From Elainella sp. Prado103 (GTDB taxonomy: Bacteria; Cyanobacteriota; Cyanobacteriia; Elainellales; Elainellaceae): 64,000 nucleotides of DNA. Position 1 is the first letter of the stretch. Every line of letters starts with the position of its first letter. Shown here piece after piece: positions 1-64,000 of the stretch. The notes beneath the pieces are model-generated. The model did not search any database. It was not told where the DNA came from and was given only the letters and a program-made list of their open reading frames with translations. The stretch spans positions 1 through 64,000 of the forward strand of contig JALOOM010000021.1 of assembly GCA_025454395.1 (NCBI GenBank), given 5' to 3'. Made by a program: the position numbers and the translations under genes.

Positions 1-14
1 GTCAACATCAGCAA

Positions 15-254
15 CTAGCGCGTAGCAAGCACTGGCAGATCATGGGATACAGATTCTGGGATCGCATCACCGCCCCGTTGCTGCTTGAGGCATTTGAGTT
101 GTTGCAGTAAGGCTTCAATTTCAGCTTGCAGATGCATCAGCTCAACCTGATGATTGGCTTGATATGGAAGCTTAGCCACCTGATTAGCCTGAGCAGAGGA
201 GGAAACTGCTTCAGTGCTCTGAATATTGTTAGACATCAAAACTTGCGTAGTCAT
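15..254 (-). CDS. Small conserved hypothetical protein, coiled-coil-like
   Basis: A 79-residue protein that I do not recognise by function. It has a Ser/Gln-rich N-terminal third. A predicted helical segment follows around residues 38-60, with a leucine-rich pattern (LMHLQAEIEALLQQLKCLKQ) that could form a short coiled coil. The start ATG at 254 has an AGG-containing stretch just upstream; a second ATG six codons in is also possible. It lies downstream of hisS on the same strand with a 109-base gap, so it could be co-transcribed. No signal peptide or membrane segment is visible. Confidence 0.6.
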   Translation of the reverse strand: MTTQVLMSNNIQSTEAVSSSAQANQVAKLPYQANHQVELMHLQAEIEALLQQLKCLKQQRGGDAIPESVSHDLPVLATR

Positions 255-363
255 TATTACCTATTCACACCACACAGGTATTCTACAGTAATTTGCAGTC
301 TTGATTGTATTGGATGAGTGAATCTCGCCTGCATAAAATGTGGCGGTTTCCAAATTGGCTTTT

Positions 364-1659
364 TCATTCCCGCTGGGTTAAGGACTGAATTTTTGCCTTT
401 AGGCTGGTCGCTTGCTCGATCAATTGAGATTGAGGCATCGATTCTTGCTCACCGCTGCCTAACCATTTCAACTGCACCGTGCTTTGAGCAGCTTCATCAT
501 CCCCCAGGATTAGACAGGCGGCTGCACCACTGCGATCGGCTCGTTTGAACTGTTTACCAAACGCACTGGCACTCAGATCCAGCTCAACCGAAAAGCCTGC
601 ATGACGCAGTGATTGGGCCAACCGTAAGGACTGGGGTTCAGCATGAGTACCACGAGACACCACATAGAAATCGAGTTGAGTGACGGGAGCCGCCGCCGCT
701 TGTTGGAGTAGCAGTAGCAGACGTTCCAAGCCCATTGCCCAGCCAACGGCTGAGGTTTCCGATCCACCCAGTTCTGCCACCAGTCCGTCATAGCGCCCCC
801 CGCCACCAACCGCATTTTGGGCTCCTAAACCTGTTTCAGCCACAATTTCAAAAGCGGTATGGGTATAGTAATCCAAGCCCCGAACTAGGCAAGGATTTAA
901 ATGGAAGTCGATCCCCAAATCGGTGAGTTGTTGCTGTACCTGCTCAAAGCGCTGTTGTGACTCCGGATCCAGGTGATCCCAAATCTTGGGGGCATCTTGA
1001 ACAATTTTTTGAGTTTCTGGGTGTTTACTATCGAGAATTCGCATTGGATTGCGCGTTAGCCGGACTTGTGAGTCGGGATCAAGCTTCTCTTGGTAGGGCG
1101 TGAGATAATCCACTAAAGCCGCCCGATAGCGTTGTCGATCGCGAGGCGTACCAACAGAATTGAGATCCAAGCGTAGCCCAGTCAGTCCTAAAGCGGTCAA
1201 GATATCGATCGCAATTGCAATCACCTCGACATCGGCGCGGGGATCAGCACTCCCCAACACCTCACAACCCAGTTGATGAAACTGTCGTTGCCGTCCTGCC
1301 TGGACATTTTCGTAGCGAAACATCGGCCCGAGATACCAGAGCCGTTGTAAACTTCCTTTCACATGCAAGCCATTTTCGATATAAGCCCGCACTACACCCG
1401 CAGTGCCTTCTGGTCGCAGGGTAACCGATCGCTCTCCCTTATCCATAAAGGTGTACATCTCTTTGCCCACGACATCGGTGGCTTCACCAATTCCACGGGC
1501 AAATAAGTCGGTCTGCTCAAAGATGGGAGTGCGGATTTCACAATAGGCAGCGCGACCCAATACCGATCGGGCTACCTGCTCTAGCCACTGCCAGTAACCG
1601 ATTTCATCCGGTAGAATGTCTCGAGTTCCTTTAATTGCTTCGATCGCACTCATGGTCAA
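364..1659 (-). CDS. hisS: Histidine--tRNA ligase
   Basis: Class II aminoacyl-tRNA synthetase that charges tRNA-His with histidine in the cytoplasm; a homodimer in this family. The 431-residue length is normal. Visible signatures are the N-terminal KGTRDILP segment, the motif 2 region FRYENVQAGRQRQFHQLGCE (about residues 115-134), the histidine-specific loop LVRGLDYYTHTAFE (about 259-272) and motif 3 near GWAMGLERLL (about 306-315). The C-terminal anticodon-binding domain covers roughly residues 330-425. ATG start at 1659. It is followed downstream by the small 79-residue gene and preceded by a 94-residue conserved gene, all on the minus strand. Confidence 0.97.
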   Translation of the reverse strand: MTMSAIEAIKGTRDILPDEIGYWQWLEQVARSVLGRAAYCEIRTPIFEQTDLFARGIGEATDVVGKEMYTFMDKGERSVTLRPEGTAGVVRAYIENGLHVKGSLQRLWYLGPMFRYENVQAGRQRQFHQLGCEVLGSADPRADVEVIAIAIDILTALGLTGLRLDLNSVGTPRDRQRYRAALVDYLTPYQEKLDPDSQVRLTRNPMRILDSKHPETQKIVQDAPKIWDHLDPESQQRFEQVQQQLTDLGIDFHLNPCLVRGLDYYTHTAFEIVAETGLGAQNAVGGGGRYDGLVAELGGSETSAVGWAMGLERLLLLLQQAAAAPVTQLDFYVVSRGTHAEPQSLRLAQSLRHAGFSVELDLSASAFGKQFKRADRSGAAACLILGDDEAAQSTVQLKWLGSGEQESMPQSQLIEQATSLKAKIQSLTQRE

Positions 1660-1695
1660 AAACCAAAAAACTTCGGGCTACATCACAAAACGAGG

Positions 1696-1980
1696 CTACA
1701 CCTCAAGGGCTTGCCAGCTACCATATCGATCGCCATAGTATGCCAAAATTTGCTGCACACGTTGACGAGACTCGGCATTCGCTTCAGCAGTATAGCGTAA
1801 GGTTAACCCTCCGATTTGGCTTTGCTGATAATCAAATATAGAAGAACGCTGGGGCAATAGCTCAACGATCACACCAGTCACCTGGCTGAGATGGGCTGCC
1901 ACCTCGCGATAGACTGCCAGGGGTAAGACCGGCAAACAAACTGCAAGAATCTCCGATCGATCAACGTTGAACTCGTTCAT
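1696..1980 (-). CDS. Conserved hypothetical protein (94 aa)
   Basis: A compact 94-residue protein without a recognised domain. The sequence reads as a folded alpha/beta protein with evenly spread hydrophobics and a C-terminal helix (AESRQRVQQILAYYGDRYG), and codon use matches its neighbours. No signal peptide, membrane helix or metal motif is seen. It sits 36 bases upstream of hisS on the same strand, so it is probably in the same transcript, but that does not reveal its role. I accept it as real because it is in the operon direction and looks protein-like. Confidence 0.65.
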   Translation of the reverse strand: MNEFNVDRSEILAVCLPVLPLAVYREVAAHLSQVTGVIVELLPQRSSIFDYQQSQIGGLTLRYTAEANAESRQRVQQILAYYGDRYGSWQALEV

Positions 1981-2073
1981 ATCAGCGTATCCATTGACTT
2001 AAATTTAGCGATTTCAATCGATTGAGCTACCCGAATCACCGAACCCAATCGATCGAACCCAGCGCGAATGATT

Positions 2074-2430
2074 TTAGGGTTCTACTCCTGAAGCTGAGTC
2101 CAGATCCGCATCTAACTCAGAATTCAACTCAGCATCTAACAATGGATTAACCTCTGCGACCGGAATCGACTCCTTGGCGATCGGCAGCGTACAGCAATTG
2201 ACTTCATCAATACAAACTTTGCCCCACTGCAGGGCCCAACGCACCAAGGCGACGCGGTTGCCAGTTGCAGTTTTCGTCAAAATATTACTGATGTGGTTAT
2301 CAACCGTGCGCTTGCTAATTTCTAACTTCTCAGCGATTTCCTGATTGGTTAAGCCAGCAGCCACCAGTTCCACAATTTGCAACTCTCTCTCCGAGAGAAC
2401 TCCAGAGGTCTGAGACTCACCACCAGTCAT
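2074..2430 (-). CDS. pedR: Small LuxR-type regulator, PedR-like
   Basis: A single-domain helix-turn-helix transcription regulator of 118 residues. The LuxR/GerE DNA-binding domain occupies about residues 13-72 (SERELQIVELVAAGLTNQEI, then KRTVDNHISNILTKT). A cysteine-containing segment follows (GKVCIDEVNCC, about 70-80). There is no receiver domain. This layout matches the cyanobacterial PedR family, small redox-responsive LuxR proteins tied to photosynthetic electron transport through thioredoxin; assignment to PedR is by resemblance. The tail after residue 90 is acidic and repetitive (DAELNSELDADLD) and longer than I expect for the family. An AGGAA sequence lies 7-8 bases before the ATG. Confidence 0.75.
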   Translation of the reverse strand: MTGGESQTSGVLSERELQIVELVAAGLTNQEIAEKLEISKRTVDNHISNILTKTATGNRVALVRWALQWGKVCIDEVNCCTLPIAKESIPVAEVNPLLDAELNSELDADLDSASGVEP

Positions 2431-2766
2431 AATTTTTTCCTATGAAAGCCCTAGTTGAGACTATGTATATGTACTTACTCTACTCCTCATTCTAGACGGT
2501 TTACTGACCTGAGATCGAGTCAGGAGCGTAATTCTCTCGGCAGCTCATCCAGTTCAGGTGCGATGTCAAGATCAGCTAGAACAGGATTTTTAGCAGCACC
2601 GATTGAGCAAGTTAGCAAGCAAGAATTGGGATCACCCTTAGAGGCTAGAATTCATTCATTCTTGAGTTCGATCGATTGATTTGTCATTCATGCCAGGTTT
2701 TTGTCAGCTTTTGCCGATATAGTGTGGCATAGGGCGGGATCGAGGTTTGAGCAATTGTTAATATTC

Positions 2767-4626
2767 ATGAACGGTGTTCTCAAAGTCATTCCATTCAGTG
2801 TTGGCAGCATTGTGAGTCTCAGTATGGCAACCGTGGCGTGGGCCGAGCAGCCTCTCTCTGTGGTTTATCCGCCCAATGGGCATGAAACAACTGCGGCACA
2901 GATTTTTTTAATTGGGACAGCTCCAGCCGACGGTACTGTTTTAGTCAATGGGAAACCGATCGATCGCAGTCCGGCTGGCCATTTTGCTCCTAGCTTCCCG
3001 CTTCAGCTTGGCGAGAATACCTTTGTTTTGCAACATCAAGATCAAACCCTTACCCTGCAAGTGGTACGCCAGAGTGCCCAAGCGAGTCCAATTGGGGTGG
3101 CGTTTGCCGAAGGATCCCTCGCCCCCGCTGTGGATATTGCCCGGTTGTCTGGGCAGCCGATCTGTTTTAGCGCTGTCGCACCGGCTCAGGCAGAAGTAAC
3201 AGTAAATTTAATGGGGCAAACGATCGCGTTATTACCCCAAATCAGTCCAACTCTGCCCCCTAATTCAGCCGTTTTAACTTTCAGTAATCAGCCGATCGCG
3301 CCTGCTGCCACCACTTATCAGGGCTGTATTTCCAGTGATAGTTACCAGGCTCCTCTCTCCCCCTACGGTGCTGCCAACCGATCGGGTAGCCATGGCAACC
3401 ATCTGCCTTTAAATCTGGGTTATCCACAATTTCAGCTCCGGTTGAATGGGCAAACCATGACCCAAACTGGAGCCGGACGGATCGAGATTCTACCGACCTT
3501 ACCGCGATCGATCGTGGCAGTAACCGTAGAATCAGGAACTGCTCGGACGGGCCCCAGCACTGACTATTCCCGTCTTACTCCTCTGCCTCAAGGCACGCAG
3601 TCCAGTGTGATTGCGCGAGAGGGAGAATGGTTGCAGCTAGATTATGGGGGCTGGATTCGAGCTTCAGAGACTCAAGAAATTGGCAAAGGGGGAGTACCTG
3701 AAACGCTGATTCGCAGTATTCGCTCCCAGCAGATATATGGAGACACTGGCGCTTGGAGTGAGATTGCCTTCCCGCTACAGATGCCGGTGCCGATCGACAT
3801 TCAGCAATCAGACCGCACCTTGACCCTGACGCTCCACAACACCACAGCGCAGACCGACACGATTTTTCTGAATCCGGATCCAGTGATCGATCGGCTCGAC
3901 TGGCAGCAGACGGCACCCGGACAGGTGCAATATCGGTTTAACCTGCAATCAGATCAGCAGTGGGGCTACAAAACCCGATACGAGGGGAGTACACTGATCC
4001 TCTCCCTGCGCCATCCCCCTGCACTGACCGATCGGGCTCAGCCGCTGCAAGGAACTCGAATTCTGCTCGATCCGGGCCATGGTGGTGCGGAAGATCTGGG
4101 GGCACGCGGGCCAAATGGCTACCCTGAAAAGGATGTGGCACTCATTGTGACTCAACAGTTGCGCGATCGGCTGGAAGCGATGGGTGCTACTGTGCTGATG
4201 ACGCGGGAGGATGATATTGACCTCTGGCCCCAAGATCGCGCCGCCCTCATTAACCAACTGGAGCCGACCTTAGCGATCAGTCTGCACTATAATGCCCTGC
4301 CCGATGACGGGGATGCCGAAAACACAGCAGGCATTGGTAGCTTTTGGTATACCAGTCAATCCCATGCCCTCGCTGTTTTTCTGCATCAACATCTGGTAGA
4401 CTCGCTCGATCGCCCTTCCTATGGGGTGTTCTGGAATAATTTGGCCCTGACCCGCCCTACCGTTGCCCCAGCCGTTTTATTAGAACTGGGTTTTATGATC
4501 AATCCAACTGAATTTGAATGGATCGTCGATCCGCAAGCGCAAGCGCAACTGGCAGAGGAATTAGCCAGAGGAATTGCTAACTGGATGCAGCAAACGGTAG
4601 GGCAACCCGATATTAGGGAATATTAG
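2767..4626 (+). CDS. N-acetylmuramoyl-L-alanine amidase with SH3 domain
   Basis: A secreted zinc amidase that cuts the bond between N-acetylmuramic acid and the stem peptide of peptidoglycan. The ATG at 2767 is chosen over an in-frame TTG at 2701 because it opens a signal peptide (hydrophobic core VGSIVSLSMATVAWA, then AEQ). Next come an Ig-like or copper-amine-oxidase-like N-terminal part, a bacterial SH3 segment near residues 270-325 (GTARTGPSTDYSRL ... EGEWLQLDYGGWI), an AMIN-like region (about 340-435) and the Amidase_3 domain (about 435-605). Zinc and catalytic residues are visible: His in DPGHGG, Glu in YPEKDV, His in SLHYNA and Glu in LLELGFMINP. The stop lies in a short duplication (TATTAGGGAA twice). 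Confidence 0.9.
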   Translation: MNGVLKVIPFSVGSIVSLSMATVAWAEQPLSVVYPPNGHETTAAQIFLIGTAPADGTVLVNGKPIDRSPAGHFAPSFPLQLGENTFVLQHQDQTLTLQVVRQSAQASPIGVAFAEGSLAPAVDIARLSGQPICFSAVAPAQAEVTVNLMGQTIALLPQISPTLPPNSAVLTFSNQPIAPAATTYQGCISSDSYQAPLSPYGAANRSGSHGNHLPLNLGYPQFQLRLNGQTMTQTGAGRIEILPTLPRSIVAVTVESGTARTGPSTDYSRLTPLPQGTQSSVIAREGEWLQLDYGGWIRASETQEIGKGGVPETLIRSIRSQQIYGDTGAWSEIAFPLQMPVPIDIQQSDRTLTLTLHNTTAQTDTIFLNPDPVIDRLDWQQTAPGQVQYRFNLQSDQQWGYKTRYEGSTLILSLRHPPALTDRAQPLQGTRILLDPGHGGAEDLGARGPNGYPEKDVALIVTQQLRDRLEAMGATVLMTREDDIDLWPQDRAALINQLEPTLAISLHYNALPDDGDAENTAGIGSFWYTSQSHALAVFLHQHLVDSLDRPSYGVFWNNLALTRPTVAPAVLLELGFMINPTEFEWIVDPQAQAQLAEELARGIANWMQQTVGQPDIREY

Positions 4627-4701
4627 GGAATATTGACGACGTGCCCTTATCCAGGGCAAACCTGAGGTAATCTTAGTAAGGCGTTGAGGATTGTCCGCAC
4701 T

Positions 4702-4956
4702 ATGCCTAGAACTCCAAGCGAATATGCGGTTCACATCATGCTGGAAGGAGGACACCGCGAAGAGGTTCGCTTCTCCACCATTCAAGACTTCCAAAAATGG
4801 TACAGCGGCGAATTGGTGCCCAAGAGTGACTCCGATGCCTTTATCAATGTGCCATTAAAAACAGTGCAGGGTGAATACATGGTGTTGCGCCCTGCTAAAG
4901 TTGTGGCGATCCGGGTGGAACCCGTCTTTTATGGCAGTGTCGATCGAGATTATTGA
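4702..4956 (+). CDS. Conserved cyanobacterial hypothetical protein (84 aa)
   Basis: A short soluble protein that begins MPRTPSEYAVHIMLEGG. An in-frame TTG at 4684 would add six residues, but the ATG at 4702 is the more natural start. The sequence alternates beta-like and helical stretches (HREEVRFSTIQDFQKWYSG, then a strand-rich C-terminus ending FYGSVDRDY). No named domain or catalytic motif is visible. It lies between the amidase and mltA on the same strand with gaps of 75 and 47 bases, so the three may be transcribed together. Function unknown. Confidence 0.65.
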   Translation: MPRTPSEYAVHIMLEGGHREEVRFSTIQDFQKWYSGELVPKSDSDAFINVPLKTVQGEYMVLRPAKVVAIRVEPVFYGSVDRDY

Positions 4957-5003
4957 GTTGGAGCTGATCGACTTCAACCGCGCAGGATGGGTGTGAGAAC
5001 TAG

Positions 5004-6209
5004 ATGGGCATGAAGCAAGTAGTCTGGATGATTGGTTTAATCTGGTCGTTGTTGCCGATCCCGGTGATTGCCGCCGAGCCAGAGCGATCGATGCGTTCAG
5101 CCAGCTCACCATCAGCCAGCTCACCATCAGCCAGCCAACCGGCCTTGCAACTTGTGCCGTGGCAGCCGCAGACAACACCCTTGCTGGGGCAAGATGATCG
5201 CCTTTGGCAAGCACCAAGCGATCGGGTGGCTCTTTTAGCAGCCATTGATCACTCACTCGATTATTTACAAACCCCAAATGCAGCCGCAGCCTATCAAAAA
5301 CTCAATCTGCCGGGGATCAGTCGCGATCGGGTAGAGCGTAGCTTACGACGATTTCGTCAACTTGTCATTCAGGCTCAGTCTGCCGAACAGCTTCAGGCTG
5401 CCATCATGCAAGAGTTTGATCTTTATCAATCGATCGGCTCCGATGGGGCAGGATCGGTTCACTTTACTGGCTATTTTGAACCCGTCCATTTGGCCAGTCG
5501 GGTGCCAACTCCTGAGTTTCAGTATCCGCTGTATCGATTACCGTCCGACTTCCAGCAATGGCCAACCCCCCATCCGACCAGGGCAGAATTAGAAGGAGTC
5601 GATGGTTTGCAAGGATCAACAGGTCGGTTAAATGGGCTAGAGATCGCTTGGTTACGCGATCGGCTCGATGCCTATTTGGTGCAGGTGCAAGGTTCGGCCA
5701 GGCTGCGGCTATTGGATGGCTCAACCCTATCAATTGGCTATGCCGGACGGACGGATTATCCTTACGTCAGTATTGGGCGAGAGTTGGTTAATGCAGGCAA
5801 AATTGCTGCTGAGGAGTTGACCCTCAATGCCGTACAGTCCTATTTTCAAGCCCACCCGGCGGAGCTAGATCGCTATTTGCCGCGCAACAATCGGTTTATT
5901 TTCTTTAAAGAAACCCATGGGGCTCCAGCGATCGGCACTTTGCGGGTTCCGGTCACAGCCGGTCGATCGATTGCCACCGATCGGAGTCTGATGCCACCGG
6001 GAGCGCTAGGACTCATCTATGCGCAACTGCCGGATGCCAATGGGCGCTCCAATCTGGTCAACCGCTATGTACTCGATCAGGATACAGGAGGAGCCATTCG
6101 CGGAGCAGGGCGAGTCGATTTGTTTGTGGGAACGGGGGATAGGGCGGCAACTCAGGCTGGGTTAATTAATCATGATGGGCAACTCTATTACTTGCTCCTG
6201 AAGCCGTGA
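5004..6209 (+). CDS. mltA: Membrane-bound lytic murein transglycosylase A
   Basis: Lytic transglycosylase that cleaves glycan strands of peptidoglycan, leaving 1,6-anhydromuramic acid ends. An N-terminal signal peptide (MKQVVWMIGLIWSLLPIPVIAAE) directs export; there is no lipobox cysteine, unlike the E. coli lipoprotein. The MltA domain spans about residues 130-300 (GYFEPVHLASR, YLVQVQGSARL, YAGRTDYPYVSIG). The C-terminal 3D domain contains DQDTGGAIRGAGRVDLFVGTG (abbreviated: Asp residues flanking GGAIRGAGR), which carries the expected catalytic aspartate. Length 401 residues is normal. The region encoding residues 30-45 has a 15-base repeat encoding SSPSA twice. It lies 47 bases after the small hypothetical gene. 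Confidence 0.93.
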   Translation: MGMKQVVWMIGLIWSLLPIPVIAAEPERSMRSASSPSASSPSASQPALQLVPWQPQTTPLLGQDDRLWQAPSDRVALLAAIDHSLDYLQTPNAAAAYQKLNLPGISRDRVERSLRRFRQLVIQAQSAEQLQAAIMQEFDLYQSIGSDGAGSVHFTGYFEPVHLASRVPTPEFQYPLYRLPSDFQQWPTPHPTRAELEGVDGLQGSTGRLNGLEIAWLRDRLDAYLVQVQGSARLRLLDGSTLSIGYAGRTDYPYVSIGRELVNAGKIAAEELTLNAVQSYFQAHPAELDRYLPRNNRFIFFKETHGAPAIGTLRVPVTAGRSIATDRSLMPPGALGLIYAQLPDANGRSNLVNRYVLDQDTGGAIRGAGRVDLFVGTGDRAATQAGLINHDGQLYYLLLKP

Positions 6210-6387
6210 GACAGGGTTTTAACGGTTCCCTGGTCTGCGAAGAACAGGTAGTCTAGGCCAGAGTGCTATGCTAGATGGATTAAATCGCTTAAAAATTCGG
6301 CACAAAAGAATTTACTTGAGCCCAGCGGTTAATCAAGCCCTAGCATCCTGGAGTGACCATCAGAATTGCAACCTTGGCACCAGAGTT

Positions 6388-6495
6388 CAATAGCCTCAGG
6401 TTAGCACTCTAGAGATTGGCACTCTAGAGATTAGCACTCTAGAATAGGCACCACCCTAGAATAGGCATCCTAGAGTGGGCACCTTAGAGTAGGCA
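6388..6495. repeat. Imperfect tandem repeats before the antiporter gene
   Basis: Six or so degenerate copies of a 15-18-base unit resembling TTAGCACTCTAGAGA / ATAGGCACCCTAGAAT. They fill the end of the 319-base gap between mltA and the antiporter gene. The copies share the words GGCAC and CTAGA. The rest of the gap (6210-6387) shows no gene or clear hairpin. Confidence 0.75.
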
Positions 6496-6528
6496 AGTTT
6501 TTGTGATTGTGTTGAGTGAATCGTTACT

Positions 6529-8457
6529 GTGGACAGCACTGCCCTAGAACTGACCCTCCAAATGGTGCTCACCGTGATCGCGGGAATCGGAGCGCAGGTG
6601 TTGGGAGCTTATTTCAAGATTCCCAGCATCGTCTTTTTGTTGCTGTTTGGGATTTTGCTCGGCGCAGATGGTCTGAATTTGCTGCATCCTAGCCTTCTGG
6701 GTGAAGGATTAGAAGTGATTGTGTCACTTTCGGTGGCCCTGATCTTGTTTGAAGGTGGCTTAACCCTCCCCTTGCGGGAGCTCAATCGGGTATCCGGGAG
6801 TTTACGTAACCTGGTCAGTTTTGGGGTCTTGGTCACCCTGTTAGGGGGTGGCATGGCCGCTCACTGGTTGGCCGAATTTCCCTGGACGATCGCCTTCCTC
6901 TACGCAGCATTGGTCGTGGTGACCGGGCCAACCGTGGTGAGCCCTCTCTTGAAGCAAGTTAAGGTCGATCGGCAAGTATCCGCCTTGCTGGAAGGGGAAG
7001 GGGTACTGATCGATCCGGTCGGTGCAATTTTAGCCGTGGTGGTTTTGGATATCATCCTGCATGGCACGGCCAGTCCAATGGCGGTTGTGAGTGGGCTACT
7101 GCTCCGGCTCGGCATCGGGGGAGGAATTGGGGCGATCGGAGGTTGGGGATTAGGGTTTCTGCTGAAACGGGCAACCGTACTTTCCGATGAGCTGAAAAAC
7201 CTGGTGGTGCTGGCGGGGGTCTGGGGCATGTTTAGCCTCTCCCAGATCATTCGCAGCGAATCCGGGCTGATGGCCATGGTGGTGGCTGGTATTGTGGTGG
7301 GAGCAGCGGCGTTACCCGAAGAACGATTGTTAAGGCGCTTTAAAGGGCAACTGACCACGCTAGCAGTCTCTGTATTATTCGTGTTGCTGGCGGCCGAACT
7401 GTCTCTGGCCAGTATTTTGGCCTTAGGGTGGGGATCGCTGTTCACGGTGCTAGTGTTAATGTTTGTCGTTCGCCCCCTCAATATCTGGCTTTGTACCTGG
7501 CACAGCGACATGAACTGGCAGCAAAAGCTGTTCCTGTGTTGGGTTGCACCACGGGGAATTGTTTCTGCTTCAGTGGCTTCTTTGTTTGCAATTTTGCTCA
7601 CCCAGAACGGCATAAATGGTGGCGATTCCATCAAAGCTCTGGTTTTTTTAACGATCATGCTCACCGTGTTCTTGCAGGGTTTGACGGCGCAATGGGTGGC
7701 CCGGCTCCTGCGGATTACCTCCGTGGAAGCAACCGGAGTCGTGATGGTTGGTTGCAATGCCCTAGCCCGTTTGATCGGCAAACTATTTCTACAATACGGC
7801 GAATCAGTCGTGTTGATCGACACTGATATCGCAGCCTGCGAATTGGCAAAAGCCGAAAATTTTCGCGTCTTTTCTAGTAGTGCATTGGATACGAACGTAT
7901 TGGAAGAAGCGGGACTGTCTAAGGCAGGTACTTTTTTGGCCTTAACCCACAACGCAGAAGTGAATCTAGTGGTAGCTCAGCGAGCCGCAGAAGAATTTAA
8001 TCCACCCCGGGTGCTGGCGGTGTTTTCCCAGGAGTCTCCCTCATCCACCCCATCTGGCAAAGTGCAACCTGCCTTTACCGGGCAAATGGCTTTGAAAACC
8101 TGGAATCGCTACTTAGAAGATGGGGCGATTCATTTGGGAGAAACAACCCTACGCGAATCGGATTTAGATCTGCAACAAGCCCACCTGAAAGCCTTAATTA
8201 ATGCAGGCGAGTTAGTACCACTGTTGATCGAGCGCGAAGAAAAACTACTGATTGCGCCAGCGACGGATGAATGGCAAGTGAACGATCGCCTCATCTACCT
8301 GCTCCATGATCCACGTCCTAAGCTGTTGCGGCAATTATCGGGTGGAGCCCAGTTCGCCAAGCTAAGAATCGAGAAACAACCCCGCGTTGAGGAAATTCCG
8401 GTGGCTGCTTTAACCCTCCAATCTGCAACTTTGGAAGCAACGGAGCCAACGGGTTGA
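6529..8457 (+). CDS. Na+/H+ antiporter (CPA1 type) with C-terminal TrkA-N-like domain
   Basis: An integral membrane cation/proton antiporter of 642 residues for sodium and pH homeostasis. About twelve hydrophobic segments fill residues 5-400. CPA-type motifs are present: FEGGLTLPLRE, VVTGPTVVSPLLK (about 126-138), LEGEGVLIDPVGAI (about 153-166) and CWVAPRGIVSASVASL (about 337-352). Residues 405-515 resemble a TrkA-N/RCK nucleotide-binding fold, but the usual GxGxxG loop reads VGCNALARLIG, so nucleotide binding may be altered. The last 100 residues resemble a small regulatory domain. The start is GTG at 6529. The stop is only 9 bases from the end of the convergent dehydrogenase gene. Confidence 0.9.
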   Translation: MDSTALELTLQMVLTVIAGIGAQVLGAYFKIPSIVFLLLFGILLGADGLNLLHPSLLGEGLEVIVSLSVALILFEGGLTLPLRELNRVSGSLRNLVSFGVLVTLLGGGMAAHWLAEFPWTIAFLYAALVVVTGPTVVSPLLKQVKVDRQVSALLEGEGVLIDPVGAILAVVVLDIILHGTASPMAVVSGLLLRLGIGGGIGAIGGWGLGFLLKRATVLSDELKNLVVLAGVWGMFSLSQIIRSESGLMAMVVAGIVVGAAALPEERLLRRFKGQLTTLAVSVLFVLLAAELSLASILALGWGSLFTVLVLMFVVRPLNIWLCTWHSDMNWQQKLFLCWVAPRGIVSASVASLFAILLTQNGINGGDSIKALVFLTIMLTVFLQGLTAQWVARLLRITSVEATGVVMVGCNALARLIGKLFLQYGESVVLIDTDIAACELAKAENFRVFSSSALDTNVLEEAGLSKAGTFLALTHNAEVNLVVAQRAAEEFNPPRVLAVFSQESPSSTPSGKVQPAFTGQMALKTWNRYLEDGAIHLGETTLRESDLDLQQAHLKALINAGELVPLLIEREEKLLIAPATDEWQVNDRLIYLLHDPRPKLLRQLSGGAQFAKLRIEKQPRVEEIPVAALTLQSATLEATEPTG

Positions 8458-8466
8458 TCTTTCGAG

Positions 8467-9342
8467 TTATGCCTCCGGCGATCGGAGAGCGGCACTCACA
8501 GCCGCAAACAAAGCCGAATAGTCAGATTCTGCCCAGCCCGCATCACAAGCAGTTTCTAAGATTTGTTGTACTCCTGCGAGACTGTCCACCGCCAAACCCA
8601 GCGGCTCTGCTTCCCTCAGAAATAACCCCGTATCCTTGAGCAGGTGCTTAGTCGGAAAATTGGGGTTGGCGTAGTTTTGATCGAGCATTCGCTCCAATTT
8701 CTTATCAAAAGTGGGGGCATAAAGCGCACTCTGACGCAGGATGTTCATAAATACTTCCACCGGCACGCCCTGCTGTTGTACAAAGCTCAAGCTCAGGGAA
8801 AATGCAGTGGTTAAACTGGCAATCAACTGATTCAGGGCAAGTTTCAACGCTGCGGCAGTGCCCACCTCACCGATCCACTGAGGTTCAGTTCCCAACAGTT
8901 GCAGAACTGGCAAACACCGCTGAAATTGTTCCGACGTTGCGCCTACCATGATCAACAACTTGCCAGCTTTAGCTTCAGGTAGACTGCCCAACACCGGTGC
9001 TTCTAAATATTGGCCCCCAGCAGCCTCAACTGCGGTCTGAAAAGCCCGACTTTCACTGGAACCGATCGTCCCCATTTGGATGATCGTTCGTTGATTTAAG
9101 CCAGTTTTAGTAGATTCTGAAAGTAACAGCGACTGGATCGCGGCTCCATCACTGACCATCAGGATGATGGGTTCACACTGTTGCAATACATCTAACACTG
9201 AGGAGGCAATGTCTGCCCCAGCGCGTTGAAGCGGTTGGAGTTTTTCTGGGCTGCGGTTGTAAACCATCACTGGCTTTTGGGTCAGTAATCGTTCTACCAT
9301 CGCTGCGCCCATCAATCCAGTCCCGATGAAGCCGATTCTCAC
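8467..9342 (-). CDS. NAD(P)-dependent beta-hydroxyacid dehydrogenase (3-hydroxyisobutyrate / GLYR type)
   Basis: A soluble oxidoreductase of the beta-hydroxyacid dehydrogenase family. This family oxidises 3-hydroxyisobutyrate or reduces glyoxylate and succinic semialdehyde; the exact substrate cannot be read from the sequence. The N-terminal Rossmann fold has RIGFIGTGLMGAAMVERL (GxGxxG). The segment LKLALNQL supplies the expected catalytic lysine and neighbouring asparagine. A GTG at 9342 is chosen because it places the Rossmann strand at the very N-terminus as in the family; an ATG at 9405 would add 21 residues with no homology-like features. It converges on the antiporter gene. Confidence 0.88.
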   Translation of the reverse strand: MRIGFIGTGLMGAAMVERLLTQKPVMVYNRSPEKLQPLQRAGADIASSVLDVLQQCEPIILMVSDGAAIQSLLLSESTKTGLNQRTIIQMGTIGSSESRAFQTAVEAAGGQYLEAPVLGSLPEAKAGKLLIMVGATSEQFQRCLPVLQLLGTEPQWIGEVGTAAALKLALNQLIASLTTAFSLSLSFVQQQGVPVEVFMNILRQSALYAPTFDKKLERMLDQNYANPNFPTKHLLKDTGLFLREAEPLGLAVDSLAGVQQILETACDAGWAESDYSALFAAVSAALRSPEA

Positions 9343-9516
9343 GATCGTTCCCCTCGCAATCAGTATTCTGAACCCTATGCCTCTGAACCCAACAGGCTCG
9401 ATCAATGCGTAGCTTGACAGGGTCGATCCGCAATCAATCCATGCATCGAACCTGGGTCAACTCTATCTTCGCATTCAGGGTCGGTTCAGAATCAAAAATC
9501 GAGGTTGAATCCAGCT

Positions 9517-10017
9517 TCATTCCTGAATATGGGGAGCCCAGGAGACGGAGACCAGCATCCTGAGGATTCGACTGAGCTGACCGACAAACTCCATACCCTC
9601 TATCCCCAGCGCGATCGTGCAGTCATAGAGTAGCAAGGTAGCATCCGGTTCAAAGGCCTGTTGCCAGGACTGAAGTTGCGATCGATAGAGGGGGAGTGAG
9701 GAACTATCGAGCCAAATCGTCCCCAGTTGAATTCGTCCCGGACAACCCAAAGCAATGAGCTGGAGATGTTGAATCTGGCGACGATAGTCCAGGATTTCGG
9801 TCAGTTGCTCCACCCCATTCCGGCGGCTGTCTAGCACAATCAATTCGGTCTCTTCATTGATCGCCTGCATGAGGGCTACCGAGTCTTCAACGGAGGGATC
9901 CACAACTACCAGAGTATGAGTGGGTTTTCGACTCGAGAGTTGAAGAGACAGTTCTTGGGGAGAAGAAAGTTCTTGAGGGGAACAAGGCAGAGCCACCAAT
10001 TGTTTCGAAAATTGCAT
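9517..10017 (-). CDS. Stand-alone DUF4347-like protein, degenerate
   Basis: A 166-residue protein that resembles the DUF4347 module usually found at the N-terminus of very large cyanobacterial adhesins or calcium-binding proteins. Matches in order are VVVDPSVEDSVALMQAI, ELIVLDSRRNGVEQLTEIL, LQLIALGCPGRIQLG and DATLLLYDCTIALGIEGMEFV. Two hallmark stretches are altered: the usual SHG before the glycine-rich turn reads ALG, and the usual YGC reads YDC. The protein ends where a longer protein would normally continue. A duplicated SPQELS lies in the N-terminus. It could be a relic or a stand-alone version; family assignment is from memory. Confidence 0.65.
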   Translation of the reverse strand: MQFSKQLVALPCSPQELSSPQELSLQLSSRKPTHTLVVVDPSVEDSVALMQAINEETELIVLDSRRNGVEQLTEILDYRRQIQHLQLIALGCPGRIQLGTIWLDSSSLPLYRSQLQSWQQAFEPDATLLLYDCTIALGIEGMEFVGQLSRILRMLVSVSWAPHIQE

Positions 10018-10237
10018 AACCGCATTCGACGACGACAGGACTCAACCCGCTGTACCACTTTTGCGAAGGGATCAAGCAATCAGCTTGGACACCTTGATGC
10101 AATTGATACAGCGGAATTGCTGCATTAGCAATGCTAACTTCAGTATTCCCGCCAAATGTCCGATCGGCGCACGGACAACCCCAGTAAATTTTGGGTGAAA
10201 ATAAACCCAGTGAATCCGCAGATCGACTGATGGTAGA

Positions 10238-10825
10238 TTAATTGAGAGTTTCTGTTAAACCAGCCGCCTGCTTTAACTCAGATTGAGTTCGCCCAACAAC
10301 TGCCGCTTCTACATTGGTGATCGCCCGTTTAGCTACCACTTTCCAGCTCGTATGATCATCCCAGGGGGCAAAAATTAGCTCGCCGTTCACATAAACCCGG
10401 CAAAACAGCACTTCATCAGCATCGGCAGCCTGAACTTCCAGAGTAAGGGGATGCTGCAACTGCTGGGGAGTCAACACAGATAGGACAGATAGTAAGGACT
10501 TAGAGAAATTGGAATCGTAACCTGCTTCTAAAATGTAGCGGCGATCGGCTCTAACATGAAGATGAATTTTCCAAGTGTCTTTACCACGACGCTCCACCTG
10601 TTTGAACTCTAGCTTTTCGACCAGACAGGTCAGGGCAGTGTGAGGGATCGGTACCACCTCCCGCCCCTCATTCAGCCAATACCACAAGCAATGATTACTC
10701 CGGTTGCAGTAGATGTAACGAGGATAGGGCGGTTCGCTAAACCCCAAAGGTTGCTTTTGCTGAAGCAGATCGATCAGTTGTTGCAGCAGGGTATTTTGTT
10801 GAGCCAGCAGAGCTTCAGGGGTCAT
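10238..10825 (-). CDS. Hypothetical protein (195 aa) in an unrecognised three-gene group
   Basis: I do not recognise this family. The ATG at 10825 (MTPEALLAQQNTLLQQLIDL) is chosen; a longer frame up to 10921 consists of tandem-repeat DNA (MVSLTVSLTVSL...) and is unlikely to be translated. After a glutamine/leucine-rich helix comes a tyrosine- and tryptophan-rich stretch (PRYIYCNRSNHCLWYWL) and then a strand-rich C-terminal half with charged surface positions. No membrane segment or signal peptide is seen. It is the last of three minus-strand genes (10238-11827) that face a small XRE regulator, which suggests a shared accessory function. Confidence 0.6.
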   Translation of the reverse strand: MTPEALLAQQNTLLQQLIDLLQQKQPLGFSEPPYPRYIYCNRSNHCLWYWLNEGREVVPIPHTALTCLVEKLEFKQVERRGKDTWKIHLHVRADRRYILEAGYDSNFSKSLLSVLSVLTPQQLQHPLTLEVQAADADEVLFCRVYVNGELIFAPWDDHTSWKVVAKRAITNVEAAVVGRTQSELKQAAGLTETLN

Positions 10826-10845
10826 CGCAAATTTCTCCAATCTAG

Positions 10846-10931
10846 TGTTTCTCCAAACCGTCGAGCCGACCATCGAGCCGACCATCAAACTGACTGTCAA
10901 GCTGACCGTCAAGCTGACCATCGAGCCGCAG
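10846..10931. repeat. Tandem repeats, about 12-bp unit
   Basis: Six or seven imperfect copies of a 12-base unit of the form CGAGCCGACCAT / CAAGCTGACCGT. They occupy the gap between the 195-residue and 117-residue hypothetical genes. The unit length is a multiple of three, so an open frame persists through it on the minus strand (TVSLTVSL...) although it is probably not coding. Confidence 0.85.
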
Positions 10932-10956
10932 AGACATAACAGAACTCAGGCAAGAC

Positions 10957-11310
10957 TCAAGCAGCATCTAACATTTGTAGTTCACGAGTAGCCAGTGATT
11001 CACGTAATTCCAGTTTTAGTACCGAGAACTGATTACGCAATAGATTGAGATCAATTTCTAATTCAGTTCGTTGATCGTTCGCAATTTGCAGATTGGATAG
11101 GGCTTTCCGATATTCAGGAGACTTCATAAATTCAATTCGTTTTGCTTTCCGCTGAGCATCATTTCGCAATTCTGGATCGAAGGCGATCGAGGTATCAATT
11201 TCTGCAACCAGACGGTTGAGAACATCCTGTAAGCGACGAATATGTTGTTCCGATCGCAGCAACTCCCGCTGTTTTTGGGCAATGGCGGCTGGGTAATCCA
11301 AAAGTCTCAT
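10957..11310 (-). CDS. Hypothetical coiled-coil protein (117 aa)
   Basis: Unrecognised. The ATG at 11310 is preferred over the upstream start at 11415 because an AGAGG ribosome binding site lies 6-7 bases before it. The protein is almost entirely helical with two heptad-like blocks (about residues 10-45 and 65-105: IAQKQRELLRSEQHIRRLQD and NDQRTELEIDLNLLRNQFSV), separated by KAKRIEFMKSPEYRKAL. This is the shape of a two-helix coiled-coil hairpin. It belongs to the minus-strand trio 10238-11827. A role in a complex with the adjacent products is an inference from position only. Confidence 0.65.
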   Translation of the reverse strand: MRLLDYPAAIAQKQRELLRSEQHIRRLQDVLNRLVAEIDTSIAFDPELRNDAQRKAKRIEFMKSPEYRKALSNLQIANDQRTELEIDLNLLRNQFSVLKLELRESLATRELQMLDAA

Positions 11311-11482
11311 AGATACCTCTTCAGAGAGCGTGGATAGCAAAGGCTGAGTGACTAACGGTTGCGTCTTAGGTAAGGCGTAATAGTAGCTGTTAATCAAGGC
11401 TTGTGAGGATTTCAATTCAAGAAATATCGGTAGAAAAACTCCTTAAGGAGTATCTGGACTCGATGAAGCAGCCTGACACGGG

Positions 11483-11827
11483 TTAAGCAGCCTGACGCAA
11501 TGCGGACGAGATTGGCTCGGAAATTGACTCAGGCTGGAGTTTGCGAAGCTGCATTTCGAAGCCATGGCGATTGAAGGCATAGGCCCGATCGCCATCCATC
11601 GTGTGGAACAAGACATCTTCAACCAAAGACTCGATCGAGAGTTCTAACCAGCGCGTCAACGCGGTCTTTAAGTCTTCGACACGATAACGTTCACCATCGG
11701 TAGAGGCATAACGAGATTGCAGTTCAATGGCCGCAGATTCGAGGGCAAGTTGGGTAGACTCAACATCGATCGCCATATCGATAAAAGAGTCTGGCATGAG
11801 GGGGATAGATTGCGTCATAGAGTTCAT
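11483..11827 (-). CDS. Hypothetical protein (114 aa), first of the trio
   Basis: Unrecognised small soluble protein with an acidic helical centre (ESTQLALESAAIELQSRYA, RVEDLKTALTRWLELSIESL) and a more basic C-terminal part (AYAFNRHGFEMQLRKLQ). A second ATG three codons into the frame (11818) is also possible; no strong ribosome site decides between them. It is the promoter-proximal gene of the three-gene minus-strand group and lies 213 bases from the divergent XRE-type gene, so the shared intergenic region is the likely control point. Confidence 0.6.
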   Translation of the reverse strand: MNSMTQSIPLMPDSFIDMAIDVESTQLALESAAIELQSRYASTDGERYRVEDLKTALTRWLELSIESLVEDVLFHTMDGDRAYAFNRHGFEMQLRKLQPESISEPISSALRQAA

Positions 11828-12040
11828 GGTGGGCTAGAGAATGGCTAAACCGGAGAATGGCTAAACCGGAGAGCGAAAAATCGTGCGGCGAAAAAGACTT
11901 AAATAGTACAATTGTTCTATTCCTATTTTAACCGCTGCAATGGAACCTGTCAGCCGATTGGGTAAAAAATTGTCAACGGTTTTAATTCGTCAAACGTAGA
12001 AATATCACAAGATTCAGACGATCCAGCGGAGGAGAGCACT

Positions 12041-12262
12041 GTGGCGATCGAGTGGCGGCTAGCAAAAGTGATGGCTGAGCGAGGCATGAACTATAAAATG
12101 CTGGGGGCAGCAACGGGCATGCATCCCAATACGATCAGTAAGCTGAAGCACAATCCGCCCAGCCGTTTAGAAATGAAAACCTTAATACAGCTCTGTCAAG
12201 CGCTCAACTGTCAACCGGGCGATCTGCTCGCTTACCAACCGGACTTACCAACCGGACTGTAG
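12041..12262 (+). CDS. Small XRE/Cro-type helix-turn-helix regulator
   Basis: A 73-residue DNA-binding protein consisting of one Cro/C1-type helix-turn-helix domain: WRLAKVMAERGMNYKMLGAA, then TGMHPNTISKLKHN and the C-terminal MKTLIQLCQALNCQPGDLL. The last element is typical of YdaS/HTH_26 and antitoxin-like regulators. The start is GTG at 12041 with GGAGGA about 8 bases upstream. The C-terminus carries a short duplication (LPTGL region; TTACCAACCGGAC twice). It is divergent from the unrecognised trio 10238-11827 and may regulate it or itself. Confidence 0.85.
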   Translation: MAIEWRLAKVMAERGMNYKMLGAATGMHPNTISKLKHNPPSRLEMKTLIQLCQALNCQPGDLLAYQPDLPTGL

Positions 12263-12468
12263 TGAGCTTTTGTGAGCTTTTGTGAGCTTAGATATTGACC
12301 ATTGAGCACAACAAGACAGCGATTCTTGGATACAGCTATTTTTCTATACTGTAACGATCGCAGCAGATGAGTAGAGGAGCCTCGGAACAGCAAATCCCGA
12401 TCCATTCAGTTACGGTTTACCGGCTTCGAATCAGGCTTCTGAAACCCAGCCCGATCAACCATTTGCTG

Positions 12469-13299
12469 CTAGCTGCCACGCTCTAAACTGCCATTAATGT
12501 CGAGCGATCGAGTGCCATCATTCCCTTGAAAAACCACGACGGTCACTTCGCCCTGATAGCGATAGTAGATACCATTACCTGCCGGTTCACGTTCCACTAA
12601 AACGCCATTCAGCCAGGTTCGACCGGCTTGTTTATCGAATAGATTCATGTAGGTTTGCCCCGATCGGCTAAAAATTCGCACTGCATTGCGATCGGTCTGG
12701 AATGTGAGAAGGGTTGCATTCGCCGGAATCGAGTGGGTTGGATCGGTAGTATTAGCAGTCGCGTTGTAGCCAGCATCAAACCCGGCAAAAAAACCAGCCC
12801 GAAAGCCTCGATCATATTCAGTATCCAGGCTGCCTGAACCCGCTTGGATAAACTTTTCGGGTTGGTAGCCTGCATTATAACGGCGAGCATTACGCCCATC
12901 TCGTTCACCCAATTGATAACCCGCACTGTAGCCTGCCTGATAGCGAGCAGTCGCCGATTCAACGCCTGACTCAGTCCCTGATCCCGCCCCTGATCCAGTA
13001 GCAGCCTCGATCGGTTGCACCAAGTCACCCCGAATCCAACCGATCGCACCAGACTGATAAAACCGCACCCGTACCCAGGTGTAATCATCACTACCAGGTA
13101 CCTGCTCCAAAATTTCTACCCGATCGCCGACCAGACCATAACCCAGGGGAGACGAATCTGGATCAGGAGAAGAGCGTAAATTAATTTGAGCTTGGGGATC
13201 GGCTGCCCGCAATCGGCCATCTTGTGCCCATGCCGGACTCGCTAGCCCGATCGTCAAGATCAGTACTGTCAATTGTTGAATCCAAACTGCTCTTTTCAT
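12469..13299 (-). CDS. Secreted SH3-domain protein
   Basis: A 276-residue exported protein. A signal peptide (MKRAVWIQQLTVLILTIGLA, cleavage near PAWA-QDG) is followed by a bacterial SH3 domain at about residues 30-98 (INLRSSPDPDSSPLGYGLVG ... WIRGDLVQP). The middle (about 115-185) is rich in regularly spaced Gly-Tyr (YQAGYSAGYQLGERDGRN, FRAGFFAGFDAGYN). The last 90 residues form a compact beta-rich domain (AVRIFSRSGQTYMNLFDKQ, VTVVVFQGNDGTRSL). Likely periplasmic; SH3b domains commonly bind cell-wall peptides, but the ligand is unknown. No operon partner. Confidence 0.8.
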   Translation of the reverse strand: MKRAVWIQQLTVLILTIGLASPAWAQDGRLRAADPQAQINLRSSPDPDSSPLGYGLVGDRVEILEQVPGSDDYTWVRVRFYQSGAIGWIRGDLVQPIEAATGSGAGSGTESGVESATARYQAGYSAGYQLGERDGRNARRYNAGYQPEKFIQAGSGSLDTEYDRGFRAGFFAGFDAGYNATANTTDPTHSIPANATLLTFQTDRNAVRIFSRSGQTYMNLFDKQAGRTWLNGVLVEREPAGNGIYYRYQGEVTVVVFQGNDGTRSLDINGSLERGS

Positions 13300-13737
13300 G
13301 ACCTGATCTAACCCACAGCAGCTAACTCACCCAAAGAACCCAATTTCTATTGTTTTCCTCTATCCAGCGCGATCAGGCACTCAACCGGAAGTTTTGAGGA
13401 TGATTTTGCTTTGAGGGAGGTGGGAGTTGGAACATGGCGCAAAAAGCCTGAGTCCTCAACCAGTGTCAGACCCTACATCGAGTTCTAATTGCACCATGTC
13501 TACTGATCCGGTCTAATATAGCGATCTTATTGGGATGGTATGGGGTGCAGGGGGCTTCGTCTCTGGGTGGAGTCAAAGTCCCCCCTTTTTCACAAAGCGT
13601 TTGTGATTGCCATATCACCTTTGCAGCATATTATGCACAAAGTTATGCACAAAGTTATGTACAAAATTCTGCGCAAGAATATTATCCATAACATTCATCG
13701 CTATCAAAACAACTGAGTCGATCGCCTTCGGAATGAC
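13300..13737. other. Non-coding region between SH3 protein and mscL repeats
   Basis: No convincing gene. It contains three copies of a 12-15-base word around TGCACAAAGTTATG (13630-13672) and a short inverted pair CACAAAGCG / TTTGTG near 13600. The remainder shows no structure I can interpret. Confidence 0.5.
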
Positions 13738-13870
13738 AGTTACAGTGACTCTACAGTTACAGTGACTCTACAGTTACAGTGACTCTACAGTTACAGTGAT
13801 CCTACAGTTACTACGACCCTACAGTTACCGTGATCCTACAGTTACCATGACCCTACAGTTGCCGTGACTC
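13738..13870. repeat. 17-bp tandem repeat overlapping the mscL stop
   Basis: About seven to eight copies of a 17-base unit ACAGTTACAGTGACTCT. The first three are identical and the later ones diverge (GATCC, CGACC and ATGACC variants). The last copy runs into mscL and encodes its final residues ESRQL and the stop codon. The array therefore reaches, and may have shaped, the 3' end of the gene. Confidence 0.9.
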
Positions 13871-14251
13871 TAAGGCAGAAGCCAAGCGATTGGTAGCATC
13901 AGCCAACTGCTGTTGCACCACAACTGCTGGATCAGGAGCCGCCTCAGCCGCTTCTTCTTTGCGCTTAAACTGCTCCAGAGCCCGCACGATCAAAAACACC
14001 ACAAAGGCGATCACAATAAAATTGATCAGGGCAACGATCACACTACCAGCCGGCCAATCTGCCAACCGTTCAACCCCAGCAGCCTGCATCGCTGGATTGA
14101 GCAATGCCCCTGTAATCAATTTGACCACTTCGTCTACTACACTGCCAAAGGCACCACCCAAAATCACTGCTACAGCAAGATCAACCACATTGCCACGCTT
14201 GATAAAGTCTTGAAAGTCCCGTAGGAACCCTGTTGCTCTACGTCTCGCCAT
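13853..14251 (-). CDS. mscL: Large-conductance mechanosensitive channel
   Basis: Inner-membrane channel that opens under membrane tension to release solutes on hypo-osmotic shock; a homopentamer in this family. The 132-residue protein has the N-terminal helix (FLRDFQDFIKRGNVVDLAVA), TM1 with the pore glycine pattern (VAVILGGAFGSVVDEVVKL), a short periplasmic loop, TM2 (VIVALINFIVIAFVVFLIVR) and a charged C-terminal bundle (RALEQFKRKEEAAEA). The final five residues and the stop codon come from the downstream 17-base tandem repeat, so the extreme C-terminus is unlikely to be conserved. Confidence 0.96.
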   Translation of the reverse strand: MARRRATGFLRDFQDFIKRGNVVDLAVAVILGGAFGSVVDEVVKLITGALLNPAMQAAGVERLADWPAGSVIVALINFIVIAFVVFLIVRALEQFKRKEEAAEAAPDPAVVVQQQLADATNRLASALESRQL

Positions 14252-14728
14252 CCAAACACTCCTTGTTTATCGTAAGACAACTGAATTGCTTAAAATTATC
14301 TGCGCAACAAGAACCATAGTTGCCCAAATCATAAGGCATATCCAGGGTGATTAAAAGATGTTATGCCACCGTGAATATGCGATAAGTTGCTAGATTCAGC
14401 ATATTCGCGTAGGATACTTCTCACTTTCGCGTAGGATACTTCTCATTAAAATTGAGAGCTGGCAAATTCTGATCAATTCTGGCAAATTCTGAGAAAATCT
14501 GGCAAATCCTGGCGAACCCTGAGAAACACGACCGGAACTAGCGATCATGCGGTACATCGCTGGCTTGCTATCCTGATTCCTCTCATGCAGGTAAATTTCC
14601 TAATTCGCGTAAATTTCTAGACAGAGCGAGTTCCCATAGAGTCCGCGACTTGTCAGCCCTCACAAAGACGCGAAGGCCAACCAGTCACTAAGAATAGGGG
14701 CTGAAGTCTAGAGATTCCGCGACTTTTC
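14252..14728. repeat. Non-coding region with two short repeat clusters
   Basis: This 477-base gap has two copies of TCGCGTAGGATACTTCTCA (14403-14446) and a run of degenerate copies of CTGGCAAATTCTGA (14460-14526). Other short words (AGAGATTCCGCGACTT, GAGTCCGCGACTTGTC) recur near 14640 and 14710. No gene is visible. Confidence 0.7.
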
Positions 14729-17383
14729 TCACGAAGGCCGCGAGGGCAAACTAATCACCGTAAGGGTGACTTCACCGTCATTATCATCGGGATGGGTATC
14801 AAAGAAGAAAGCATGTAAAGTTGAGGTTTCCTGAACTTCCAGGGTAAGGGTTTCATCATAGCCATTTAGCGTAGACCAAGTCGCATTCACTGGCACATTG
14901 GTTTTGCCATTAATCACTTTGCCGCCGCTGATCCACAGCATCACGATCGGTTCCTGGTGTTCTGCTTGATAGCCAAACCCACCCGCTTTGAGCCGCACGA
15001 TATGTGTACCCGGTGCGAGCCTATGGCTGACTGCGGTTTGAGTTTGCAGCTTGTGCATCTGAAACTCATCTAAAAGACAGCAATGATGCTTAGCATGAAC
15101 CGCGAGATTTTTGATGGAACAGCTTCTTGGAGCCGAACCGACTGACTCGCTAATTTCACCCATTCGATTACGATCTGGCTGATCGGCTTCCGAGAGAGAG
15201 CGACGTTCCATCTCGGCTGGCCGACTGTCACTGGTGATCGATCGAGCCATCCCAATCGTTCCAGCAGCAATGCCAGCCCCAACCCCTAACCCGGCTCCCA
15301 GGTTGCCCATTTCTGGACTGCCCATTGAATTTGCACCCACAACCGTTGTCGGGTCAGGTGAAATAGGAGGTACAACCCGCACGGCGTTAGAGCGAGCCAG
15401 TTTCAACCACTGTCCATCCCCGGTTAGGTAACCCACCTCTGCCACATAATCCCGATCGGTAGCAGGCAAAACCAGATGGCGATCTTGATCCAAATCTGCA
15501 CAATTTAGCTGCTGGATCGCGGGCGGCAGCAATTGATCCGGATCGAGTCCAGTAATGTCGTGCAGGCGCAACACCAACTGTTGTCCACCCTGTTGCTTCA
15601 AAGCAGCTTTTTCGACATCAGGGGTCTCCCAATAGGCATAGGCATTTTGCCCATCGCGGGGGGTGAGTAACATCCGACTCTGGGGCGCGATCGGGGTCGG
15701 GGTGGGAGTCGATTCAGACGATCGGCCCAAGGCAGCCGCTCCGGCTAAAACTCCGCCTAAGGCGGCCGCTCCAGCAGCAACTCCACCTGGATTGACATTG
15801 ATTGCCGGAGTAGCCCGAACCTGAGTTTCTGGAACTGAAGGCACTGGGGCAGATTCCACCGGGCAGGCTGGAACCCGAACCTGAGCGGAACGAGCGACCT
15901 TCAGCCAACGCCCTTCCGCCGTTACATATCCCAACTCAGCTAAATAGTCCCGATTGTCAACAGGGATCGGCACCTGCAAATCAGCATCAGTTTCGCGGCA
16001 GTCAAAGGATTTGACGCTATGGGGAATCTGAGTATCGATATCAATATCCGTGACATCATAGAGCCTCAGTCCTAGCTTTTGCCCCCCTTGCTCTCGGATG
16101 CTGGCTCGCTGTTCAGGGGTGACTTCCCAGTAGGCATAGGCATGACGACAATCTCGGGGTGTCAGGATGATCCGCGGATCAGCAGTTGCCACTGGGGGCG
16201 GAATCGGAGCCACAGGCACTGGCGCAACGGCAGCCCCCCCCACTGCAGGAGTCCCTGCCCCCCGACCCCGGAACCACCAAATTAAACCACCCAATAGTGG
16301 GAGGAGGGCGAGCAGCCACCAGGGGGACAATCCACCTCGATCGGCTGTTTCTGGGGTGGTTGTGGCAGGTGCCTGGGCCACAGGCGAATCAGTGGCGGCA
16401 GGTTCAGGCGGGGCTGGCGATGCAACAGCAGCCGGACTGGGTGACTCGATCGGTGAGGGGCTGGGGCTAGGCGAAGCAGTCGATCCTGCGGCCGCGGCTC
16501 CTAGTAATCCTGCAGTTGGGGCTGCGGTGATCGCTGCTTGCCCACCCGGAGAAGTGACAAACCCGAGAAAAGCCTGAACGGCTGGATTGCTGCCTTCTTT
16601 ATAAACAAAGCCTCGCGGTTGGGAAAAGGGATAGCGCGGATCATCGGGCAAGGTTCGATGCATCTGAATGATTTTGACGTTACTTTGGTTCAAAACCTGA
16701 TCAGCAATTGCATAGCTGATGCCATCCCGCCCTAGTTCTGACAAAATAGCGTCTGTCTCATCGGTTGCCATTTGAGTGGTATTGCTACCCGTTTCAAAGG
16801 GAGCGCCCTTAAAGACTTCATAGTTACTCAAAGCCTGTCGAGTATCGCTGAAGTCCGGTCGATCGATAAACCGAATCGGGCCTGGTTGCCCACCTAACTC
16901 CGACCAATCGGTAATCTCACCTCGAAAGATTTGGGAAAATTGGGCAAAGGTGATATTGCCGTCAAACGGGTTATCAGGGCTGACAATGATCGCGACTTTC
17001 TCCCGCTTGATCGGCACCTCAATCAACCCCTCGGCTTTTTCGGCATCTGAGAGGGGACGACCGATCGCAGCCAGAGCAATCTCTCCCTGCTTGAGCGCTT
17101 CGATCGCTTGATCGGAGCCATTGGCCGCCAATTCCACAGTCGATCCGGCAAACTGCTGCTGAAACCGTTGTTTCAAAGCTTCATTGACAACAGCCATGCT
17201 TGTAGAGCCATCGACTTTAATGGCTGTACCACTCGGCAATGAGGTAGGGAGAGGAAAGGAAGTGGGAGTTGGTGACTGAGCGAAGGCTGGGTTGGATGCC
17301 AAGGTTTCCGACCACAGCTTAGGGGTTGCAGTTAGTGCAAATACAATCACCGAGAGCTTAATTAAACTGGATTTGGAAGACAT
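14729..17383 (-). CDS. PstS-like receptor fused through a TM helix to two DUF4912 domains and a C-terminal beta domain
   Basis: An 884-residue multidomain membrane protein. A signal sequence or anchor (SLIKLSVIVFALTATPKL) leads into a phosphate-type solute-binding domain at about residues 45-305 (VDGSTSMAVVNEAL, AANGSDQAIEAL, YAIADQVL). A Pro/Ser linker and one hydrophobic segment (LSPWWLLALLPLLGGLIWWF, about 350-370) follow. Two DUF4912-type domains come next (TPRDCRHAYAYWEV and TPRDGQNAYAYWET, about 405-500 and 570-680). The last 120 residues are a beta-rich domain with 55-60% apparent identity to the adjacent 131-residue protein. ATG at 17383 is preferred over a TTG at 17398. Topology suggests an outside receptor and inside effector modules; the ligand is unproven. 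Confidence 0.85.
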   Translation of the reverse strand: MSSKSSLIKLSVIVFALTATPKLWSETLASNPAFAQSPTPTSFPLPTSLPSGTAIKVDGSTSMAVVNEALKQRFQQQFAGSTVELAANGSDQAIEALKQGEIALAAIGRPLSDAEKAEGLIEVPIKREKVAIIVSPDNPFDGNITFAQFSQIFRGEITDWSELGGQPGPIRFIDRPDFSDTRQALSNYEVFKGAPFETGSNTTQMATDETDAILSELGRDGISYAIADQVLNQSNVKIIQMHRTLPDDPRYPFSQPRGFVYKEGSNPAVQAFLGFVTSPGGQAAITAAPTAGLLGAAAAGSTASPSPSPSPIESPSPAAVASPAPPEPAATDSPVAQAPATTTPETADRGGLSPWWLLALLPLLGGLIWWFRGRGAGTPAVGGAAVAPVPVAPIPPPVATADPRIILTPRDCRHAYAYWEVTPEQRASIREQGGQKLGLRLYDVTDIDIDTQIPHSVKSFDCRETDADLQVPIPVDNRDYLAELGYVTAEGRWLKVARSAQVRVPACPVESAPVPSVPETQVRATPAINVNPGGVAAGAAALGGVLAGAAALGRSSESTPTPTPIAPQSRMLLTPRDGQNAYAYWETPDVEKAALKQQGGQQLVLRLHDITGLDPDQLLPPAIQQLNCADLDQDRHLVLPATDRDYVAEVGYLTGDGQWLKLARSNAVRVVPPISPDPTTVVGANSMGSPEMGNLGAGLGVGAGIAAGTIGMARSITSDSRPAEMERRSLSEADQPDRNRMGEISESVGSAPRSCSIKNLAVHAKHHCCLLDEFQMHKLQTQTAVSHRLAPGTHIVRLKAGGFGYQAEHQEPIVMLWISGGKVINGKTNVPVNATWSTLNGYDETLTLEVQETSTLHAFFFDTHPDDNDGEVTLTVISLPSRPS

Positions 17384-17812
17384 GAGTAACCACCGCAAGT
17401 GATGATTGAGGTAACGGACGATAGACGCTCTAACTCGTCAGAAAATATGAGTTGGGGAGGATAATTTCGAGGAGCGTGAACAATATGTGAATCAGAGACG
17501 AATCACAGATGAATCGCGCAGCGTTATCTACAAAGGCTACCTATCAAAGTTGAACTGGGCTGGAACTACCGCCCTAGTCCTCAACCGATCACACCGATAG
17601 CAATATTTCAAGAGTAGAGAGGGATAATAACCCTTGCAGGATAAGGAACTGGTCAATCGGCTGAGGATAGTGCTGCCCGGACATCCTGTTGAAAGGAACA
17701 GATGTACCAACTGGATCGGGTTAAGCCGAGTGCAATCGAGTGACTGGTTGCATTTGATGCTGGAGTTGGATAGCGGGATCCACCATCAATCCTAGATTAA
17801 GCCCATGGGCTG
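17384..17812. other. Non-coding gap between receptor fusion and its stand-alone domain gene
   Basis: This 429-base stretch holds no plausible gene, tandem repeat or strong hairpin that I can see. It should contain the promoter of the 884-residue receptor gene and the 3' end of the 131-residue gene transcript. Confidence 0.4.
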
Positions 17813-18208
17813 CTAAATTTTGACGATCGAGAGCAAGATTTCCCCGTCGTTATCTTCCAAAAAAGTGTCAAAGAAGAAAGCACAAAGAGTCGCAGGCTCC
17901 AGCACTTCCAAGGTCAGTGTATCGTCATAGCCATTCAGCGTAGACCAAGTGGCACCGACAGGAACCCCGGTTTTCTGGTTGACGACCTTGCCGCCATAGA
18001 TCCACAGCAGCACCATGGGTTCACCATGATGTCCCGAACTTGCCTGATAATTGAACGCACCACCCCGAATCTTGATCACATTGGTGCCTACTTCCAAAGC
18101 AGTGGAAACCGCCGTCTCTTGCTGAATTTTACGCAGCAGCGCCTCATCCAGGAAAAAACAATTGTGCTTACTATGCACTTTCAAGTCTGTGACCGTACAC
18201 CCTTCCAT
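17813..18208 (-). CDS. Stand-alone copy of the receptor's C-terminal beta domain (131 aa)
   Basis: A soluble protein that aligns end to end with residues about 765-880 of the neighbouring 884-residue receptor. Shared blocks include LKVHSKHNCFFLDE versus LAVHAKHHCCLLDE, the identical ATWSTLNGYD, TLTLEV, AFFFDT and DNDGE. Both have a tryptophan-containing strand (LLWIYGGKVVN, MLWISGGKVIN) and a conserved Cys before LDE. The acidic loop EDNDGE could bind a metal. There is no signal peptide, consistent with a cytoplasmic location. A GAGGGG ribosome site lies 6-7 bases before the ATG. No known function; it may compete with or partner the receptor's tail. Confidence 0.8.
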   Translation of the reverse strand: MEGCTVTDLKVHSKHNCFFLDEALLRKIQQETAVSTALEVGTNVIKIRGGAFNYQASSGHHGEPMVLLWIYGGKVVNQKTGVPVGATWSTLNGYDDTLTLEVLEPATLCAFFFDTFLEDNDGEILLSIVKI

Positions 18209-18829
18209 TGTTAACCCCTCTTTAATAAATTAAAGACTTGCTTTAACCGAAATCCTCAGTACTCAAAACATTGAGCGCGAACCGCTAGCAAACGGTCGAA
18301 CCACAGCTAAGCCGATATCACACCAGCGGATGATTTAACGATTGATCGAATGGAACTAACCTCAATCATCATGAGCGATTGCCTGATCATGATTAAATCA
18401 TGGAGGCGAAATCTGAGAGGTTGTTTTTAAACGAAGCTTTAGATCTGGCTGTAATTTTCTAGCAATCTCTCTTCAGAAACAGTCAAAAAATTTGCATGGA
18501 TAGCTTAGTTTTGAAAGGTAATCTAAAGAAAACCCAGATGGAGGCTACGTTTGACGACACTAATTTGAGGAGCGAACTATTTTAACTTTTATCAAGAATA
18601 TTGCCAGAAAATGAAGCCAGCCGGAAGTCTTCAGCAATACAAGTCTTCAGCAATACAAGTCTGCAATACAAGTCTGCAATAAACAATCCTGCAACCATAG
18701 CAATACAAGACTGCAACAAACAAGTCTTCAGCAAACAAGTCTTCAGCAAACAAGTCTGCAACAAACAAGCCCTCAGTAAGACATTACGGGTGCCTTACAG
18801 GTGCCTTACGGGTGCATAAACACTTTGAA
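18209..18829. repeat. Non-coding region with degenerate 16-bp tandem repeats
   Basis: A 621-base gap. From about 18627 to 18780 it carries about nine degenerate copies of AAGTCTTCAGCAATAC / AAGTCTGCAATACA / AAGTCTTCAGCAAACA. They are followed by three copies of TTACGGGTGCC (18782-18815). Open frames through it are artefacts of the repeats (KTCLLKTCLL). The part before 18600 shows no gene. Confidence 0.8.
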
Positions 18830-19582
18830 CTAGACTGCCAAGAACCGTTGAATCACCTCATTACTGAGTTCACTGGTGGATCCAGAAGCAACGATCCCAC
18901 CTTTTTGCATGGCATAATAACGATCGGCCTGGCGGACAAAGTGAAGGTGTTGCTCCACCAACAACACTGAGATGCCAGTGGTGGCAACAATTTGGCGTAC
19001 TGCGGCTTCAATATCCAGAATGATCGAAGGCTGAATTCCTTCCGTGGGTTCATCGAGCACCAAAAGCTGAGGTTGACCCATGATGGCGCGGGCGATCGCC
19101 AATTGTTGCTGCTGCCCACCACTCAAGTCACCCCCCATGCGCCAGAGCATATCCTTAAGTACAGGAAACAGGTCAAAAATCTGGTCAGGAATTTCCTGGG
19201 CATTGCGGGGACGCTCTGATCTAGCCTCATACCCCAACAATAAATTTTCTTTCACAGTGAGGCGAGGGATAATTTCTCGTCCTTGAGGCACATAGCCAAT
19301 GCCCAGTCGGGCCCGTTTATCCGGGGATTTTGATAAAATCGATCGCCCTTCCAGCATAATGTTGCCACTCCGAGGCTTCAACAACCCCATCACAGTCTTC
19401 AACAGGGTGGTCTTTCCAACTCCATTGCGCCCAATCAGGCAAACCATTTCACCTTTGGGCACACTAAGATCAACATTCCGCAGAATATGACTCTCGCCAT
19501 AGTAAACATTCAGACCAGAGACTTGCAGCATTAATGTTCTATCGGCGATCGGTGCTTCTGGAGTTAGGGTAGATTGGGTCAT
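18830..19582 (-). CDS. urtE: Urea ABC transporter ATP-binding subunit UrtE
   Basis: One of the two ATPases that power the high-affinity UrtABCDE urea importer at the inner membrane. The 250-residue protein shows Walker A (GRNGVGKTT, about residues 51-59), the Q-loop region, the ABC signature LSGGQQQQLAIARAI (about 152-166), Walker B LLVLDEPTEGIQPS and the switch histidine in LLVEQHLHF. It is the last gene of the minus-strand order urtA-B-C-D-E; a 124-base gap separates it from urtD, wider than the other junctions. An in-frame ATG at residue 18 is a possible alternative start. Confidence 0.95.
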   Translation of the reverse strand: MTQSTLTPEAPIADRTLMLQVSGLNVYYGESHILRNVDLSVPKGEMVCLIGRNGVGKTTLLKTVMGLLKPRSGNIMLEGRSILSKSPDKRARLGIGYVPQGREIIPRLTVKENLLLGYEARSERPRNAQEIPDQIFDLFPVLKDMLWRMGGDLSGGQQQQLAIARAIMGQPQLLVLDEPTEGIQPSIILDIEAAVRQIVATTGISVLLVEQHLHFVRQADRYYAMQKGGIVASGSTSELSNEVIQRFLAV

Positions 19583-19706
19583 GAATCAGATGAGTGAAAA
19601 TAGCAGTGAATGACTTTGCAATTTTGCTGAGTAGATGCTGAATCGATCAAGCCTGACATCCCTAGATTATCAGCAGCGGATCATTTGATCAGCAGCAGAT
19701 CATGAG

Positions 19707-20510
19707 CTAAGAAATAGACTCTGAAACCGCAGCAGAAGATAGATCGGCCGGTGGCGTATGGGCATCCACTTCCTGCCCGAGATAGACTTCAATCACCTTT
19801 GGATCAGACTGCACCTGATCAAACGATCCCTCACATAATACGGAGCCTTGGTGGAGTACCGTGACTTGACCCTGGGCAATCTGCCGCACAAATTCCATGT
19901 CATGTTCGATCACAATAATCGAATGACTCTGTGCCAGTGAAACCAACAATTCGCCGGTGCGTTCAGTTTCTTCATCTGTCAATCCAGCCACCGGCTCATC
20001 GACCAACAATAGATCAGGAGATTGCGCCACCAACATGCCAATCTCTAACCACTGTTTTTCCCCGTGAGAAAGCAGATTCGCTCTCATATCCGCTTTGTGA
20101 GCTAGCCCGATCGTCTCCAACAAGCCTCCGACCGTTCGACGTTCAGCCGTCGGAGTTTTCCGAAACAAAGTTGAAAAGACATTCTTGATGCGGTTGCAAG
20201 CTAGCTCTAAATTTTCGCGGGGAGATAGATTGAGATAGACCCTAGGGGTCTGAAACTTGCGTCCAACCCCCATCCGCGCAATTTGGTGTTCTGAGAAAGG
20301 ACGGAGATTTTTGCCCTTAAACCGCACCGTACCTTCAGTGGGTTTGGTTTTGCCAGTAATAATATCGAGAAAGGTAGTCTTTCCCGCTCCATTGGGGCCA
20401 ATAATCACACGTAACTCACCCGTGTTTAAGCTGAAATTGAGATTATTGAGAGCCCGAAAGCCATCAAAACTGACGGTAAGATTCTCAATCTCCAAGATTT
20501 TTTCGTTCAT
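19707..20510 (-). CDS. urtD: Urea ABC transporter ATP-binding subunit UrtD
   Basis: The LivG-like ATPase of the urea importer, partner of UrtE. ATG at 20510 (MNEKILEIENLTVSFDGF) is preferred over the upstream 20552 because it places the first strand at the usual distance. Visible motifs are Walker A GPNGAGKTT, the signature LLSHGEKQWLEIGML (the SHGE variant, not SGGQ, as expected for UrtD), Walker B DLLLVDEPVAGL and the switch histidine IVIEHDMEFV. The start overlaps the 3' end of urtC by 26 bases, suggesting translational coupling. Confidence 0.95.
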   Translation of the reverse strand: MNEKILEIENLTVSFDGFRALNNLNFSLNTGELRVIIGPNGAGKTTFLDIITGKTKPTEGTVRFKGKNLRPFSEHQIARMGVGRKFQTPRVYLNLSPRENLELACNRIKNVFSTLFRKTPTAERRTVGGLLETIGLAHKADMRANLLSHGEKQWLEIGMLVAQSPDLLLVDEPVAGLTDEETERTGELLVSLAQSHSIIVIEHDMEFVRQIAQGQVTVLHQGSVLCEGSFDQVQSDPKVIEVYLGQEVDAHTPPADLSSAAVSESIS

Positions 20511-21651
20511 ACTCAACCTCAGGATCCTCTTCCAAACTGGGATAAGTGGCAATCCGATTCCGCCCCGTGAATGAACGAATTGCCCCCGTCATGTTTTCGC
20601 GTAGCCAGCCAATGATGCCATTTGGCAAGAACATCACGACCAATAAAAATAGACCACCCTGGAAAAATAGCCAGATATCTGGAAATTTTTCACTGAGAAA
20701 GCTCTTGGCAAAATTGACCACCAATGCACCCAGCACAGCTCCGACCAAGGTTGCCCTGCCACCCACCGCCACCCAAATTACCATCTCGATCGAAAAGGCA
20801 ATGTTCATGGAGTTGGGGGAAATGATCCCGGTTTGTAGGGTAAAAAATGCCCCTGCGATCCCGGCCAATGCTCCCGAAATAGCAAATACCAGCACCTTAA
20901 ACCCAGTTGGATCGTAGCCCGTGAACCGAACTCGACTCTCATCGTCCCGGATTGCGACCAAGAGCTTACCAAATCGCCCACTGGTCAACCAGCGACAGAG
21001 CGCGTAAGACAATCCCAGAAACAAAATGGTCAAGATATAAAAAACATATTGGGTTTCGGTCGCATTCACCCGGGCTCCAAAAATCGTCTGGAAATCCGTC
21101 AGACCGTTGGTGCCATTAAACAGCTTCTGCTGACCATTAAAAAAGTTAAAGAAGATAATGGTCGCTGCTTGGGTCAGGATGGAAAAATAGACTCCGCGAA
21201 TTCGATTCCGGAAAATCACATAGCCCAGGAGTCCCGCCAAAATGCCTGGAATTAAGACTACAGCCAGTGCGGCCAGGGGAAACGAGTAAAAAGGTTGCCA
21301 GAACCAGGGCAGATCCGTCACGCCATAGAGGCTCATGAACTCTGGGAGAGGGCTACTAGCGGTCGGCGGAATCTGCAACTTCAGATACATGGCGATCGCA
21401 TAACCGCCCAAGGTAAAGAAAATACCATGCCCCAAACTCAGCAACCCGGTAAAGCCCCAAATCAAATCAATACCCAGTGCGACGATCGCCAAGGCCAAAA
21501 ACCGGCCGGTCAGATTCAGCCGAAAATCAGACAACAACAGGGGCAACACAAAAATCAGCAATAGTGCGATCACTAATACAATGCTTGCTTCAACCAAAAG
21601 CTGACGCTTCGAGCGATCTGCCTGCCGTCCTATGGTGAGATCCAATGCCAT
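20485..21651 (-). CDS. urtC: Urea ABC transporter permease UrtC
   Basis: LivM-type inner-membrane permease of the urea importer. About ten hydrophobic segments are present, with family motifs LALAIVALGIDLIWGFTG and LSLGHGIFFTLGGYAIAMYL (about residues 50-90), FRNRIRGVYFSILTQA and VAIRDDESRVRFTGYD (the cytoplasmic loop that contacts the ATPases). The C-terminus after LPNGIIGWLRE is a short charged tail. ATG at 21651 has GAGGA about 9 bases upstream; an earlier ATG at 21666 overlaps the urtB stop (TAATG). Either way urtB, urtC and urtD are tightly packed. Confidence 0.94.
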   Translation of the reverse strand: MALDLTIGRQADRSKRQLLVEASIVLVIALLLIFVLPLLLSDFRLNLTGRFLALAIVALGIDLIWGFTGLLSLGHGIFFTLGGYAIAMYLKLQIPPTASSPLPEFMSLYGVTDLPWFWQPFYSFPLAALAVVLIPGILAGLLGYVIFRNRIRGVYFSILTQAATIIFFNFFNGQQKLFNGTNGLTDFQTIFGARVNATETQYVFYILTILFLGLSYALCRWLTSGRFGKLLVAIRDDESRVRFTGYDPTGFKVLVFAISGALAGIAGAFFTLQTGIISPNSMNIAFSIEMVIWVAVGGRATLVGAVLGALVVNFAKSFLSEKFPDIWLFFQGGLFLLVVMFLPNGIIGWLRENMTGAIRSFTGRNRIATYPSLEEDPEVEYERKNLGD

Positions 21652-21665
21652 TTCAGTTTTCCTCA

Positions 21666-22964
21666 TTAAGCATCGACAGTGCGTCCCTTTTGGGGGAACA
21701 ATCCAGCCGGACGGAACTGGAGGAACACCACAATCAGGAAGAAGACCATCACCTTCGCCATACTGGTGGTAGCAAAGAAGGTGAAAAAGTCTGCCAGCGG
21801 TTTAACCGGCGTAAACAAGAGAGCCAGAATACCCGTGCCCACAATATAGTCGGTAATCCCGATCACCATGGCTCCTACGATCGTGCCGACCAGTTTACCT
21901 ACGCCACCGACGACAACCACCATGAAGGTGTTAACAATATAGTTTTGCCCCGTATTGGGCCCGACTGACCCCAGCAGACTCACGGCACAACCGGCAATCC
22001 CCGCTAGTCCCGATCCCAACGCAAAGGTGAGGGCATCCACTTTCTGGGTCGGAATCCCTAAACAGGCACTCATATTCCGGTTTTGAGTAACCGATCGAAT
22101 CCGCAGGCCCCAGGGGGTGCGATTCAAAAAGAAATAGATCCCTAACACACAGAGCACCGTCAACACCATGATGAACATGCGGGTGTAGGGCAGTTGATAG
22201 TTGCCGATCGGCAGCCCTCCCAATAACCACTTGGGCGCAGTCACATCTACGTTTTGGGCCCCGAACCAGGGTTTCGTGACCGCGAGACCATAGGTCTGGC
22301 TCATTAAGGCTCCGATGCCACCGGCAATACCACCCGACAGCAGCAGTAGGACGACAATTACCCAGTTCTGCATGTTTTCGATGCGGGCATAGCACTGGAG
22401 TCTCCAAAAGCCTTCCAGCAGCAGTAACCCTATCCCGACTCCCGAAAACCCCAGGGCAAAAGCCACGATCGTGCCAATCAGCAGTGATATATCGATCGTC
22501 CATTGGGGAATGCGGCTCAGATCCACTCGTTTCTGGAGGAGCCAAAGCCCACCAAAAAAGAGCAAGCAAAACCCAATCAATCCTGCGATCAAAACCCAAT
22601 TCACGCTACGGACAAACTGCTGCAAGATCAGGCTAACGCCCCAAGTCGCCAGCAGGGTTTCCAACGGTCGCCCATAAAGAAAGCGAATCACCCCTCGCTC
22701 TAAGGCTAAACCCACGAGAGCAGCCACAATGAAGGCAGCGATCACCGCAAAAAAAATGTAAAACGGGAGCCAGGTTTCGCCTAACTGTTTGAAACCGTTT
22801 TGCACCACAAACGTTGTGTAGGCTCCTAACATCATCAGTTCGCCGTGGGCCATGTTGATCACACCCATCAGCCCGAACACGATCGCTAGCCCCAAAGCCG
22901 CTAGCAACAGCACTGAACCTACACTCAATCCGTTAAAGATTCCATCGAGAATGCTCGTTAACAA
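21666..22964 (-). CDS. urtB: Urea ABC transporter permease UrtB, with long internal insertion
   Basis: LivH-type permease of the urea importer, 432 residues. The N-terminal core (GLAIVFGLMGVINMAHGELM, about residues 25-44), LLATWGVSLILQQFVRSVNW and the C-terminal core (GLRIRSVTQNRNMSACLGI, VVVVGGVGKLVGTIVGA) are typical. Between residues about 122 and 232 lies an extra region with three or more hydrophobic segments (LIAGLIGFCLLFFGGLWLL, LLIGTIVAFALGFSGVGIGL, WVIVVLLLLSGGIAGGIGAL). Cyanobacterial UrtB proteins already carry some insertion here, but this one appears longer. The stop shares bases with a possible urtC start. Confidence 0.94.
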   Translation of the reverse strand: MLTSILDGIFNGLSVGSVLLLAALGLAIVFGLMGVINMAHGELMMLGAYTTFVVQNGFKQLGETWLPFYIFFAVIAAFIVAALVGLALERGVIRFLYGRPLETLLATWGVSLILQQFVRSVNWVLIAGLIGFCLLFFGGLWLLQKRVDLSRIPQWTIDISLLIGTIVAFALGFSGVGIGLLLLEGFWRLQCYARIENMQNWVIVVLLLLSGGIAGGIGALMSQTYGLAVTKPWFGAQNVDVTAPKWLLGGLPIGNYQLPYTRMFIMVLTVLCVLGIYFFLNRTPWGLRIRSVTQNRNMSACLGIPTQKVDALTFALGSGLAGIAGCAVSLLGSVGPNTGQNYIVNTFMVVVVGGVGKLVGTIVGAMVIGITDYIVGTGILALLFTPVKPLADFFTFFATTSMAKVMVFFLIVVFLQFRPAGLFPQKGRTVDA

Positions 22965-23236
22965 GTCTGTTACTCCTAATCAAACCGCCCAATCCCAGCC
23001 AATACCAGCCAATACCGCCCAACTCTGCTTGATACTCCTTGGATACTGCTCGATCCTCATGCCTACTTGAAACGGGTGCCTACGCAAAATGGGCCTAACA
23101 GAACTGCTCGCCTCCCTCTATTCAGAGAAACCTGGCAAGTAGAGAAACCTGGCAAGCCTTTGATCTTTCAGGAGTACCCCCTTAAAAGCGACCCCTTAAG
23201 AGCAACCCTCTTCAAGGCAATCCTGATAAAAGGAAA
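22965..23236. other. Spacer between urtB and the urtA terminator hairpin
   Basis: Non-coding. It has short direct repeats (CCAGCCAATAC twice near 22995; GAGAAACCTGGCAAG twice near 23125-23155). No gene is visible. The unusually long urtA-urtB gap contrasts with the overlapping urtB-C-D genes. Confidence 0.6.
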
Positions 23237-23281
23237 GGGCAGATTATTGAGAGAATCTATTATTTCTCAAAAATCTTGCCC
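23231..23281 (-). terminator. Stem-loop downstream of urtA
   Basis: An inverted repeat (GGGCAGATTATTGAGA at 23237-23252 against TCTCAAAAATCTTGCCC at 23265-23281) lies about 80 bases after the urtA stop in the direction of transcription. On the minus strand it is followed by TTTCCTTTT. It could act as a partial terminator or 3' stabiliser that gives more urtA than urtBCDE product, as is common for binding-protein genes. Confidence 0.6.
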
Positions 23282-23360
23282 TCGCTGTATCGCAAGCAAC
23301 GCGCTAAAGCTGGAAGCATCGGCACCTTAGCGGTCATTCACTCTGAAATCGCAAGCTGGC

Positions 23361-24701
23361 TTAGATGGTGAATTTGCCTGGATTATCAACCCCAGTCTTC
23401 GTCCAATCACAGGAGAAGCCTTTGGTTTCTGCGACAAACTGGTTCCAGGGGATCGGATCAACGGGGCCAGGGGTTTCGTTCACGATTTCAAACAAACCAT
23501 CATCTCGGACTTCACCGATCCGTACTGTCTTCGAAATGTGGTGATTGGTGTTCATGGTGACTGGGCCTTCCGGAGCCGCAAACTCTTGCCCATACACTGC
23601 CTGTCGCACCTTTTCTAGATCGGCTGGAGTGCCTGGATCCCCTGCCTTCTCAACGGCTTGTTTCCAGAGGTTCACAGAAATGTAAGCCGCTTCCATCGGG
23701 TCGTTGGTGACACGATCGCTACCATACTTCGCCTTGAAAGCCTCTACATATTTCTCATTCTCAGGGGTTTCCACGGTCATGAAGTAGTTCCAGGCCGCGA
23801 AATGTCCCTTCAAGAATTCAGTACCGATCGCCTTCACTTCTTCTTCGGCAATACTCACCGACATCACCGGATACTTCTCTGGAGTGAGACCTGCACCCTG
23901 CATCTGCTTGAAGAATGCCACGTTGCTATCACCGTTCAGCGTATTGTAAATCACACCACCATCTGGCAGGGCTGAACGAATCTTGGCAATAATCGGAGTC
24001 ACTTCCGTGCTACCGAGCGGCAAGTAATCTTCACCGACGGTCGTACCCCCCTTCGCTTCTAGTTGGGCTTTAATGATGGTATTCGCGGTACGCGGGAAGA
24101 CATAGTCCGATCCGACCAGATAGAAGTCTTTCCCTTTTTCTGCTAGCAGCCAATCTACAGAGGGCTCAATCTGTTGGTTTGGAGCCGCACCCGTGTAGAA
24201 AATGTTCTTCGAGCATTCTTGCCCTTCATACTGCACTGGGTAGAACAGCATGTGGTTCTTTTCTTCAAACACTGGCAACACTGCTTTGCGACTGGCAGAA
24301 GTCCAGCAGCCAAAAATCACCACAACCTGATCCTCGTCGATCAACTTCTTCGCTTTCTCGGCAAAGGTTGGCCAATCCGAAGCGCCATCTTCCTGAATCG
24401 GAACGATTTGCTTGCCGCCAATGCCGCCCGCGCTGTTAATTTCATCGATCGCCAGCAAAGTAGAGTCTACAACGCTCTTTTCAGAGATAGCCATCGTGCC
24501 GCTTAACGAGTGGAGAATTCCCACCTTAATGCCATCACCACTGGCGGCTGGTGAGGTCGCAGGTGAAGCATCAGCGGCTGGCGATGCCGTATCAGTCGTG
24601 CTTGTTGTCTGCCCTCCGGCACAGGCTTTCAACAAAATACTGGTTCCCAATGTTGCAGAACCATACAGTAAAAACTTACGCCGTCCAAATTGCCTTGTCA
24701 T
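23361..24701 (-). CDS. urtA: Urea ABC transporter substrate-binding protein UrtA
   Basis: The binding component that captures urea outside the cytoplasmic membrane. The N-terminus is a twin-arginine-like lipoprotein signal ([20 protein letters not shown] followed by the lipobox Cys in KACAGG), then an Ala/Ser/Thr linker. The mature part (from about residue 55) is of the periplasmic type I fold: [81 protein letters not shown] lies about 10 bases before the ATG. Length 446 fits the family. Expression is expected to follow nitrogen status through the NtcA site upstream. Confidence 0.96.
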
Positions 24702-24756
24702 CGATTTATCACTCCTCTGGGGGAGGCTAAGTGTATGCCAGAACTTGCCATAAGCG

Positions 24757-24762
24757 ATGGTA
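24757..24762 (-). promoter_or_regulatory. -10 box of the urtA promoter
   Basis: On the minus strand TACCAT lies exactly 22 bases downstream of the NtcA half-site TAC. This fits the cyanobacterial NtcA-activated promoter form GTA-N8-TAC-N22-TA-N3-T, where NtcA replaces the -35 box. Transcription should start near 24750, roughly 50 bases before the urtA start codon. Confidence 0.8.
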
Positions 24763-24784
24763 TGGCTGCGTTCGAGTAGAAATT

Positions 24785-24798
24785 GTATTTTAGATTAC
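24785..24798 (-). promoter_or_regulatory. NtcA binding site upstream of urtA
   Basis: GTAATCTAAAATAC on the minus strand is a perfect GTA-N8-TAC site for the global nitrogen regulator NtcA. It lies in the 131-base gap between ureG and urtA, centred about 90 bases before the urtA ATG, with a correctly spaced -10 box. This predicts induction of urea uptake under combined-nitrogen shortage. Confidence 0.85.
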
Positions 24799-24832
24799 AA
24801 AAGTTGGATTCTTTTCCCGGTATGGATGATCG

Positions 24833-25459
24833 TCAGGATGGTATTTTTTCGGACTCGGTTTGGATCGATCCCATCTGCAAGTCAATGAATTCAAGCACTG
24901 TCTCCAGCCCCTGTCGAGTCTTAAGATTTGTGAAGACAAACGGTCGATCGCACCGCATTTGACGAGTATCCCGCTCCATCACTTCCAGGCTGGCTCCTAC
25001 CATGGGTGCCAGATCGATTTTGTTAATTACTAATAGATCGGATTTCGTAATGCCTGGCCCACCTTTGCGAGGAATTTTGTCTCCTGCTGCCACATCAATC
25101 ACATAGATCGTTAAATCGACTAACTCAGGGCTAAAGGTAGAAGCGAGATTGTCTCCGCCACTTTCAACAAACACCAGTTGCGGATTAAACTGCCGCTCTA
25201 ATGCTTCGATCGCCACTAGATTGATCGAGGCATCTTCCCGAATTGCCGTATGGGGACAGCCACCCGTTTCTACTCCTCTAATCCGTTCTTGCGGCAAAGC
25301 CTGACTGCGCACCAGAAATTGAGCATCTTCCTGGGTATAAATATCATTGGTCACCACCGCAATGTTGAGTCGATCGCGGAGGGCTTTGCATAGGGCATCG
25401 ACCAGGGCCGTTTTTCCGGAACCGACTGGCCCGGCAATTCCAACTCGAAAACTGTGCAT
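24833..25459 (-). CDS. ureG: Urease accessory GTPase UreG
   Basis: SIMIBI-class GTPase that, with UreF, UreD/H and UreE, drives nickel insertion into urease. Motifs: P-loop GPVGSGKT (near residue 10-17 from the chosen start), [32 protein letters not shown] (with the metal-binding CPH), [17 protein letters not shown] and the base-recognition [12 protein letters not shown] at 25459 ([10 protein letters not shown]) matches the usual family N-terminus; a start at 25495 would add twelve residues encoded by a small repeat. It is upstream of the NtcA-urtA promoter and downstream of the RTX gene, with no adjacent urease structural gene. Confidence 0.95.
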
Positions 25460-25799
25460 CTGATTATCCACCTGACTATCCACTGGACTGGACATCCGAA
25501 CACTCCCTGATTTGAAGTTGCATCTGGGTTGGTTTGCATTGTAGGGGCAGGTCAGTCAGAGGAGAACATTACTTTAAGCATTCTTTGAGATTCGGCTGAG
25601 CAAAATTGCACCTGATTAGCCGAATCAGGCGGCACTGTAGGACAGGAGATGGTGCTCACAGTCAGTTTGAGAATCCTTTTGAGAATACCTGAGGTTAGGT
25701 GGATCGCATCTGGTTGGAGTGGCAAACGATGGAGATCGTCAAAGATGGGAAGATGAATACTCATCCTCCCACTTCAACTGGTGGCAATAATTTTGATTT

Positions 25800-25858
25800 T
25801 GCCGAACTGGCTTGTCGAACTGGCTTGTCGAACTGGCTTGTCGAACTGGTTTGCCGAT
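25800..25858. repeat. 13-bp tandem repeat after the RTX gene
   Basis: About four copies of CGAACTGGCTTGT in direct tandem, the last degenerate (CGAACTGGTTTGC). The array ends at the stop codon of the RTX-like gene and lies in the gap before ureG. Nothing else is evident between 25460 and 25800. Confidence 0.9.
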
Positions 25859-26728
25859 CTAGTTGATTAATTCAAAAGCGCTATCCACCGAGATCACCGG
25901 CGCGCCTTGAATCGTCGCAAAGTTACCGCCTGTACCGAAACCAGTTGCACTCCCATTTTGGTTGAAGAATACTCGACCGGTTGCCGCACTATAGGTGATG
26001 AGTCTGCTACTTGTTGCAGCTAATGTATCGTTTGCCACAATCCCAATTTCAGATAGATCATTCACACCAAAGGTATTTTTATCCAAGGTGATTCGATCGA
26101 GATCATTTTCAAAATCAGTAATGGTGTCTACTCCAAAGGCAGCTCGCGTGAAGAAAGTATTGGACAGATACTGGAATTGATCCGCTTCATTCAGTCCACC
26201 CGTTAATGTATCGTTGCCTGCACCACCAACCAAAATATCATTACCCGTGCCGCCGGTCAGGATATCGTTGCTACTTCCACCATCCAGGTAGTCGTTTTCG
26301 CTACCCCCATCTAATCGATCAATACCCACTTCACCATAAAGCTGATCATTATCGGCACCCCCATTCAATCGATCGGCACCTGTCCCACCGTAGAGAATAT
26401 CATCACCAATGCTGCCGTCTAGAATGTCATTGCTTTCATTACCGTAGAGGAGATCATCGCCTTCCTCCCCAAATAGGCGATCCGCTCCCAGCCCGCCACT
26501 GAGCGTATCGTTAGCATTTCCGCCACGGAGGATATCATTTCCCAGTTCACCATTCAGAATATCATCCCCATCTCCGCCATTCAGGGTGTCATTGTCATCT
26601 CCACCATTCAAGATATCGTTTCCGTCTACTCCATTTAAAATATCTGCACCCGCAAACCCATTCATCACATCATCAGAGCTGGTTCCACTCAACAGGTCAA
26701 TTCCAGGGGTGCCATTAATAGTAGCCAT
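25859..26728 (-). CDS. RTX-type calcium-binding repeat protein
   Basis: A 289-residue acidic protein made largely of hemolysin-type nonapeptide repeats (pattern GGxGxDxLx), running from about residue 8 to 175, for example GNDILNGGDDNDTLNGGDGD. These repeats fold into a calcium-loaded parallel beta roll. The last 110 residues (ADQFQYLSNTFF ... TITDFENDLDRITLD) match the C-terminal part common in type I-secreted cyanobacterial proteins; there is no N-terminal signal peptide, as expected for that route. An AAGGA site lies just upstream of the ATG. It sits between ureF and ureG without an obvious link to urease. No secretion genes are nearby. Confidence 0.9.
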   Translation of the reverse strand: MATINGTPGIDLLSGTSSDDVMNGFAGADILNGVDGNDILNGGDDNDTLNGGDGDDILNGELGNDILRGGNANDTLSGGLGADRLFGEEGDDLLYGNESNDILDGSIGDDILYGGTGADRLNGGADNDQLYGEVGIDRLDGGSENDYLDGGSSNDILTGGTGNDILVGGAGNDTLTGGLNEADQFQYLSNTFFTRAAFGVDTITDFENDLDRITLDKNTFGVNDLSEIGIVANDTLAATSSRLITYSAATGRVFFNQNGSATGFGTGGNFATIQGAPVISVDSAFELIN

Positions 26729-26907
26729 TTGATTTCCTTCACTTTCAGATCAAGTTTTTTGGGAAGAGCATTTAATGTTCTTCAGCTCTTTGATTATTAG
26801 TTTCATCTAGGTGCTTAAGCTGGTAATGAAAGATAGATGAGATACTTCTCATCAACCTCTTGAATTCATCCTAATCAATTTATTTACATGAACTTATCTA
26901 CAATGGG

Positions 26908-27585
26908 TCAGCTACGAAACAGACGCGAGTAGAGGGTTTCATGGTTCATACTGGCGATCGACACCCCCCAGCTACAGCATTCCAACACCAGAGATTCAGC
27001 TTGACTGGCTTGTTCCAGAGTAGGTTGTAGATTCAGCAGGATTTGCTGCCCTTGGGTCTGTCCCAAAGGCACCAATCGCACCCCAGCGTTGATCAGGTTC
27101 GCCACCCAACTTTGCAAATAGCCCAGCCGCATATCCGATCGATCGATTTGCCAGCCCGCTGCCGCGACTGCAAACGCAATCGCAAAATTGACGGGTTGAT
27201 CAGCACGTTGATCAGTGAAATGTTCAGCCCAAAACCAGCGAGACTCTGGCTGAAGTGCTTGCAGTAACCGTAGGAGAGATCGCCCCATTTGCCAGCTCTG
27301 CTCTCGGATTTCTTCAGTTTCACGAAAAGCTGATAGCCACTGATTCCACTGAGCTAGTTGGATCTCATCCTTTTCGATCGCAGCCCCATAAGCTCGATCC
27401 AAAATTCCCACCTCAACTCGGATCGCTCCATAGGTCAGTTCCTGCCGCAACCAGACTTCTAACTGGGCGGCTGTTGTAATTTGACTGGTTTGAACCAGTG
27501 TCTCTAGTCCTTCGGAATAGGTATAGGCTCCTACAGGTAAGGTAGGACTGACCAATTGCAATAGGGCAAGCAGCGATCGAGTCAT
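26908..27585 (-). CDS. ureF: Urease accessory protein UreF
   Basis: UreF acts with UreD/H and UreG in the chaperone complex that activates apo-urease. Recognisable segments are the N-terminal LLALLQLVSPTLPVGAYTYS and EGLETLVQ, the central FRETEEIREQSWQMGRSLLR, PVNFAIAFAVAAAGWQI and the C-terminal LINAGVRLVPLGQTQGQQIL. ATG at 27585 gives a 225-residue protein of normal length; the longer frame up to 27729 runs into the sepF region and adds non-homologous residues. It lies 62 bases downstream of sepF and 179 bases upstream of the RTX gene. Confidence 0.95.
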   Translation of the reverse strand: MTRSLLALLQLVSPTLPVGAYTYSEGLETLVQTSQITTAAQLEVWLRQELTYGAIRVEVGILDRAYGAAIEKDEIQLAQWNQWLSAFRETEEIREQSWQMGRSLLRLLQALQPESRWFWAEHFTDQRADQPVNFAIAFAVAAAGWQIDRSDMRLGYLQSWVANLINAGVRLVPLGQTQGQQILLNLQPTLEQASQAESLVLECCSWGVSIASMNHETLYSRLFRS

Positions 27586-27647
27586 CAGGATATCCCACCC
27601 AAATGGATCATTGCTATTTTGGCCCGAAATGAGGATCAGGAAAAGGA

Positions 27648-28148
27648 CTAGCGTGGCATTTGAGTCGGTCTGACTTCGGGGTTTTGGTTCAGCCAGGTGG
27701 TGACTGAAGCCCCAGAAGGAGCCTGCCAAGGGTTATGCCCTGTGGTCAACTCTGGAGCAGATTGAGCAGTAATGTTGACAAAATTGGGAGTGAACAGAAA
27801 AATGTTGGGCCCGAGCTGCCGTTGATGCCCATCGATCGCGTAAGCTCCACCCGCTACATAGTCGGCACAGCGCTGAGCCTGATCGGTTTCCATCAGGGTT
27901 AAATTCAAAATGACGGACTTTCGTTCTCGCAAGGCCATAACAGCTTGAGGAGCTTCATCGAACGATCGAGGCTGCATCAACACCATTTCCATGGCTAACC
28001 CTGGCAACCCAATCACATTGCCAGGCAGCCGCCGACCTGCCTGAGGAGAGGGATTACTTTGATCTTCCTCTTCTTCCTCATACTCGTCGTACTCGTCATA
28101 TTCTTCAATCAACCCAAAGGCATCCCGCAGGCGTTGAAAGAGATTCAT
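27648..28148 (-). CDS. sepF: Cell division protein SepF
   Basis: Cytoplasmic FtsZ-binding protein that helps anchor the division ring (Cdv2 in cyanobacteria). The N-terminus MNLFQRLRDAFGLIEEYDEY carries the amphipathic membrane-targeting helix, followed by an acidic linker (EEEEED). The SepF core spans about residues 55-140: LMQPRSFDEAPQAVMALRER, SVILNLTLMETDQAQRCADY, GGAYAIDGHQRQLGPNIFLF. A 25-residue tail ends WLNQNPEVRPTQMPR. The 166-residue length is slightly short for a cyanobacterial SepF because the linker is compact. It is followed by ureF on the same strand. Confidence 0.95.
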   Translation of the reverse strand: MNLFQRLRDAFGLIEEYDEYDEYEEEEEDQSNPSPQAGRRLPGNVIGLPGLAMEMVLMQPRSFDEAPQAVMALRERKSVILNLTLMETDQAQRCADYVAGGAYAIDGHQRQLGPNIFLFTPNFVNITAQSAPELTTGHNPWQAPSGASVTTWLNQNPEVRPTQMPR

Positions 28149-28292
28149 AGCTGATTTGCCTAGCTAGTTCACGCATTAGTTCGTTTGTCCTATTTTATCT
28201 CATCATCAAGAAAATGGGGTAAAAAAGTGTATCCAGGCGACCGATCGCGTAGAGAGCCAGCCTCTAGCCGATTAGAGGGAGAGTCAAAGCGA

Positions 28293-29477
28293 TCAATCAC
28301 TTTGGGAAAGCCGTTTGACCGATTCACCACCGAGGAGTTGATCGGCTTCTTGCAAATATTGCGGAATTTGAGCGGCATGGGGGCTATGCGTTAAACAGGC
28401 AGTCAAATCGAGTTGTTCCAGATTTTTAGCGGGTTTGCCAGGAAACCAATGACCGCCATTGCCCAGCAAGTTATAACGCATTTTGCCATACCCGATCATG
28501 TCATAGGCAATCGCCAAATTACGTAACCACAAGATAACGGGAATATTGATTTGTCCAGGTGTTTCCTCAACACTGGGTAGTCCCCGCTGCCAAGTTTTTA
28601 CCCAATGTTCACCCAGTCGTTCGATCGCAGCTTGTTCTAAACGCTCAATAATTGGCGGCAAAAGCGTTTCTGCTTGATCGAGTAAATCCAGGACTTTCAA
28701 ATGTTCATCAAAATCTTGTGGGCGAGCAGCCCCCACACTAAGAGTATGAACTTGCGGATGACTGAGACAGAACAGATTATTGAACACAATCGGACTCAAG
28801 GGAGCACATAGCTCGATCAGCCTGGGAGAGGGCTCATAGAGTAAACCGCCTTTGTTGGAAGGGCTGATGATGAACACACCCATATCATGCTGGGTGGCTG
28901 CTTCGATCGCGCTCCAGTTAGCTTGATTGATGTAGTACCAGTGCAAATTGATATAATCAAACCCATCGGTTTCGATCGCCTCAAGCATTACATCAAGCGG
29001 TGCATGGGTTGAAAAGCCCACATGACGCACTTTACCCGCCGCCTGCAATTGCCGCGCTGCCGCCAAACATCCACCCGGACGCAAGCTGTCATTCAGCAAT
29101 TCCCGATTGTTGATGCCATGGAGCCCCAGCAGATCGACATACTCTAAGCCTAAATTGCCGATCGACTCGTTAAACGTGGCGATAAATGCTTGTGGATCGG
29201 CACAGGGAGCAACCTTGGTTTGCACAATCAGCTTTTCGCGAGGTAAAGTCGGTAAAATTTGGCCGAGCTGAAGTTCAGAACTGCCATAACCACGGGCCGT
29301 TTCAATGTGGGTGATACCTAACTCTAGCGATCGGCGGATCGTCGCTTCTAAGTTCGCCTGGTTATCGGCTGGAATTTGTACGAGGGGTACATCCTGCCAT
29401 TTATATTGGTATCTCATGCCGCCGCAGGATAAAACCGGCATAGACAACTCTGTGCGCCCAAATCTGCGATATAGCAT
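28293..29477 (-). CDS. Aldo/keto reductase
   Basis: NADPH-dependent oxidoreductase with the TIM-barrel aldo/keto reductase fold; the substrate cannot be read from the sequence. The 394-residue protein starts MLYRRFGRTELSMPVLSCGG and shows GITHIETARGYGSSELQLG, with Asp-to-Glu at the usual DTA position (IETA) and the catalytic Tyr in ARGYGSSE, and then LIVQTKVAP (Lys) and VDLLGLHGIN (His). The C-terminal 90 residues resemble those of related proteins that carry a ferredoxin-like CxxCxxC cluster, but no such cysteines are present here. It lies alone between sepF and rpiA. Confidence 0.85.
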   Translation of the reverse strand: MLYRRFGRTELSMPVLSCGGMRYQYKWQDVPLVQIPADNQANLEATIRRSLELGITHIETARGYGSSELQLGQILPTLPREKLIVQTKVAPCADPQAFIATFNESIGNLGLEYVDLLGLHGINNRELLNDSLRPGGCLAAARQLQAAGKVRHVGFSTHAPLDVMLEAIETDGFDYINLHWYYINQANWSAIEAATQHDMGVFIISPSNKGGLLYEPSPRLIELCAPLSPIVFNNLFCLSHPQVHTLSVGAARPQDFDEHLKVLDLLDQAETLLPPIIERLEQAAIERLGEHWVKTWQRGLPSVEETPGQINIPVILWLRNLAIAYDMIGYGKMRYNLLGNGGHWFPGKPAKNLEQLDLTACLTHSPHAAQIPQYLQEADQLLGGESVKRLSQSD

Positions 29478-29719
29478 AGATTCTCAATTGCGATCGAATT
29501 TTGCGAGGAACTTTCATCACACTTGAGGATCACACCAGCCGGTGTCCCTCTTGCACTCATCAAAGTAACGAACTTTGCCAGGAAGCGCAATTACTCGTGG
29601 TCTGAGCACAGGTGACAAAGAGAATTAATGCAGTTTCAGATGGATTAGGCGGTACTCCGATCGTTCAAGCTAAGTTCAAGCCTGAACCACCGGAGTCTTG
29701 AATCGATTTCAACCTTGGC

Positions 29720-30430
29720 TTAAAACTCTCGCACTGTGGCTTGTCCGTCTTTGACTTCACCGATCAAAATCTGATCAGCCACACCAACGAATAAGCCATT
29801 ATCCAGAACACCGGGAATGTTGTTCAGTGTTTTTTCGAGTTCGGCAGGATTATCGATCCCAGCAAAGGTAACATCAATAATCATGTTGCCTTGATCGGTA
29901 ATTACCGGGCCGTCTTTTTTGATCGCCATCCGCAATTCAGGTTTGCCACCCAGTTGTTCAACTGCTTTCATCACGGGTGTGATCGCCAGAGGCAACACTT
30001 CCAACGGGAGAGGAAAAGTTGTGCCAAGTCGATCGACCAGCTTGGAGCTATCGACCACCACAATAAACTTTTGGGCCAGGCTATCGACAATTTTTTCGCG
30101 CGTGTGGGCTGCCCCCCCGCCTTTGATCAAATTCTTCTGGGGATCAACTTCATCGGCACCATCGATCGCAATGTCAATTTGGTCAATTTCATCCAGGGTG
30201 GTGAGTGGAATCCCGTATTGCTTAGCCAGCACAGATGCCTGGAAAGAAGTTGGAATGCCTTTAATCTCCTTCAGCTCACCCGACTTTAAGCGCTCGCCTA
30301 AAAACTGAATGGCATAGGCGGTGGTGGAACCCGTTCCCAATCCTACGATCGTGCCCGACTGCACTTGATTTGCTGCAACTCTGCCCACTTCTTGCTTCAT
30401 CAACTTTACGGGATCGAGTTCTGCCGTCAT
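29720..30430 (-). CDS. rpiA: Ribose-5-phosphate isomerase A
   Basis: Interconverts ribose 5-phosphate and ribulose 5-phosphate in the Calvin and pentose phosphate cycles. The 236-residue protein shows the phosphate-binding [17 protein letters not shown] (about residues 24-40), [37 protein letters not shown] and a C-terminal [22 protein letters not shown] at 30430 has GGAG about 10 bases upstream; the longer start at 30472 adds residues encoded by a small repeat. It is a single-gene unit preceded by repeat-rich non-coding DNA. Confidence 0.96.
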
Positions 30431-30829
30431 TCCATCATCTCCTCTATACAATATCAAACAATATCGAACCATATCGAATCAATACTGAATCAATACCGAA
30501 TCAATACCGACATTCCTAATCAGCATGACCTAAAAGGTTCTCGACCTCAATCTCTTCATGGGAGTTTGATGAAGAAAATTCAAAGTCGATCGGGTTCTGG
30601 GGACTCAAATGTAAGATTTCCGCAAAAGCTCTCCGTCTTTTCCCTGAAGTCAGGAGACTCGATCGTATGGTGGATCGTAATCATCCCCTCACTTTTCCGG
30701 TGCGCTCTTAAACGGGTTACCTTCTTCAGCGTTGTCTCGGTTTGCTGATTGGTTTGCTGATTTGCCTGCTGATTTGCCTGCTGATTTGCCTGCCCATCCT
30801 TTGCCCATCCTTATCTTTGAGTTAGTGCT
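30431..30829. repeat. Intergenic repeats between rpiA and the TPR gene
   Basis: The 399-base divergent gap has two repeat clusters. Near 30445-30512 are copies of AATATCGAA / GAATCAATACC (10-11 bases). At 30747-30800 are four copies of GATTTGCCTGCT (12 bases), then TTTGCCCATCC twice. The middle part (30520-30740) shows no gene or hairpin that I can support. Confidence 0.8.
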
Positions 30830-32356
30830 ATGGGTTTGCCACCTGCTCTGCCCCCCTTGCCTCCATCTCACCGCTCCCCTGCTTCTGCTGAATTCCCCCT
30901 ACCCGGTGGCGGGGAATTGGATACTGACTTGCCTTTTGATTTACTCATTCATTTCGCTCCAGGATCGCTGAAATCGACTCCCGCCAATCCTCCAGACTCG
31001 ACCTCCCTGTTTGATCAGCCCAAGGAATTTGCCAGTGCAACCTTTCAGCATCTCAGTACCTCTGATTGGCAGACTCAGGGAGATATCTTTTTTGAGGCTG
31101 AGGAATGGGAAAAAGCGGCAATCATCTACCGCAAAGCCCTGGAGCAAACCCCAACTCATCCATTGCTGTGGGAGCGTTTTTGTACCACCTTGACCCGTTT
31201 GGATCGGCAAACAGAGTTACTGCCTGTGTGTAACGCCCTGTTGCAAGCCCATCCTCAGCAGGCGGAACTATGGATCTGGAGGGGAAAACTATTCCTGCAA
31301 CAGCAAGACATCCGGGCAGCAGCAGCCAATTTTGCCAGAGCCACTCAACTGGCTCCTCACGATCGAGCAGCCTGGTTTCACCGAGGTCTGGCCCTGCAAC
31401 AGTTGGAACAATGGCAAGCGGCGATCGACTGCTTTAACCAGGTCACTCACCTGACTCGATCGGCTGTGGCTGAACCATCGGCTGGCATGGTTTGCTCATC
31501 GGTTTGCTCGTCGGTTTGCTCATCGGACAATCTAACCCCAGTCGCATCTACACCAGCCCCATCTACACCAGCTCCATCTACACCAGTCCCCTCCATTCCG
31601 ATCGTTGTATCCTCACCCGATCAAGCATTATTAGAGCGTTCAGCAGCAGAGCGTTCAGATTGGTTTACGCAAGGCATTACTCAATTGCAGCATCAGCAGC
31701 TTCAGTCCGCCATTGATAGTTTTGACCAAGCCCTAGCACTTTATCCCCAGCGATCGTTGGTCTGGGCAGCCCGAGGCATTGCCTTGTTTCAACAGGCTTC
31801 TTACTATCAAGCGATCGTCAGTTTTGATCGCACCTTGCAGCTCAATCCTAAGTTTTATCCAGCGCTGATGCTACGGGGGGTTGCCCTCTTCCGGGTACAG
31901 CAATACCAAGCAGCCGTACAAAGCTTCAATCAAGCGCTGGCATTGCGTCCTGACCAAGCTGAGGTGTGGAGCGATCGAGGTAGTGCCTTATTTTATTTAG
32001 GACGGTATCGATCGGCTGTTTTAAGCTATCAAAAGGCACTGCAACTGAAGCCCGTGGATGTGCAAATTTGGTGCAATCAAGGAGTGGCCTTGGAACAGTT
32101 GGGACGGTTGGAAGCTGCTTTAAAGCGATATGACCAGGCTTTGAGGATCCAATCTAACCAGCCCATGGTTTGGCGGCATCGGGGACGGCTCCTCTCCAAG
32201 TTACAGCAACACCAGCAGGCAGCCGACTGTTTCGATCGCGCCTTAAAACTTAAGCCAGATGATTATCTCACCTGGCAAGAGCAAAGTATGGCACTGATGC
32301 AAGCGGGGCAGCTAGAGGCTTCGATCGGCAGCTTGACCCAAGCTCTGGCGATTTAG
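30830..32356 (+). CDS. Tetratricopeptide repeat protein
   Basis: A 508-residue protein with roughly ten TPR units, a scaffold for protein-protein contacts. The first block covers about residues 78-210 (TQGDIFFEAEEWEKAAIIYR, WFHRGLALQQLEQWQAAIDC), the second about 270-505 (WAARGIALFQQASYYQAIVS, WCNQGVALEQLGRLEAALKR, WRHRGRLLSKLQQHQQAADC). Between them is a low-complexity linker made from tandem repeats (VCSSVCSSVCSSD, then STPAPSTPAPSTP). The N-terminal 60 residues are proline-rich. No signal peptide or catalytic domain is seen. It converges with prs. Confidence 0.88.
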   Translation: MGLPPALPPLPPSHRSPASAEFPLPGGGELDTDLPFDLLIHFAPGSLKSTPANPPDSTSLFDQPKEFASATFQHLSTSDWQTQGDIFFEAEEWEKAAIIYRKALEQTPTHPLLWERFCTTLTRLDRQTELLPVCNALLQAHPQQAELWIWRGKLFLQQQDIRAAAANFARATQLAPHDRAAWFHRGLALQQLEQWQAAIDCFNQVTHLTRSAVAEPSAGMVCSSVCSSVCSSDNLTPVASTPAPSTPAPSTPVPSIPIVVSSPDQALLERSAAERSDWFTQGITQLQHQQLQSAIDSFDQALALYPQRSLVWAARGIALFQQASYYQAIVSFDRTLQLNPKFYPALMLRGVALFRVQQYQAAVQSFNQALALRPDQAEVWSDRGSALFYLGRYRSAVLSYQKALQLKPVDVQIWCNQGVALEQLGRLEAALKRYDQALRIQSNQPMVWRHRGRLLSKLQQHQQAADCFDRALKLKPDDYLTWQEQSMALMQAGQLEASIGSLTQALAI

Positions 32357-32414
32357 AACTCGCCCTGATCAAGCGCCAAATCGGTTCCCAGGCTGCGCCC
32401 CAATCCCCTTATCC

Positions 32415-33407
32415 TTAGCGGAACATACTACTCACTGAGCTGTCTTCATGGATACGCCAGATGGTTTCACCCAACAGGTTCGCCACCGAAAGCATGGTCA
32501 ACTGTTTGAATTGGTGAGCTTCCGGAACAGGAATGGTGTTGGTCACAATCACTTCTTCAAATAGCCCCGTCGAGAGCCGTTCGACGGCAGGGGGGGAGAA
32601 CACAGCATGGGTTGCACAGGCGTAAACTTGACGAGCCCCTTCTTTACGCAGCAACCGGGCCCCCTCACAGATGGTTCCGGCGGTGTCGATCATGTCATCC
32701 ACCAGCACTGCTGTTTTGCCAGACACATCACCGATCACATTCATTACTTCCGCCACATTATGGGCCTGACGACGCTTATCAATAATCGCCAGGGGAGCAT
32801 CATCCAGCTTTTTGGCAAAGGCTCGGGCTCGCGCCACCCCACCCACATCGGGGGATACCACCACAATGTCACTCAGTTTTTTGCTGACCAGATAATCCAA
32901 CAACACCGGCGATCCATAAACATGATCAAAGGGAATATCAAAGTAGCCCTGAATCTGCGCCGAGTGCAAATCCATCGCTAATACCCGACTGGCTCCCGCT
33001 TGTGTGATCAAGTTAGCAACTAGCTTGGCTGTGATCGACTCACGACCAGCAGTCTTACGATCTGCCCTGGCGTAGCCATAGTAAGGAATCACGGCAGTAA
33101 TTTGCCGAGCCGAAGCGCGCCGACAAGCATCGATCATGATTAGCAGTTCCATCAGGTGATCGTTCACCGGGCAGCAGGTAGGCTGTACCAGATAAACATC
33201 ACAGCCTCGGATCGACTCTTGAATCTGAATGTAAATTTCTCCATCGGCAAAGCGCTTCCGCACCATGGGCCCCAAATCCATGCCCAAATAGCGAGCAACC
33301 TCTTGAGCCAGCGGTACGTTAGCAGATCCAGAGAACAACCGAAGGCGGCTATTATCTTCTACTGGAGGAAGAGAAAGAGATACGGGTAAAGTTGCAGAGC
33401 GGGTCAC
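32415..33407 (-). CDS. prs: Ribose-phosphate pyrophosphokinase
   Basis: Makes PRPP from ribose 5-phosphate and ATP for nucleotide, histidine and NAD synthesis. The 330-residue protein has FSGSANVPLAQEVARYLG, RFADGEIYIQIQESIRGCD, the ATP-loop IPYYGYARADRK, the cation-binding LAMDLHSAQIQGYFDIPFDH and the PRPP loop VLVDDMIDTAGTI. The start is GTG at 33407. It lies downstream (in transcription) of a long gap and converges with the TPR gene. Note that rpiA, which supplies its substrate, lies about 2 kb away but is not in the same operon. Confidence 0.97.
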   Translation of the reverse strand: MTRSATLPVSLSLPPVEDNSRLRLFSGSANVPLAQEVARYLGMDLGPMVRKRFADGEIYIQIQESIRGCDVYLVQPTCCPVNDHLMELLIMIDACRRASARQITAVIPYYGYARADRKTAGRESITAKLVANLITQAGASRVLAMDLHSAQIQGYFDIPFDHVYGSPVLLDYLVSKKLSDIVVVSPDVGGVARARAFAKKLDDAPLAIIDKRRQAHNVAEVMNVIGDVSGKTAVLVDDMIDTAGTICEGARLLRKEGARQVYACATHAVFSPPAVERLSTGLFEEVIVTNTIPVPEAHQFKQLTMLSVANLLGETIWRIHEDSSVSSMFR

Positions 33408-34231
33408 GGCAAGTCCTCGACGCGACTGTCATCAAGTGAACATTATGGAACGATTCAATCGCTGGTGCTTCCTTCAAAAAAAAGCTCCATGCCAGCGCAA
33501 TCTGCCCTGGATGAACCAAAAGATGAAACGAAACGGTATAAAACTTACATGCAAAAAACCCTTACAAAATCGGACACCAGTTATATCTGTAGACGCTGAG
33601 AAAATCATACTAGCCAATCTAGGAGAAAAGCGTAAAGTCATCCATATAATTGGATCGCTTCTCCACGAATTGAATCGCTTCTTCATCCCATCAGCGATCC
33701 ATCTGTAACAGGCTGTAACAGAGGCGATGGCAGGGGGGAGTAACAGGGGCTGTAATATTGCAATTCGATCGGACTCGACAGACATCCCATAGCCTAATTT
33801 AAGTCAATCTGGGATATCACCCATTGGGGCAGAATGAGCCATCTAACGAGAAGGGCTAACGAGAAAAGCAACAGACCCGTGCAATTCCGAAACCAGCAGA
33901 TCCACGACCCGTAGGGCAGCCGATCGGCAAGATGAGAAACCAGCGGATTCGGAGCATCAGGATACGATCTATGAGCCGTAAGCCTGGAGGTTTAAGCAGC
34001 CCATCAAGCAGCTCATTGAGGCTGTCAAGCAGCCCATTGAGGCTATCAAGCGAAACTGAGGTTTTGCTGGGAAAGCGAGTTATCCATTGAGCAAGCAGCG
34101 AATGAAAGCAGCAGGGCTGAATTAAGGGTCATTGCCAGCCCCAACTGCTTGAGCGATCCCCATGGCGGATTCCTGAGCTCAGCACCGGCAATTGGGTTGC
34201 TAATCGCTGGAACCGGGGATCGCTAATGAAT
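33408..34231. other. Long non-coding region upstream of prs
   Basis: An 824-base stretch. Between 33990 and 34070 there are degenerate copies of CAAGCAGCCCATTGAGGCTAT. A possible 90-codon frame at 33436-33708 on the plus strand lacks a ribosome site and protein-like composition. The prs promoter should lie in the first 200 bases; I could not assign boxes with confidence. Confidence 0.5.
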
Positions 34232-34363
34232 TTAGAGATCCCCACCCCGGAATGCCAACACAAAAATGACTGCTGGGCCAGCAATCACAATCAAAGCCAG
34301 CATTGTTAATTGAGCGATCGTTTCAAAATTAATCCCACCGACCAAACCGGATAAGAAGTCCAT
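34232..34363 (-). CDS. psb30: Photosystem II subunit Psb30 (Ycf12)
   Basis: A 43-residue single-span thylakoid protein, found by translating the minus strand of this gap. It starts [20 protein letters not shown], continues with a hydrophobic helix [18 protein letters not shown] and ends RGGDL. This matches Psb30/Ycf12, a small photosystem II core subunit near PsbJ and cytochrome b559, including the characteristic NFE-IAQLT entry to the helix and the Gly-Pro in the membrane. A strong AGGAG site lies 3-4 bases upstream of the ATG. It is monocistronic, with nothing related beside it. Confidence 0.92.
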
Positions 34364-34622
34364 TGCTCCTCCCAAACTAACCAAACATTTATCAACTGTA
34401 ATTTAGATAACCATATCCGACTTTTATTTTACCTGGTAAGCGTTCGAAATCTCAGTTTGAAATCTCAGGAGAAAATGATGGCTCACTGACAAGACAATAG
34501 ACTAGGGTAGGAGCGGGCTGGATGACTATTCCACTTGCTAATTTTGCCCTCTGATTTTTGCCCTTTGATTTTTGCCCTCTGAATGAATTGGTTCAGTTTT
34601 TGTTCAGTCAAGGAGAACCCGT

Positions 34623-34973
34623 ATGGCGACCTGGCGATGTGTGAAACAATGTGGTGCTTGCTGTCAGCTTGATCCAGCCGATCGACCTGATCTGGAGGAC
34701 TACTTACCCCCCTCAGAACTGGCACTCTACCTGAGCTTGGTCGGCGAAGATGGCTGGTGCATTCATTTTGATCAAACTAACCGGGAATGCCAAATTTACG
34801 CTGATCGCCCCCGCTTCTGCCGGGTTCAACCCGATGTGTTTCAAGATCTTTATGACGTAGAACCCGAAGAACTCAACGACTTTGCGATCGATTGTTGTCG
34901 CCAGCAAATCGAAGGGGTATATGGCGATCGGAGTTTGGAAATGCTGCGGTTTGATCGAGAGGTTGGGTTTTAG
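34623..34973 (+). CDS. YkgJ-family cysteine cluster protein
   Basis: A 116-residue soluble protein of the YkgJ/UPF0153 family, defined by a conserved cysteine set thought to bind zinc or iron-sulfur. Cysteines are visible in WRCVKQCGACCQLD (residues 5-17), GWCIHF, ECQIYADRPRFCRVQ and IDCCRQQI, which is the usual arrangement. AAGGAGA lies 7-8 bases before the ATG at 34623. The biochemical role of the family is unknown. It precedes the split GDT1 genes by 66 bases on the same strand and may share a transcript with them. Confidence 0.9.
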   Translation: MATWRCVKQCGACCQLDPADRPDLEDYLPPSELALYLSLVGEDGWCIHFDQTNRECQIYADRPRFCRVQPDVFQDLYDVEPEELNDFAIDCCRQQIEGVYGDRSLEMLRFDREVGF

Positions 34974-35039
34974 GGAAATTGGGGATAAAATGAAAAGAAA
35001 ATGAAAAGCCGATCCCCTTTGAATTGTGAAATTTGACTT

Positions 35040-35489
35040 GTGAAACACTCTTCCCAATCTACGCTTGTTCCTCCCGATCTGGCCAACGAATCTAGCCCTC
35101 CTACCGCTGTTGAGCCCATGGTGGGCATTCCAGAAGTTGCGCAGGCAACAGCCACCATTGCGGATCTGGCAACCGAACCGACCATTTCTAGCAAATCTGG
35201 CGATCGTCAGGCAGCTTGGCAAGTTTTTGGTTCAACTTTCATTACGATTTTCCTGGCTGAACTGGGAGACAAAACCCAACTGACCACCCTATTGATGGCG
35301 GCTGAAACTCACAATCCTTGGGTGGTGTTCATTGGAGCCGGTTCAGCGTTAGTAGCCACCAGTTTAATTGGAGTATGGTTGGGTTGCTGGTTAGCCAAAC
35401 GGGTTCCAGCTCACACCTTAGAGCGGGCAGCCGGGGTGCTTTTACTGCTGATCGCCACGCAGTTGGTCTGGGAAAGTTTTCATCCGTAA
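35040..35489 (+). CDS. UPF0016/GDT1 half-transporter, first half
   Basis: A 149-residue membrane protein with one UPF0016 (TMEM165/GDT1) repeat: the signature ELGDKTQLTTLLMA (about residues 74-87) in the first helix, followed by two more hydrophobic segments (WVVFIGAGSALVATSLIGVW, RAAGVLLLLIATQLVWESF). Full-length members have two such repeats and export Mn2+ (or exchange Ca2+/H+). Here the repeat is separate from its partner 151 bases downstream. The N-terminal 60 residues are hydrophilic and unusually long. The start GTG at 35040 is uncertain; an in-frame ATG lies at 35118. The two halves presumably form a heterodimer. Confidence 0.88.
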   Translation: MKHSSQSTLVPPDLANESSPPTAVEPMVGIPEVAQATATIADLATEPTISSKSGDRQAAWQVFGSTFITIFLAELGDKTQLTTLLMAAETHNPWVVFIGAGSALVATSLIGVWLGCWLAKRVPAHTLERAAGVLLLLIATQLVWESFHP

Positions 35490-35640
35490 GGGTTGGCTGG
35501 GATGAGAATTTGCCCATTGCACCTCTTTTACCCATTTCGTCTCTTTTAACGGTTGGTTTAACCCTTGGTTGACTGGATTGCCTCATTGACCTCACTGACC
35601 TCGCTTCCCTCTTAAGTTTTTCCCTCTTATTTTTTCCCTC

Positions 35641-35949
35641 ATGATGGACTGGAATCTGCTGGGCCTCAGCTTTGTGATGGTGTTCATTTCCGAACTGGGT
35701 GACAAAAGTCAGCTAGCCGCGATCGCCCTGAGTGGGAGTTCAAAGTCTCTCAGAGCCGTATTTTTGGGCTCGTCTGCCGCGTTGTTGTTGGCTAGTTTTT
35801 TAGGAGTTCTCTTGGGTGAAGGCGTGGCCCAACTGTTGCCGATCGGCTGGGTGAAAGGCATCGCAGCAGTCGGGTTTGCCATCATGGGGCTCAAGTTGCT
35901 TTTGTTTAGCAGTGAGCCAGAGAAAGGAGAGGAACTGGAAAGCTGTTGA
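35641..35949 (+). CDS. UPF0016/GDT1 half-transporter, second half
   Basis: A 102-residue membrane protein that carries the second UPF0016 signature, ELGDKSQLAAIAL (about residues 18-30), and three hydrophobic segments (WNLLGLSFVMVFISEL, LGSSAALLLASFLGVLLGEG, GWVKGIAAVGFAIMGLKLLL). The pairing with the upstream half reconstitutes the usual two-repeat cation exporter. Start ATG at 35641, or the next codon, also ATG. Half-size pairs of this kind have been described as manganese exporters in Anabaena as far as I recall; manganese is the likely substrate because PSII assembly demands control of it. Confidence 0.88.
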   Translation: MMDWNLLGLSFVMVFISELGDKSQLAAIALSGSSKSLRAVFLGSSAALLLASFLGVLLGEGVAQLLPIGWVKGIAAVGFAIMGLKLLLFSSEPEKGEELESC

Positions 35950-35984
35950 TGAAATTGACTGCTCCCCTTTTCTAGCAGATCGCT

Positions 35985-38900
35985 TTATCGTCGCGAGGGT
36001 TCACCGTTAGCCAGCACCACAGTCGCCGGATTAGATCGAAAACCTCGATTGAACTGAAAACCTGGATGAGACTGTAGCAATTGAGCAATGCCTGCTCGAT
36101 CGAGCGGGTGAGACAGCAAAAACCCCTGTCCCAGTTCGCATTTCAGCAGCTTGAGTTGAGCCATTTGCTGACTGGTTTCAACCCCTTCTGCGACCACATT
36201 CACGCCTAAATTCCAGGCCAGCGCGATCACCGTGCGGGTAATTTCCAGCTTCTCTAAATTGGTATCTGCACTGTTGATAAAAGATTGATCAATCTTCAAT
36301 GTATCGATCGGAAAGCGATGCAAATAGCCCAAGGAAGAATAGCCCGTCCCAAAGTCATCCATGGCCAGTTGTACCCCTAAGGTTTTAAGCTGTTGCATCA
36401 TCTGGGCGGCGGCGTTGGCATCCGTCATAATGACGCTTTCAGTGATTTCCAGTTTCAGGCGATGCGGTGCTAAATCAGTGGTTTGCAAAATTCGAGCAAT
36501 CTGCTCAACCAGATCGGGCTGGGCAAACTGTTTACCCGATAAATTCACACTGATGGTGACGGGTGGATCCAGGGCAAATTCATCGATCCACTGCTTCATT
36601 TGGGAACAGGCTTGTTGCAGCACCCATTCCCCGATCGACAGAATCAGTCCCGTTTCTTCCGCAAGCGAGATGAACTCTGCGGGTAGTAATAAGCCCCGTT
36701 GGGGATGCTGCCAACGCAGTAGGGCTTCAAACCCAGTTAGACGCTGGCTGGTGAGTGACATAATCGGTTGGTAGTTCAGGATCAACTCTTGGCGATCGAT
36801 CGCCCGCCGCAGATCCGCTTCGAGGTGCAGGAGGGTGACTGCCTGTTCATGCATCATCGGCGTAAAGATGGTATAGCAACCGCGTCCAGCCGCCTTTGCT
36901 CGATACATGGCCGTATCCGCATCCCGCAGTAATTCTTCTTTATGGTGATAGCGCTGCGTATCTAAGACTAACCCAATGCTGCCATTCACAAACACCTCTT
37001 GCCCAGCCAAGCCAAATGGTGCCCGCAAGGCTTCCCGAATCTGTTCAACAATCGTGATCGCCTCACTGGGATCTTGCAGCGGTTCCAGCAAAATGGCAAA
37101 CTCATCTCCTCCCAGGCGGGCACAGGTATCACTGGGGCGTAAACACTGTTTGAGTCGCTCTGCGGTAATCACCAAAAGTTGATCACCAGCCAAATGACCC
37201 AAACTGTCATTGATGACTTTGAACCGATCGAGATCCAAAAACACCACTGCAAAGGTCGGGTGAAGGGGTTGAGGCTGATTAATCGCCTGCTCTAGCCGTT
37301 CGGTAAATAGAGCGCGATTGGCTAAGCTGGTCAATTCATCATGCAGGGCATGGTGCAACAACTTCGCTTCGGCTTGCTTGCGATCGGTGACATCTGTTTG
37401 GGAACCGGCCAGCCGATAAACTTGTCCAGCATGATCGCGCACCGCTAAGCCCCGGCTCAAGATCCAGCAATAGGACTGATCTTTGCGTCGTAGTCGAAAT
37501 TCACTCTCAAAATGGGCCGTCAACCCTTCTCGGTGCTGGGTCAGTTCTCGTTGGACTCGTTCCTGATCATCGGGATGAATTCGATCGAACCATTCACAGG
37601 GATGATGGCCAATTTCCCACTCTTCATAGCCCAACATCGTTTTCCAGCGTCCGGAAAAATAGACGGCATTGGTGCGCAGATCCCAATCCCACAGCCCATC
37701 ATTGGCTCCGATCGCGGCTAATGCATACCGTTCTTCACTTTCCCGTAAGGCCGCCTCTACCCGTTGGCGTTCCAGAATTTCTGTTTCAAGGGCTTGCTTG
37801 GCCACTTCTGCCGCTTCGGCCCGAGCTACGGCTGCTTCAGCGTGGGCCATCACCGTTTCCACCTGATGTCGATCGATCGCAGCGGAGATTAAATTTGCCA
37901 CCGATTTGAGGAACAAAATGTCATCTTTGAGAAAGCGGCGCTGGGTGCGGGTATGAACACTTAAAATGCCAAAAGGAGCCTCAAACTTGCCAATCAACAC
38001 ACTCAAACTGCTGATCACGCCCTGTTGTTGTAGCCACTGTAACCCGCGGAACCGTTGTTCCTGCTCTACATGATCAATCACAGCAGGCTCACTGGTCTGC
38101 AATGTATGGGCGATCGGGGAATCAACCGCTACTGGCAAAATGGTCGTGCGCTCGTAGGGTGCCCAGCCGGTCATTGCCCGCAGTTGTAAGCTCTGTTGCT
38201 TGGGCAGCCACTCAGATACTTCGACGTAATCTAAGTTGAGGGTACGCGCCACCATCTCGACGGCTTTATCAAGTAGATCAGAGAGTTGAGTGGCCTGTAC
38301 CGCCTGTTGTCCTAGCTCAGTCAGGGTTTCTTGCTGCTGGGATCGCCGTTGCACTGCCTCTAACATCCGATCGAACTCCCGCGCCACATTCAGGATTTCG
38401 TCGCGTCCTGTTTTCTGAGATAGATGGTGTAAGCGAACCGTGGTATCGCCTTCTGCGACCCGAAGAGCAGCCTGACTTAATTGCCGCAACCGTTTGAGTA
38501 CAACCCAATACAGCACTAACATCAACGCCACACTCTGTCCGGAAATGCCGAAACCAGAGGTTAAAATGATCATTTTGGCAGCGGCTGTAATTGCTTCATC
38601 CCGCTCAGTCAGGGAGGTGTACAGAACAATACTGGCAGCCGGTTGATTCCCGATCGTGAGGGGAACGATCGTTTCGAGTTGTTTGGAGCGAGAAGAAAGG
38701 ATTTGCTGCACATCGTGGGTCAAGCTGAACGGCACGGGGCTGGAGTGGGCTTGATCATCCTCAGCATGTCCCCCATGGGAGGAAGCCCACAGAATGGGCT
38801 GCCCATTCACAAACCGATAAATATGAAGATCGAGAATGGTAGAGTCGAGGTGCTTCAGCTCCTGTAAAAACAGACTGGTGGTTGATCGATCCTCAATTTC

Positions 38901-39125
38901 TTGGAGATGGCTACTCAGTTGTGCCTGCACTAAGCTGGCGATCTGGCGAGCTTGCGTGCGATAGGATCGATCGATCTGCTTGCGAGTCATGCCAATGGTA
39001 TGAATACTCAAAGCCGCTGCTGTGAAAACCGCAATTGCTGCTAGCGGAATTCCAATTTTGTCTGCAATGGGCAGACCTCGATCGATCCATTTCAGGGGGT
39101 AGAATCGCATCTTCAGTTTGGTCAT
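35985..39125 (-). CDS. Membrane sensor with HAMP, GAF, PAS, GGDEF and EAL domains
   Basis: A 1046-residue cyclic-di-GMP protein. Two TM segments (about residues 23-45 and 185-212) flank an extracytoplasmic sensor region. Then come HAMP (about 212-265), GAF (about 275-425), a coiled coil, PAS/PAC (about 465-585, WDWDLRTNAVYFSGRWKTML), GGDEF (about 590-755) and EAL (about 765-1020). The diguanylate cyclase site LGGDEFAIL is intact, with an inhibitory-site RPSD five residues ahead. The phosphodiesterase signature FEALLRWQHP, the FAQPDL region and MDDFGTGYSSLGYL are intact too. Both activities are possible; the output cannot be predicted. Confidence 0.95.
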   Translation of the reverse strand: MTKLKMRFYPLKWIDRGLPIADKIGIPLAAIAVFTAAALSIHTIGMTRKQIDRSYRTQARQIASLVQAQLSSHLQEIEDRSTTSLFLQELKHLDSTILDLHIYRFVNGQPILWASSHGGHAEDDQAHSSPVPFSLTHDVQQILSSRSKQLETIVPLTIGNQPAASIVLYTSLTERDEAITAAAKMIILTSGFGISGQSVALMLVLYWVVLKRLRQLSQAALRVAEGDTTVRLHHLSQKTGRDEILNVAREFDRMLEAVQRRSQQQETLTELGQQAVQATQLSDLLDKAVEMVARTLNLDYVEVSEWLPKQQSLQLRAMTGWAPYERTTILPVAVDSPIAHTLQTSEPAVIDHVEQEQRFRGLQWLQQQGVISSLSVLIGKFEAPFGILSVHTRTQRRFLKDDILFLKSVANLISAAIDRHQVETVMAHAEAAVARAEAAEVAKQALETEILERQRVEAALRESEERYALAAIGANDGLWDWDLRTNAVYFSGRWKTMLGYEEWEIGHHPCEWFDRIHPDDQERVQRELTQHREGLTAHFESEFRLRRKDQSYCWILSRGLAVRDHAGQVYRLAGSQTDVTDRKQAEAKLLHHALHDELTSLANRALFTERLEQAINQPQPLHPTFAVVFLDLDRFKVINDSLGHLAGDQLLVITAERLKQCLRPSDTCARLGGDEFAILLEPLQDPSEAITIVEQIREALRAPFGLAGQEVFVNGSIGLVLDTQRYHHKEELLRDADTAMYRAKAAGRGCYTIFTPMMHEQAVTLLHLEADLRRAIDRQELILNYQPIMSLTSQRLTGFEALLRWQHPQRGLLLPAEFISLAEETGLILSIGEWVLQQACSQMKQWIDEFALDPPVTISVNLSGKQFAQPDLVEQIARILQTTDLAPHRLKLEITESVIMTDANAAAQMMQQLKTLGVQLAMDDFGTGYSSLGYLHRFPIDTLKIDQSFINSADTNLEKLEITRTVIALAWNLGVNVVAEGVETSQQMAQLKLLKCELGQGFLLSHPLDRAGIAQLLQSHPGFQFNRGFRSNPATVVLANGEPSRR

Positions 39126-39329
39126 CTCGAAATTTCGCGAACCCTTCAGCTAAGCCAAATCTCAATTGAGGGAGAAGTGACATGCTCCAGAGTACCCAAA
39201 TTTGTTTAATTTTTGACAATTGGGATACCTGATCTCCGTAAATCTATCTCCGTACATCCGCCGTGACTACCGTAATTTAACGGAGAAAAGGAATTGTATT
39301 GCCACTGAGAGGTGAAACTGAGGCGATTG

Positions 39330-39390
39330 CCGTTAACAATTACTTTGCAATTACTTTGTAATTACTTTGCAATTACTTTGCAATTGACAA
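39330..39390. repeat. 11-bp tandem repeat upstream of the sensor gene
   Basis: About five direct copies of CAATTACTTTG (one reads TAATTACTTTG), followed by CAATTGACAATATTGATAG. It lies in the 289-base gap between the universal stress gene and the GGDEF-EAL gene, close to the stress gene's 3' end. No gene is visible in this gap. Confidence 0.88.
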
Positions 39391-39414
39391 TATTGATAGT
39401 ATTAACAATCAGGA

Positions 39415-39840
39415 TTACCTCACAATTAACACCGAACAAGGTGCATGGCGTGCAACCTGCTCTGTGGTTGAACCAAACAAAAAATGACTGACTCCCTGTT
39501 CATCATGGGTCGGCATCACAATTAAATCGACAGGTTTGGTTTCGGCATATCGCACAATCTCACGCGCTGGGTTGCCAACCGTCACTTCAATTTGCACTTC
39601 TGAATAGCCCAACTCCAGCAGTTTAGCCTGCAAGGCTTCTCGCACATGCTCTTCCCGACTCTTATCTGTAATGGTATGCCAGCGAGCAGCCGGATCCACT
39701 GGGCTCAAGGGTGGCAAAACATACAAAATATGTAACGATCCCCCTTCAGCGACAACTTCTTGAGCAGGTGCTAATGCCAAAAACGAAGCATCTGAGAAAT
39801 CGATCGGAACTAAGACATATTGTTTCGGTAACCAATGCAT
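39415..39840 (-). CDS. Universal stress protein (UspA family)
   Basis: A 141-residue single-domain Usp protein, cytoplasmic. It has the first strand YVLVPIDFSDASFLALAPA, a central IEVTVGNPAREIVRYAETK, VDLIVMPTHDEQG and the C-terminal FGSTTEQVARHAPCSVLIV. The GSTTEQV stretch corresponds to the phosphate-contacting loop of the ATP-binding subtype (G-2x-G-9x-G-S/T), though the first glycines are only partly present. ATG at 39840 (MHWLPKQ) is preferred over 39855. Upstream is a long gap with short repeats. No neighbour indicates the stress signal. Confidence 0.9.
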   Translation of the reverse strand: MHWLPKQYVLVPIDFSDASFLALAPAQEVVAEGGSLHILYVLPPLSPVDPAARWHTITDKSREEHVREALQAKLLELGYSEVQIEVTVGNPAREIVRYAETKPVDLIVMPTHDEQGVSHFLFGSTTEQVARHAPCSVLIVR

Positions 39841-40388
39841 GATTGAACCTCCCACATGAGCTGTCTTTCAGGAATTCTGCAAACGCTGCGGAATATCACG
39901 AACATATTTCAGTGAAACTATTCCAATAAAACTATTCCAATAAAACTATTCTGGTAGAAATCTCAGTGAAACTGTCACGGTAGAAACTGTCATGGTAGAA
40001 ATCGAAATCGGGTGTATCTGTTCATTCACCAAGCCGATCGAGGATATTGAAGGATATTAAAAGAAGGCTCGTGCAGAGCATCACCATACGCCAAAGAACA
40101 AGGATGAATTAAAATCGCCGCCGAAATGGCTGGGAACATATTGTGCTGTGCTTATCTAGAAGATTGAACTTCCTTCCTAAAATGATCAGGATCGGTCTAT
40201 AGATTCAATTCATCATTGAGATAAAGCCTATTGCTAGATCTTCAACGCAGAAATCTTTAGAGTGGAGAAGTCAAAAGACGAAAGGAGCCAACCCCACAAA
40301 AATAAACCGATCGAATGATCGCTCAACACTCGATCTGTCAAGCTCGATCTTTCAACTTAACCTTTCAAACAGCCCATCACTTTCAGCA
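39841..40388. repeat. Non-coding region with short repeats
   Basis: A 548-base gap. At 39910-40005 degenerate repeats are seen: AAACTATTCCAATA three times, then GGTAGAAATCTCAGTGAAACTGTCA and related words. The rest to 40388 shows no gene or hairpin I can support. Confidence 0.6.
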
Positions 40389-40583
40389 TCAAAAATCAAA
40401 CCAGCGAGGACTCTCATGGTTCACCTCTCTAATCGCTATCCGCAAATCTTGCAAACTTTGACTGTTCAGCAATCTAACCTGATGAAAGCTTGGCAAAAAT
40501 TTTGGCAATTCAGCTACTTCTATAGTCGATACCTCTCCACACCCCTCCAAAACCGTCATCGCCTCCGTTAACACTTTCTCCAA
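40389..40583 (-). pseudogene. Possible gene fragment
   Basis: A 64-codon frame that may extend upstream by about 14 more codons (to an in-frame TGA), giving WYVDNESRNDDLEKV before the first candidate start (TTG at 40583). The composition is protein-like (STIEVAELPKFLPSFHQVRL), but there is no convincing start codon or ribosome site, and the sequence begins abruptly. I read it as the tail of a decayed gene or an unusual small gene. No family recognised. Confidence 0.25.
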
Positions 40584-40659
40584 ATCGTCGTTTCTGCTTT
40601 CATTATCGACATACCAGGCGCTTATTCACTTATTGTTAAGCATTTCATCACCTTAGCTC

Positions 40660-42390
40660 TCACTCTCCCTGCTGAGTTACGATTTTTTGGGCATAGGTCA
40701 ACATTCTGCCGGAACGCAAACGATCCATATAGTCCCGCAGATCAGCCGCCACCTGTCCAGACAGCAAATAACTGCCAATCAAATTGGGAATGGACATTGA
40801 CAACAGTGAAAGATCACTGAAATCGATCACAGCACTGAGTCCAACCACTGCCCCAATAAACACACAAACGACATAGAGAATTTTATAGACAATGACACTA
40901 TTAAAGCCGAATAAGTAACCCCAAGCCATCTCGCCATAGTAGCTCCAAGATATAATCGTGGAAAAGGCGAATAATAGAATGGCAATCACTAAAACAGCAG
41001 GAAACCAGCTATTAATCGAACGAAAGGCATCCAGCGTCAACTGAACTCCACTGAGCCCAGTGGTTTCTTTCTGGTAGACCTGTGTTAATACAATCACGAT
41101 CGCCGTCATGTTACAGATGACCACCGTATCGATAAATGGCTCTAACAATGAGACAATCCCCTCCCGAACCGGCTCATCGGTACGAGCAGCAGAATGGGCA
41201 ATTGCCGCTGAACCCACCCCAGCCTCATTCGAAAAGGTGGCGCGACGAATTCCAGCCACGATCGTGCCAATGATTCCTCCTTCGACAGCTCGCGGAGCAA
41301 ACGCTTCCGTAATCACCGTGGTGACCGCATTAGGGACTTCTGTCAGATTTGTCAAAATAATCCACAGGCAACCCAGAATGTATACGACTGCCATTGCCGG
41401 AACCAACAGTCCTGCGATCGCCCCAATCCGCTGAATGCCACCAATAATCACTACTGCGGTACCACCCGCTAACAACAGACCAAACAGCCAGTTTGGCAGC
41501 CCGGGAAACAGCCCTGATATGGCTGAATAGGCTTGATTGGATTGAAACATATTGGCTCCTCCCAGGGAACCAAGGATGCAGAGCACACAGAACAAAACTG
41601 CCAATCCACGCCCTAAACTGCCCAATCCCAATCCTGGCAAGCCCCGCGACAAGGTATACATTGGCCCACCTGCCACCGTGCCATCCGGCCGCTCTAGCCG
41701 ATATTTTTGGGCTAGCGTGCATTCAACAAACTTGCTCGTCATGCCGAACAATCCTGTTAAAGTGAGCCAAAACATGGCTCCTGGGCCGCCTACTTCGATC
41801 GCAACTGCAACTCCCGCAATATTTCCTAAGCCAACCGTGCCCGAAAGAGCAGTAGCCAATGCCTGAAAATGAGATACTTCGCCTTCATCATTGGGATCAT
41901 CATATTTACCCGTGACAATATCGATCGCATGTTTAAATGCACGAAAATTGATGAACCCCAGCCGAATGGTGAAAAAGATAGCTCCGATGAATAACCACAA
42001 GACAATTAAGGGAAACCCACCAATGCTGAAGAACAGCAGATCAGACATGAGTTTGACAATACCAGAGAAGGCAGCATCAAAAATTCCAATCACCCCTGCA
42101 GAAGAACTGGTTTGAGCCCATGCTTGAGTAGGAATCAAAACCAGAACAATGGCCAGCCCCCCGATCAACCCTACTGTCGAGCAATGGCACGATCGCAGCG
42201 AAGCCAACTTGGATTGGATTGATCGAATTAAGAGAGGCAATAAAAATCCAGATCGCCCACTGGACTGCCCACTAGGCTGCCCACTGGACTGCCCACTAGA
42301 CTGCCCACTAGACTGCCAGTTCAATAAATGGACTCGCTTTAACTCGGTTGACTTTGGCGCTACTCGTTTTTTAAAGTCAATGGATCTCAT
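40660..42390 (-). CDS. Sodium:alanine/glycine symporter (AGCS family)
   Basis: An inner-membrane sodium-coupled amino-acid transporter. AGCS motifs are clear: LSGTVGLGNIAGVAVAIEVG, GPGAMFWLTLTGLFGMTSKF, GGPMYTLSRG and FSNEAGVGSAAIAHSAA. About ten hydrophobic segments span residues 75-560. The start is taken at ATG 42390 (MRSIDFKKRV); ATG at 42396 is equally possible, and the longest frame up to 42555 is unlikely. The N-terminal 75 residues are peculiar: a 12-base tandem repeat encodes QSSGQSSGQSSGQPSGQSSG before the first hydrophobic segment, which looks like a signal peptide (GLAIVLVLIPTQAWAQ). It is divergent from the SH3 gene. Confidence 0.9.
   Translation of the reverse strand: MRSIDFKKRVAPKSTELKRVHLLNWQSSGQSSGQSSGQPSGQSSGRSGFLLPLLIRSIQSKLASLRSCHCSTVGLIGGLAIVLVLIPTQAWAQTSSSAGVIGIFDAAFSGIVKLMSDLLFFSIGGFPLIVLWLFIGAIFFTIRLGFINFRAFKHAIDIVTGKYDDPNDEGEVSHFQALATALSGTVGLGNIAGVAVAIEVGGPGAMFWLTLTGLFGMTSKFVECTLAQKYRLERPDGTVAGGPMYTLSRGLPGLGLGSLGRGLAVLFCVLCILGSLGGANMFQSNQAYSAISGLFPGLPNWLFGLLLAGGTAVVIIGGIQRIGAIAGLLVPAMAVVYILGCLWIILTNLTEVPNAVTTVITEAFAPRAVEGGIIGTIVAGIRRATFSNEAGVGSAAIAHSAARTDEPVREGIVSLLEPFIDTVVICNMTAIVIVLTQVYQKETTGLSGVQLTLDAFRSINSWFPAVLVIAILLFAFSTIISWSYYGEMAWGYLFGFNSVIVYKILYVVCVFIGAVVGLSAVIDFSDLSLLSMSIPNLIGSYLLSGQVAADLRDYMDRLRSGRMLTYAQKIVTQQGE
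42246..42320. repeat. 12-bp tandem repeat inside the symporter gene
   Basis: Six copies of CTGCCCACTAGA (and variants with GG or TG) in the N-terminal coding region, in frame as the tetrapeptide QSSG. The unit is a multiple of three, so copy-number change would not shift the reading frame. Confidence 0.92.
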
Positions 42391-42396
42391 AGACAT

Positions 42397-42830
42397 ATAG
42401 GCATATAAACATAAAAGGCATAAAAGGCATAGACATCGATCGGGAATCGGGAAATCGGAGATCGGGAAATCGGGAATCGGTGAAATGAGGCTCAGCAAGA
42501 AACCGAGGTGAGGGAAAAACAATAGGCAAGCGCCAATCAGAGCAGCGCATCTCAACCTAGAGTCTCGCTATTCTGAGCCCAACCGATCGATCGCAAGGTA
42601 CCGTCCAACTGGTAAGACAGGTGAGGCAAGGTGAGATAGGGCGAGGCAAGGCGAAACAACCAGTCAACTGCGATTGTTGGGAGGGCATTCATCATACTGG
42701 ATGTTCTATTCACGAAAATCTATCCATTGATAGAAGCAATTGATAGAAGCAATTCTTGATCGCCCGGAATGGGTTGCAAGGTAGAGCAAGATGCGCTATA
42801 CAGGATGGCGTTGTTTTTCTAAGCTTCGGT
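42397..42830. other. Divergent promoter region with short repeats
   Basis: The 434-base gap between the symporter and SH3 genes has copies of GGCATAAAA (42400-42432) and of ATCGGGAAATCGG (42440-42480), followed by GGTGAGGCAAG / GGCGAGGCAAGG near 42620-42655. The start of the SH3 gene is uncertain by up to 75 bases. No other gene is seen. Confidence 0.5.
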
Positions 42831-43583
42831 ATGAAAGTTGGTCTAGCTTTTGCTGGCGGGATAACCTCCATTTTTTGGGGATTATTTCCATGGAATGCGA
42901 CCGCGACCGCAGCCACCGAAACACAATTGCAGGCTTGTGCTAACGCTGTCGTGTTTGAGCTAGAGGGTGTGCCCCGATCGGAAGTGGAGGTATTCCCGGC
43001 TTACCCGGAGGCAGAAAGTGAAATCGCCTGGCAAACTCAAGATGGTCGGGCCGGCTCTTGTTGGGTTGAGTCCGGTGAGGTGATCGATTTTGTGATCGAT
43101 CGGGTTGCCATCACCCACCCTAGACCCACAGTTACCTATCTTCTAGACGATCGGGCAGGAGCGACCGTAACAGTTGCCACTGAGGGTGGAACATTAAATG
43201 TGCGTCAGAGCCCAGGCGGTGAAATTATGCGAACCGTAGCTGCCGGAACCACCCTGATTTTAACGGGGCAAACCAGCGGCGAATGGGTCGAAGTAGAAGG
43301 CGGCGGTTGGGTGTCACGGTTTTTGGTTTCAGCCGGAGACATTGCACCCGATTCGTTGATTTCCAACCCAGGGGGACAGCCATCTTCAAGCGAGCTAGAC
43401 TCTCCTCAAGCGATCGTGACCACCGAGGGCTCAGGGCTGTATGTGCGACGTACCCCTGATGGCGAAGTGATCGATTCTCTGGCTGATGGAGCGATCGTGA
43501 CACTGACGGGACAGCGATCGGGGAAATGGGTCGAGATTGAAGGGGGTGGCTGGCTGGCAGAAGACTACCTGCAATACCCCTAG
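42831..43583 (+). CDS. Secreted protein with two SH3 domains
   Basis: A 250-residue exported protein. ATG at 42831 opens a signal peptide (MKVGLAFAGGITSIFWGLFP, cleavage near TATAA); the longer frame from 42756 is less likely. A domain of unknown type (about 30-105, with two cysteines in QACANAVVFEL and SCWVESGE) is followed by two bacterial SH3 repeats of about 65 residues: GTLNVRQSPGGEIMRTVAAG ... EGGGWVSRF and GLYVRRTPDGEVIDSLADG ... EGGGWLAEDY. The two repeats are closely similar, which points to duplication. Probably cell-wall or periplasmic; ligand unknown. Confidence 0.82.
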   Translation: MKVGLAFAGGITSIFWGLFPWNATATAATETQLQACANAVVFELEGVPRSEVEVFPAYPEAESEIAWQTQDGRAGSCWVESGEVIDFVIDRVAITHPRPTVTYLLDDRAGATVTVATEGGTLNVRQSPGGEIMRTVAAGTTLILTGQTSGEWVEVEGGGWVSRFLVSAGDIAPDSLISNPGGQPSSSELDSPQAIVTTEGSGLYVRRTPDGEVIDSLADGAIVTLTGQRSGKWVEIEGGGWLAEDYLQYP

Positions 43584-43599
43584 CGGCGCTATTCTACCC

Positions 43600-43706
43600 A
43601 TTCGCTTCAGGCTGGTTACCTTCAGGCTAGTTACCTCCAGGTTGGTTACCTTCAGGTTGGTTACCTTCAGGTTGGTTACCTTCAGGTTGGTTACCTTCAG
43701 GTTGAT
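43600..43706. repeat. 15-bp tandem repeat between convergent genes
   Basis: Seven copies of TTCAGGTTGGTTACC, the first two with variants (GGCTGG, GGCTAG) and the rest nearly identical. They fill the gap between the SH3 gene and the convergent 145-residue gene. The perfection of the later copies suggests recent expansion. Confidence 0.95.
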
Positions 43707-43720
43707 CCATGTCCGCGCAC

Positions 43721-44158
43721 CTAAGATGCCTCTGATTCGACAGTATTGAACAACTCAAAAACCTGGCGGCAAAATAGCTTGAGTTTGTCTTGCACTGCCG
43801 CAGCGGGTTCCGTCTGTCCGACAAATTGCCAGTTTTCCACCGTAGACAGCCGCCAATGCTCACCTAAGTTGGTGAACCCGGCCGCTTCCACCCCGATCGC
43901 CCGCCGTGAACCCACTAAAGGATCTTCATAAAACCGAATCTGCACAAGAACGCTGCGGCTTTGCAACTGGCGACTCCAACCAGGGAGGTGAAAACCAATG
44001 TCGATCGAATCTGGATCGATCAAATCCCGTGTGTCAGGATCATTAGCCCAAGGCTTGAGATCCGCTTTGGCATCAGGAAATTGTACTTTGAAGAGGTTAA
44101 CAACGGCCGCAATTTTGGTCGCTACCGAAAGACCGATCGCCTGATCTGCTGCGTTCAC
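43721..44158 (-). CDS. Conserved hypothetical protein (145 aa)
   Basis: A soluble protein of unknown function. It has a helical N-terminal part (GLSVATKIAAVVNLFKVQF), an acidic middle (WANDPDTRDLIDPDSIDIGF), a beta-rich stretch (SVLVQIRFYEDPLVGSRRAI) and a C-terminal helix (DKLKLFCRQVFELFNTV). The GTG at 44158 is used because an AGGAG lies about 9 bases upstream and no in-frame ATG is available. The residues are evenly distributed and codon use is like the neighbours. It converges with the SH3 gene across the 15-base repeat. Confidence 0.7.
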   Translation of the reverse strand: MNAADQAIGLSVATKIAAVVNLFKVQFPDAKADLKPWANDPDTRDLIDPDSIDIGFHLPGWSRQLQSRSVLVQIRFYEDPLVGSRRAIGVEAAGFTNLGEHWRLSTVENWQFVGQTEPAAAVQDKLKLFCRQVFELFNTVESEAS

Positions 44159-44850
44159 TCCATTCCGCTCCTAATGACTCACTATCCATCTAAGCATGAA
44201 GTTTAAAGCAAGCAGTAGAACCTGATACCATTCCGGTAGTTTATCTCCTGCCCTCCCAGCAATGAGATGAGATAGCTAGTCAAAAAACTTTAGCTTGTGG
44301 TAAAGCTTTACGAACTTACATGGCTAAATTCGCAGAAGCTGAAGAAAATTCGATAGGCTAAAGGGGTAAGAAGGGAAGAAAACTTGTCATGGGTAACTTT
44401 CTTGCTCCTCGGTCTGCATTGACCTACTCTCTGCATGTACTTTTATTGGGCGAATCTGAAATTAATCCGGATTCTTCCAATCCTACCTCTGGAAGTCAGA
44501 GATAATCGTTTTTAGTCCCCTTCATTCGTTCTGCACTCATCGTTTGTCTACAGCAGCGTTGATTTACGACAGTGATTTACGACAGGATTGATTTAAGGAT
44601 TGACAACCCGCTTTATAACCCGTTTCACAGCAACTTAGAAACGCGACTGAATCACCAGTCACAACCAGCTTGAAAGCACTTTGTAACTGCCTGAACGTGG
44701 AATCTCCTTTGGTCAGATTGTCGTGTGCTGCTTTCGAAGTCCTTGTTTCAGGATCGAATGCAGATCAATTCAATGCTGAATCAATTTGCTGAATCAATTT
44801 GCTGAACATTCTTTAAACCACATTTTTAGTTAAATATAGGAGTCGCGTTC
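44159..44850. other. Long leader/promoter region of ppsA
   Basis: A 692-base gap. No gene of convincing size. Short direct repeats occur at 44567-44595 (GATTTACGACAG) and 44762-44805 (GAATCAATTTGCT, three times). A small frame at 44435 (24 codons) has no ribosome site and is not supported. ppsA may have a long 5' UTR. Confidence 0.5.
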
Positions 44851-47493
44851 ATGTATACGGTCAGGCCTTCACATGATGCTCAAGACAATACTCAAAATAA
44901 TCCTCAAAACTATACTCAAGATCACCCCCAAGAGCATATATCCAATGCAACTCAGTCGCTCGATCGCGCTAATCAAGTCCGCGATCAGGATGACAAAGCC
45001 CATTCCCTGATTCTCTGGTTTGAACAGGTGGGTATTGCAGATGTTGGTTTAGTGGGTGGTAAAAATGCCTCACTGGGAGAGATGATCCAGCAACTGACCT
45101 CCAAGGGTGTCAATGTGCCAACCGGATTTGCCGTGACAGCTTATGCCTTTCGGTACTTCTTAGAGCAGGCTGGGTTGGAACCGCGATTACGGCAGCTTTT
45201 ATCTGATCTGGATGTAGATAATATTGAAAATCTGCGCACTAAAGGTCGGTTGGCTCGCACTCTTATTTTGGATACGCCTTTTCCACCTGCCTTAGAATCG
45301 GCGATCGTGGATGCCTATGTGCAGTTGAGTGAGCGCTATGGCATGAGTCTGGAGGTGGGCGAGTCCCTGCATGGAGTCGAGCGAGAACTTTGGCGTAGCC
45401 ATCGCACTGGGGTGGATGTGGCCGTTCGATCGAGTGCCACCGCTGAAGATTTACCCGATGCCAGCTTTGCCGGACAACAGGAAACCTACCTGAACATTAA
45501 TGGGATTCGCGGGGTATTAGAAGCCTGTCACCTCTGCTTTGCCTCGTTGTTTACCGATCGGGCCATTTCCTACCGGGCGATCAAACACTTCGACCATTTT
45601 AATGTGGCGCTTTCGGTTGGGGTACAAAAGATGGTGCGCTCAGACCTGGCCACTTCAGGCGTAATGTTCTCGATCGATACGGAAACAGGCTTCCGGAATG
45701 CTGCCTTGATCACCGCTGCCTATGGGTTAGGCGAAACCGTTGTCCAGGGAATGGTCAACCCCGATGAATATGTCGTGTTTAAACCCACTCTGAAGCAAGG
45801 ATTTCGACCCATTCTAGACAGACGGTTGGGGAGCAAGGAGATCAAGATGATCTACGACGTGGGCGGTAGCAAAGCAACCGTGAATGTACCCGTGCCGCGT
45901 GCTGAACAGGGACAGTATGCCCTCAACGATACCGAAATTCTTCAGTTGGCAGAGTGGGTTTGCACGATCGAAGATCACTATTCCACCGTGCGCGGGGTTT
46001 ACACCCCCATGGATATGGAATGGGCCAAAGATGGGCAGACGGGGCAGCTATTTATTGTGCAGGCTCGTCCCGAAACGGTGCATTCCCAAAAATCTAGCAA
46101 TGTGTTGCGCACCTACGAATTGAGCCAGACTCCGCCACCGCCATTGGTGACTGGGCGAGCGGTCGGTGAAATGATCGGGCAGGGGGTCGTGCGAGTCATT
46201 CTGGACGTGCATGATCTCGATCAATTCCAGGAAGGAGAAGTGCTAGTGACTGGCCGTACCGATCCCGATTGGGAGCCGATCATGAAGCGGGCCAGTGCCA
46301 TCATCACCAATCAGGGCGGGCGTACCTGTCATGCGGCGATCATTGCTCGTGAATTGGGGCTTCCGGCGATCGTGGGTTGTGATAATGCCACGACCGTGCT
46401 GAATGATGGCCAAATGGTGACGATTTCCTGTGCCAGCGGTGAAGAAGGGTATATCTATGACGGTCAGGTACCGTTTGAAATACGAGAAGTCCAGATCGAT
46501 CAACTGCCGCAAACCCGTACCAAAATTCTGATGAATGTGGGTAATCCACAAGAAGCCTTCCGGCTGTCGATGATGCCTTGTGATGGGGTTGGCTTGGCCC
46601 GCACCGAGTTCATTATTGCCAATCAAATCCAGGTGCATCCGCTGGCGTTACTCAACTTCGATCGCCTTAAAGACAAAGGGGCGAAGTGGGAAATTAGTCA
46701 ACTCACCACTCACTATGACGATCTGGCGGCCTATTTCGTCGATAAGCTGTCTTCTGGGATCGGCATTCTGGCGGCAGCATTCTATCCCAACCCGGTGGTG
46801 GTGCGGATGTCTGATTTCAAAAGCAATGAATATGCCAATCTGATCGGCGGACGCGAGTTTGAACCCGAGGAAGAAAACCCGATGCTGGGTTGGCGAGGGG
46901 CTTCGCGATACTATGACCCTAAATATCGGGCAGCATTTGGGTTGGAATGCCAGTCCTTTAAGCGGGTGCGAGATGAAATGGGACTGACGAATGTGATTCC
47001 CATGATTCCGTTCTGTCGTACTCCCGAAGAGGGGCTGAAGGTACAAGCAGCAATGGCAGAACATGGCTTAGTGCGGGGTCAAAATGGGCTGCAAATCTAC
47101 GTCATGTGTGAATTGCCCAGCAATGTGATTTTGGCAGATCAGTTTGGCGAAATTTTTGATGGCTTCTCGATCGGCTCGAATGATCTGACCCAGCTTACCC
47201 TGGGACTCGATCGCGATTCGGCCCAGATTTCCCATCTCTTCGATGAGCGCAATCCAGCAGTCAAGGAGATGGTGAAACAGGTGATTGCAAAAGCCAAAGC
47301 TCAGGGTCGGAAGGTGGGGATCTGTGGTCAGGCTCCCAGTGACTACCCAGAGTTTGCTGCTTTCCTGGTGGAACAGGGGATTGATTCGATCAGTTTAAAC
47401 CCAGATTCGGTGTTGAAGACGCTGTTGACGATCGCTGAAACAGAAAAAATAGTTCAGGCGAATGGATCGTCAGTTCAATCGATCGTCATCTAA
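44851..47493 (+). CDS. ppsA: Phosphoenolpyruvate synthase
   Basis: Converts pyruvate and ATP to phosphoenolpyruvate, AMP and phosphate; a gluconeogenic cytoplasmic enzyme. The 880-residue protein has the N-terminal ATP-grasp domain (GGKNASLGEMIQQL, RSSATAEDLPDASFAGQQE), the swivelling phosphohistidine domain with catalytic His in GGRTCHAAIIARELGLPAIV (about 485-505) and the C-terminal TIM barrel (GVGLARTEFIIANQI, GFSIGSNDLTQLTLGLDRDS, CGQAPSDYPE). It carries a 45-residue N-terminal extension rich in Gln/Asn from a 15-base repeat (DNTQNNPQNYTQDHPQEH), absent from typical PPS. An intrinsic terminator follows. Confidence 0.96.
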   Translation: MYTVRPSHDAQDNTQNNPQNYTQDHPQEHISNATQSLDRANQVRDQDDKAHSLILWFEQVGIADVGLVGGKNASLGEMIQQLTSKGVNVPTGFAVTAYAFRYFLEQAGLEPRLRQLLSDLDVDNIENLRTKGRLARTLILDTPFPPALESAIVDAYVQLSERYGMSLEVGESLHGVERELWRSHRTGVDVAVRSSATAEDLPDASFAGQQETYLNINGIRGVLEACHLCFASLFTDRAISYRAIKHFDHFNVALSVGVQKMVRSDLATSGVMFSIDTETGFRNAALITAAYGLGETVVQGMVNPDEYVVFKPTLKQGFRPILDRRLGSKEIKMIYDVGGSKATVNVPVPRAEQGQYALNDTEILQLAEWVCTIEDHYSTVRGVYTPMDMEWAKDGQTGQLFIVQARPETVHSQKSSNVLRTYELSQTPPPPLVTGRAVGEMIGQGVVRVILDVHDLDQFQEGEVLVTGRTDPDWEPIMKRASAIITNQGGRTCHAAIIARELGLPAIVGCDNATTVLNDGQMVTISCASGEEGYIYDGQVPFEIREVQIDQLPQTRTKILMNVGNPQEAFRLSMMPCDGVGLARTEFIIANQIQVHPLALLNFDRLKDKGAKWEISQLTTHYDDLAAYFVDKLSSGIGILAAAFYPNPVVVRMSDFKSNEYANLIGGREFEPEEENPMLGWRGASRYYDPKYRAAFGLECQSFKRVRDEMGLTNVIPMIPFCRTPEEGLKVQAAMAEHGLVRGQNGLQIYVMCELPSNVILADQFGEIFDGFSIGSNDLTQLTLGLDRDSAQISHLFDERNPAVKEMVKQVIAKAKAQGRKVGICGQAPSDYPEFAAFLVEQGIDSISLNPDSVLKTLLTIAETEKIVQANGSSVQSIVI

Positions 47494-47534
47494 CTAAAGT
47501 TACTGGTGACAGGTGATTCCGATCGCGTTATAGG

Positions 47535-47573
47535 GTGCGAGTCTCTAGATACCATTGAGATACTCGCACTTTT
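47535..47573 (+). terminator. Intrinsic terminator of ppsA
   Basis: Stem GTGCGAGT (47535-47542) pairs with ACTCGCAC (47562-47569), with additional internal pairing CTC/GAG, followed directly by TTTT. It lies 42 bases after the ppsA stop codon in the right orientation. Confidence 0.85.
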
Positions 47574-47672
47574 ATCGATCAGTGATAGATCAAGATCCAT
47601 TATGGAGCAGCGCATGGGTGAACTGTTCACATTCACTCATAATATTCACATCCACTCAGGGAGAATAGGAAA

Positions 47673-47745
47673 TGGAGAGTAGGAGATTCGAACTCCTGGC
47701 CTTTGCGGTGCGATCGCAACGCGCTACCAACTGCGCTAACTCCCC
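47673..47745 (-). tRNA. tRNA-Ala (anticodon CGC)
   Basis: The minus strand folds as a standard cloverleaf: acceptor GGGGAGT pairs with ACTCTCC (with the G3-U70 pair that marks alanine tRNAs), D-arm GCGC-AGTTGGTA-GCGC, anticodon arm TTGCG-ATCGCAC-CGCAA, variable loop AGGCC, T-arm AGGAG-TTCGAAT-CTCCT and discriminator A. The anticodon is CGC, reading GCG (alanine). The CCA end is not encoded. The anticodon stem and loop contain the octamer GCGATCGC (HIP1). Confidence 0.93.
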
Positions 47746-47797
47746 GCGAGCTTTCATTTTAGCACTGGATATTCCGGATAGTTCAGGGTGGTCTAGG

Positions 47798-48706
47798 TTA
47801 CTTCAAAGTGGCAAGTTGCTGCGTAATCAGCCCGATCATCACAGCAGGCAACTCTAATTGGGGTGTGAGCCCTACCCCGCGAATCACGACCAAAGGCTGG
47901 ATCGATCGGGAATTGAGATCGGTTAAGCGTTGCCCCAACTCCAGAGGCGTGAACTGGGCCAATCTACCCCAAATCACCAGGGTCGGCACTGTAATTTGCG
48001 GCATAAAGGGAGCCAGATCAAAACAGAGATCCCCCCGTACAAAAGACAACGCACTATATTCAGCATTTGGTTGCAGAGCAGAGGCTAAGTAGGCATCCAC
48101 CATTTCCTGAGAAACGCGACTCGCCCGCGCAAATTGCCGGTTTTCCAGGAAGCTACGGATACCCGTTGTGGTTGCAATCAGCGTGCCATAAACCAGTCGA
48201 TCCACCAGTGGCAGACTCACCAACTGAGCAAAGAAATTTTTGTAGGGTTGATCGAAATCTGCCAACCCCGAAGGAGCCACCAGGATCAGTTGTTTGAACA
48301 GTTCTGGACGAGTGATCGCCAACCGCACCACAAAGCCAGCCGTCAAAGAAGAAGCGAGCACTACTGCCCCTGCCGGACAAAGCTGTTCTAAAAACTCGGT
48401 GATTGTCGTCAGGTAATCCTGAATTTGATAGCTGCGGGTGAGATGGTGCGATCGACCCCAACCGAGTAGATCGGGAGCCAGCACTCGATATTGAGCAGCA
48501 AAAGCTGGATAAACCAACGACCATTCATAGGCTGAAGAGCCTCCGCCAAAACCATGCAGAAATACTAGGGGAGTGCGGCGATCGATCCAGTCTGTCGCCT
48601 CTACTTCCGGATCGGCACTGATGGTTGGATCGGCAGCAGTGTAGTAAACGATGGTGCCTAGCCCAGTGGTTAGCGTGCATTGATAAAAACCAGGAGGCTG
48701 AAGCAT
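47798..48706 (-). CDS. Alpha/beta hydrolase-fold protein with altered catalytic residues
   Basis: A 302-residue protein with the alpha/beta hydrolase fold: TPLVFLHGFGGGSSAYEWS (oxyanion loop), APDLLGWGRS and the nucleophile elbow VVLASSLTAGFVVRLAI. The elbow keeps a serine (normally GxSxG, here ASSLT). The acid position in PTLVIWGRLAQFTPLELG lacks the usual Asp, and the histidine position (normally GHxP near the C-terminus) reads GVGLTPQLELP, so the catalytic His is missing. It may be a non-enzymatic homologue. No signal peptide. It lies beside tRNA-Ala and before a long non-coding region. Confidence 0.85.
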   Translation of the reverse strand: MLQPPGFYQCTLTTGLGTIVYYTAADPTISADPEVEATDWIDRRTPLVFLHGFGGGSSAYEWSLVYPAFAAQYRVLAPDLLGWGRSHHLTRSYQIQDYLTTITEFLEQLCPAGAVVLASSLTAGFVVRLAITRPELFKQLILVAPSGLADFDQPYKNFFAQLVSLPLVDRLVYGTLIATTTGIRSFLENRQFARASRVSQEMVDAYLASALQPNAEYSALSFVRGDLCFDLAPFMPQITVPTLVIWGRLAQFTPLELGQRLTDLNSRSIQPLVVIRGVGLTPQLELPAVMIGLITQQLATLK

Positions 48707-48845
48707 AGGGGGAGATCGACGACGAAAGTGAGCTTAAGGGCAGGGCGATCGGGAATTGATCACCGATCAGATATTAACCGATGGCTCTGACAATATTTAA
48801 GGGGGATCTCGAACCCGATCGTTAACAATTCTCTCTCGCCCTGAA
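48707..48845. other. Non-coding region before the palindromic element
   Basis: 139 bases upstream of the hydrolase start (promoter region). It has no clear repeats apart from CGATCG words. The whole gap 48707-49994 (1288 bases) has no gene; its other parts are described separately. Confidence 0.4.
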
Positions 48846-49007
48846 TGGGCTACCTTGTACACACAAGTCGTTCCGATCCTCCCTAACCCGCCTTAACCAG
48901 GAGGGAACCGAACCCAAAGTCTTCAAAGTCCCCCTTAAAAAGGGGGATTTAGGGGGATCAATCAGCGATTTAGCAGCAACTCAGCGATGTGTGTACACAG
49001 TAGCCCA
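48846..49007. mobile_element. MITE-like element with 20-bp terminal inverted repeats
   Basis: TGGGCTACCTTGTACACACA (48846-48865) is matched at 48988-49007 by an inverted copy that differs at two positions. The 162-base element has an internal palindrome (CCCCCTT at 48930-48936 with AAGGGGG at 48940-48946) and the motif AGGGGGATTTAGGGGGAT, which I know as a widespread intergenic repeat in cyanobacteria. No target-site duplication was found and it codes for nothing. It may be a miniature element or a folded RNA/DNA repeat. Confidence 0.6.
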
Positions 49008-49994
49008 GTTTAACTCTACCCTCATGGATTCGATCGGAGAAAATCGGGCAGGTTATACCTGAAATCTCTATCCTGGCAAGCTCAAAAAGTAGGTTAAGTC
49101 TGAAACCATCTGTCATTCCTCCCGTTCTTAACCGCACCTATCTTGAATTTCTATCCAGTTTGACAACGCTAAATCACCAAACTTAATCTCAATGATGTCT
49201 TTTTGAATTTCTGGTGAAGTTTCAGACCTCCCTATAGTTGCAGTTGCGTTAAAAACTGTATGGTTTTAGCTCGCCAAACTGAAGATTAGTAATAATAGCA
49301 ACAAGGGGCATTCAAGCTTTTGTTTACTATTGTGATCTGCCGGAAACAACCAAAAAATTTCGACTGGTGATAGTAGACACCACACATTGGGTACTCTGTC
49401 AGTAAATTGCCGGATTTCAGGGTTTCGCATCTCAACCACTGGTTTAACTCGCCTGGTTTAATTCACCTGGTTTAATTCGCTAGCTCGTCATTCATATTCG
49501 CTGCCTTCACTGCAATGAGTGGGCAATGGGTTGGCAATGAGTGGGTCAATTTGCGATTGAGCAGTCATTGATATAACGAGGGATTAATGGATCGGGAAGG
49601 GCTGCTGACCCTTTACAAATGGGATGAGTGAATCGAGTGCATAAGTTACTGAGAGAGCTATTCTTATAACTAGACCATATGGCATGACTAACATAGCCAT
49701 ATCAATCTAGCTATATGGATAAAGCTATACTCAACCACACGAGTGAAGATAAAGGAATGTATTTAGACCAGTGGTTAGCCAGGATTGAAGTTAATCTTCA
49801 ATGCTCAGCTTTCAGCTATCCCGATTCCATCCAAGGCATAGACTCAATCTAATAAAGATCGGTTCATTCACTTTTAGTCACAAGTTTTGCACAGTTTCAC
49901 GTAAGGATAGAGTTACGACAACAGGATTACGAAAAAACAACTTAAGACTGTGTGTTTCCAATTGTGCTCTGTTAATTTTGACTCAGGGGGTTGT
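49008..49994. other. Non-coding stretch upstream of the 199-residue gene
   Basis: No gene of convincing quality. At 49440-49480 there are three copies of CTGGTTTAATTC(A/G)C, and at 49516-49553 three of CAATGAGTGGG. Near 49674-49730 lie near-palindromic AT-rich words (CATATGG, GCCATATC, GCTATATGG). The promoter of the downstream gene should lie here. Confidence 0.5.
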
Positions 49995-50594
49995 ATGTCA
50001 AATCAGGTGAGTGAGGTGAGTCGCACCTCATCCAGAACACCGATGACTCGATTTGTTCCCTTTGCTGAACCAGCAGTTGCCAAACGGCTAGATGTCAACT
50101 GTGAACCCGGCAATATTGTTCCTGCTGCAACCGATAGTCAGGTTTGTGTACGGCTCGATTTAGAAGATTTGCCCTGCTTTTCGCCCGTCGATCGGCAATA
50201 TGAAGCCTGGGGTGTTCAATTTAAAAATGCAGTGGCAATTAGTCCTTCCAATCCAGCTTACCCTTCCCATTCCGGTACCATGGTGATGATGGGTGCTCCC
50301 GAAAATGGCTGGCTGGAGGCCACTTTTGTGCAGCCGGTGCGTCATGTCACGAGCTTTATTACCAGTTCGCGCCGTACTGTGATGAGAGCCTTCAATCGGC
50401 AGAACCAGCTTGTGGCTGAAATGGAAAGTCCGGATGCCAATCTAGACACTCCTCGCTCAGAGCCTGACCGGAGTGGTTCTACCCATGCTCCTGCTAATCT
50501 GCGGCTCAGCGTGAGTGCCACTGAAATTTATCGCATCACCTTTCACAGCTATCATGGTCATCTGACGGTCGATGATTTTTGCTTCTGTGGTTAA
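49995..50594 (+). CDS. Conserved hypothetical protein (199 aa), beta-sandwich-like
   Basis: A protein of unknown function. ATG at 49995 (MSNQVSEVSRTSSRTPMTRF) is chosen; a start at 49950 would add 15 residues without a ribosome site. It is rich in beta strands: CVRLDLEDLPCFSPVDRQYE, YPSHSGTMVMMGAPENGWLE, ATFVQPVRHVTSFITSSRRT, and the C-terminal EIYRITFHSYHGHLTVDDFC. This resembles extracellular jelly-roll or choice-of-anchor type domains in cyanobacterial surface proteins, but no signal peptide is visible. It has two C-terminal cysteines (FCFCG). Monocistronic, convergent with the HAD gene. Confidence 0.72.
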   Translation: MSNQVSEVSRTSSRTPMTRFVPFAEPAVAKRLDVNCEPGNIVPAATDSQVCVRLDLEDLPCFSPVDRQYEAWGVQFKNAVAISPSNPAYPSHSGTMVMMGAPENGWLEATFVQPVRHVTSFITSSRRTVMRAFNRQNQLVAEMESPDANLDTPRSEPDRSGSTHAPANLRLSVSATEIYRITFHSYHGHLTVDDFCFCG

Positions 50595-50613
50595 GATTGG
50601 GTTCGGTTCAGAC

Positions 50614-51597
50614 TTAAGCCCTCAAAATAAACTCCTCGATCGCAGCAGCTACGCCATGGTTTTCCACATCAGGTGCAATCCAGTTGGCTTGGGCTTGCAC
50701 ATCTGAGGGAGCATTACCCATCGCAACTCCCACTCCGGCATATTGGATCATTTCCAAATCGTTAAAGTTATCGCCGATCGCCATCACATTGTCTGCTTGC
50801 AAACCTAACAGTGTTTCTGCCAAATATTGCACGGCCGTGCCTTTATTAACCTGAGGATGGGTAGCTTCGAAAAAAGTCGCCACCGATTTGGTGAAATAGA
50901 GTTCTGCCGGAGTGTATTTCTGGCGCAAAGCAGTGAGTAGATGATCAATCACCAGGGGATCTTCACTGAGCGCTAACACCTTGGTCGGTTCTATCTGACC
51001 ATTTAAGAGTTGGCGGAGATCCCCCACGGCGATCGGCTGCACTTGAGTTCGTTCCCCATACATCTGGGATTCGGGAGTCAGTTCTCGTACATAAAGCTGA
51101 TCGTTAACGTAAAAGTGGATGGAAAGTCGATCGGACAGGGCTGGTTGCTCAAAATAATCTAACAACTGATAAGCGGCCGATTGAGGAACAGTCCAATGGC
51201 GATGAATTTGATCCGTCAGTGGGTCTTTTATGAATGCGCCTTGATAGGCCATCAGCGGTAAGGTTGAACTGATCGCTTGATGGAAGCGTAATGCTGAACA
51301 GAACATGCGCCCGGTCGCAATAGCAACCTGAACCCCTTGGGACTGAGCGGCTTTAATCGCTTGCTGCACTTGCGGAGCAATTTGGTTCGATTCTCCAACT
51401 GTCGTACCGTCAAGATCCAAAACCAGCAGCTTGATGGATCGATCGGCTGATTGATTGGCTGATTGATTAGCTGATTGATTGGCTGATTGTTCGGAGGATT
51501 GAGTGAGGGATTGATCGGGAGATTGATCAGATAGTTGCTCGTTAAACCGATCGAATGAGTGAGTCGATCGATCCGTTGGCAGAGAAGATTGCAGCAT
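50614..51597 (-). CDS. HAD-IIB (Cof-type) phosphatase
   Basis: A 327-residue haloacid dehalogenase-fold hydrolase of the Cof subfamily, probably a sugar-phosphate or nucleotide phosphatase; substrate unknown. Motif I is LLVLDLDGTTVGESN (catalytic Asp pair DxDGT), motif II is VAIATGR, and motif III/IV are KGTAVQYLAETL and VMAIGDNFNDLEMIQYAGVG. The cap domain lies between residues about 130 and 235. The N-terminal 50 residues are repetitive Ser/Gln (SEQSANQSANQSANQSAD) from a 12-base tandem repeat at about 51440-51500. It is convergent with the upstream 199-residue gene. Confidence 0.92.
   Translation of the reverse strand: MLQSSLPTDRSTHSFDRFNEQLSDQSPDQSLTQSSEQSANQSANQSANQSADRSIKLLVLDLDGTTVGESNQIAPQVQQAIKAAQSQGVQVAIATGRMFCSALRFHQAISSTLPLMAYQGAFIKDPLTDQIHRHWTVPQSAAYQLLDYFEQPALSDRLSIHFYVNDQLYVRELTPESQMYGERTQVQPIAVGDLRQLLNGQIEPTKVLALSEDPLVIDHLLTALRQKYTPAELYFTKSVATFFEATHPQVNKGTAVQYLAETLLGLQADNVMAIGDNFNDLEMIQYAGVGVAMGNAPSDVQAQANWIAPDVENHGVAAAIEEFILRA
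51434..51530. repeat. 12-bp tandem repeat inside the HAD gene
   Basis: About five copies of TTGATTGGCTGA (with GATTAGCTGA and GATCGGCTGA variants) encode the repeated peptide QSAN. Related degenerate units (GATTGATCGGGAGATTGATCAG and others) continue to about 51530. The array is in frame. Confidence 0.88.
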
Positions 51598-51722
51598 GGC
51601 AGGTTTCTGAGCGAGGGCGGTTTGCTATCTTACTGGTGCTATCTTACTGGCAATTGACTGAACCGCAAGTGCTACACCTGACGCAATCGAACCCGATCAG
51701 TCATCAAAACCGGAAAGCGTGA

Positions 51723-53432
51723 TCAAAACAGGAAGTAACGTTGCGCCATCGGTAGCAGAGTTGCAGGCTCACAAGTCAGCAATTCCCCATCCGCCCGCAC
51801 TTCATAGGTTTCGGGATCAACTTCCATACGAGGTAAAGCATCATTCAGCTTCATATCTCGCTTACTGAGTTGGCGAATTCCCATCACCGGCACCACAGTC
51901 TTCTGGAGCTGCAACCGATCGGGAATCCCCTGTTTGATGCCTGCTTGAGACAGAAAGGTCAGAGAAGTGGCACGCATTGCTCCAGCAAAACTGGCAAACA
52001 TTGGACGCATGTGAACTGGTTGGGGCGTGGGAATGCTGGCGTTGGCATCTCCCATTTGGGCCCAAGCGATCATGCCACCTTTTAGTACCAGTTCGGGTTT
52101 CACTCCGAAAAAGCTGGGCCGCCAGAGACAAAGATCAGCCAGTTTACCAACCTCGATCGATCCTACATAATGAGCAATCCCATGGGTAATGGCTGGATTG
52201 ATCGTGTATTTTGCAACATACCGTTTTGCCCGCGTATTGTCGTTGCGATCACTATCTTCCGGCAGCGCACCCCGCTGATCTTTCATCTTGTGAGCTGTTT
52301 GCCAAGTCCGTAGAATCACCTCCCCGATCCGTCCCATGGCCTGAGAGTCGGAGGAGATCATACTGAAGGCACCCAGATCATGCAAAATGTCTTCTGCGGC
52401 GATCGTTTCTCGACGAATGCGGGACTCAGCAAAGGCCACATCTTCTGGAATACCCCGATCAAGGTGATGGCAAACCATCAACATATCCAGATGTTCTTCT
52501 AAAGTATTCACTGTATAGGGGCGGGTTGGGTTGGTTGATGAAGGCAACACATTCGCTTCTCCGCATACCTTAATAATATCAGGAGCATGACCACCACCGG
52601 CCCCTTCTGTATGGTAAGTGTGTATAACTCGATGCTTAAACGCAGCGATCGTATCTTCTACAAATCCAGCTTCATTCAAGGTATCTGTATGAATCGCCAC
52701 CTGGATATCATAATCATCTGCCACCGAGAGGCAAGTATCGATCGCCGCCGGAGTTGTACCCCAGTCTTCATGCAGCTTTAGCCCGATCGCACCTGCCTCC
52801 ACTTGCTCAATTAATCCCTGGGTTTGGGAGGCATTTCCCTTACCTAAAAAGCCTAAATTCATCGGAAAGGCTTCCGCAGCTTGCAACATTCGATAGAGAT
52901 TCCAGGGCCCAGGTGTGCAAGTGGTGGCATTGGTACCGGCGGCTGGGCCAGTTCCTCCACCAATCATGGTGGTTACTCCAGAAGCGATCGCCACTTCAAT
53001 CTGCTGGGGACAAATAAAGTGAATGTGGGTATCAATTCCACCAGCGGTGACGATCATCCCCTCGCCTGCGATCGCTTCTGTCCCTGGCCCGATCACGATA
53101 TCAATATTGTCCTGGATGTAGGGATTCCCTGCTTTGCCGATCGCGTCGATTTTGCCGTCTTTGATACCAATATCTGCTTTAACAATCCCCCACCAGTCGA
53201 GAATCAGTGCATTGGTAATCACCACATCCACTGCCCCGGCAGCATTGCTAATCGGCGATTGCCCCATACCGTCTCGAATCACCTTGCCGCCGCCAAACTT
53301 CACCTCATCCCCATAGGTGGTGTAGTCTTGCTCCACTTCGATGATCAAATTGGTATCCGCCAATCGTACCCGATCGCCCACCGTGGGGCCGAAGGTTTCA
53401 GCATAGGCGCGGCGGTTCATCCGGTAACTCAT
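51723..53432 (-). CDS. ureC: Urease subunit alpha
   Basis: The catalytic subunit of nickel urease, hydrolysing urea to ammonia and carbamate. At 569 residues the length is exactly typical. Nickel ligands and catalytic residues are visible: His pair in [12 protein letters not shown], the carbamylated Lys in [12 protein letters not shown], His in [12 protein letters not shown] and [16 protein letters not shown], the flap His in MVCHHLD and Asp in [14 protein letters not shown] at 53432 has GAGGAG about 6 bases upstream; an earlier ATG at 53450 is less suitable. ureA and ureB are not adjacent, so the urease genes are scattered in this genome. Confidence 0.98.
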
Positions 53433-53618
53433 GGGTGGCTCCTCAGGCAAGGTATAGGGCTTAAGCGATCAGGCTTGATGTAGAACAATCAGAACAATCC
53501 ACTCAAAAATAGGTAGCCCGGTAACCATGCCAGGCCGGCTTCTCACAAATAATTCTCTTGGCAAAGGTAACATAGAGCGTTGGCAGAAAATGCGCTGATT
53601 TGAGCAAAAGTTACAACA
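53433..53618. other. ureC promoter region
   Basis: Non-coding 186 bases upstream of ureC. No GTA-N8-TAC NtcA site was found by eye, unlike urtA. The sequence TAGAACAATCAGAACAATC contains a short direct repeat. No gene. Confidence 0.4.
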
Positions 53619-53810
53619 GGTTTCATGCTGATTGACTGACAAAACTCAAACTACCCACTGCTACGCAGAAGCAAGCTACACCCCAACCCTTCGCCCGCTC
53701 TGGGAGAGGGGCTTTCGAACCAGGATTTGATGGCAAGTCCCTTCGCCCCTAGTGGGAGAAGGGATTTAGGGATGAGGGGAAAAGATTTGTCAGTCAATCA
53801 GGGTTTCATG
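53619..53810. mobile_element. MITE with 16-bp perfect TIRs and 9-bp target duplication
   Basis: The element itself is 53628-53801 (174 bases). Its ends are perfect inverted repeats: CTGATTGACTGACAAA (53628-53643) and its exact complement TTTGTCAGTCAATCAG (53786-53801). Both sides are flanked by the identical 9 bases GGTTTCATG (53619-53627 and 53802-53810). The inside has a CCCTTCGCCCC/GGGAGAAGGG hairpin and no open frame. A 9-base duplication fits a transposase of the IS4-like kind, but no parent element is in this window. Confidence 0.9.
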
Positions 53811-53982
53811 TCAGGTTTCAGTGAGAGGCACACCAGGCTGGGGGGTTTGTTTCTGGGGTGCTCGTTTCTTCAGAGGGCTGCTTAACCGCAGGCGATCCTC
53901 GCTCTGGGTGAGAAATTTGCGATAAGATAAGAGTTAAGAAATGTAAACAATTCTCATCATTACACTCTCATTCCTAGCGCCT
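53811..53982. other. crtD promoter region
   Basis: Non-coding 172 bases after the MITE and before crtD. No tandem repeats. The likely promoter and ribosome site of crtD (sequence AGCGCCTATG region) lie here; boxes are not confidently assigned. Confidence 0.4.
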
Positions 53983-55530
53983 ATGCCCCCTTCAGTTCTT
54001 CGCAACCAGCAACGTATTATCGTGATTGGGGCAGGGATTGGTGGGCTCACCGCCGCCGCACTACTGGCTAGACGAGGTTATACGGTGCAAGTGTTTGACC
54101 AGGCGATCGTACCAGGTGGCTGTGCTTCTACCTTCCAGCGACGCGGATTTACCTTTGATGTCGGAGCCACTCAGGTGGCTGGTCTAGAACCCGGTGGGAT
54201 CCATCACCGCATTTTTACTGAACTGGCGATCGACTTACCGGCTGCGATCCCTTGCGATCCGGCCTGTGCCGTTTATCTACCCGGTGAAACCACTCCGATC
54301 CAGGTTTGGCGGGATCCTCTGCGGTGGCAACAGGAACGCCAGTCTCAATTCCCTGGCAGCGAGCCGTTTTGGCAATTGATGGCCGATCTGTTCCGCTATA
54401 GCTGGGCATTTCAGGCGCGTGATCCGATTTTGCCGCCCCGCAATGCCTGGGATCTGTGGCAGTTGGTGCAGGCGATCCGGCCGGATACTTTGATGACCTT
54501 GCCCCATACCTTCACCACGGTGGGGCAGATGTTGCGAGCCATGGGGTTAACCGATCGCAGACTCAAAACCTTCCTAGATCTCCAACTCAAGTTGTATTCT
54601 CAGGTGGATGCAGACGAAACTGCTCTGTTGTACGCCGCTACGGCATTAGGAGTTTCGCAATCCCCTCAAGGGTTGTTTCACTTACAAGGGAGTATGCAGG
54701 TCTTGAGCGATCGGTTGGTTGAGGCGTTAGAACGGGACGGTGGTCAACTTCTAATGCGTCATCGGGTTGAGCAAATTCAGGTACAGAACCATCGGGCAAT
54801 TGGGGTGCAAGTCCGAGATCTAAAAACAGGAAAAGTGTGGCAGGAATCTGCGGATCAGGTAATCGCGAATGTGACGGTGCAAGATTTAGTCCATCTATTA
54901 GGGGACGCTGTGCCATCAGGATATGAACGGCGAGTCCATCAGTTACCAGAGGGTTCAGGTGCTTTTGTAATTTATCTGGGAGTCAAGCAATCAGCCATTC
55001 CACCCCACTGCCCGCCCCATCTCCAGTTTCTGTATGACTACGAAAAATCGATCGGTGAAAACAACTCCCTGTTTGTTTCCGTCAGTCATGGCAATGATGG
55101 GCGTGCTCCTGATGGCTATGCCACAATCATTGCCTCGTCTTTTACCAATCCAACAGGTTGGTGGAATGCTGGCGAAACCGAGGCTGATCACTTTGAGCAG
55201 GGGAACATAAGCTTGTCCTATTCCGCCCTGAAACAGCACTATACCGAAACCGCCTTGAGCCGATTAGGACAGTTTTTTGATCTCAGTCCAGATCAGGTCG
55301 TGCATGTTGAAGCTGCTACACCCCGCACCTTTGCCCACTACACTGGACGCGATCGGGGCATCGTTGGTGGTATCGGTCAGCGCATTCCCACTTTTGGGCC
55401 ATTCGGCTTTGCCAACCGTACACCCATTGACCACCTGTGGCTCGTAGGAGACTCAACTCATCCCGGAGAAGGGACGGCTGGAGTGAGTTATTCTGCCCTG
55501 ACTGTTGTGCGGCAAATCACAGCGAACTGA
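53983..55530 (+). CDS. crtD: Carotenoid C-3',4' desaturase CrtD
   Basis: An FAD-dependent desaturase that adds the 3',4' double bond in myxol/myxoxanthophyll-type carotenoid synthesis. The 515-residue protein opens with the dinucleotide-binding motif IIVIGAGIGGLTAAALLARR (about residues 12-31), followed by GGCASTFQRRGFTFDVGATQ, typical of phytoene-desaturase-like enzymes. The C-terminal FAD-contact segment is GLWLVGDST-like, here HLWLVGDSTHPGEGTAGVSY (about 484-503). The cyanobacterial CrtD assignment rests on similarity as I recall it; CrtO-type ketolase or CruA relatives are alternatives. It converges with a glycosyltransferase gene. Confidence 0.85.
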   Translation: MPPSVLRNQQRIIVIGAGIGGLTAAALLARRGYTVQVFDQAIVPGGCASTFQRRGFTFDVGATQVAGLEPGGIHHRIFTELAIDLPAAIPCDPACAVYLPGETTPIQVWRDPLRWQQERQSQFPGSEPFWQLMADLFRYSWAFQARDPILPPRNAWDLWQLVQAIRPDTLMTLPHTFTTVGQMLRAMGLTDRRLKTFLDLQLKLYSQVDADETALLYAATALGVSQSPQGLFHLQGSMQVLSDRLVEALERDGGQLLMRHRVEQIQVQNHRAIGVQVRDLKTGKVWQESADQVIANVTVQDLVHLLGDAVPSGYERRVHQLPEGSGAFVIYLGVKQSAIPPHCPPHLQFLYDYEKSIGENNSLFVSVSHGNDGRAPDGYATIIASSFTNPTGWWNAGETEADHFEQGNISLSYSALKQHYTETALSRLGQFFDLSPDQVVHVEAATPRTFAHYTGRDRGIVGGIGQRIPTFGPFGFANRTPIDHLWLVGDSTHPGEGTAGVSYSALTVVRQITAN

Positions 55531-55554
55531 GGTTCCAATCCCACCCTGCCCAAC

Positions 55555-56637
55555 CTAAAGGGATTGGAGGATCTGAGACGACTGGAATCGCCCATTGCCT
55601 GCCAATCGCTTTTCGAGCAGTTGATAATACACTGCTTCATAGCCTTCTACCATTTTGGTGTGGCTAAAGTTTTCCACAATATGTGCGCGACAGTTTCGAC
55701 GATCGATCGTCTCAATCTTCGCTAGGGCATTAACACAATCATCCATAGAATCGCAGAGGAAGCCTGTTTTTCCATGAACGATTAACTCTGGAGCAGACCC
55801 TCGTTCCATGGCGATCACAGGAGTACCACAGACCATCGACTCCGGCATTACCAATCCAAACGGCTCTTCCCAAGTCAATAAGCACAGAGTTGCTACTGCT
55901 CCTCCCATAATTTCGCTTTTCTGAGCATGGTTCGCTTCGCCCACATACACAATTTGCTCACCATCGATCAGCGGCTTCACTGCGGATTCGTAAAATGCCT
56001 GATCCGCCCGATCGACTTTGCCCGCCATGATTAGCCGCCAGCCAGTTCGTCTCGCGAGTTCGATCGCTAGATGGGGCCCTTTCTCCGGGGAAATCCGTCC
56101 AAAGAAGGCCAAGTAGGGTAGATCATTCGGTTCGCGATGAAATTCGTAAGTGTCGGGGTCAATGCCGTTGTACACGGTAGCCACATAATTTAAGCCCAGA
56201 TCATGGCGACGTTGGGAATTGGAAATACTCACAAAGTTTTGCTGGGCATTCTGTTGGAACAGACGGGCTGCTAGTGGCGTGAGAATGCCGTGAATAGTAT
56301 GTACAACTGGAGTTTTCAAAATATTGGCATAGGGCAATGCTGAGGCATCAACGTGAAAGTGAATCACATCGAAATCGGCTGCTCGCTGCATCACCTGTGT
56401 TAACTGCATCAAATCATAAATCTGATATTCGTTCGGGGTTATGCCTGCGGTACGGAGTGGATAAGGTGAACCCGGTTCCAGCTTAGCCAAGGTGTCTGAA
56501 TCAGCCGTAGCAAATAGGGTGACTTCATGCCCCCGATGGACTAATTCATTAGCCAGATGAGCCACGACTAGCTCGGTTCCACCATAGGCAGGGGGGGGAA
56601 CCCGTTCCCATAAAGGTGCGACTTGAGCAATCCGCAT
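55555..56637 (-). CDS. Glycosyltransferase family 4 protein
   Basis: A GT-B fold glycosyltransferase of 360 residues that would transfer a sugar from a nucleotide donor; acceptor unknown. N-terminal acceptor domain: MRIAQVAPLWERVPPPAYGG and VHTIHG. C-terminal donor domain: FFGRISPEKGPHLAIELARR, LIMAGKVDRADQAF and the EX7E motif in PFGLVMPESMVCGTPVIAME (Glu residues spaced for donor binding). It is convergent with crtD and could glycosylate a carotenoid or lipid, but position alone is weak support. Confidence 0.9.
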   Translation of the reverse strand: MRIAQVAPLWERVPPPAYGGTELVVAHLANELVHRGHEVTLFATADSDTLAKLEPGSPYPLRTAGITPNEYQIYDLMQLTQVMQRAADFDVIHFHVDASALPYANILKTPVVHTIHGILTPLAARLFQQNAQQNFVSISNSQRRHDLGLNYVATVYNGIDPDTYEFHREPNDLPYLAFFGRISPEKGPHLAIELARRTGWRLIMAGKVDRADQAFYESAVKPLIDGEQIVYVGEANHAQKSEIMGGAVATLCLLTWEEPFGLVMPESMVCGTPVIAMERGSAPELIVHGKTGFLCDSMDDCVNALAKIETIDRRNCRAHIVENFSHTKMVEGYEAVYYQLLEKRLAGNGRFQSSQILQSL

Positions 56638-56982
56638 AACAGATCTCCTAAAACTTTAAGTTTTGTTAGGCGTTTGTAAGCTGACTGCTAGATGATTTGG
56701 CGAAGCACACTGCATCGCATAAGGCAATTTCGCCGTCTATCACAGTCAGAATAGCATGTCAAGGCTTGACATGGATTTTAAATAATTTTCACTTTCTGTC
56801 AACTGAACTGGGATCCACCGCAGGGAGAGGATTGAAAATTCCAGGAGATGGAGATTTGAGCCAGATCGGGGAGGGCAATCCCTGGTGGAATTTTTTGGTT
56901 TGCGAGAAAATAAATTTAGACCGATCGCCCCTACCCTCACCATTGCCCCTACCCTCACCATTGCCCCTGCCCCCACGCTGTG
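56638..56982. repeat. Divergent gap with 18-bp repeat before the protease gene
   Basis: A 345-base gap. At 56930-56970 an 18-base unit CCCCTACCCTCACCATTG occurs twice plus a partial copy, immediately upstream of the protease start. The rest (56638-56925) has no gene; the glycosyltransferase promoter should lie near 56650. Confidence 0.75.
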
Positions 56983-58302
56983 ATGAAATCCAAGCTGCGC
57001 TCTCGTCCATTCAAATTAAAATCGGTATTCCATCACTTGGGTCAACCGACAGCCGGAAAACCGGCATTGACTATCTGGGTGATTGCAGTCGGTCTGCTGT
57101 TGGCGGGGTTGCGCTCAAGCGGCTGGATTCTCCAACAATGGGGAGCCCGTTTCTTGACCGATCCTCAATTTGAAGCTGCCCATCAAACCCTGCTTCAAAT
57201 GAGTGAGCATACTTCTGGTTACGCCAGTTTGTGGAGTGGGCTCAATCAATATGGGATTAGCCAGCTTGACTACGATACTTGGCGACAACTGCAAGGCAAG
57301 CCGGTTGAAGACTTAATCAACATTCAGCCCAGTGAAGTCAAAGCGATCCATCAAGAACTGTGGCATCACAGTCAGTGCGCGCAATACGCTCCGCCGCTGG
57401 ATATCACCTGCTTGGATACCGCCCTCAGTTTTGGAGTCGCTCAGAGTCAGGCTCTACTGGCAAATTTGCCTGCCGATCCGACTCAGTCCGCCTTAGAAGT
57501 GGCCAGTCGGCGAGAACTGTGGCGACGGCGAGCTGTGCGTCCTCCCCTCACGCCGAGTAAACAACTGACTTTACGGGAAGGGCTCAGACGCGATCGAGCC
57601 TTAGCAGATTGGATCGCCGACTATGCTGACCAACCTGAGCCTAATTCAGCTTCCGAGGCAGAAATACCGCTGGAGACAGACGCGCTCTATCAACAGGTGA
57701 AACAGGTTACGGTCGAAATTTGGAACAACTCCCAGTTTGGTATTGCCACCACCGCATCGGGGATTATCCTGACGGAGGATGGCCTGGTTTTGACGAATTA
57801 TCATGTAATTCAATCTAACCCCAACCCAACTGTGCAATTAGCCGATGGTAGACAATTTGATGGCACCATTGCCTCGATCGATCAGGAATTAGATTTAGCT
57901 CTGGTACAGCTAGAAGCAGCGTATAACTTACCCACCGCGACGTTGGCTCAAAATACGGCTCTGGTGCAGTTGGGGGATACCGTTCACGCGATCGGCTCTC
58001 CCCATGGCCGAAGCTGGACAATGAGCACGGCCACAGTGATTGAGCTAGAGAGCACCTGTGCTAACGGAACCTCTCCCTTGCGCTGTATTCGCACCCCCAG
58101 CCGATTCCTGTATCCTGGCAACAGCGGTGGCCCTTTGATCAACGAATTTGGTGAGGTGATTGGTATTAATCGGGCCGTGCAGCAATCGACGGGTGAAGGG
58201 GTCAGTATTCCAATTGAAACCGTCCAACAGTTCCTTAATCAGCGGATGGGATCACCTGCCCCAACCAATACAGTTCGATCGCCAAACAAACGGTGGTTTT
58301 AA
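56983..58302 (+). CDS. Membrane-anchored trypsin-like (HtrA-type) serine protease
   Basis: A 439-residue protein with one N-terminal membrane segment (LTIWVIAVGLLLAGLRSSGW, about residues 28-47), a helical middle region of unknown role (about 50-220) and a C-terminal chymotrypsin-fold protease domain (about 228-430). The catalytic triad is intact: His in LVLTNYHVI, Asp in ELDLALVQL and Ser in YPGNSGGPLI. There is no PDZ domain, so it differs from HhoA/HhoB/HtrA of cyanobacteria. The start is ATG at 56983, with a GTG at 56980 possible. Upstream is an 18-base repeat. Probably active outside the cytoplasmic membrane. Confidence 0.9.
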   Translation: MKSKLRSRPFKLKSVFHHLGQPTAGKPALTIWVIAVGLLLAGLRSSGWILQQWGARFLTDPQFEAAHQTLLQMSEHTSGYASLWSGLNQYGISQLDYDTWRQLQGKPVEDLINIQPSEVKAIHQELWHHSQCAQYAPPLDITCLDTALSFGVAQSQALLANLPADPTQSALEVASRRELWRRRAVRPPLTPSKQLTLREGLRRDRALADWIADYADQPEPNSASEAEIPLETDALYQQVKQVTVEIWNNSQFGIATTASGIILTEDGLVLTNYHVIQSNPNPTVQLADGRQFDGTIASIDQELDLALVQLEAAYNLPTATLAQNTALVQLGDTVHAIGSPHGRSWTMSTATVIELESTCANGTSPLRCIRTPSRFLYPGNSGGPLINEFGEVIGINRAVQQSTGEGVSIPIETVQQFLNQRMGSPAPTNTVRSPNKRWF

Positions 58303-58428
58303 CGTTAAAACCCATCACAATTCTGGGACAAGTGATTGTTTAGAATCGGGCGGTTGAGTAGACTGCATGAGGAGGCGTTTGCCCGATCAGATTGCAATGG
58401 TAAAGAACTGGTACGGAGAGAATTCGCA

Positions 58429-58818
58429 ATGAGTTTTGAATACCCCGATGACTTGAAATATTCTGACACCCATGAATATGCTCGCCTAGAGGGTGATGTT
58501 GCCACCATCGGCATTACCGCTTTTGCCGTGGATCAACTTGGCGACATTGTCTTTTTAGAACTGCCAGAAGTGGGGGAATTAATCGAAAAGGGAGAAACCT
58601 TCGGCACAGTAGAATCGGTTAAAGCGGTTGAGGATTTGAAAGCCCCCCTCACGGGCACTGTGCTTGAACGGAACGATCCCCTCTTGGATACCCCAGAACA
58701 GCTTGCAGATGATCCCTACAGTCTCGGCTGGATGCTCAAGGTGCGGGTGGATGATTTGAGTGATCTGGATGATGCCTTAAGTGCAGATGACTATCGGGCT
58801 CAAGTTGAAGGGGAATAA
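58429..58818 (+). CDS. gcvH: Glycine cleavage system H protein
   Basis: The lipoyl carrier of the glycine cleavage complex, which in cyanobacteria handles photorespiratory glycine. The 129-residue length is standard. The lipoylated lysine sits in [18 protein letters not shown] (Lys of SVKAVED). Other family stretches are [27 protein letters not shown] and [14 protein letters not shown] at 58429 has GGAGAG about 9 bases upstream; the longer frame from 58336 adds non-family residues. gcvT and gcvP are not adjacent. A possible terminator hairpin follows at 58871. Confidence 0.97.
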
Positions 58819-58870
58819 GCCAGCAAATGAGCCAGCATCGGAAAATGCCACCCTGATATCGCAATGAAAC

Positions 58871-58900
58871 CTGGGAGCAGAATCAAGGTTCAACTCCCAG
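58871..58900 (+). terminator. Possible terminator hairpin after gcvH
   Basis: CTGGGAG (58871-58877) pairs with CTCCCAG (58894-58900) around a 16-base loop, 52 bases after the gcvH stop. There is no immediate T-run; the nearest (TCTTTT) starts about 8-10 bases later. It may be an inefficient terminator or a processing hairpin. Confidence 0.45.
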
Positions 58901-58991
58901 CGTTCACTCTTTTAACAGTTGTTAATTCGTCTATCACAAGAGTTTTCTTGTGTTTCTAATTTAATCGACTTCTTTAATTGACTCCAAAAGC

Positions 58992-59375
58992 CTAACCGGC
59001 CTGTTGCAGTTCCTGTTCCAACAGACTCAATAACTTTTGATCACCCTTCGCCTTAGCGGCTTCCATACGCTGCTGTAGCCGCTGCCGAATATGAAGCTGA
59101 TGAACATTATTGTAGCTGCTGGGCTTGATCAACCGGGGCGTTTGCGAGGATCGCAGTGCAGGTTGAGGTGCAGTGGTTTTCACTCCCCCGCCCGAGGTCG
59201 TTTGGTAACGCACTCCCCGGTAAGATAGATGGCGCACAGGTTGAGCAACCGGAATATGGCGAGGATAGGTAACTGGGAAAGCATGTCCCCGATAGGTGCC
59301 AGTGATACCGCTTTCTGCCATGTCAACGGAGGAATGATCGACCAAGTAAGAATGACCGCGATAAGTAAGTTGCAT
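58992..59375 (-). CDS. DUF4278 domain protein
   Basis: A 127-residue protein of the cyanobacterial DUF4278 family, recognisable from repeated YRGxxY motifs: MQLTYRGHSYLV at the start, GTYRGHAFPV (about 27-36) and LSYRGVRYQT (about 50-59). The second half is basic and helical (RQRLQQRMEAAKAKGDQKLL), possibly nucleic-acid or membrane binding. The function of the family is unknown. It lies alone on the minus strand between gcvH and the TRAP gene, preceded by a repeat-rich gap. Confidence 0.85.
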   Translation of the reverse strand: MQLTYRGHSYLVDHSSVDMAESGITGTYRGHAFPVTYPRHIPVAQPVRHLSYRGVRYQTTSGGGVKTTAPQPALRSSQTPRLIKPSSYNNVHQLHIRQRLQQRMEAAKAKGDQKLLSLLEQELQQAG

Positions 59376-59797
59376 CTTATAAACTCCTAGAATGCGTCGA
59401 GTAGAGGTTGAATTAGCGCGTTCCTTCAGGAATTTTCCTTACTTCCGTCTTCACTCACCCGAAGTTAACTCGCTGAAGCAATGGGCTAGACCCTGAAATT
59501 ACTCAACCATCCAGAGCAAGGAGTCCAGAGCAAGGAATCTAGAGCAAACAATCCGGAGTCAACAATCTGGAGCGAGCAACTCAGAACCCAAGTACCCAAA
59601 ATCAGTGAGCAACCAAGCGAAGATGAACGAAATCGTTTTCATTTCTGTATCTTAGTTTACCGTTTTTCAAGTGGAAAGGCAATTTTATCAACTGTAACTT
59701 TCGACAGATTTAAGCTTAAAAGCTAAGGTTTATGAACAAACTGCACTGCCACCGCCCTTTCACCAGAAGATGAAACAATTTATGATCTTCTGATTCT
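59376..59797. repeat. Repeats between DUF4278 and TRAP genes
   Basis: A 422-base divergent gap. At 59510-59585 are about five degenerate copies of CCAGAGCAAGGAAT (14-15 bases). No gene is visible. The TRAP gene promoter probably lies around 59640-59780, where the sequence becomes AT-rich. Confidence 0.72.
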
Positions 59798-60973
59798 ATG
59801 GAACGGCGAAAACTATTAACGGCTTTGGCTCAAGGCGGAATTGCTGCCACTGCGGTGGGTGTGATCGGTGGGTGTAATAGTTCTACCCCAACTGCTAACA
59901 ACTCAACTGCCAACGACTCAACTGCCAGCAATTCTACAGACAATACGGTCAGCAGTGGATCGCTCCCTTCCCTGGAATGGCAAATGGCGACAAGCTGGCC
60001 CACCTCCCTCGATACGCTATTCGGTGGAGCTAAGCTATTTGCCGATCGCGTCTCAGCAATGACCGGGGGTAAATTCAAAATTACAGCCCGCGCTGCTGGC
60101 GAACTTGCGCCTGGTCTAGAAGTTTTAAATGTGGTTTCTCAGGGGGCAGTTCCTTGTGGACATACTGCCTCTTACTATTATGTCGGTAAAAGCCCGGTCA
60201 TGGGGTTCGGTTCCAGTTTGCCCTTTGGCTTTAATGCGCAGCAGCAAAATGCTTGGCTCTATGAAGGAGGCGGGCTCAAACGGTTGCAAGATATCTATGC
60301 CAGTAAGTTTAATGCAATCCAATTTCCAGCCGGTAACACCGGGGCGCAAATGGGAGGATGGTTCCGTAAGGAGATTTCCTCAGTTAACGACCTTCAAGGG
60401 TTGAAAATGCGGATTCCCGGACTGGGAGGACAGGTGATGGGCAAACTCGGCGTTACTGTACAAACGCTACCCGGAGGCGAAATTTTTCAAGCCCTCCAAA
60501 CGGGGGCGATCGATGCGGCTGAATGGGTCGGCCCGTATGACGATGAAAAGCTGGGTCTCAACAAAGTCGCTCAATTTTATTACTATCCTGGCTGGTGGGA
60601 GCCGGGAACAACCTTAGAAGTGCAAATCAACTTGAACGAATGGAAAAAATTACCACCTGAGTATCAAGCTGCGATCCAGACTGCGGCCTATGAAGCAAAT
60701 ATGACTATACTGTCACGCTACGAATCTCAAAACAATGAAGCATTGCAGCGGCTGATCCAGAGTGGTGTGCAATTGCGGCAATATAGCGATGAAATCATGA
60801 AGGCGGCTGAACAGGCATCGTTTGCCCTGTACGATGAATTTGCCAATCAAGATGTTGATTTCAAGTCTATTCTGGCGGAATGGAAGCAGTTTCGCGATCG
60901 GGTATATGCTTGGAATAAATTGAATGAAGGCAGCTTTGAACGCTTCACCTACGCTCAGATTGCACCAAGCTGA
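59798..60973 (+). CDS. TRAP transporter solute-binding protein (DctP-type), lipoprotein
   Basis: The binding component of a tripartite ATP-independent transporter. It has a twin-arginine-type lipoprotein signal ([20 protein letters not shown] then GGC) followed by an Asn/Ser/Thr-rich linker from a short repeat ([15 protein letters not shown]). The DctP fold covers about residues 60-385: [60 protein letters not shown] and [13 protein letters not shown]. This resembles the subfamily that binds 2-oxoacids or carboxylates; ligand unproven. The DctQ and DctM membrane subunits are not adjacent. Confidence 0.92.
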
Positions 60974-60983
60974 ATTGCACCAT

Positions 60984-61020
60984 AAAAAACGGGTTAACCC
61001 GTATGAATAAGGTTAACCCG
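60984..61020 (-). terminator. Intrinsic terminator of ycf35
   Basis: On the minus strand the stem CGGGTTAACC pairs with GGTTAACCCG (61011-61020 with 60990-60999) around an 11-base loop, followed by TTTTTT (60984-60989). This is a strong terminator for ycf35, which ends 28 bases upstream of it. It lies just after the TRAP gene and could also stop transcription from that side less efficiently. Confidence 0.9.
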
Positions 61021-61047
61021 CCAATTTGGGAACGCTGAGAGGGATGA

Positions 61048-61398
61048 TTACTGTACAACCAGTCGAACGTTCGCGTTTTGCAAGCCAGGGCGCTTCACTT
61101 CTGCCAGAGTCTTGTTCACCGCATACTTCTGATTGATCGAGTTGATCAGTTCAGTTTGGTTGTGCTTCTTCGCAACACCCCAGAGATCAGCGATCAAATC
61201 AAAGGAACCGTCTGCGTTGCGCGACCAGCCCAGATCATATTCACCTTCAAGAACGGCAACGATATCGGAACGAACCCGCTGACCGTTGTAGCCACGCACA
61301 TCAGCGTCAGTTTTAACGTTGATGCCCAAATCCCGCAGGGAAGCTTTGAGAACTTCAGCGTCGGTGATCTTGGTGCGCAGAGTGCTAAAGTGAGACAT
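61048..61398 (-). CDS. ycf35: Ycf35 (DUF1257) protein
   Basis: A 116-residue soluble protein of the Ycf35/DUF1257 family, found in cyanobacteria and some plastid genomes; function not established. The typical opening MSHFSTLRTKITDAEVLKAS is followed by LRDLGINVKTDADVRGYNGQ, then EYDLGWSRNADGSFDLIADL and a C-terminal helix (NSINQKYAVNKTLAEVK). A perfect AGGAGG ribosome site lies 9 bases upstream of the ATG. It is downstream of the AAA ATPase gene ycf46 on the same strand, and ends at a strong terminator. Confidence 0.93.
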   Translation of the reverse strand: MSHFSTLRTKITDAEVLKASLRDLGINVKTDADVRGYNGQRVRSDIVAVLEGEYDLGWSRNADGSFDLIADLWGVAKKHNQTELINSINQKYAVNKTLAEVKRPGLQNANVRLVVQ

Positions 61399-61564
61399 TT
61401 CGGAATTCCTCCTGTAGAGAAGTTGAGAGAAACGACAACGTTTGAATCGTTAGCGCCGCGCAGCCTAGCGGTTGGAACGCAGACTAGAGACGGCTCGGTT
61501 GGTACGTACGCTGCTAGCCGGGAAGCTAGCCTTTCCTCCTGATGGGAGCAGGAGAGAAAGCCTG
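61399..61564 (-). other. Structured spacer between ycf46 and ycf35
   Basis: A 166-base non-coding spacer. On the minus strand it has two adjacent hairpins: CTCCTG with CAGGAG (about 61540-61560) and GCTAGC with GCTAGC (about 61510-61530), with GGAGGAAAGG between them. Neither is followed by a T-run. It may be an RNA-processing or attenuation site separating the two genes. Confidence 0.5.
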
Positions 61565-63070
61565 TTAGAACTCTAATCGCTGATACTCGGCGATAGAGGC
61601 AGCGGCAGGTCGGGCACGCTGTCTGGCCCAATCTCGTAGGGCAGTGACCTGCTCACTCATCGTCTTCGAAAGCGGAAGGGTTGCCTTGATCGCGGCGATA
61701 ATATCCAGTTGAGTGAACTCGCGATCCTGGGCAAAGGCTTCATACATTGCCGCAACTAGGGCTTGCTCAATTTCCGCTCCCGAAAAACCATCACAAATGC
61801 TGACTAATTGATCCAAGTCAAAGCGAGCAATATCTCGTCTCCGCTTCGAAAGGTGAATCTTGAAGATCTCCTTGCGTTCCTCACTATTGGGCAAATCCAC
61901 AAAGAAGATCTCATCAAACCGACCCTTGCGAAGGAATTCTCCTGGCAAGCGCTCTACACGGTTCGCCGTCGCCATCACAAACACTGGCGAAGTTTTCTCT
62001 TGCATCCAGGTCAAGAAGGAGCCAAAAATTCGACCCGAAGTCCCACCGTCTGAATCTCCTGACCCGGCGCTGCCTGCAAAGGCTTTGTCAATTTCATCGA
62101 TAAACAAGATGGCGGGAGAAATGGATTCGGCTGTTTTGAGCGCGTTCCGTAGATTGGCTTCCGATCGCCCCACCATAGAACCGTCATAGACTCGCCCCAT
62201 ATCCAGGCGCATCAGCGGCAATCCCCACAAGCGAGAAGTAGTCTTGGCAATCAACGACTTGCCACAACCGGGCACACCCAGGATCAACATTCCTTTAGGC
62301 TGAGGGAGCCCATACTCGCGGGCTCGTTCGGTAAAAGCATTTGACCGTTGAATCAGCCAGTGCTTTAGCTCCTCTAAACCGCCTACAGAATTGAGGGTTT
62401 CATCCTCCTCAATGTATTCCAGGATGCCATTGCGACGGATGAGCTGCTTCTTTTCGGAAAGAACAATCTCTACTTCAGCTTCCGTCAATTTGCCCGCCAT
62501 CACCTGTGCCTTACGATAGACTTTCTCAGCCTCATCTCGGGTTAAGCCTAAGGCAGCCTTTAACAGCTTCTCCCGCGTTTCGGTTGAAGGGCGACGCATC
62601 CGGTTCTGCTCAATCTGCTGGGTAAGCACCTGATTCAGCTCGGCCATATCTGGCAAGGCATAATCTAAGACTGCGACCTCTTTCTCCAGTTCGATCGGTA
62701 CTTCCAAGACTGGAGACATCAGAATAATGGTCTTGTGGGTGTCTTTAAAGCTAGCGATCGCATCCCGCAGCCACCGAATTACATCAGGAGCCATCAACGG
62801 GTGCAAATCTTTGAAGATATAAATTCCGGGCTCTCGCTGGCGAATGACCCATTCGATCGCAGGCTGAGGAGAAACCGTATTGTGCTGCGTCACACTGCGA
62901 GGCTGACCATATTCCACCACACCATGGGTAACCGTCCAAACATAAACTCGGCGCTGAGGCTTGGCTTGTGCAATGGTTGTGATCGCCTGCTCTGCCCGCT
63001 CTTCCTCGGAAGTGACGAGATAGATCAAGGGATATTGAGCCTGAACTAAAATACTAAGCTCTTCTTTCAT
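61565..63070 (-). CDS. ycf46: AAA ATPase Ycf46
   Basis: A 501-residue cytoplasmic AAA ATPase of the Ycf46 type. After an N-terminal domain (about 1-190, starting MKEELSILVQAQYPLIYLVT) the AAA module shows Walker A GVPGCGKSLIAKT (about 262-274), Walker B AILFIDEIDKAF, sensor 1 PVFVMATANRVERLP and the arginine finger RKGRFDEIFFV. ATG at 63070 is used; a TTG at 63085 would add five residues. Ycf46 is linked in cyanobacteria to photosynthesis regulation, though its exact substrate is unknown. ycf35 lies directly downstream. Confidence 0.93.
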   Translation of the reverse strand: MKEELSILVQAQYPLIYLVTSEEERAEQAITTIAQAKPQRRVYVWTVTHGVVEYGQPRSVTQHNTVSPQPAIEWVIRQREPGIYIFKDLHPLMAPDVIRWLRDAIASFKDTHKTIILMSPVLEVPIELEKEVAVLDYALPDMAELNQVLTQQIEQNRMRRPSTETREKLLKAALGLTRDEAEKVYRKAQVMAGKLTEAEVEIVLSEKKQLIRRNGILEYIEEDETLNSVGGLEELKHWLIQRSNAFTERAREYGLPQPKGMLILGVPGCGKSLIAKTTSRLWGLPLMRLDMGRVYDGSMVGRSEANLRNALKTAESISPAILFIDEIDKAFAGSAGSGDSDGGTSGRIFGSFLTWMQEKTSPVFVMATANRVERLPGEFLRKGRFDEIFFVDLPNSEERKEIFKIHLSKRRRDIARFDLDQLVSICDGFSGAEIEQALVAAMYEAFAQDREFTQLDIIAAIKATLPLSKTMSEQVTALRDWARQRARPAAASIAEYQRLEF

Positions 63071-63244
63071 GATCGTTAAATCCAATTCGAGACGGTGCAG
63101 TCAATCACAAAAGCTCAAAGAAGCTTCAATGGCCTAATGATACTAATGTACTATAGAGTATTTATTCAATTGCTACCCTTTGCTGCCCAGTTCCAAACAG
63201 GTTGATGAATCAAGTTGTTGATGAATCAAGTTACAGAGACCAAG

Positions 63245-63598
63245 TTACAGAGAGCAAGGCACCAACTCCCCTTGATCGGGCTGATCGGAATCTGAACAGC
63301 CAACCTGTACCCGAGCAACAGGCTCATCATCACTCAAAATAACTGGATGTTCCTGAATGGGTAAAACCTCACCCTCTCGCATTACCAGGGAAGCTGCACA
63401 ACTTGGACAGCTATAGATGCGATGTACTTGACCATGACTGGCTTCTACTTCATCGATCACATCCGGGTGCTGTAGGTAGAAGACAAGGGCTCGTTCTGCG
63501 ATGGTAGACATGGGTTCTAAATCAACGGCGGAACGAACCTTTAATTGGCGGTGAAGTTCGGGAGGAAGATATAAGGTAACTTTGTGCTTGTCTTGCAT
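63245..63598 (-). CDS. Ribbon-helix-helix-like protein with a CPSC motif
   Basis: A 117-residue protein. The N-terminal 45 residues fit a CopG/Arc-type ribbon-helix-helix fold (KVTLYLPPELHRQLKVRSAV then MSTIAERALVFYLQHPD). A zinc-ribbon-like half motif follows (YSCPSCAASLVMREGE, about 65-80), then an acidic C-terminal tail. ATG at 63598 (MQDKHKV) is preferred over 63688, because the upstream 30 residues lack RHH features. It may be a small transcription regulator or antitoxin, but no toxin gene is adjacent. A second cysteine pair to complete a zinc site is not evident. Confidence 0.72.
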   Translation of the reverse strand: MQDKHKVTLYLPPELHRQLKVRSAVDLEPMSTIAERALVFYLQHPDVIDEVEASHGQVHRIYSCPSCAASLVMREGEVLPIQEHPVILSDDEPVARVQVGCSDSDQPDQGELVPCSL

Positions 63599-63761
63599 AA
63601 CAACTACATCATTGAATACCCGGGTATGAATGTCAGGATAGACGGTCGAAACGGGAGCTGTCAAGACAGCACAACGGCATGACAGCATTATTGTTACTTT
63701 TGTTTACAAACCGATCGATCGAAGGGATAGGTCGCTCGGAAAGGCAGGTCAGAAATTCTGA

Positions 63762-64000
63762 TTAAACGGGCGTGCTGGAGTAGATCTGGCGTTGTTGCAA
63801 CACTTGAGCATAGAGCTGCTCAAGGCGGGTAATATTGCGACTGAGGGTATAGCGATCGAGTACCCGCTCGCGTGCTTTGTGTCCCAGTAAAGTGGTCATT
63901 TCCGGATGATCTTGAAAGATGGGTAGCAAGGTTTGCAGTTGGGTTGCTACCCGCTGGGTTCCTAGCACAATGCCTGCGCCCGCCTCTAAGACTTCGCCAT
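63762..64000 (-). CDS. Glycosyltransferase, C-terminal end (partial)
   Basis: The gene runs off the right edge of the window; only the last 79 residues are visible. The stretch GEVLEAGAGIVLGTQRVATQ, followed by LLPIFQDHPEMTTLLGHKAR and ERVLDRYTLSRNITRLEQLY, is characteristic of the C-terminal tail of GT4/GT1-type glycosyltransferases (the end of the donor domain and the final helix that folds back on it). Substrate is not determinable. The stop is at 63762. It is on the same strand as the RHH gene but 163 bases away from it. Confidence 0.72.
   Translation of the reverse strand, partial: GEVLEAGAGIVLGTQRVATQLQTLLPIFQDHPEMTTLLGHKARERVLDRYTLSRNITRLEQLYAQVLQQRQIYSSTPV

Follow-up and report, generated by a model that had tools for sequence, protein, structure and literature searches.

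The intergenic region between ureC and crtD in Elainella sp. Prado103 holds a short sequence with inverted ends, which raises the question of what moved it into place and where its hairpin-bearing interior comes from. The window, that is, the whole stretch of DNA analysed, comprises 64,000 nt of contig JALOOM010000021.1 (assembly GCA_025454395.1), part of a 5.84-Mb draft genome of 157 contigs. The explanation that we hold to be very probable as a whole is an IS10-type MITE, moved in trans, with a two-hairpin core shared with other MITEs. Specifically, a transposase of the IS10 subgroup of the IS4 family would act in trans on the CTGATTGACTGACAAA ends and move the non-autonomous MITE by cut-and-paste, with a staggered cut of 9-10 bp at intergenic sites beginning and ending in G or C. 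The interior would be a cyanobacterial palindromic two-hairpin module set within IS10-type ends, with no transposase remnant, and related modules elsewhere would sit within MITE ends unrelated to these. The MITE would recently have multiplied to about a hundred copies in this species.

Structure, copies and target sites of the element

Direct reading of the sequence bore out the preliminary description of 16-bp perfect terminal inverted repeats, a 9-bp target duplication and a non-coding element of 174 bases (53628-53801), as well as its placement upstream of both ureC (minus strand) and crtD (plus strand). The element contains no transposase frame. Its 16-bp ends are exact complements; at 19 nt they are 95% complementary, with 136 nt between them. 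The parts of the locus are as follows:

53628..53801, plus strand: the MITE, 174 bp and multi-copy, with the AAAACTCAA end taken as left
53619..53627, no strand: left target-site duplication GGTTTCATG, by direct reading; its G/C-ended form and length class recur in other copies
53628..53643, plus strand: left terminal inverted repeat CTGATTGACTGACAAA, by direct reading
53656..53678, plus strand: extra segment of ~20 bp around CTGCTACGCAGAAGCAAGCTA, carried by the 174-bp subfamily and lacking in the 153-156-bp form
53680..53777 (limits approximate), plus strand: core module of two hairpins within an outer stem, common to MITEs with other ends in other cyanobacteria
53686..53710 (motif at 53687-53715), plus strand: hairpin 1 (CCCTTCGCCC GCTCT GGGAGAGGGG), its loop flipped relative to most copies
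53739..53763 (motif at 53739-53767), plus strand: hairpin 2 (CCCTTCGCCCCTAGTGGGAGAAGGG)
53786..53801, minus strand: right terminal inverted repeat, TTTGTCAGTCAATCAG on the plus strand and CTGATTGACTGACAAA on the minus strand
53802..53810, no strand: right target-site duplication GGTTTCATG, by direct reading
53916..53951, plus strand: block upstream of crtD that is conserved in relatives, promoter-like by position only

The window element is one of many. At least 40 near full-length matches of 85-100% identity were found in the Prado103 genome, 40 of 146 candidates having been scored. With up to three mismatches allowed, 283 end-like sites were counted, as compared to 41 with a reversed control pattern, and a 33-bp right-end signature occurred 84 times versus zero in the control. 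Thus, the window element is not a product of chance, and the objection that it might be a single copy, raised in the preliminary description, falls away. The family comprises about 84 to 120 elements in this genome. Many contigs break within a copy, which explains part of the fragmentation of the draft assembly.

The copies fall into size classes: 174 bp with the ~20-bp segment, 153-156 bp without it, and internally deleted forms of 119-148 bp, of which those of 119-131 bp have lost neither an end nor the duplication. Several of the forms of 266-338 bp visibly hold another insertion. Of the 26 copies scored, 23 have hairpin 1 the other way round from the window copy; the flip is common to the window copy, L003 and L014, and is probably present in the nearest copy, L002, which shows two differences from that of the window. 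The flipped hairpin marks a MITE subfamily.

A second MITE, of 154 bp with ends CTACCTTGTACACACAAG / CTACTGTGTACACACATCG, was observed nested in copies of the first (L295:167-320; also L277, L289 and L292). At L295 it is inserted into hairpin 1 and flanked by an 11-bp duplication, CCCGCTCTGGG. Its interior is likewise a hairpin pair but differs in sequence.

Among the copies read to both ends, 45 are flanked by target duplications of 9 or 10 bp that mismatch at one position at most; the underlying table had 46 rows, one of which was dropped as a locus-edge artefact. All 28 of the 9-bp duplications start with G or C, and 27 of them end with G or C. When the flanks of the copies were joined, no convincing interrupted gene was restored, so the insertions are essentially intergenic. 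At the crtD loci of 29 relatives, ureC does not lie alongside and gene order is not conserved; these loci yielded no empty ureC-crtD site.

The distribution of the right-end signature bears on the age of the family. Among 291 sampled genomes of the class, the signature occurs in 18 genomes of 16 genera, with at most 10 copies per genome outside Prado103, and it was not found in any of the four other sampled species of the genus. Because of this absence and these low counts, the MITE burst appears recent and, among the sampled genomes, is lineage-specific; loss in the other species is also possible. Near-identical copies, duplications at 45 sites and signature-free congeners all fit the recent transposition in trans that had been proposed from the window alone. 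Separately, in the complete 4.4-Mb genome G029, a first look gave 675 candidate places for this MITE type (e.g. L091-L097), and a profile search found no transposase of the IS10-type clade. Hundreds of candidate places in a genome from which the clade transposase is absent suggest an old, abandoned burst.

The two-hairpin core and its envelopes

The core consists of CCCTCACCC, hairpin 1, hairpin 2 and GGGATGAGGG, and spans ~95-105 bp. The preliminary description had likened the interior hairpin motif to a widespread cyanobacterial intergenic repeat and suggested that such repeats are in part mobile. This suggestion is supported and proved more general than first proposed: two or more further MITE families of other cyanobacteria, which have unrelated ends and duplications of 8-9 bp, contain the core. 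A 161-bp MITE of G030, bounded by GGCAACAATATACTT/GGCATTAATATACTT, has the core as its interior; 12 near full-length copies of this MITE are present, and each of the six sites read shows an AT-rich duplication of 8 bp. The envelope in G019 and G032 has GGGTGCATCCCACTTTTG-type ends, with duplications of 8-9 bp such as GGTTTAGTT at L341 and GTAGTCTT at L353, which were read by eye. Three core copies in G019 have GYGATGTGCAACTTT ends, next to which no clear duplication was seen. Many matches in G019 and G032 end at the core edges, and the core is also present in other cyanobacterial genomes without IS10-type or any recognisable ends. A search of plasmids returned only two short core-like matches, and one of viral contigs returned none.

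The single strand of the window element folds better than shuffled sequences (DNA fold z -5.65), owing to the inverted ends and the two GC-rich hairpins. The fold was further evaluated using 27 distinct cores, in which 97.8% of cells are paired in the two-hairpin fold. Two of the pairs are compensatory, both partners being changed (columns 14-39 and 68-94). Compensatory cells numbered 16, as compared to a mean of 5.4 for shuffled cores and 0-1 when the partner was slid, counts that are inflated by the kinship of the core sequences. RNAalifold prefers a single long hairpin; the two compensatory pairs are the reason for favouring the two-hairpin fold instead. Because the pattern used to collect the cores dictates their outer ends, the outer stem carries no independent weight, and its invariance is partly due to that pattern. 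These data favour palindromes that are maintained, for which selection on RNA, selection on DNA and mutational processes are alike possible. Hairpin flips such as that of the window copy indicate that the arms do rearrange.

Before the core is treated as one module, it must be asked whether GC-rich palindromes simply converged in separate MITE families. Runs of C and G favour chance similarity, and the search pattern itself fixes the outer ends of the cores. Nevertheless, scores between cores from different envelopes lie 10 to 18 SD above dinucleotide-preserving shuffles and exceed 300 of 300 shuffles, and most cores keep the same order of elements: outer arm, hairpin 1, CTTTGA-type spacer, hairpin 2, outer arm. 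Moreover, the element at L106 in G011, which has IS10-type ends and a 10-bp duplication, carries a core that is 90% identical to that of L341 in G019 despite the different ends. Convergence is therefore unlikely as the source of the resemblance.

The L106 core groups apart from the other IS10-type cores in a tree of 27 short sequences, and its likeness to a core from another envelope suggests exchange between MITEs. The simplest reading, for which a 27-sequence tree is a thin basis, is that cores and envelopes reassort, either by recombination between elements or by core insertion. We infer that capture or exchange, and not a single inheritance, brought the core into its several envelopes. A stronger version, in which the core is a hitchhiking cassette that has time and again moved into cyanobacterial MITEs of unrelated transposases, or passed from one to another, while keeping its fold, is a conjecture that we entertain seriously but would not yet bet on.

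As an observation apart from the core itself, the extra ~20-bp segment of the 174-bp form (GCTACGCAGAAGCAAGC) resembles GTAGCTTGCTTCCCGCAG, which adjoins cores in G030 (L262, L263). This segment is probably a nested small repeat and, as such, a third level of nesting.

IS elements with matching ends and the position of the insertion

The partner of the MITE was searched for among end-like sites that lack the MITE inner sequence, which led to L157, and then using an IS4-family model with inspection of the ends. L157, from a congener of Prado103, is a 1325-bp element with exact CTGATTGACTGACAAA ends and a frameshifted gene, the halves of which match the same IS4-family model and are collinear. 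Four elements found in relatives are intact: L183 (1323 bp, perfect CTGGTTGACTGACAAA ends, a 411-aa open frame and a 9-bp duplication), L181 (1287 bp, 10-bp duplication), L182 (1312 bp, 9-bp duplication) and L184 (1334 bp, 9-bp duplication). Thus, the IS with the same type of ends that the preliminary description had proposed to look for exists in relatives, as IS4-family elements with an intact transposase and the same duplication length.

All four encode an IS4-family transposase (NF033591), and their ends all begin with CTG. The Y-x2-R-x3-E motif is present in four of four transposases; the last position of the full signature, Y-(2)-R-(3)-E-(6)-K, holds K in three and Q in L183. Identity to the set's first member is 34-46%. 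The transposases score 132-135 bits, below the curated NCBIfam cut-off of 152 for NF033591, so they represent a divergent branch. By size, ends, duplications and signature, the partner elements fit the IS10 subgroup of the IS4 family. A search of solved structures returned no related transposase, and the inner part of the end sequence was not found in a literature search. Degraded IS copies were also present, three without a target duplication (L152, L157 and L187) and one that retained it (L226). G001, a genome of the same genus, has the most IS10-type transposase copies in the genus and yielded no MITE match; IS and MITE presence therefore do not track each other closely.

A profile built from the four transposases was searched against the Prado103 assembly. 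The only IS10-type copies in this draft are decayed, and no intact transposase of the subgroup was detected. C63 is a remnant with frameshifts. C50 (L237) retains the C-terminal part of the transposase, followed by an exact 16-bp end. This 3' end, CTGATTGACTGACAAAACTCAA, reproduces the opening 22 bases of the MITE exactly (to CTCAA). At its other end, CTGATTGACTGACAAATCTTTTC, the MITE is similar to the 3' terminus of L182, CTGACTGCCTGACAAATCTTTTC; with one end matching C50 and the other resembling L182, the two ends may derive from different IS lineages, although this is suggestive only. Presumably, either the source IS has degenerated or the draft lacks an intact copy of it.

One candidate partner in the same genome, the IS4-family element of C153, reached via PF01609, was rejected because it belongs to another group and has different ends. 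This 1396-bp element (L081:664-2059; NF033590 above cut-off) has similar GTGTACACACAAGT ends and sits within a remnant of the first MITE, with inverted flanks. It is a possible partner of the second, 154-bp MITE.

The MITE might instead have been moved by an unrelated IS with lookalike ends, or by an unassembled IS of another family. The lack of an intact IS10-subgroup transposase in the assembly is compatible with this, and repeats may be under-represented in a draft of 157 contigs, many of which end within MITE copies. However, where end-like sites are coupled to a transposase in the searched relatives, the enzyme is of the NF033591 clade, and the duplications match in several cases; the decayed C50 element shares its 22 terminal bases exactly with the MITE; and a search of the Prado103 genome for IS-type 5' ends gave one site, with no other IS there. 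Such a mover is accordingly quite improbable. It is the IS10-subgroup transposase family that, from the agreement of ends and duplications, would actually move the MITE.

The genes on either side were identified using NCBIfam models, with both scores above cut-off. The start of ureC (minus strand; urease alpha, TIGR01792) is ~186 bp from the element, and that of crtD (plus strand; TIGR02733) is ~172 bp from it. The insertion could thus be imagined to have been kept for its effect on the expression of either gene, as it lies within their divergent upstream region and forms stable hairpins. The copies are essentially all intergenic, so the position between ureC and crtD needs no special explanation. 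In addition, searches of the region for sigma-70-like promoters and Rfam families gave no match, and the insertion leaves the conserved crtD-upstream block, about 105-115 bp away, uninterrupted. Retention for this reason is very improbable; an effect on ureC or crtD expression as such is still possible.

Target duplications and conserved terminal ends are hallmarks of double-strand DDE transposition, and Y1 elements are not known to make target duplications. It is barely credible that the element is a REP/BIME-like palindromic repeat moved by a Y1 single-strand transposase, with duplications of another origin: the strong secondary structure (z -5.65), the two hairpins with two compensatory pairs and the end-less cores of other genomes would suit such a repeat, but duplications of 9-10 bp with fixed G/C ends at 45 sites, conserved 16-bp ends and deleted copies of 119-131 bp that retain both ends and the duplication would not.

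Comparison with known systems

The IS10-type MITE with a shared core may be compared to several described systems. The very small mobile repeats of cyanobacteria attributed to Elhai et al. 2008 are reportedly short and intergenic and nest within one another. Going by that description, the ~20-bp insert looks similar in kind; the present core differs in being enclosed by DDE-type ends with target duplications. REP/REPIN sequences with their RAYT are palindromic intergenic repeats of high copy number (PMC3116915, PMC3733652), a likeness that stops at the long terminal inverted repeats and 9-10 bp target duplications of the window MITE. The duplication-free, single-strand hairpin ends of RAYT-moved REPs are not what the window MITE displays.

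Members of the IS10 subgroup of the IS4 family are 1200-1350 bp long and have CT ends, 9-bp repeats and a YREK signature (De Palmenaer et al. 2008, PMC2266710). The partner elements resemble them in size (1287-1334 bp), in ends starting with CT, in duplications of about 9 bp and in a single open transposase frame. They differ in their end sequence, CTGRTTGACTGACAAA, in that a 10-bp duplication also occurs, and in transposases that score below the NCBIfam IS4-family cut-off. Anabaena sp. 90 contains 147 MITEs, mostly intergenic and with secondary structure, and also an IS10-subgroup IS, ISAsp10, of 1270 bp (PMC3542288). In that study, no IS of the genome was found to match the MITE ends, whereas the Prado103 MITE has a matching IS family. 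The Nezha MITE (Zhou et al. 2008, cited in PMC10969869 and PMC3733652) is also non-coding, bounded by terminal inverted repeats, multi-copy and cyanobacterial, and serves as a precedent only. Part of the novelty may already be described (Nezha; Elhai et al. 2008).

Overall, the element is a MITE of known kind for which the likely mobilising IS family is now identified. What is established is a pattern in sequences, from which transposition in trans and core exchange are deduced. A widespread class of intergenic palindromes in cyanobacteria thereby gains a concrete means of spreading: its transposase family can be named and its ends can be tested. That one core recurs between unrelated MITE ends suggests that interiors can be selected or exchanged independently of the ends. 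If the cassette proposal is true, part of the common palindromic repeats of cyanobacteria would be cargo passed between transposon envelopes. As compared to the systems above, it is the shared and apparently exchangeable core that sets this MITE apart.
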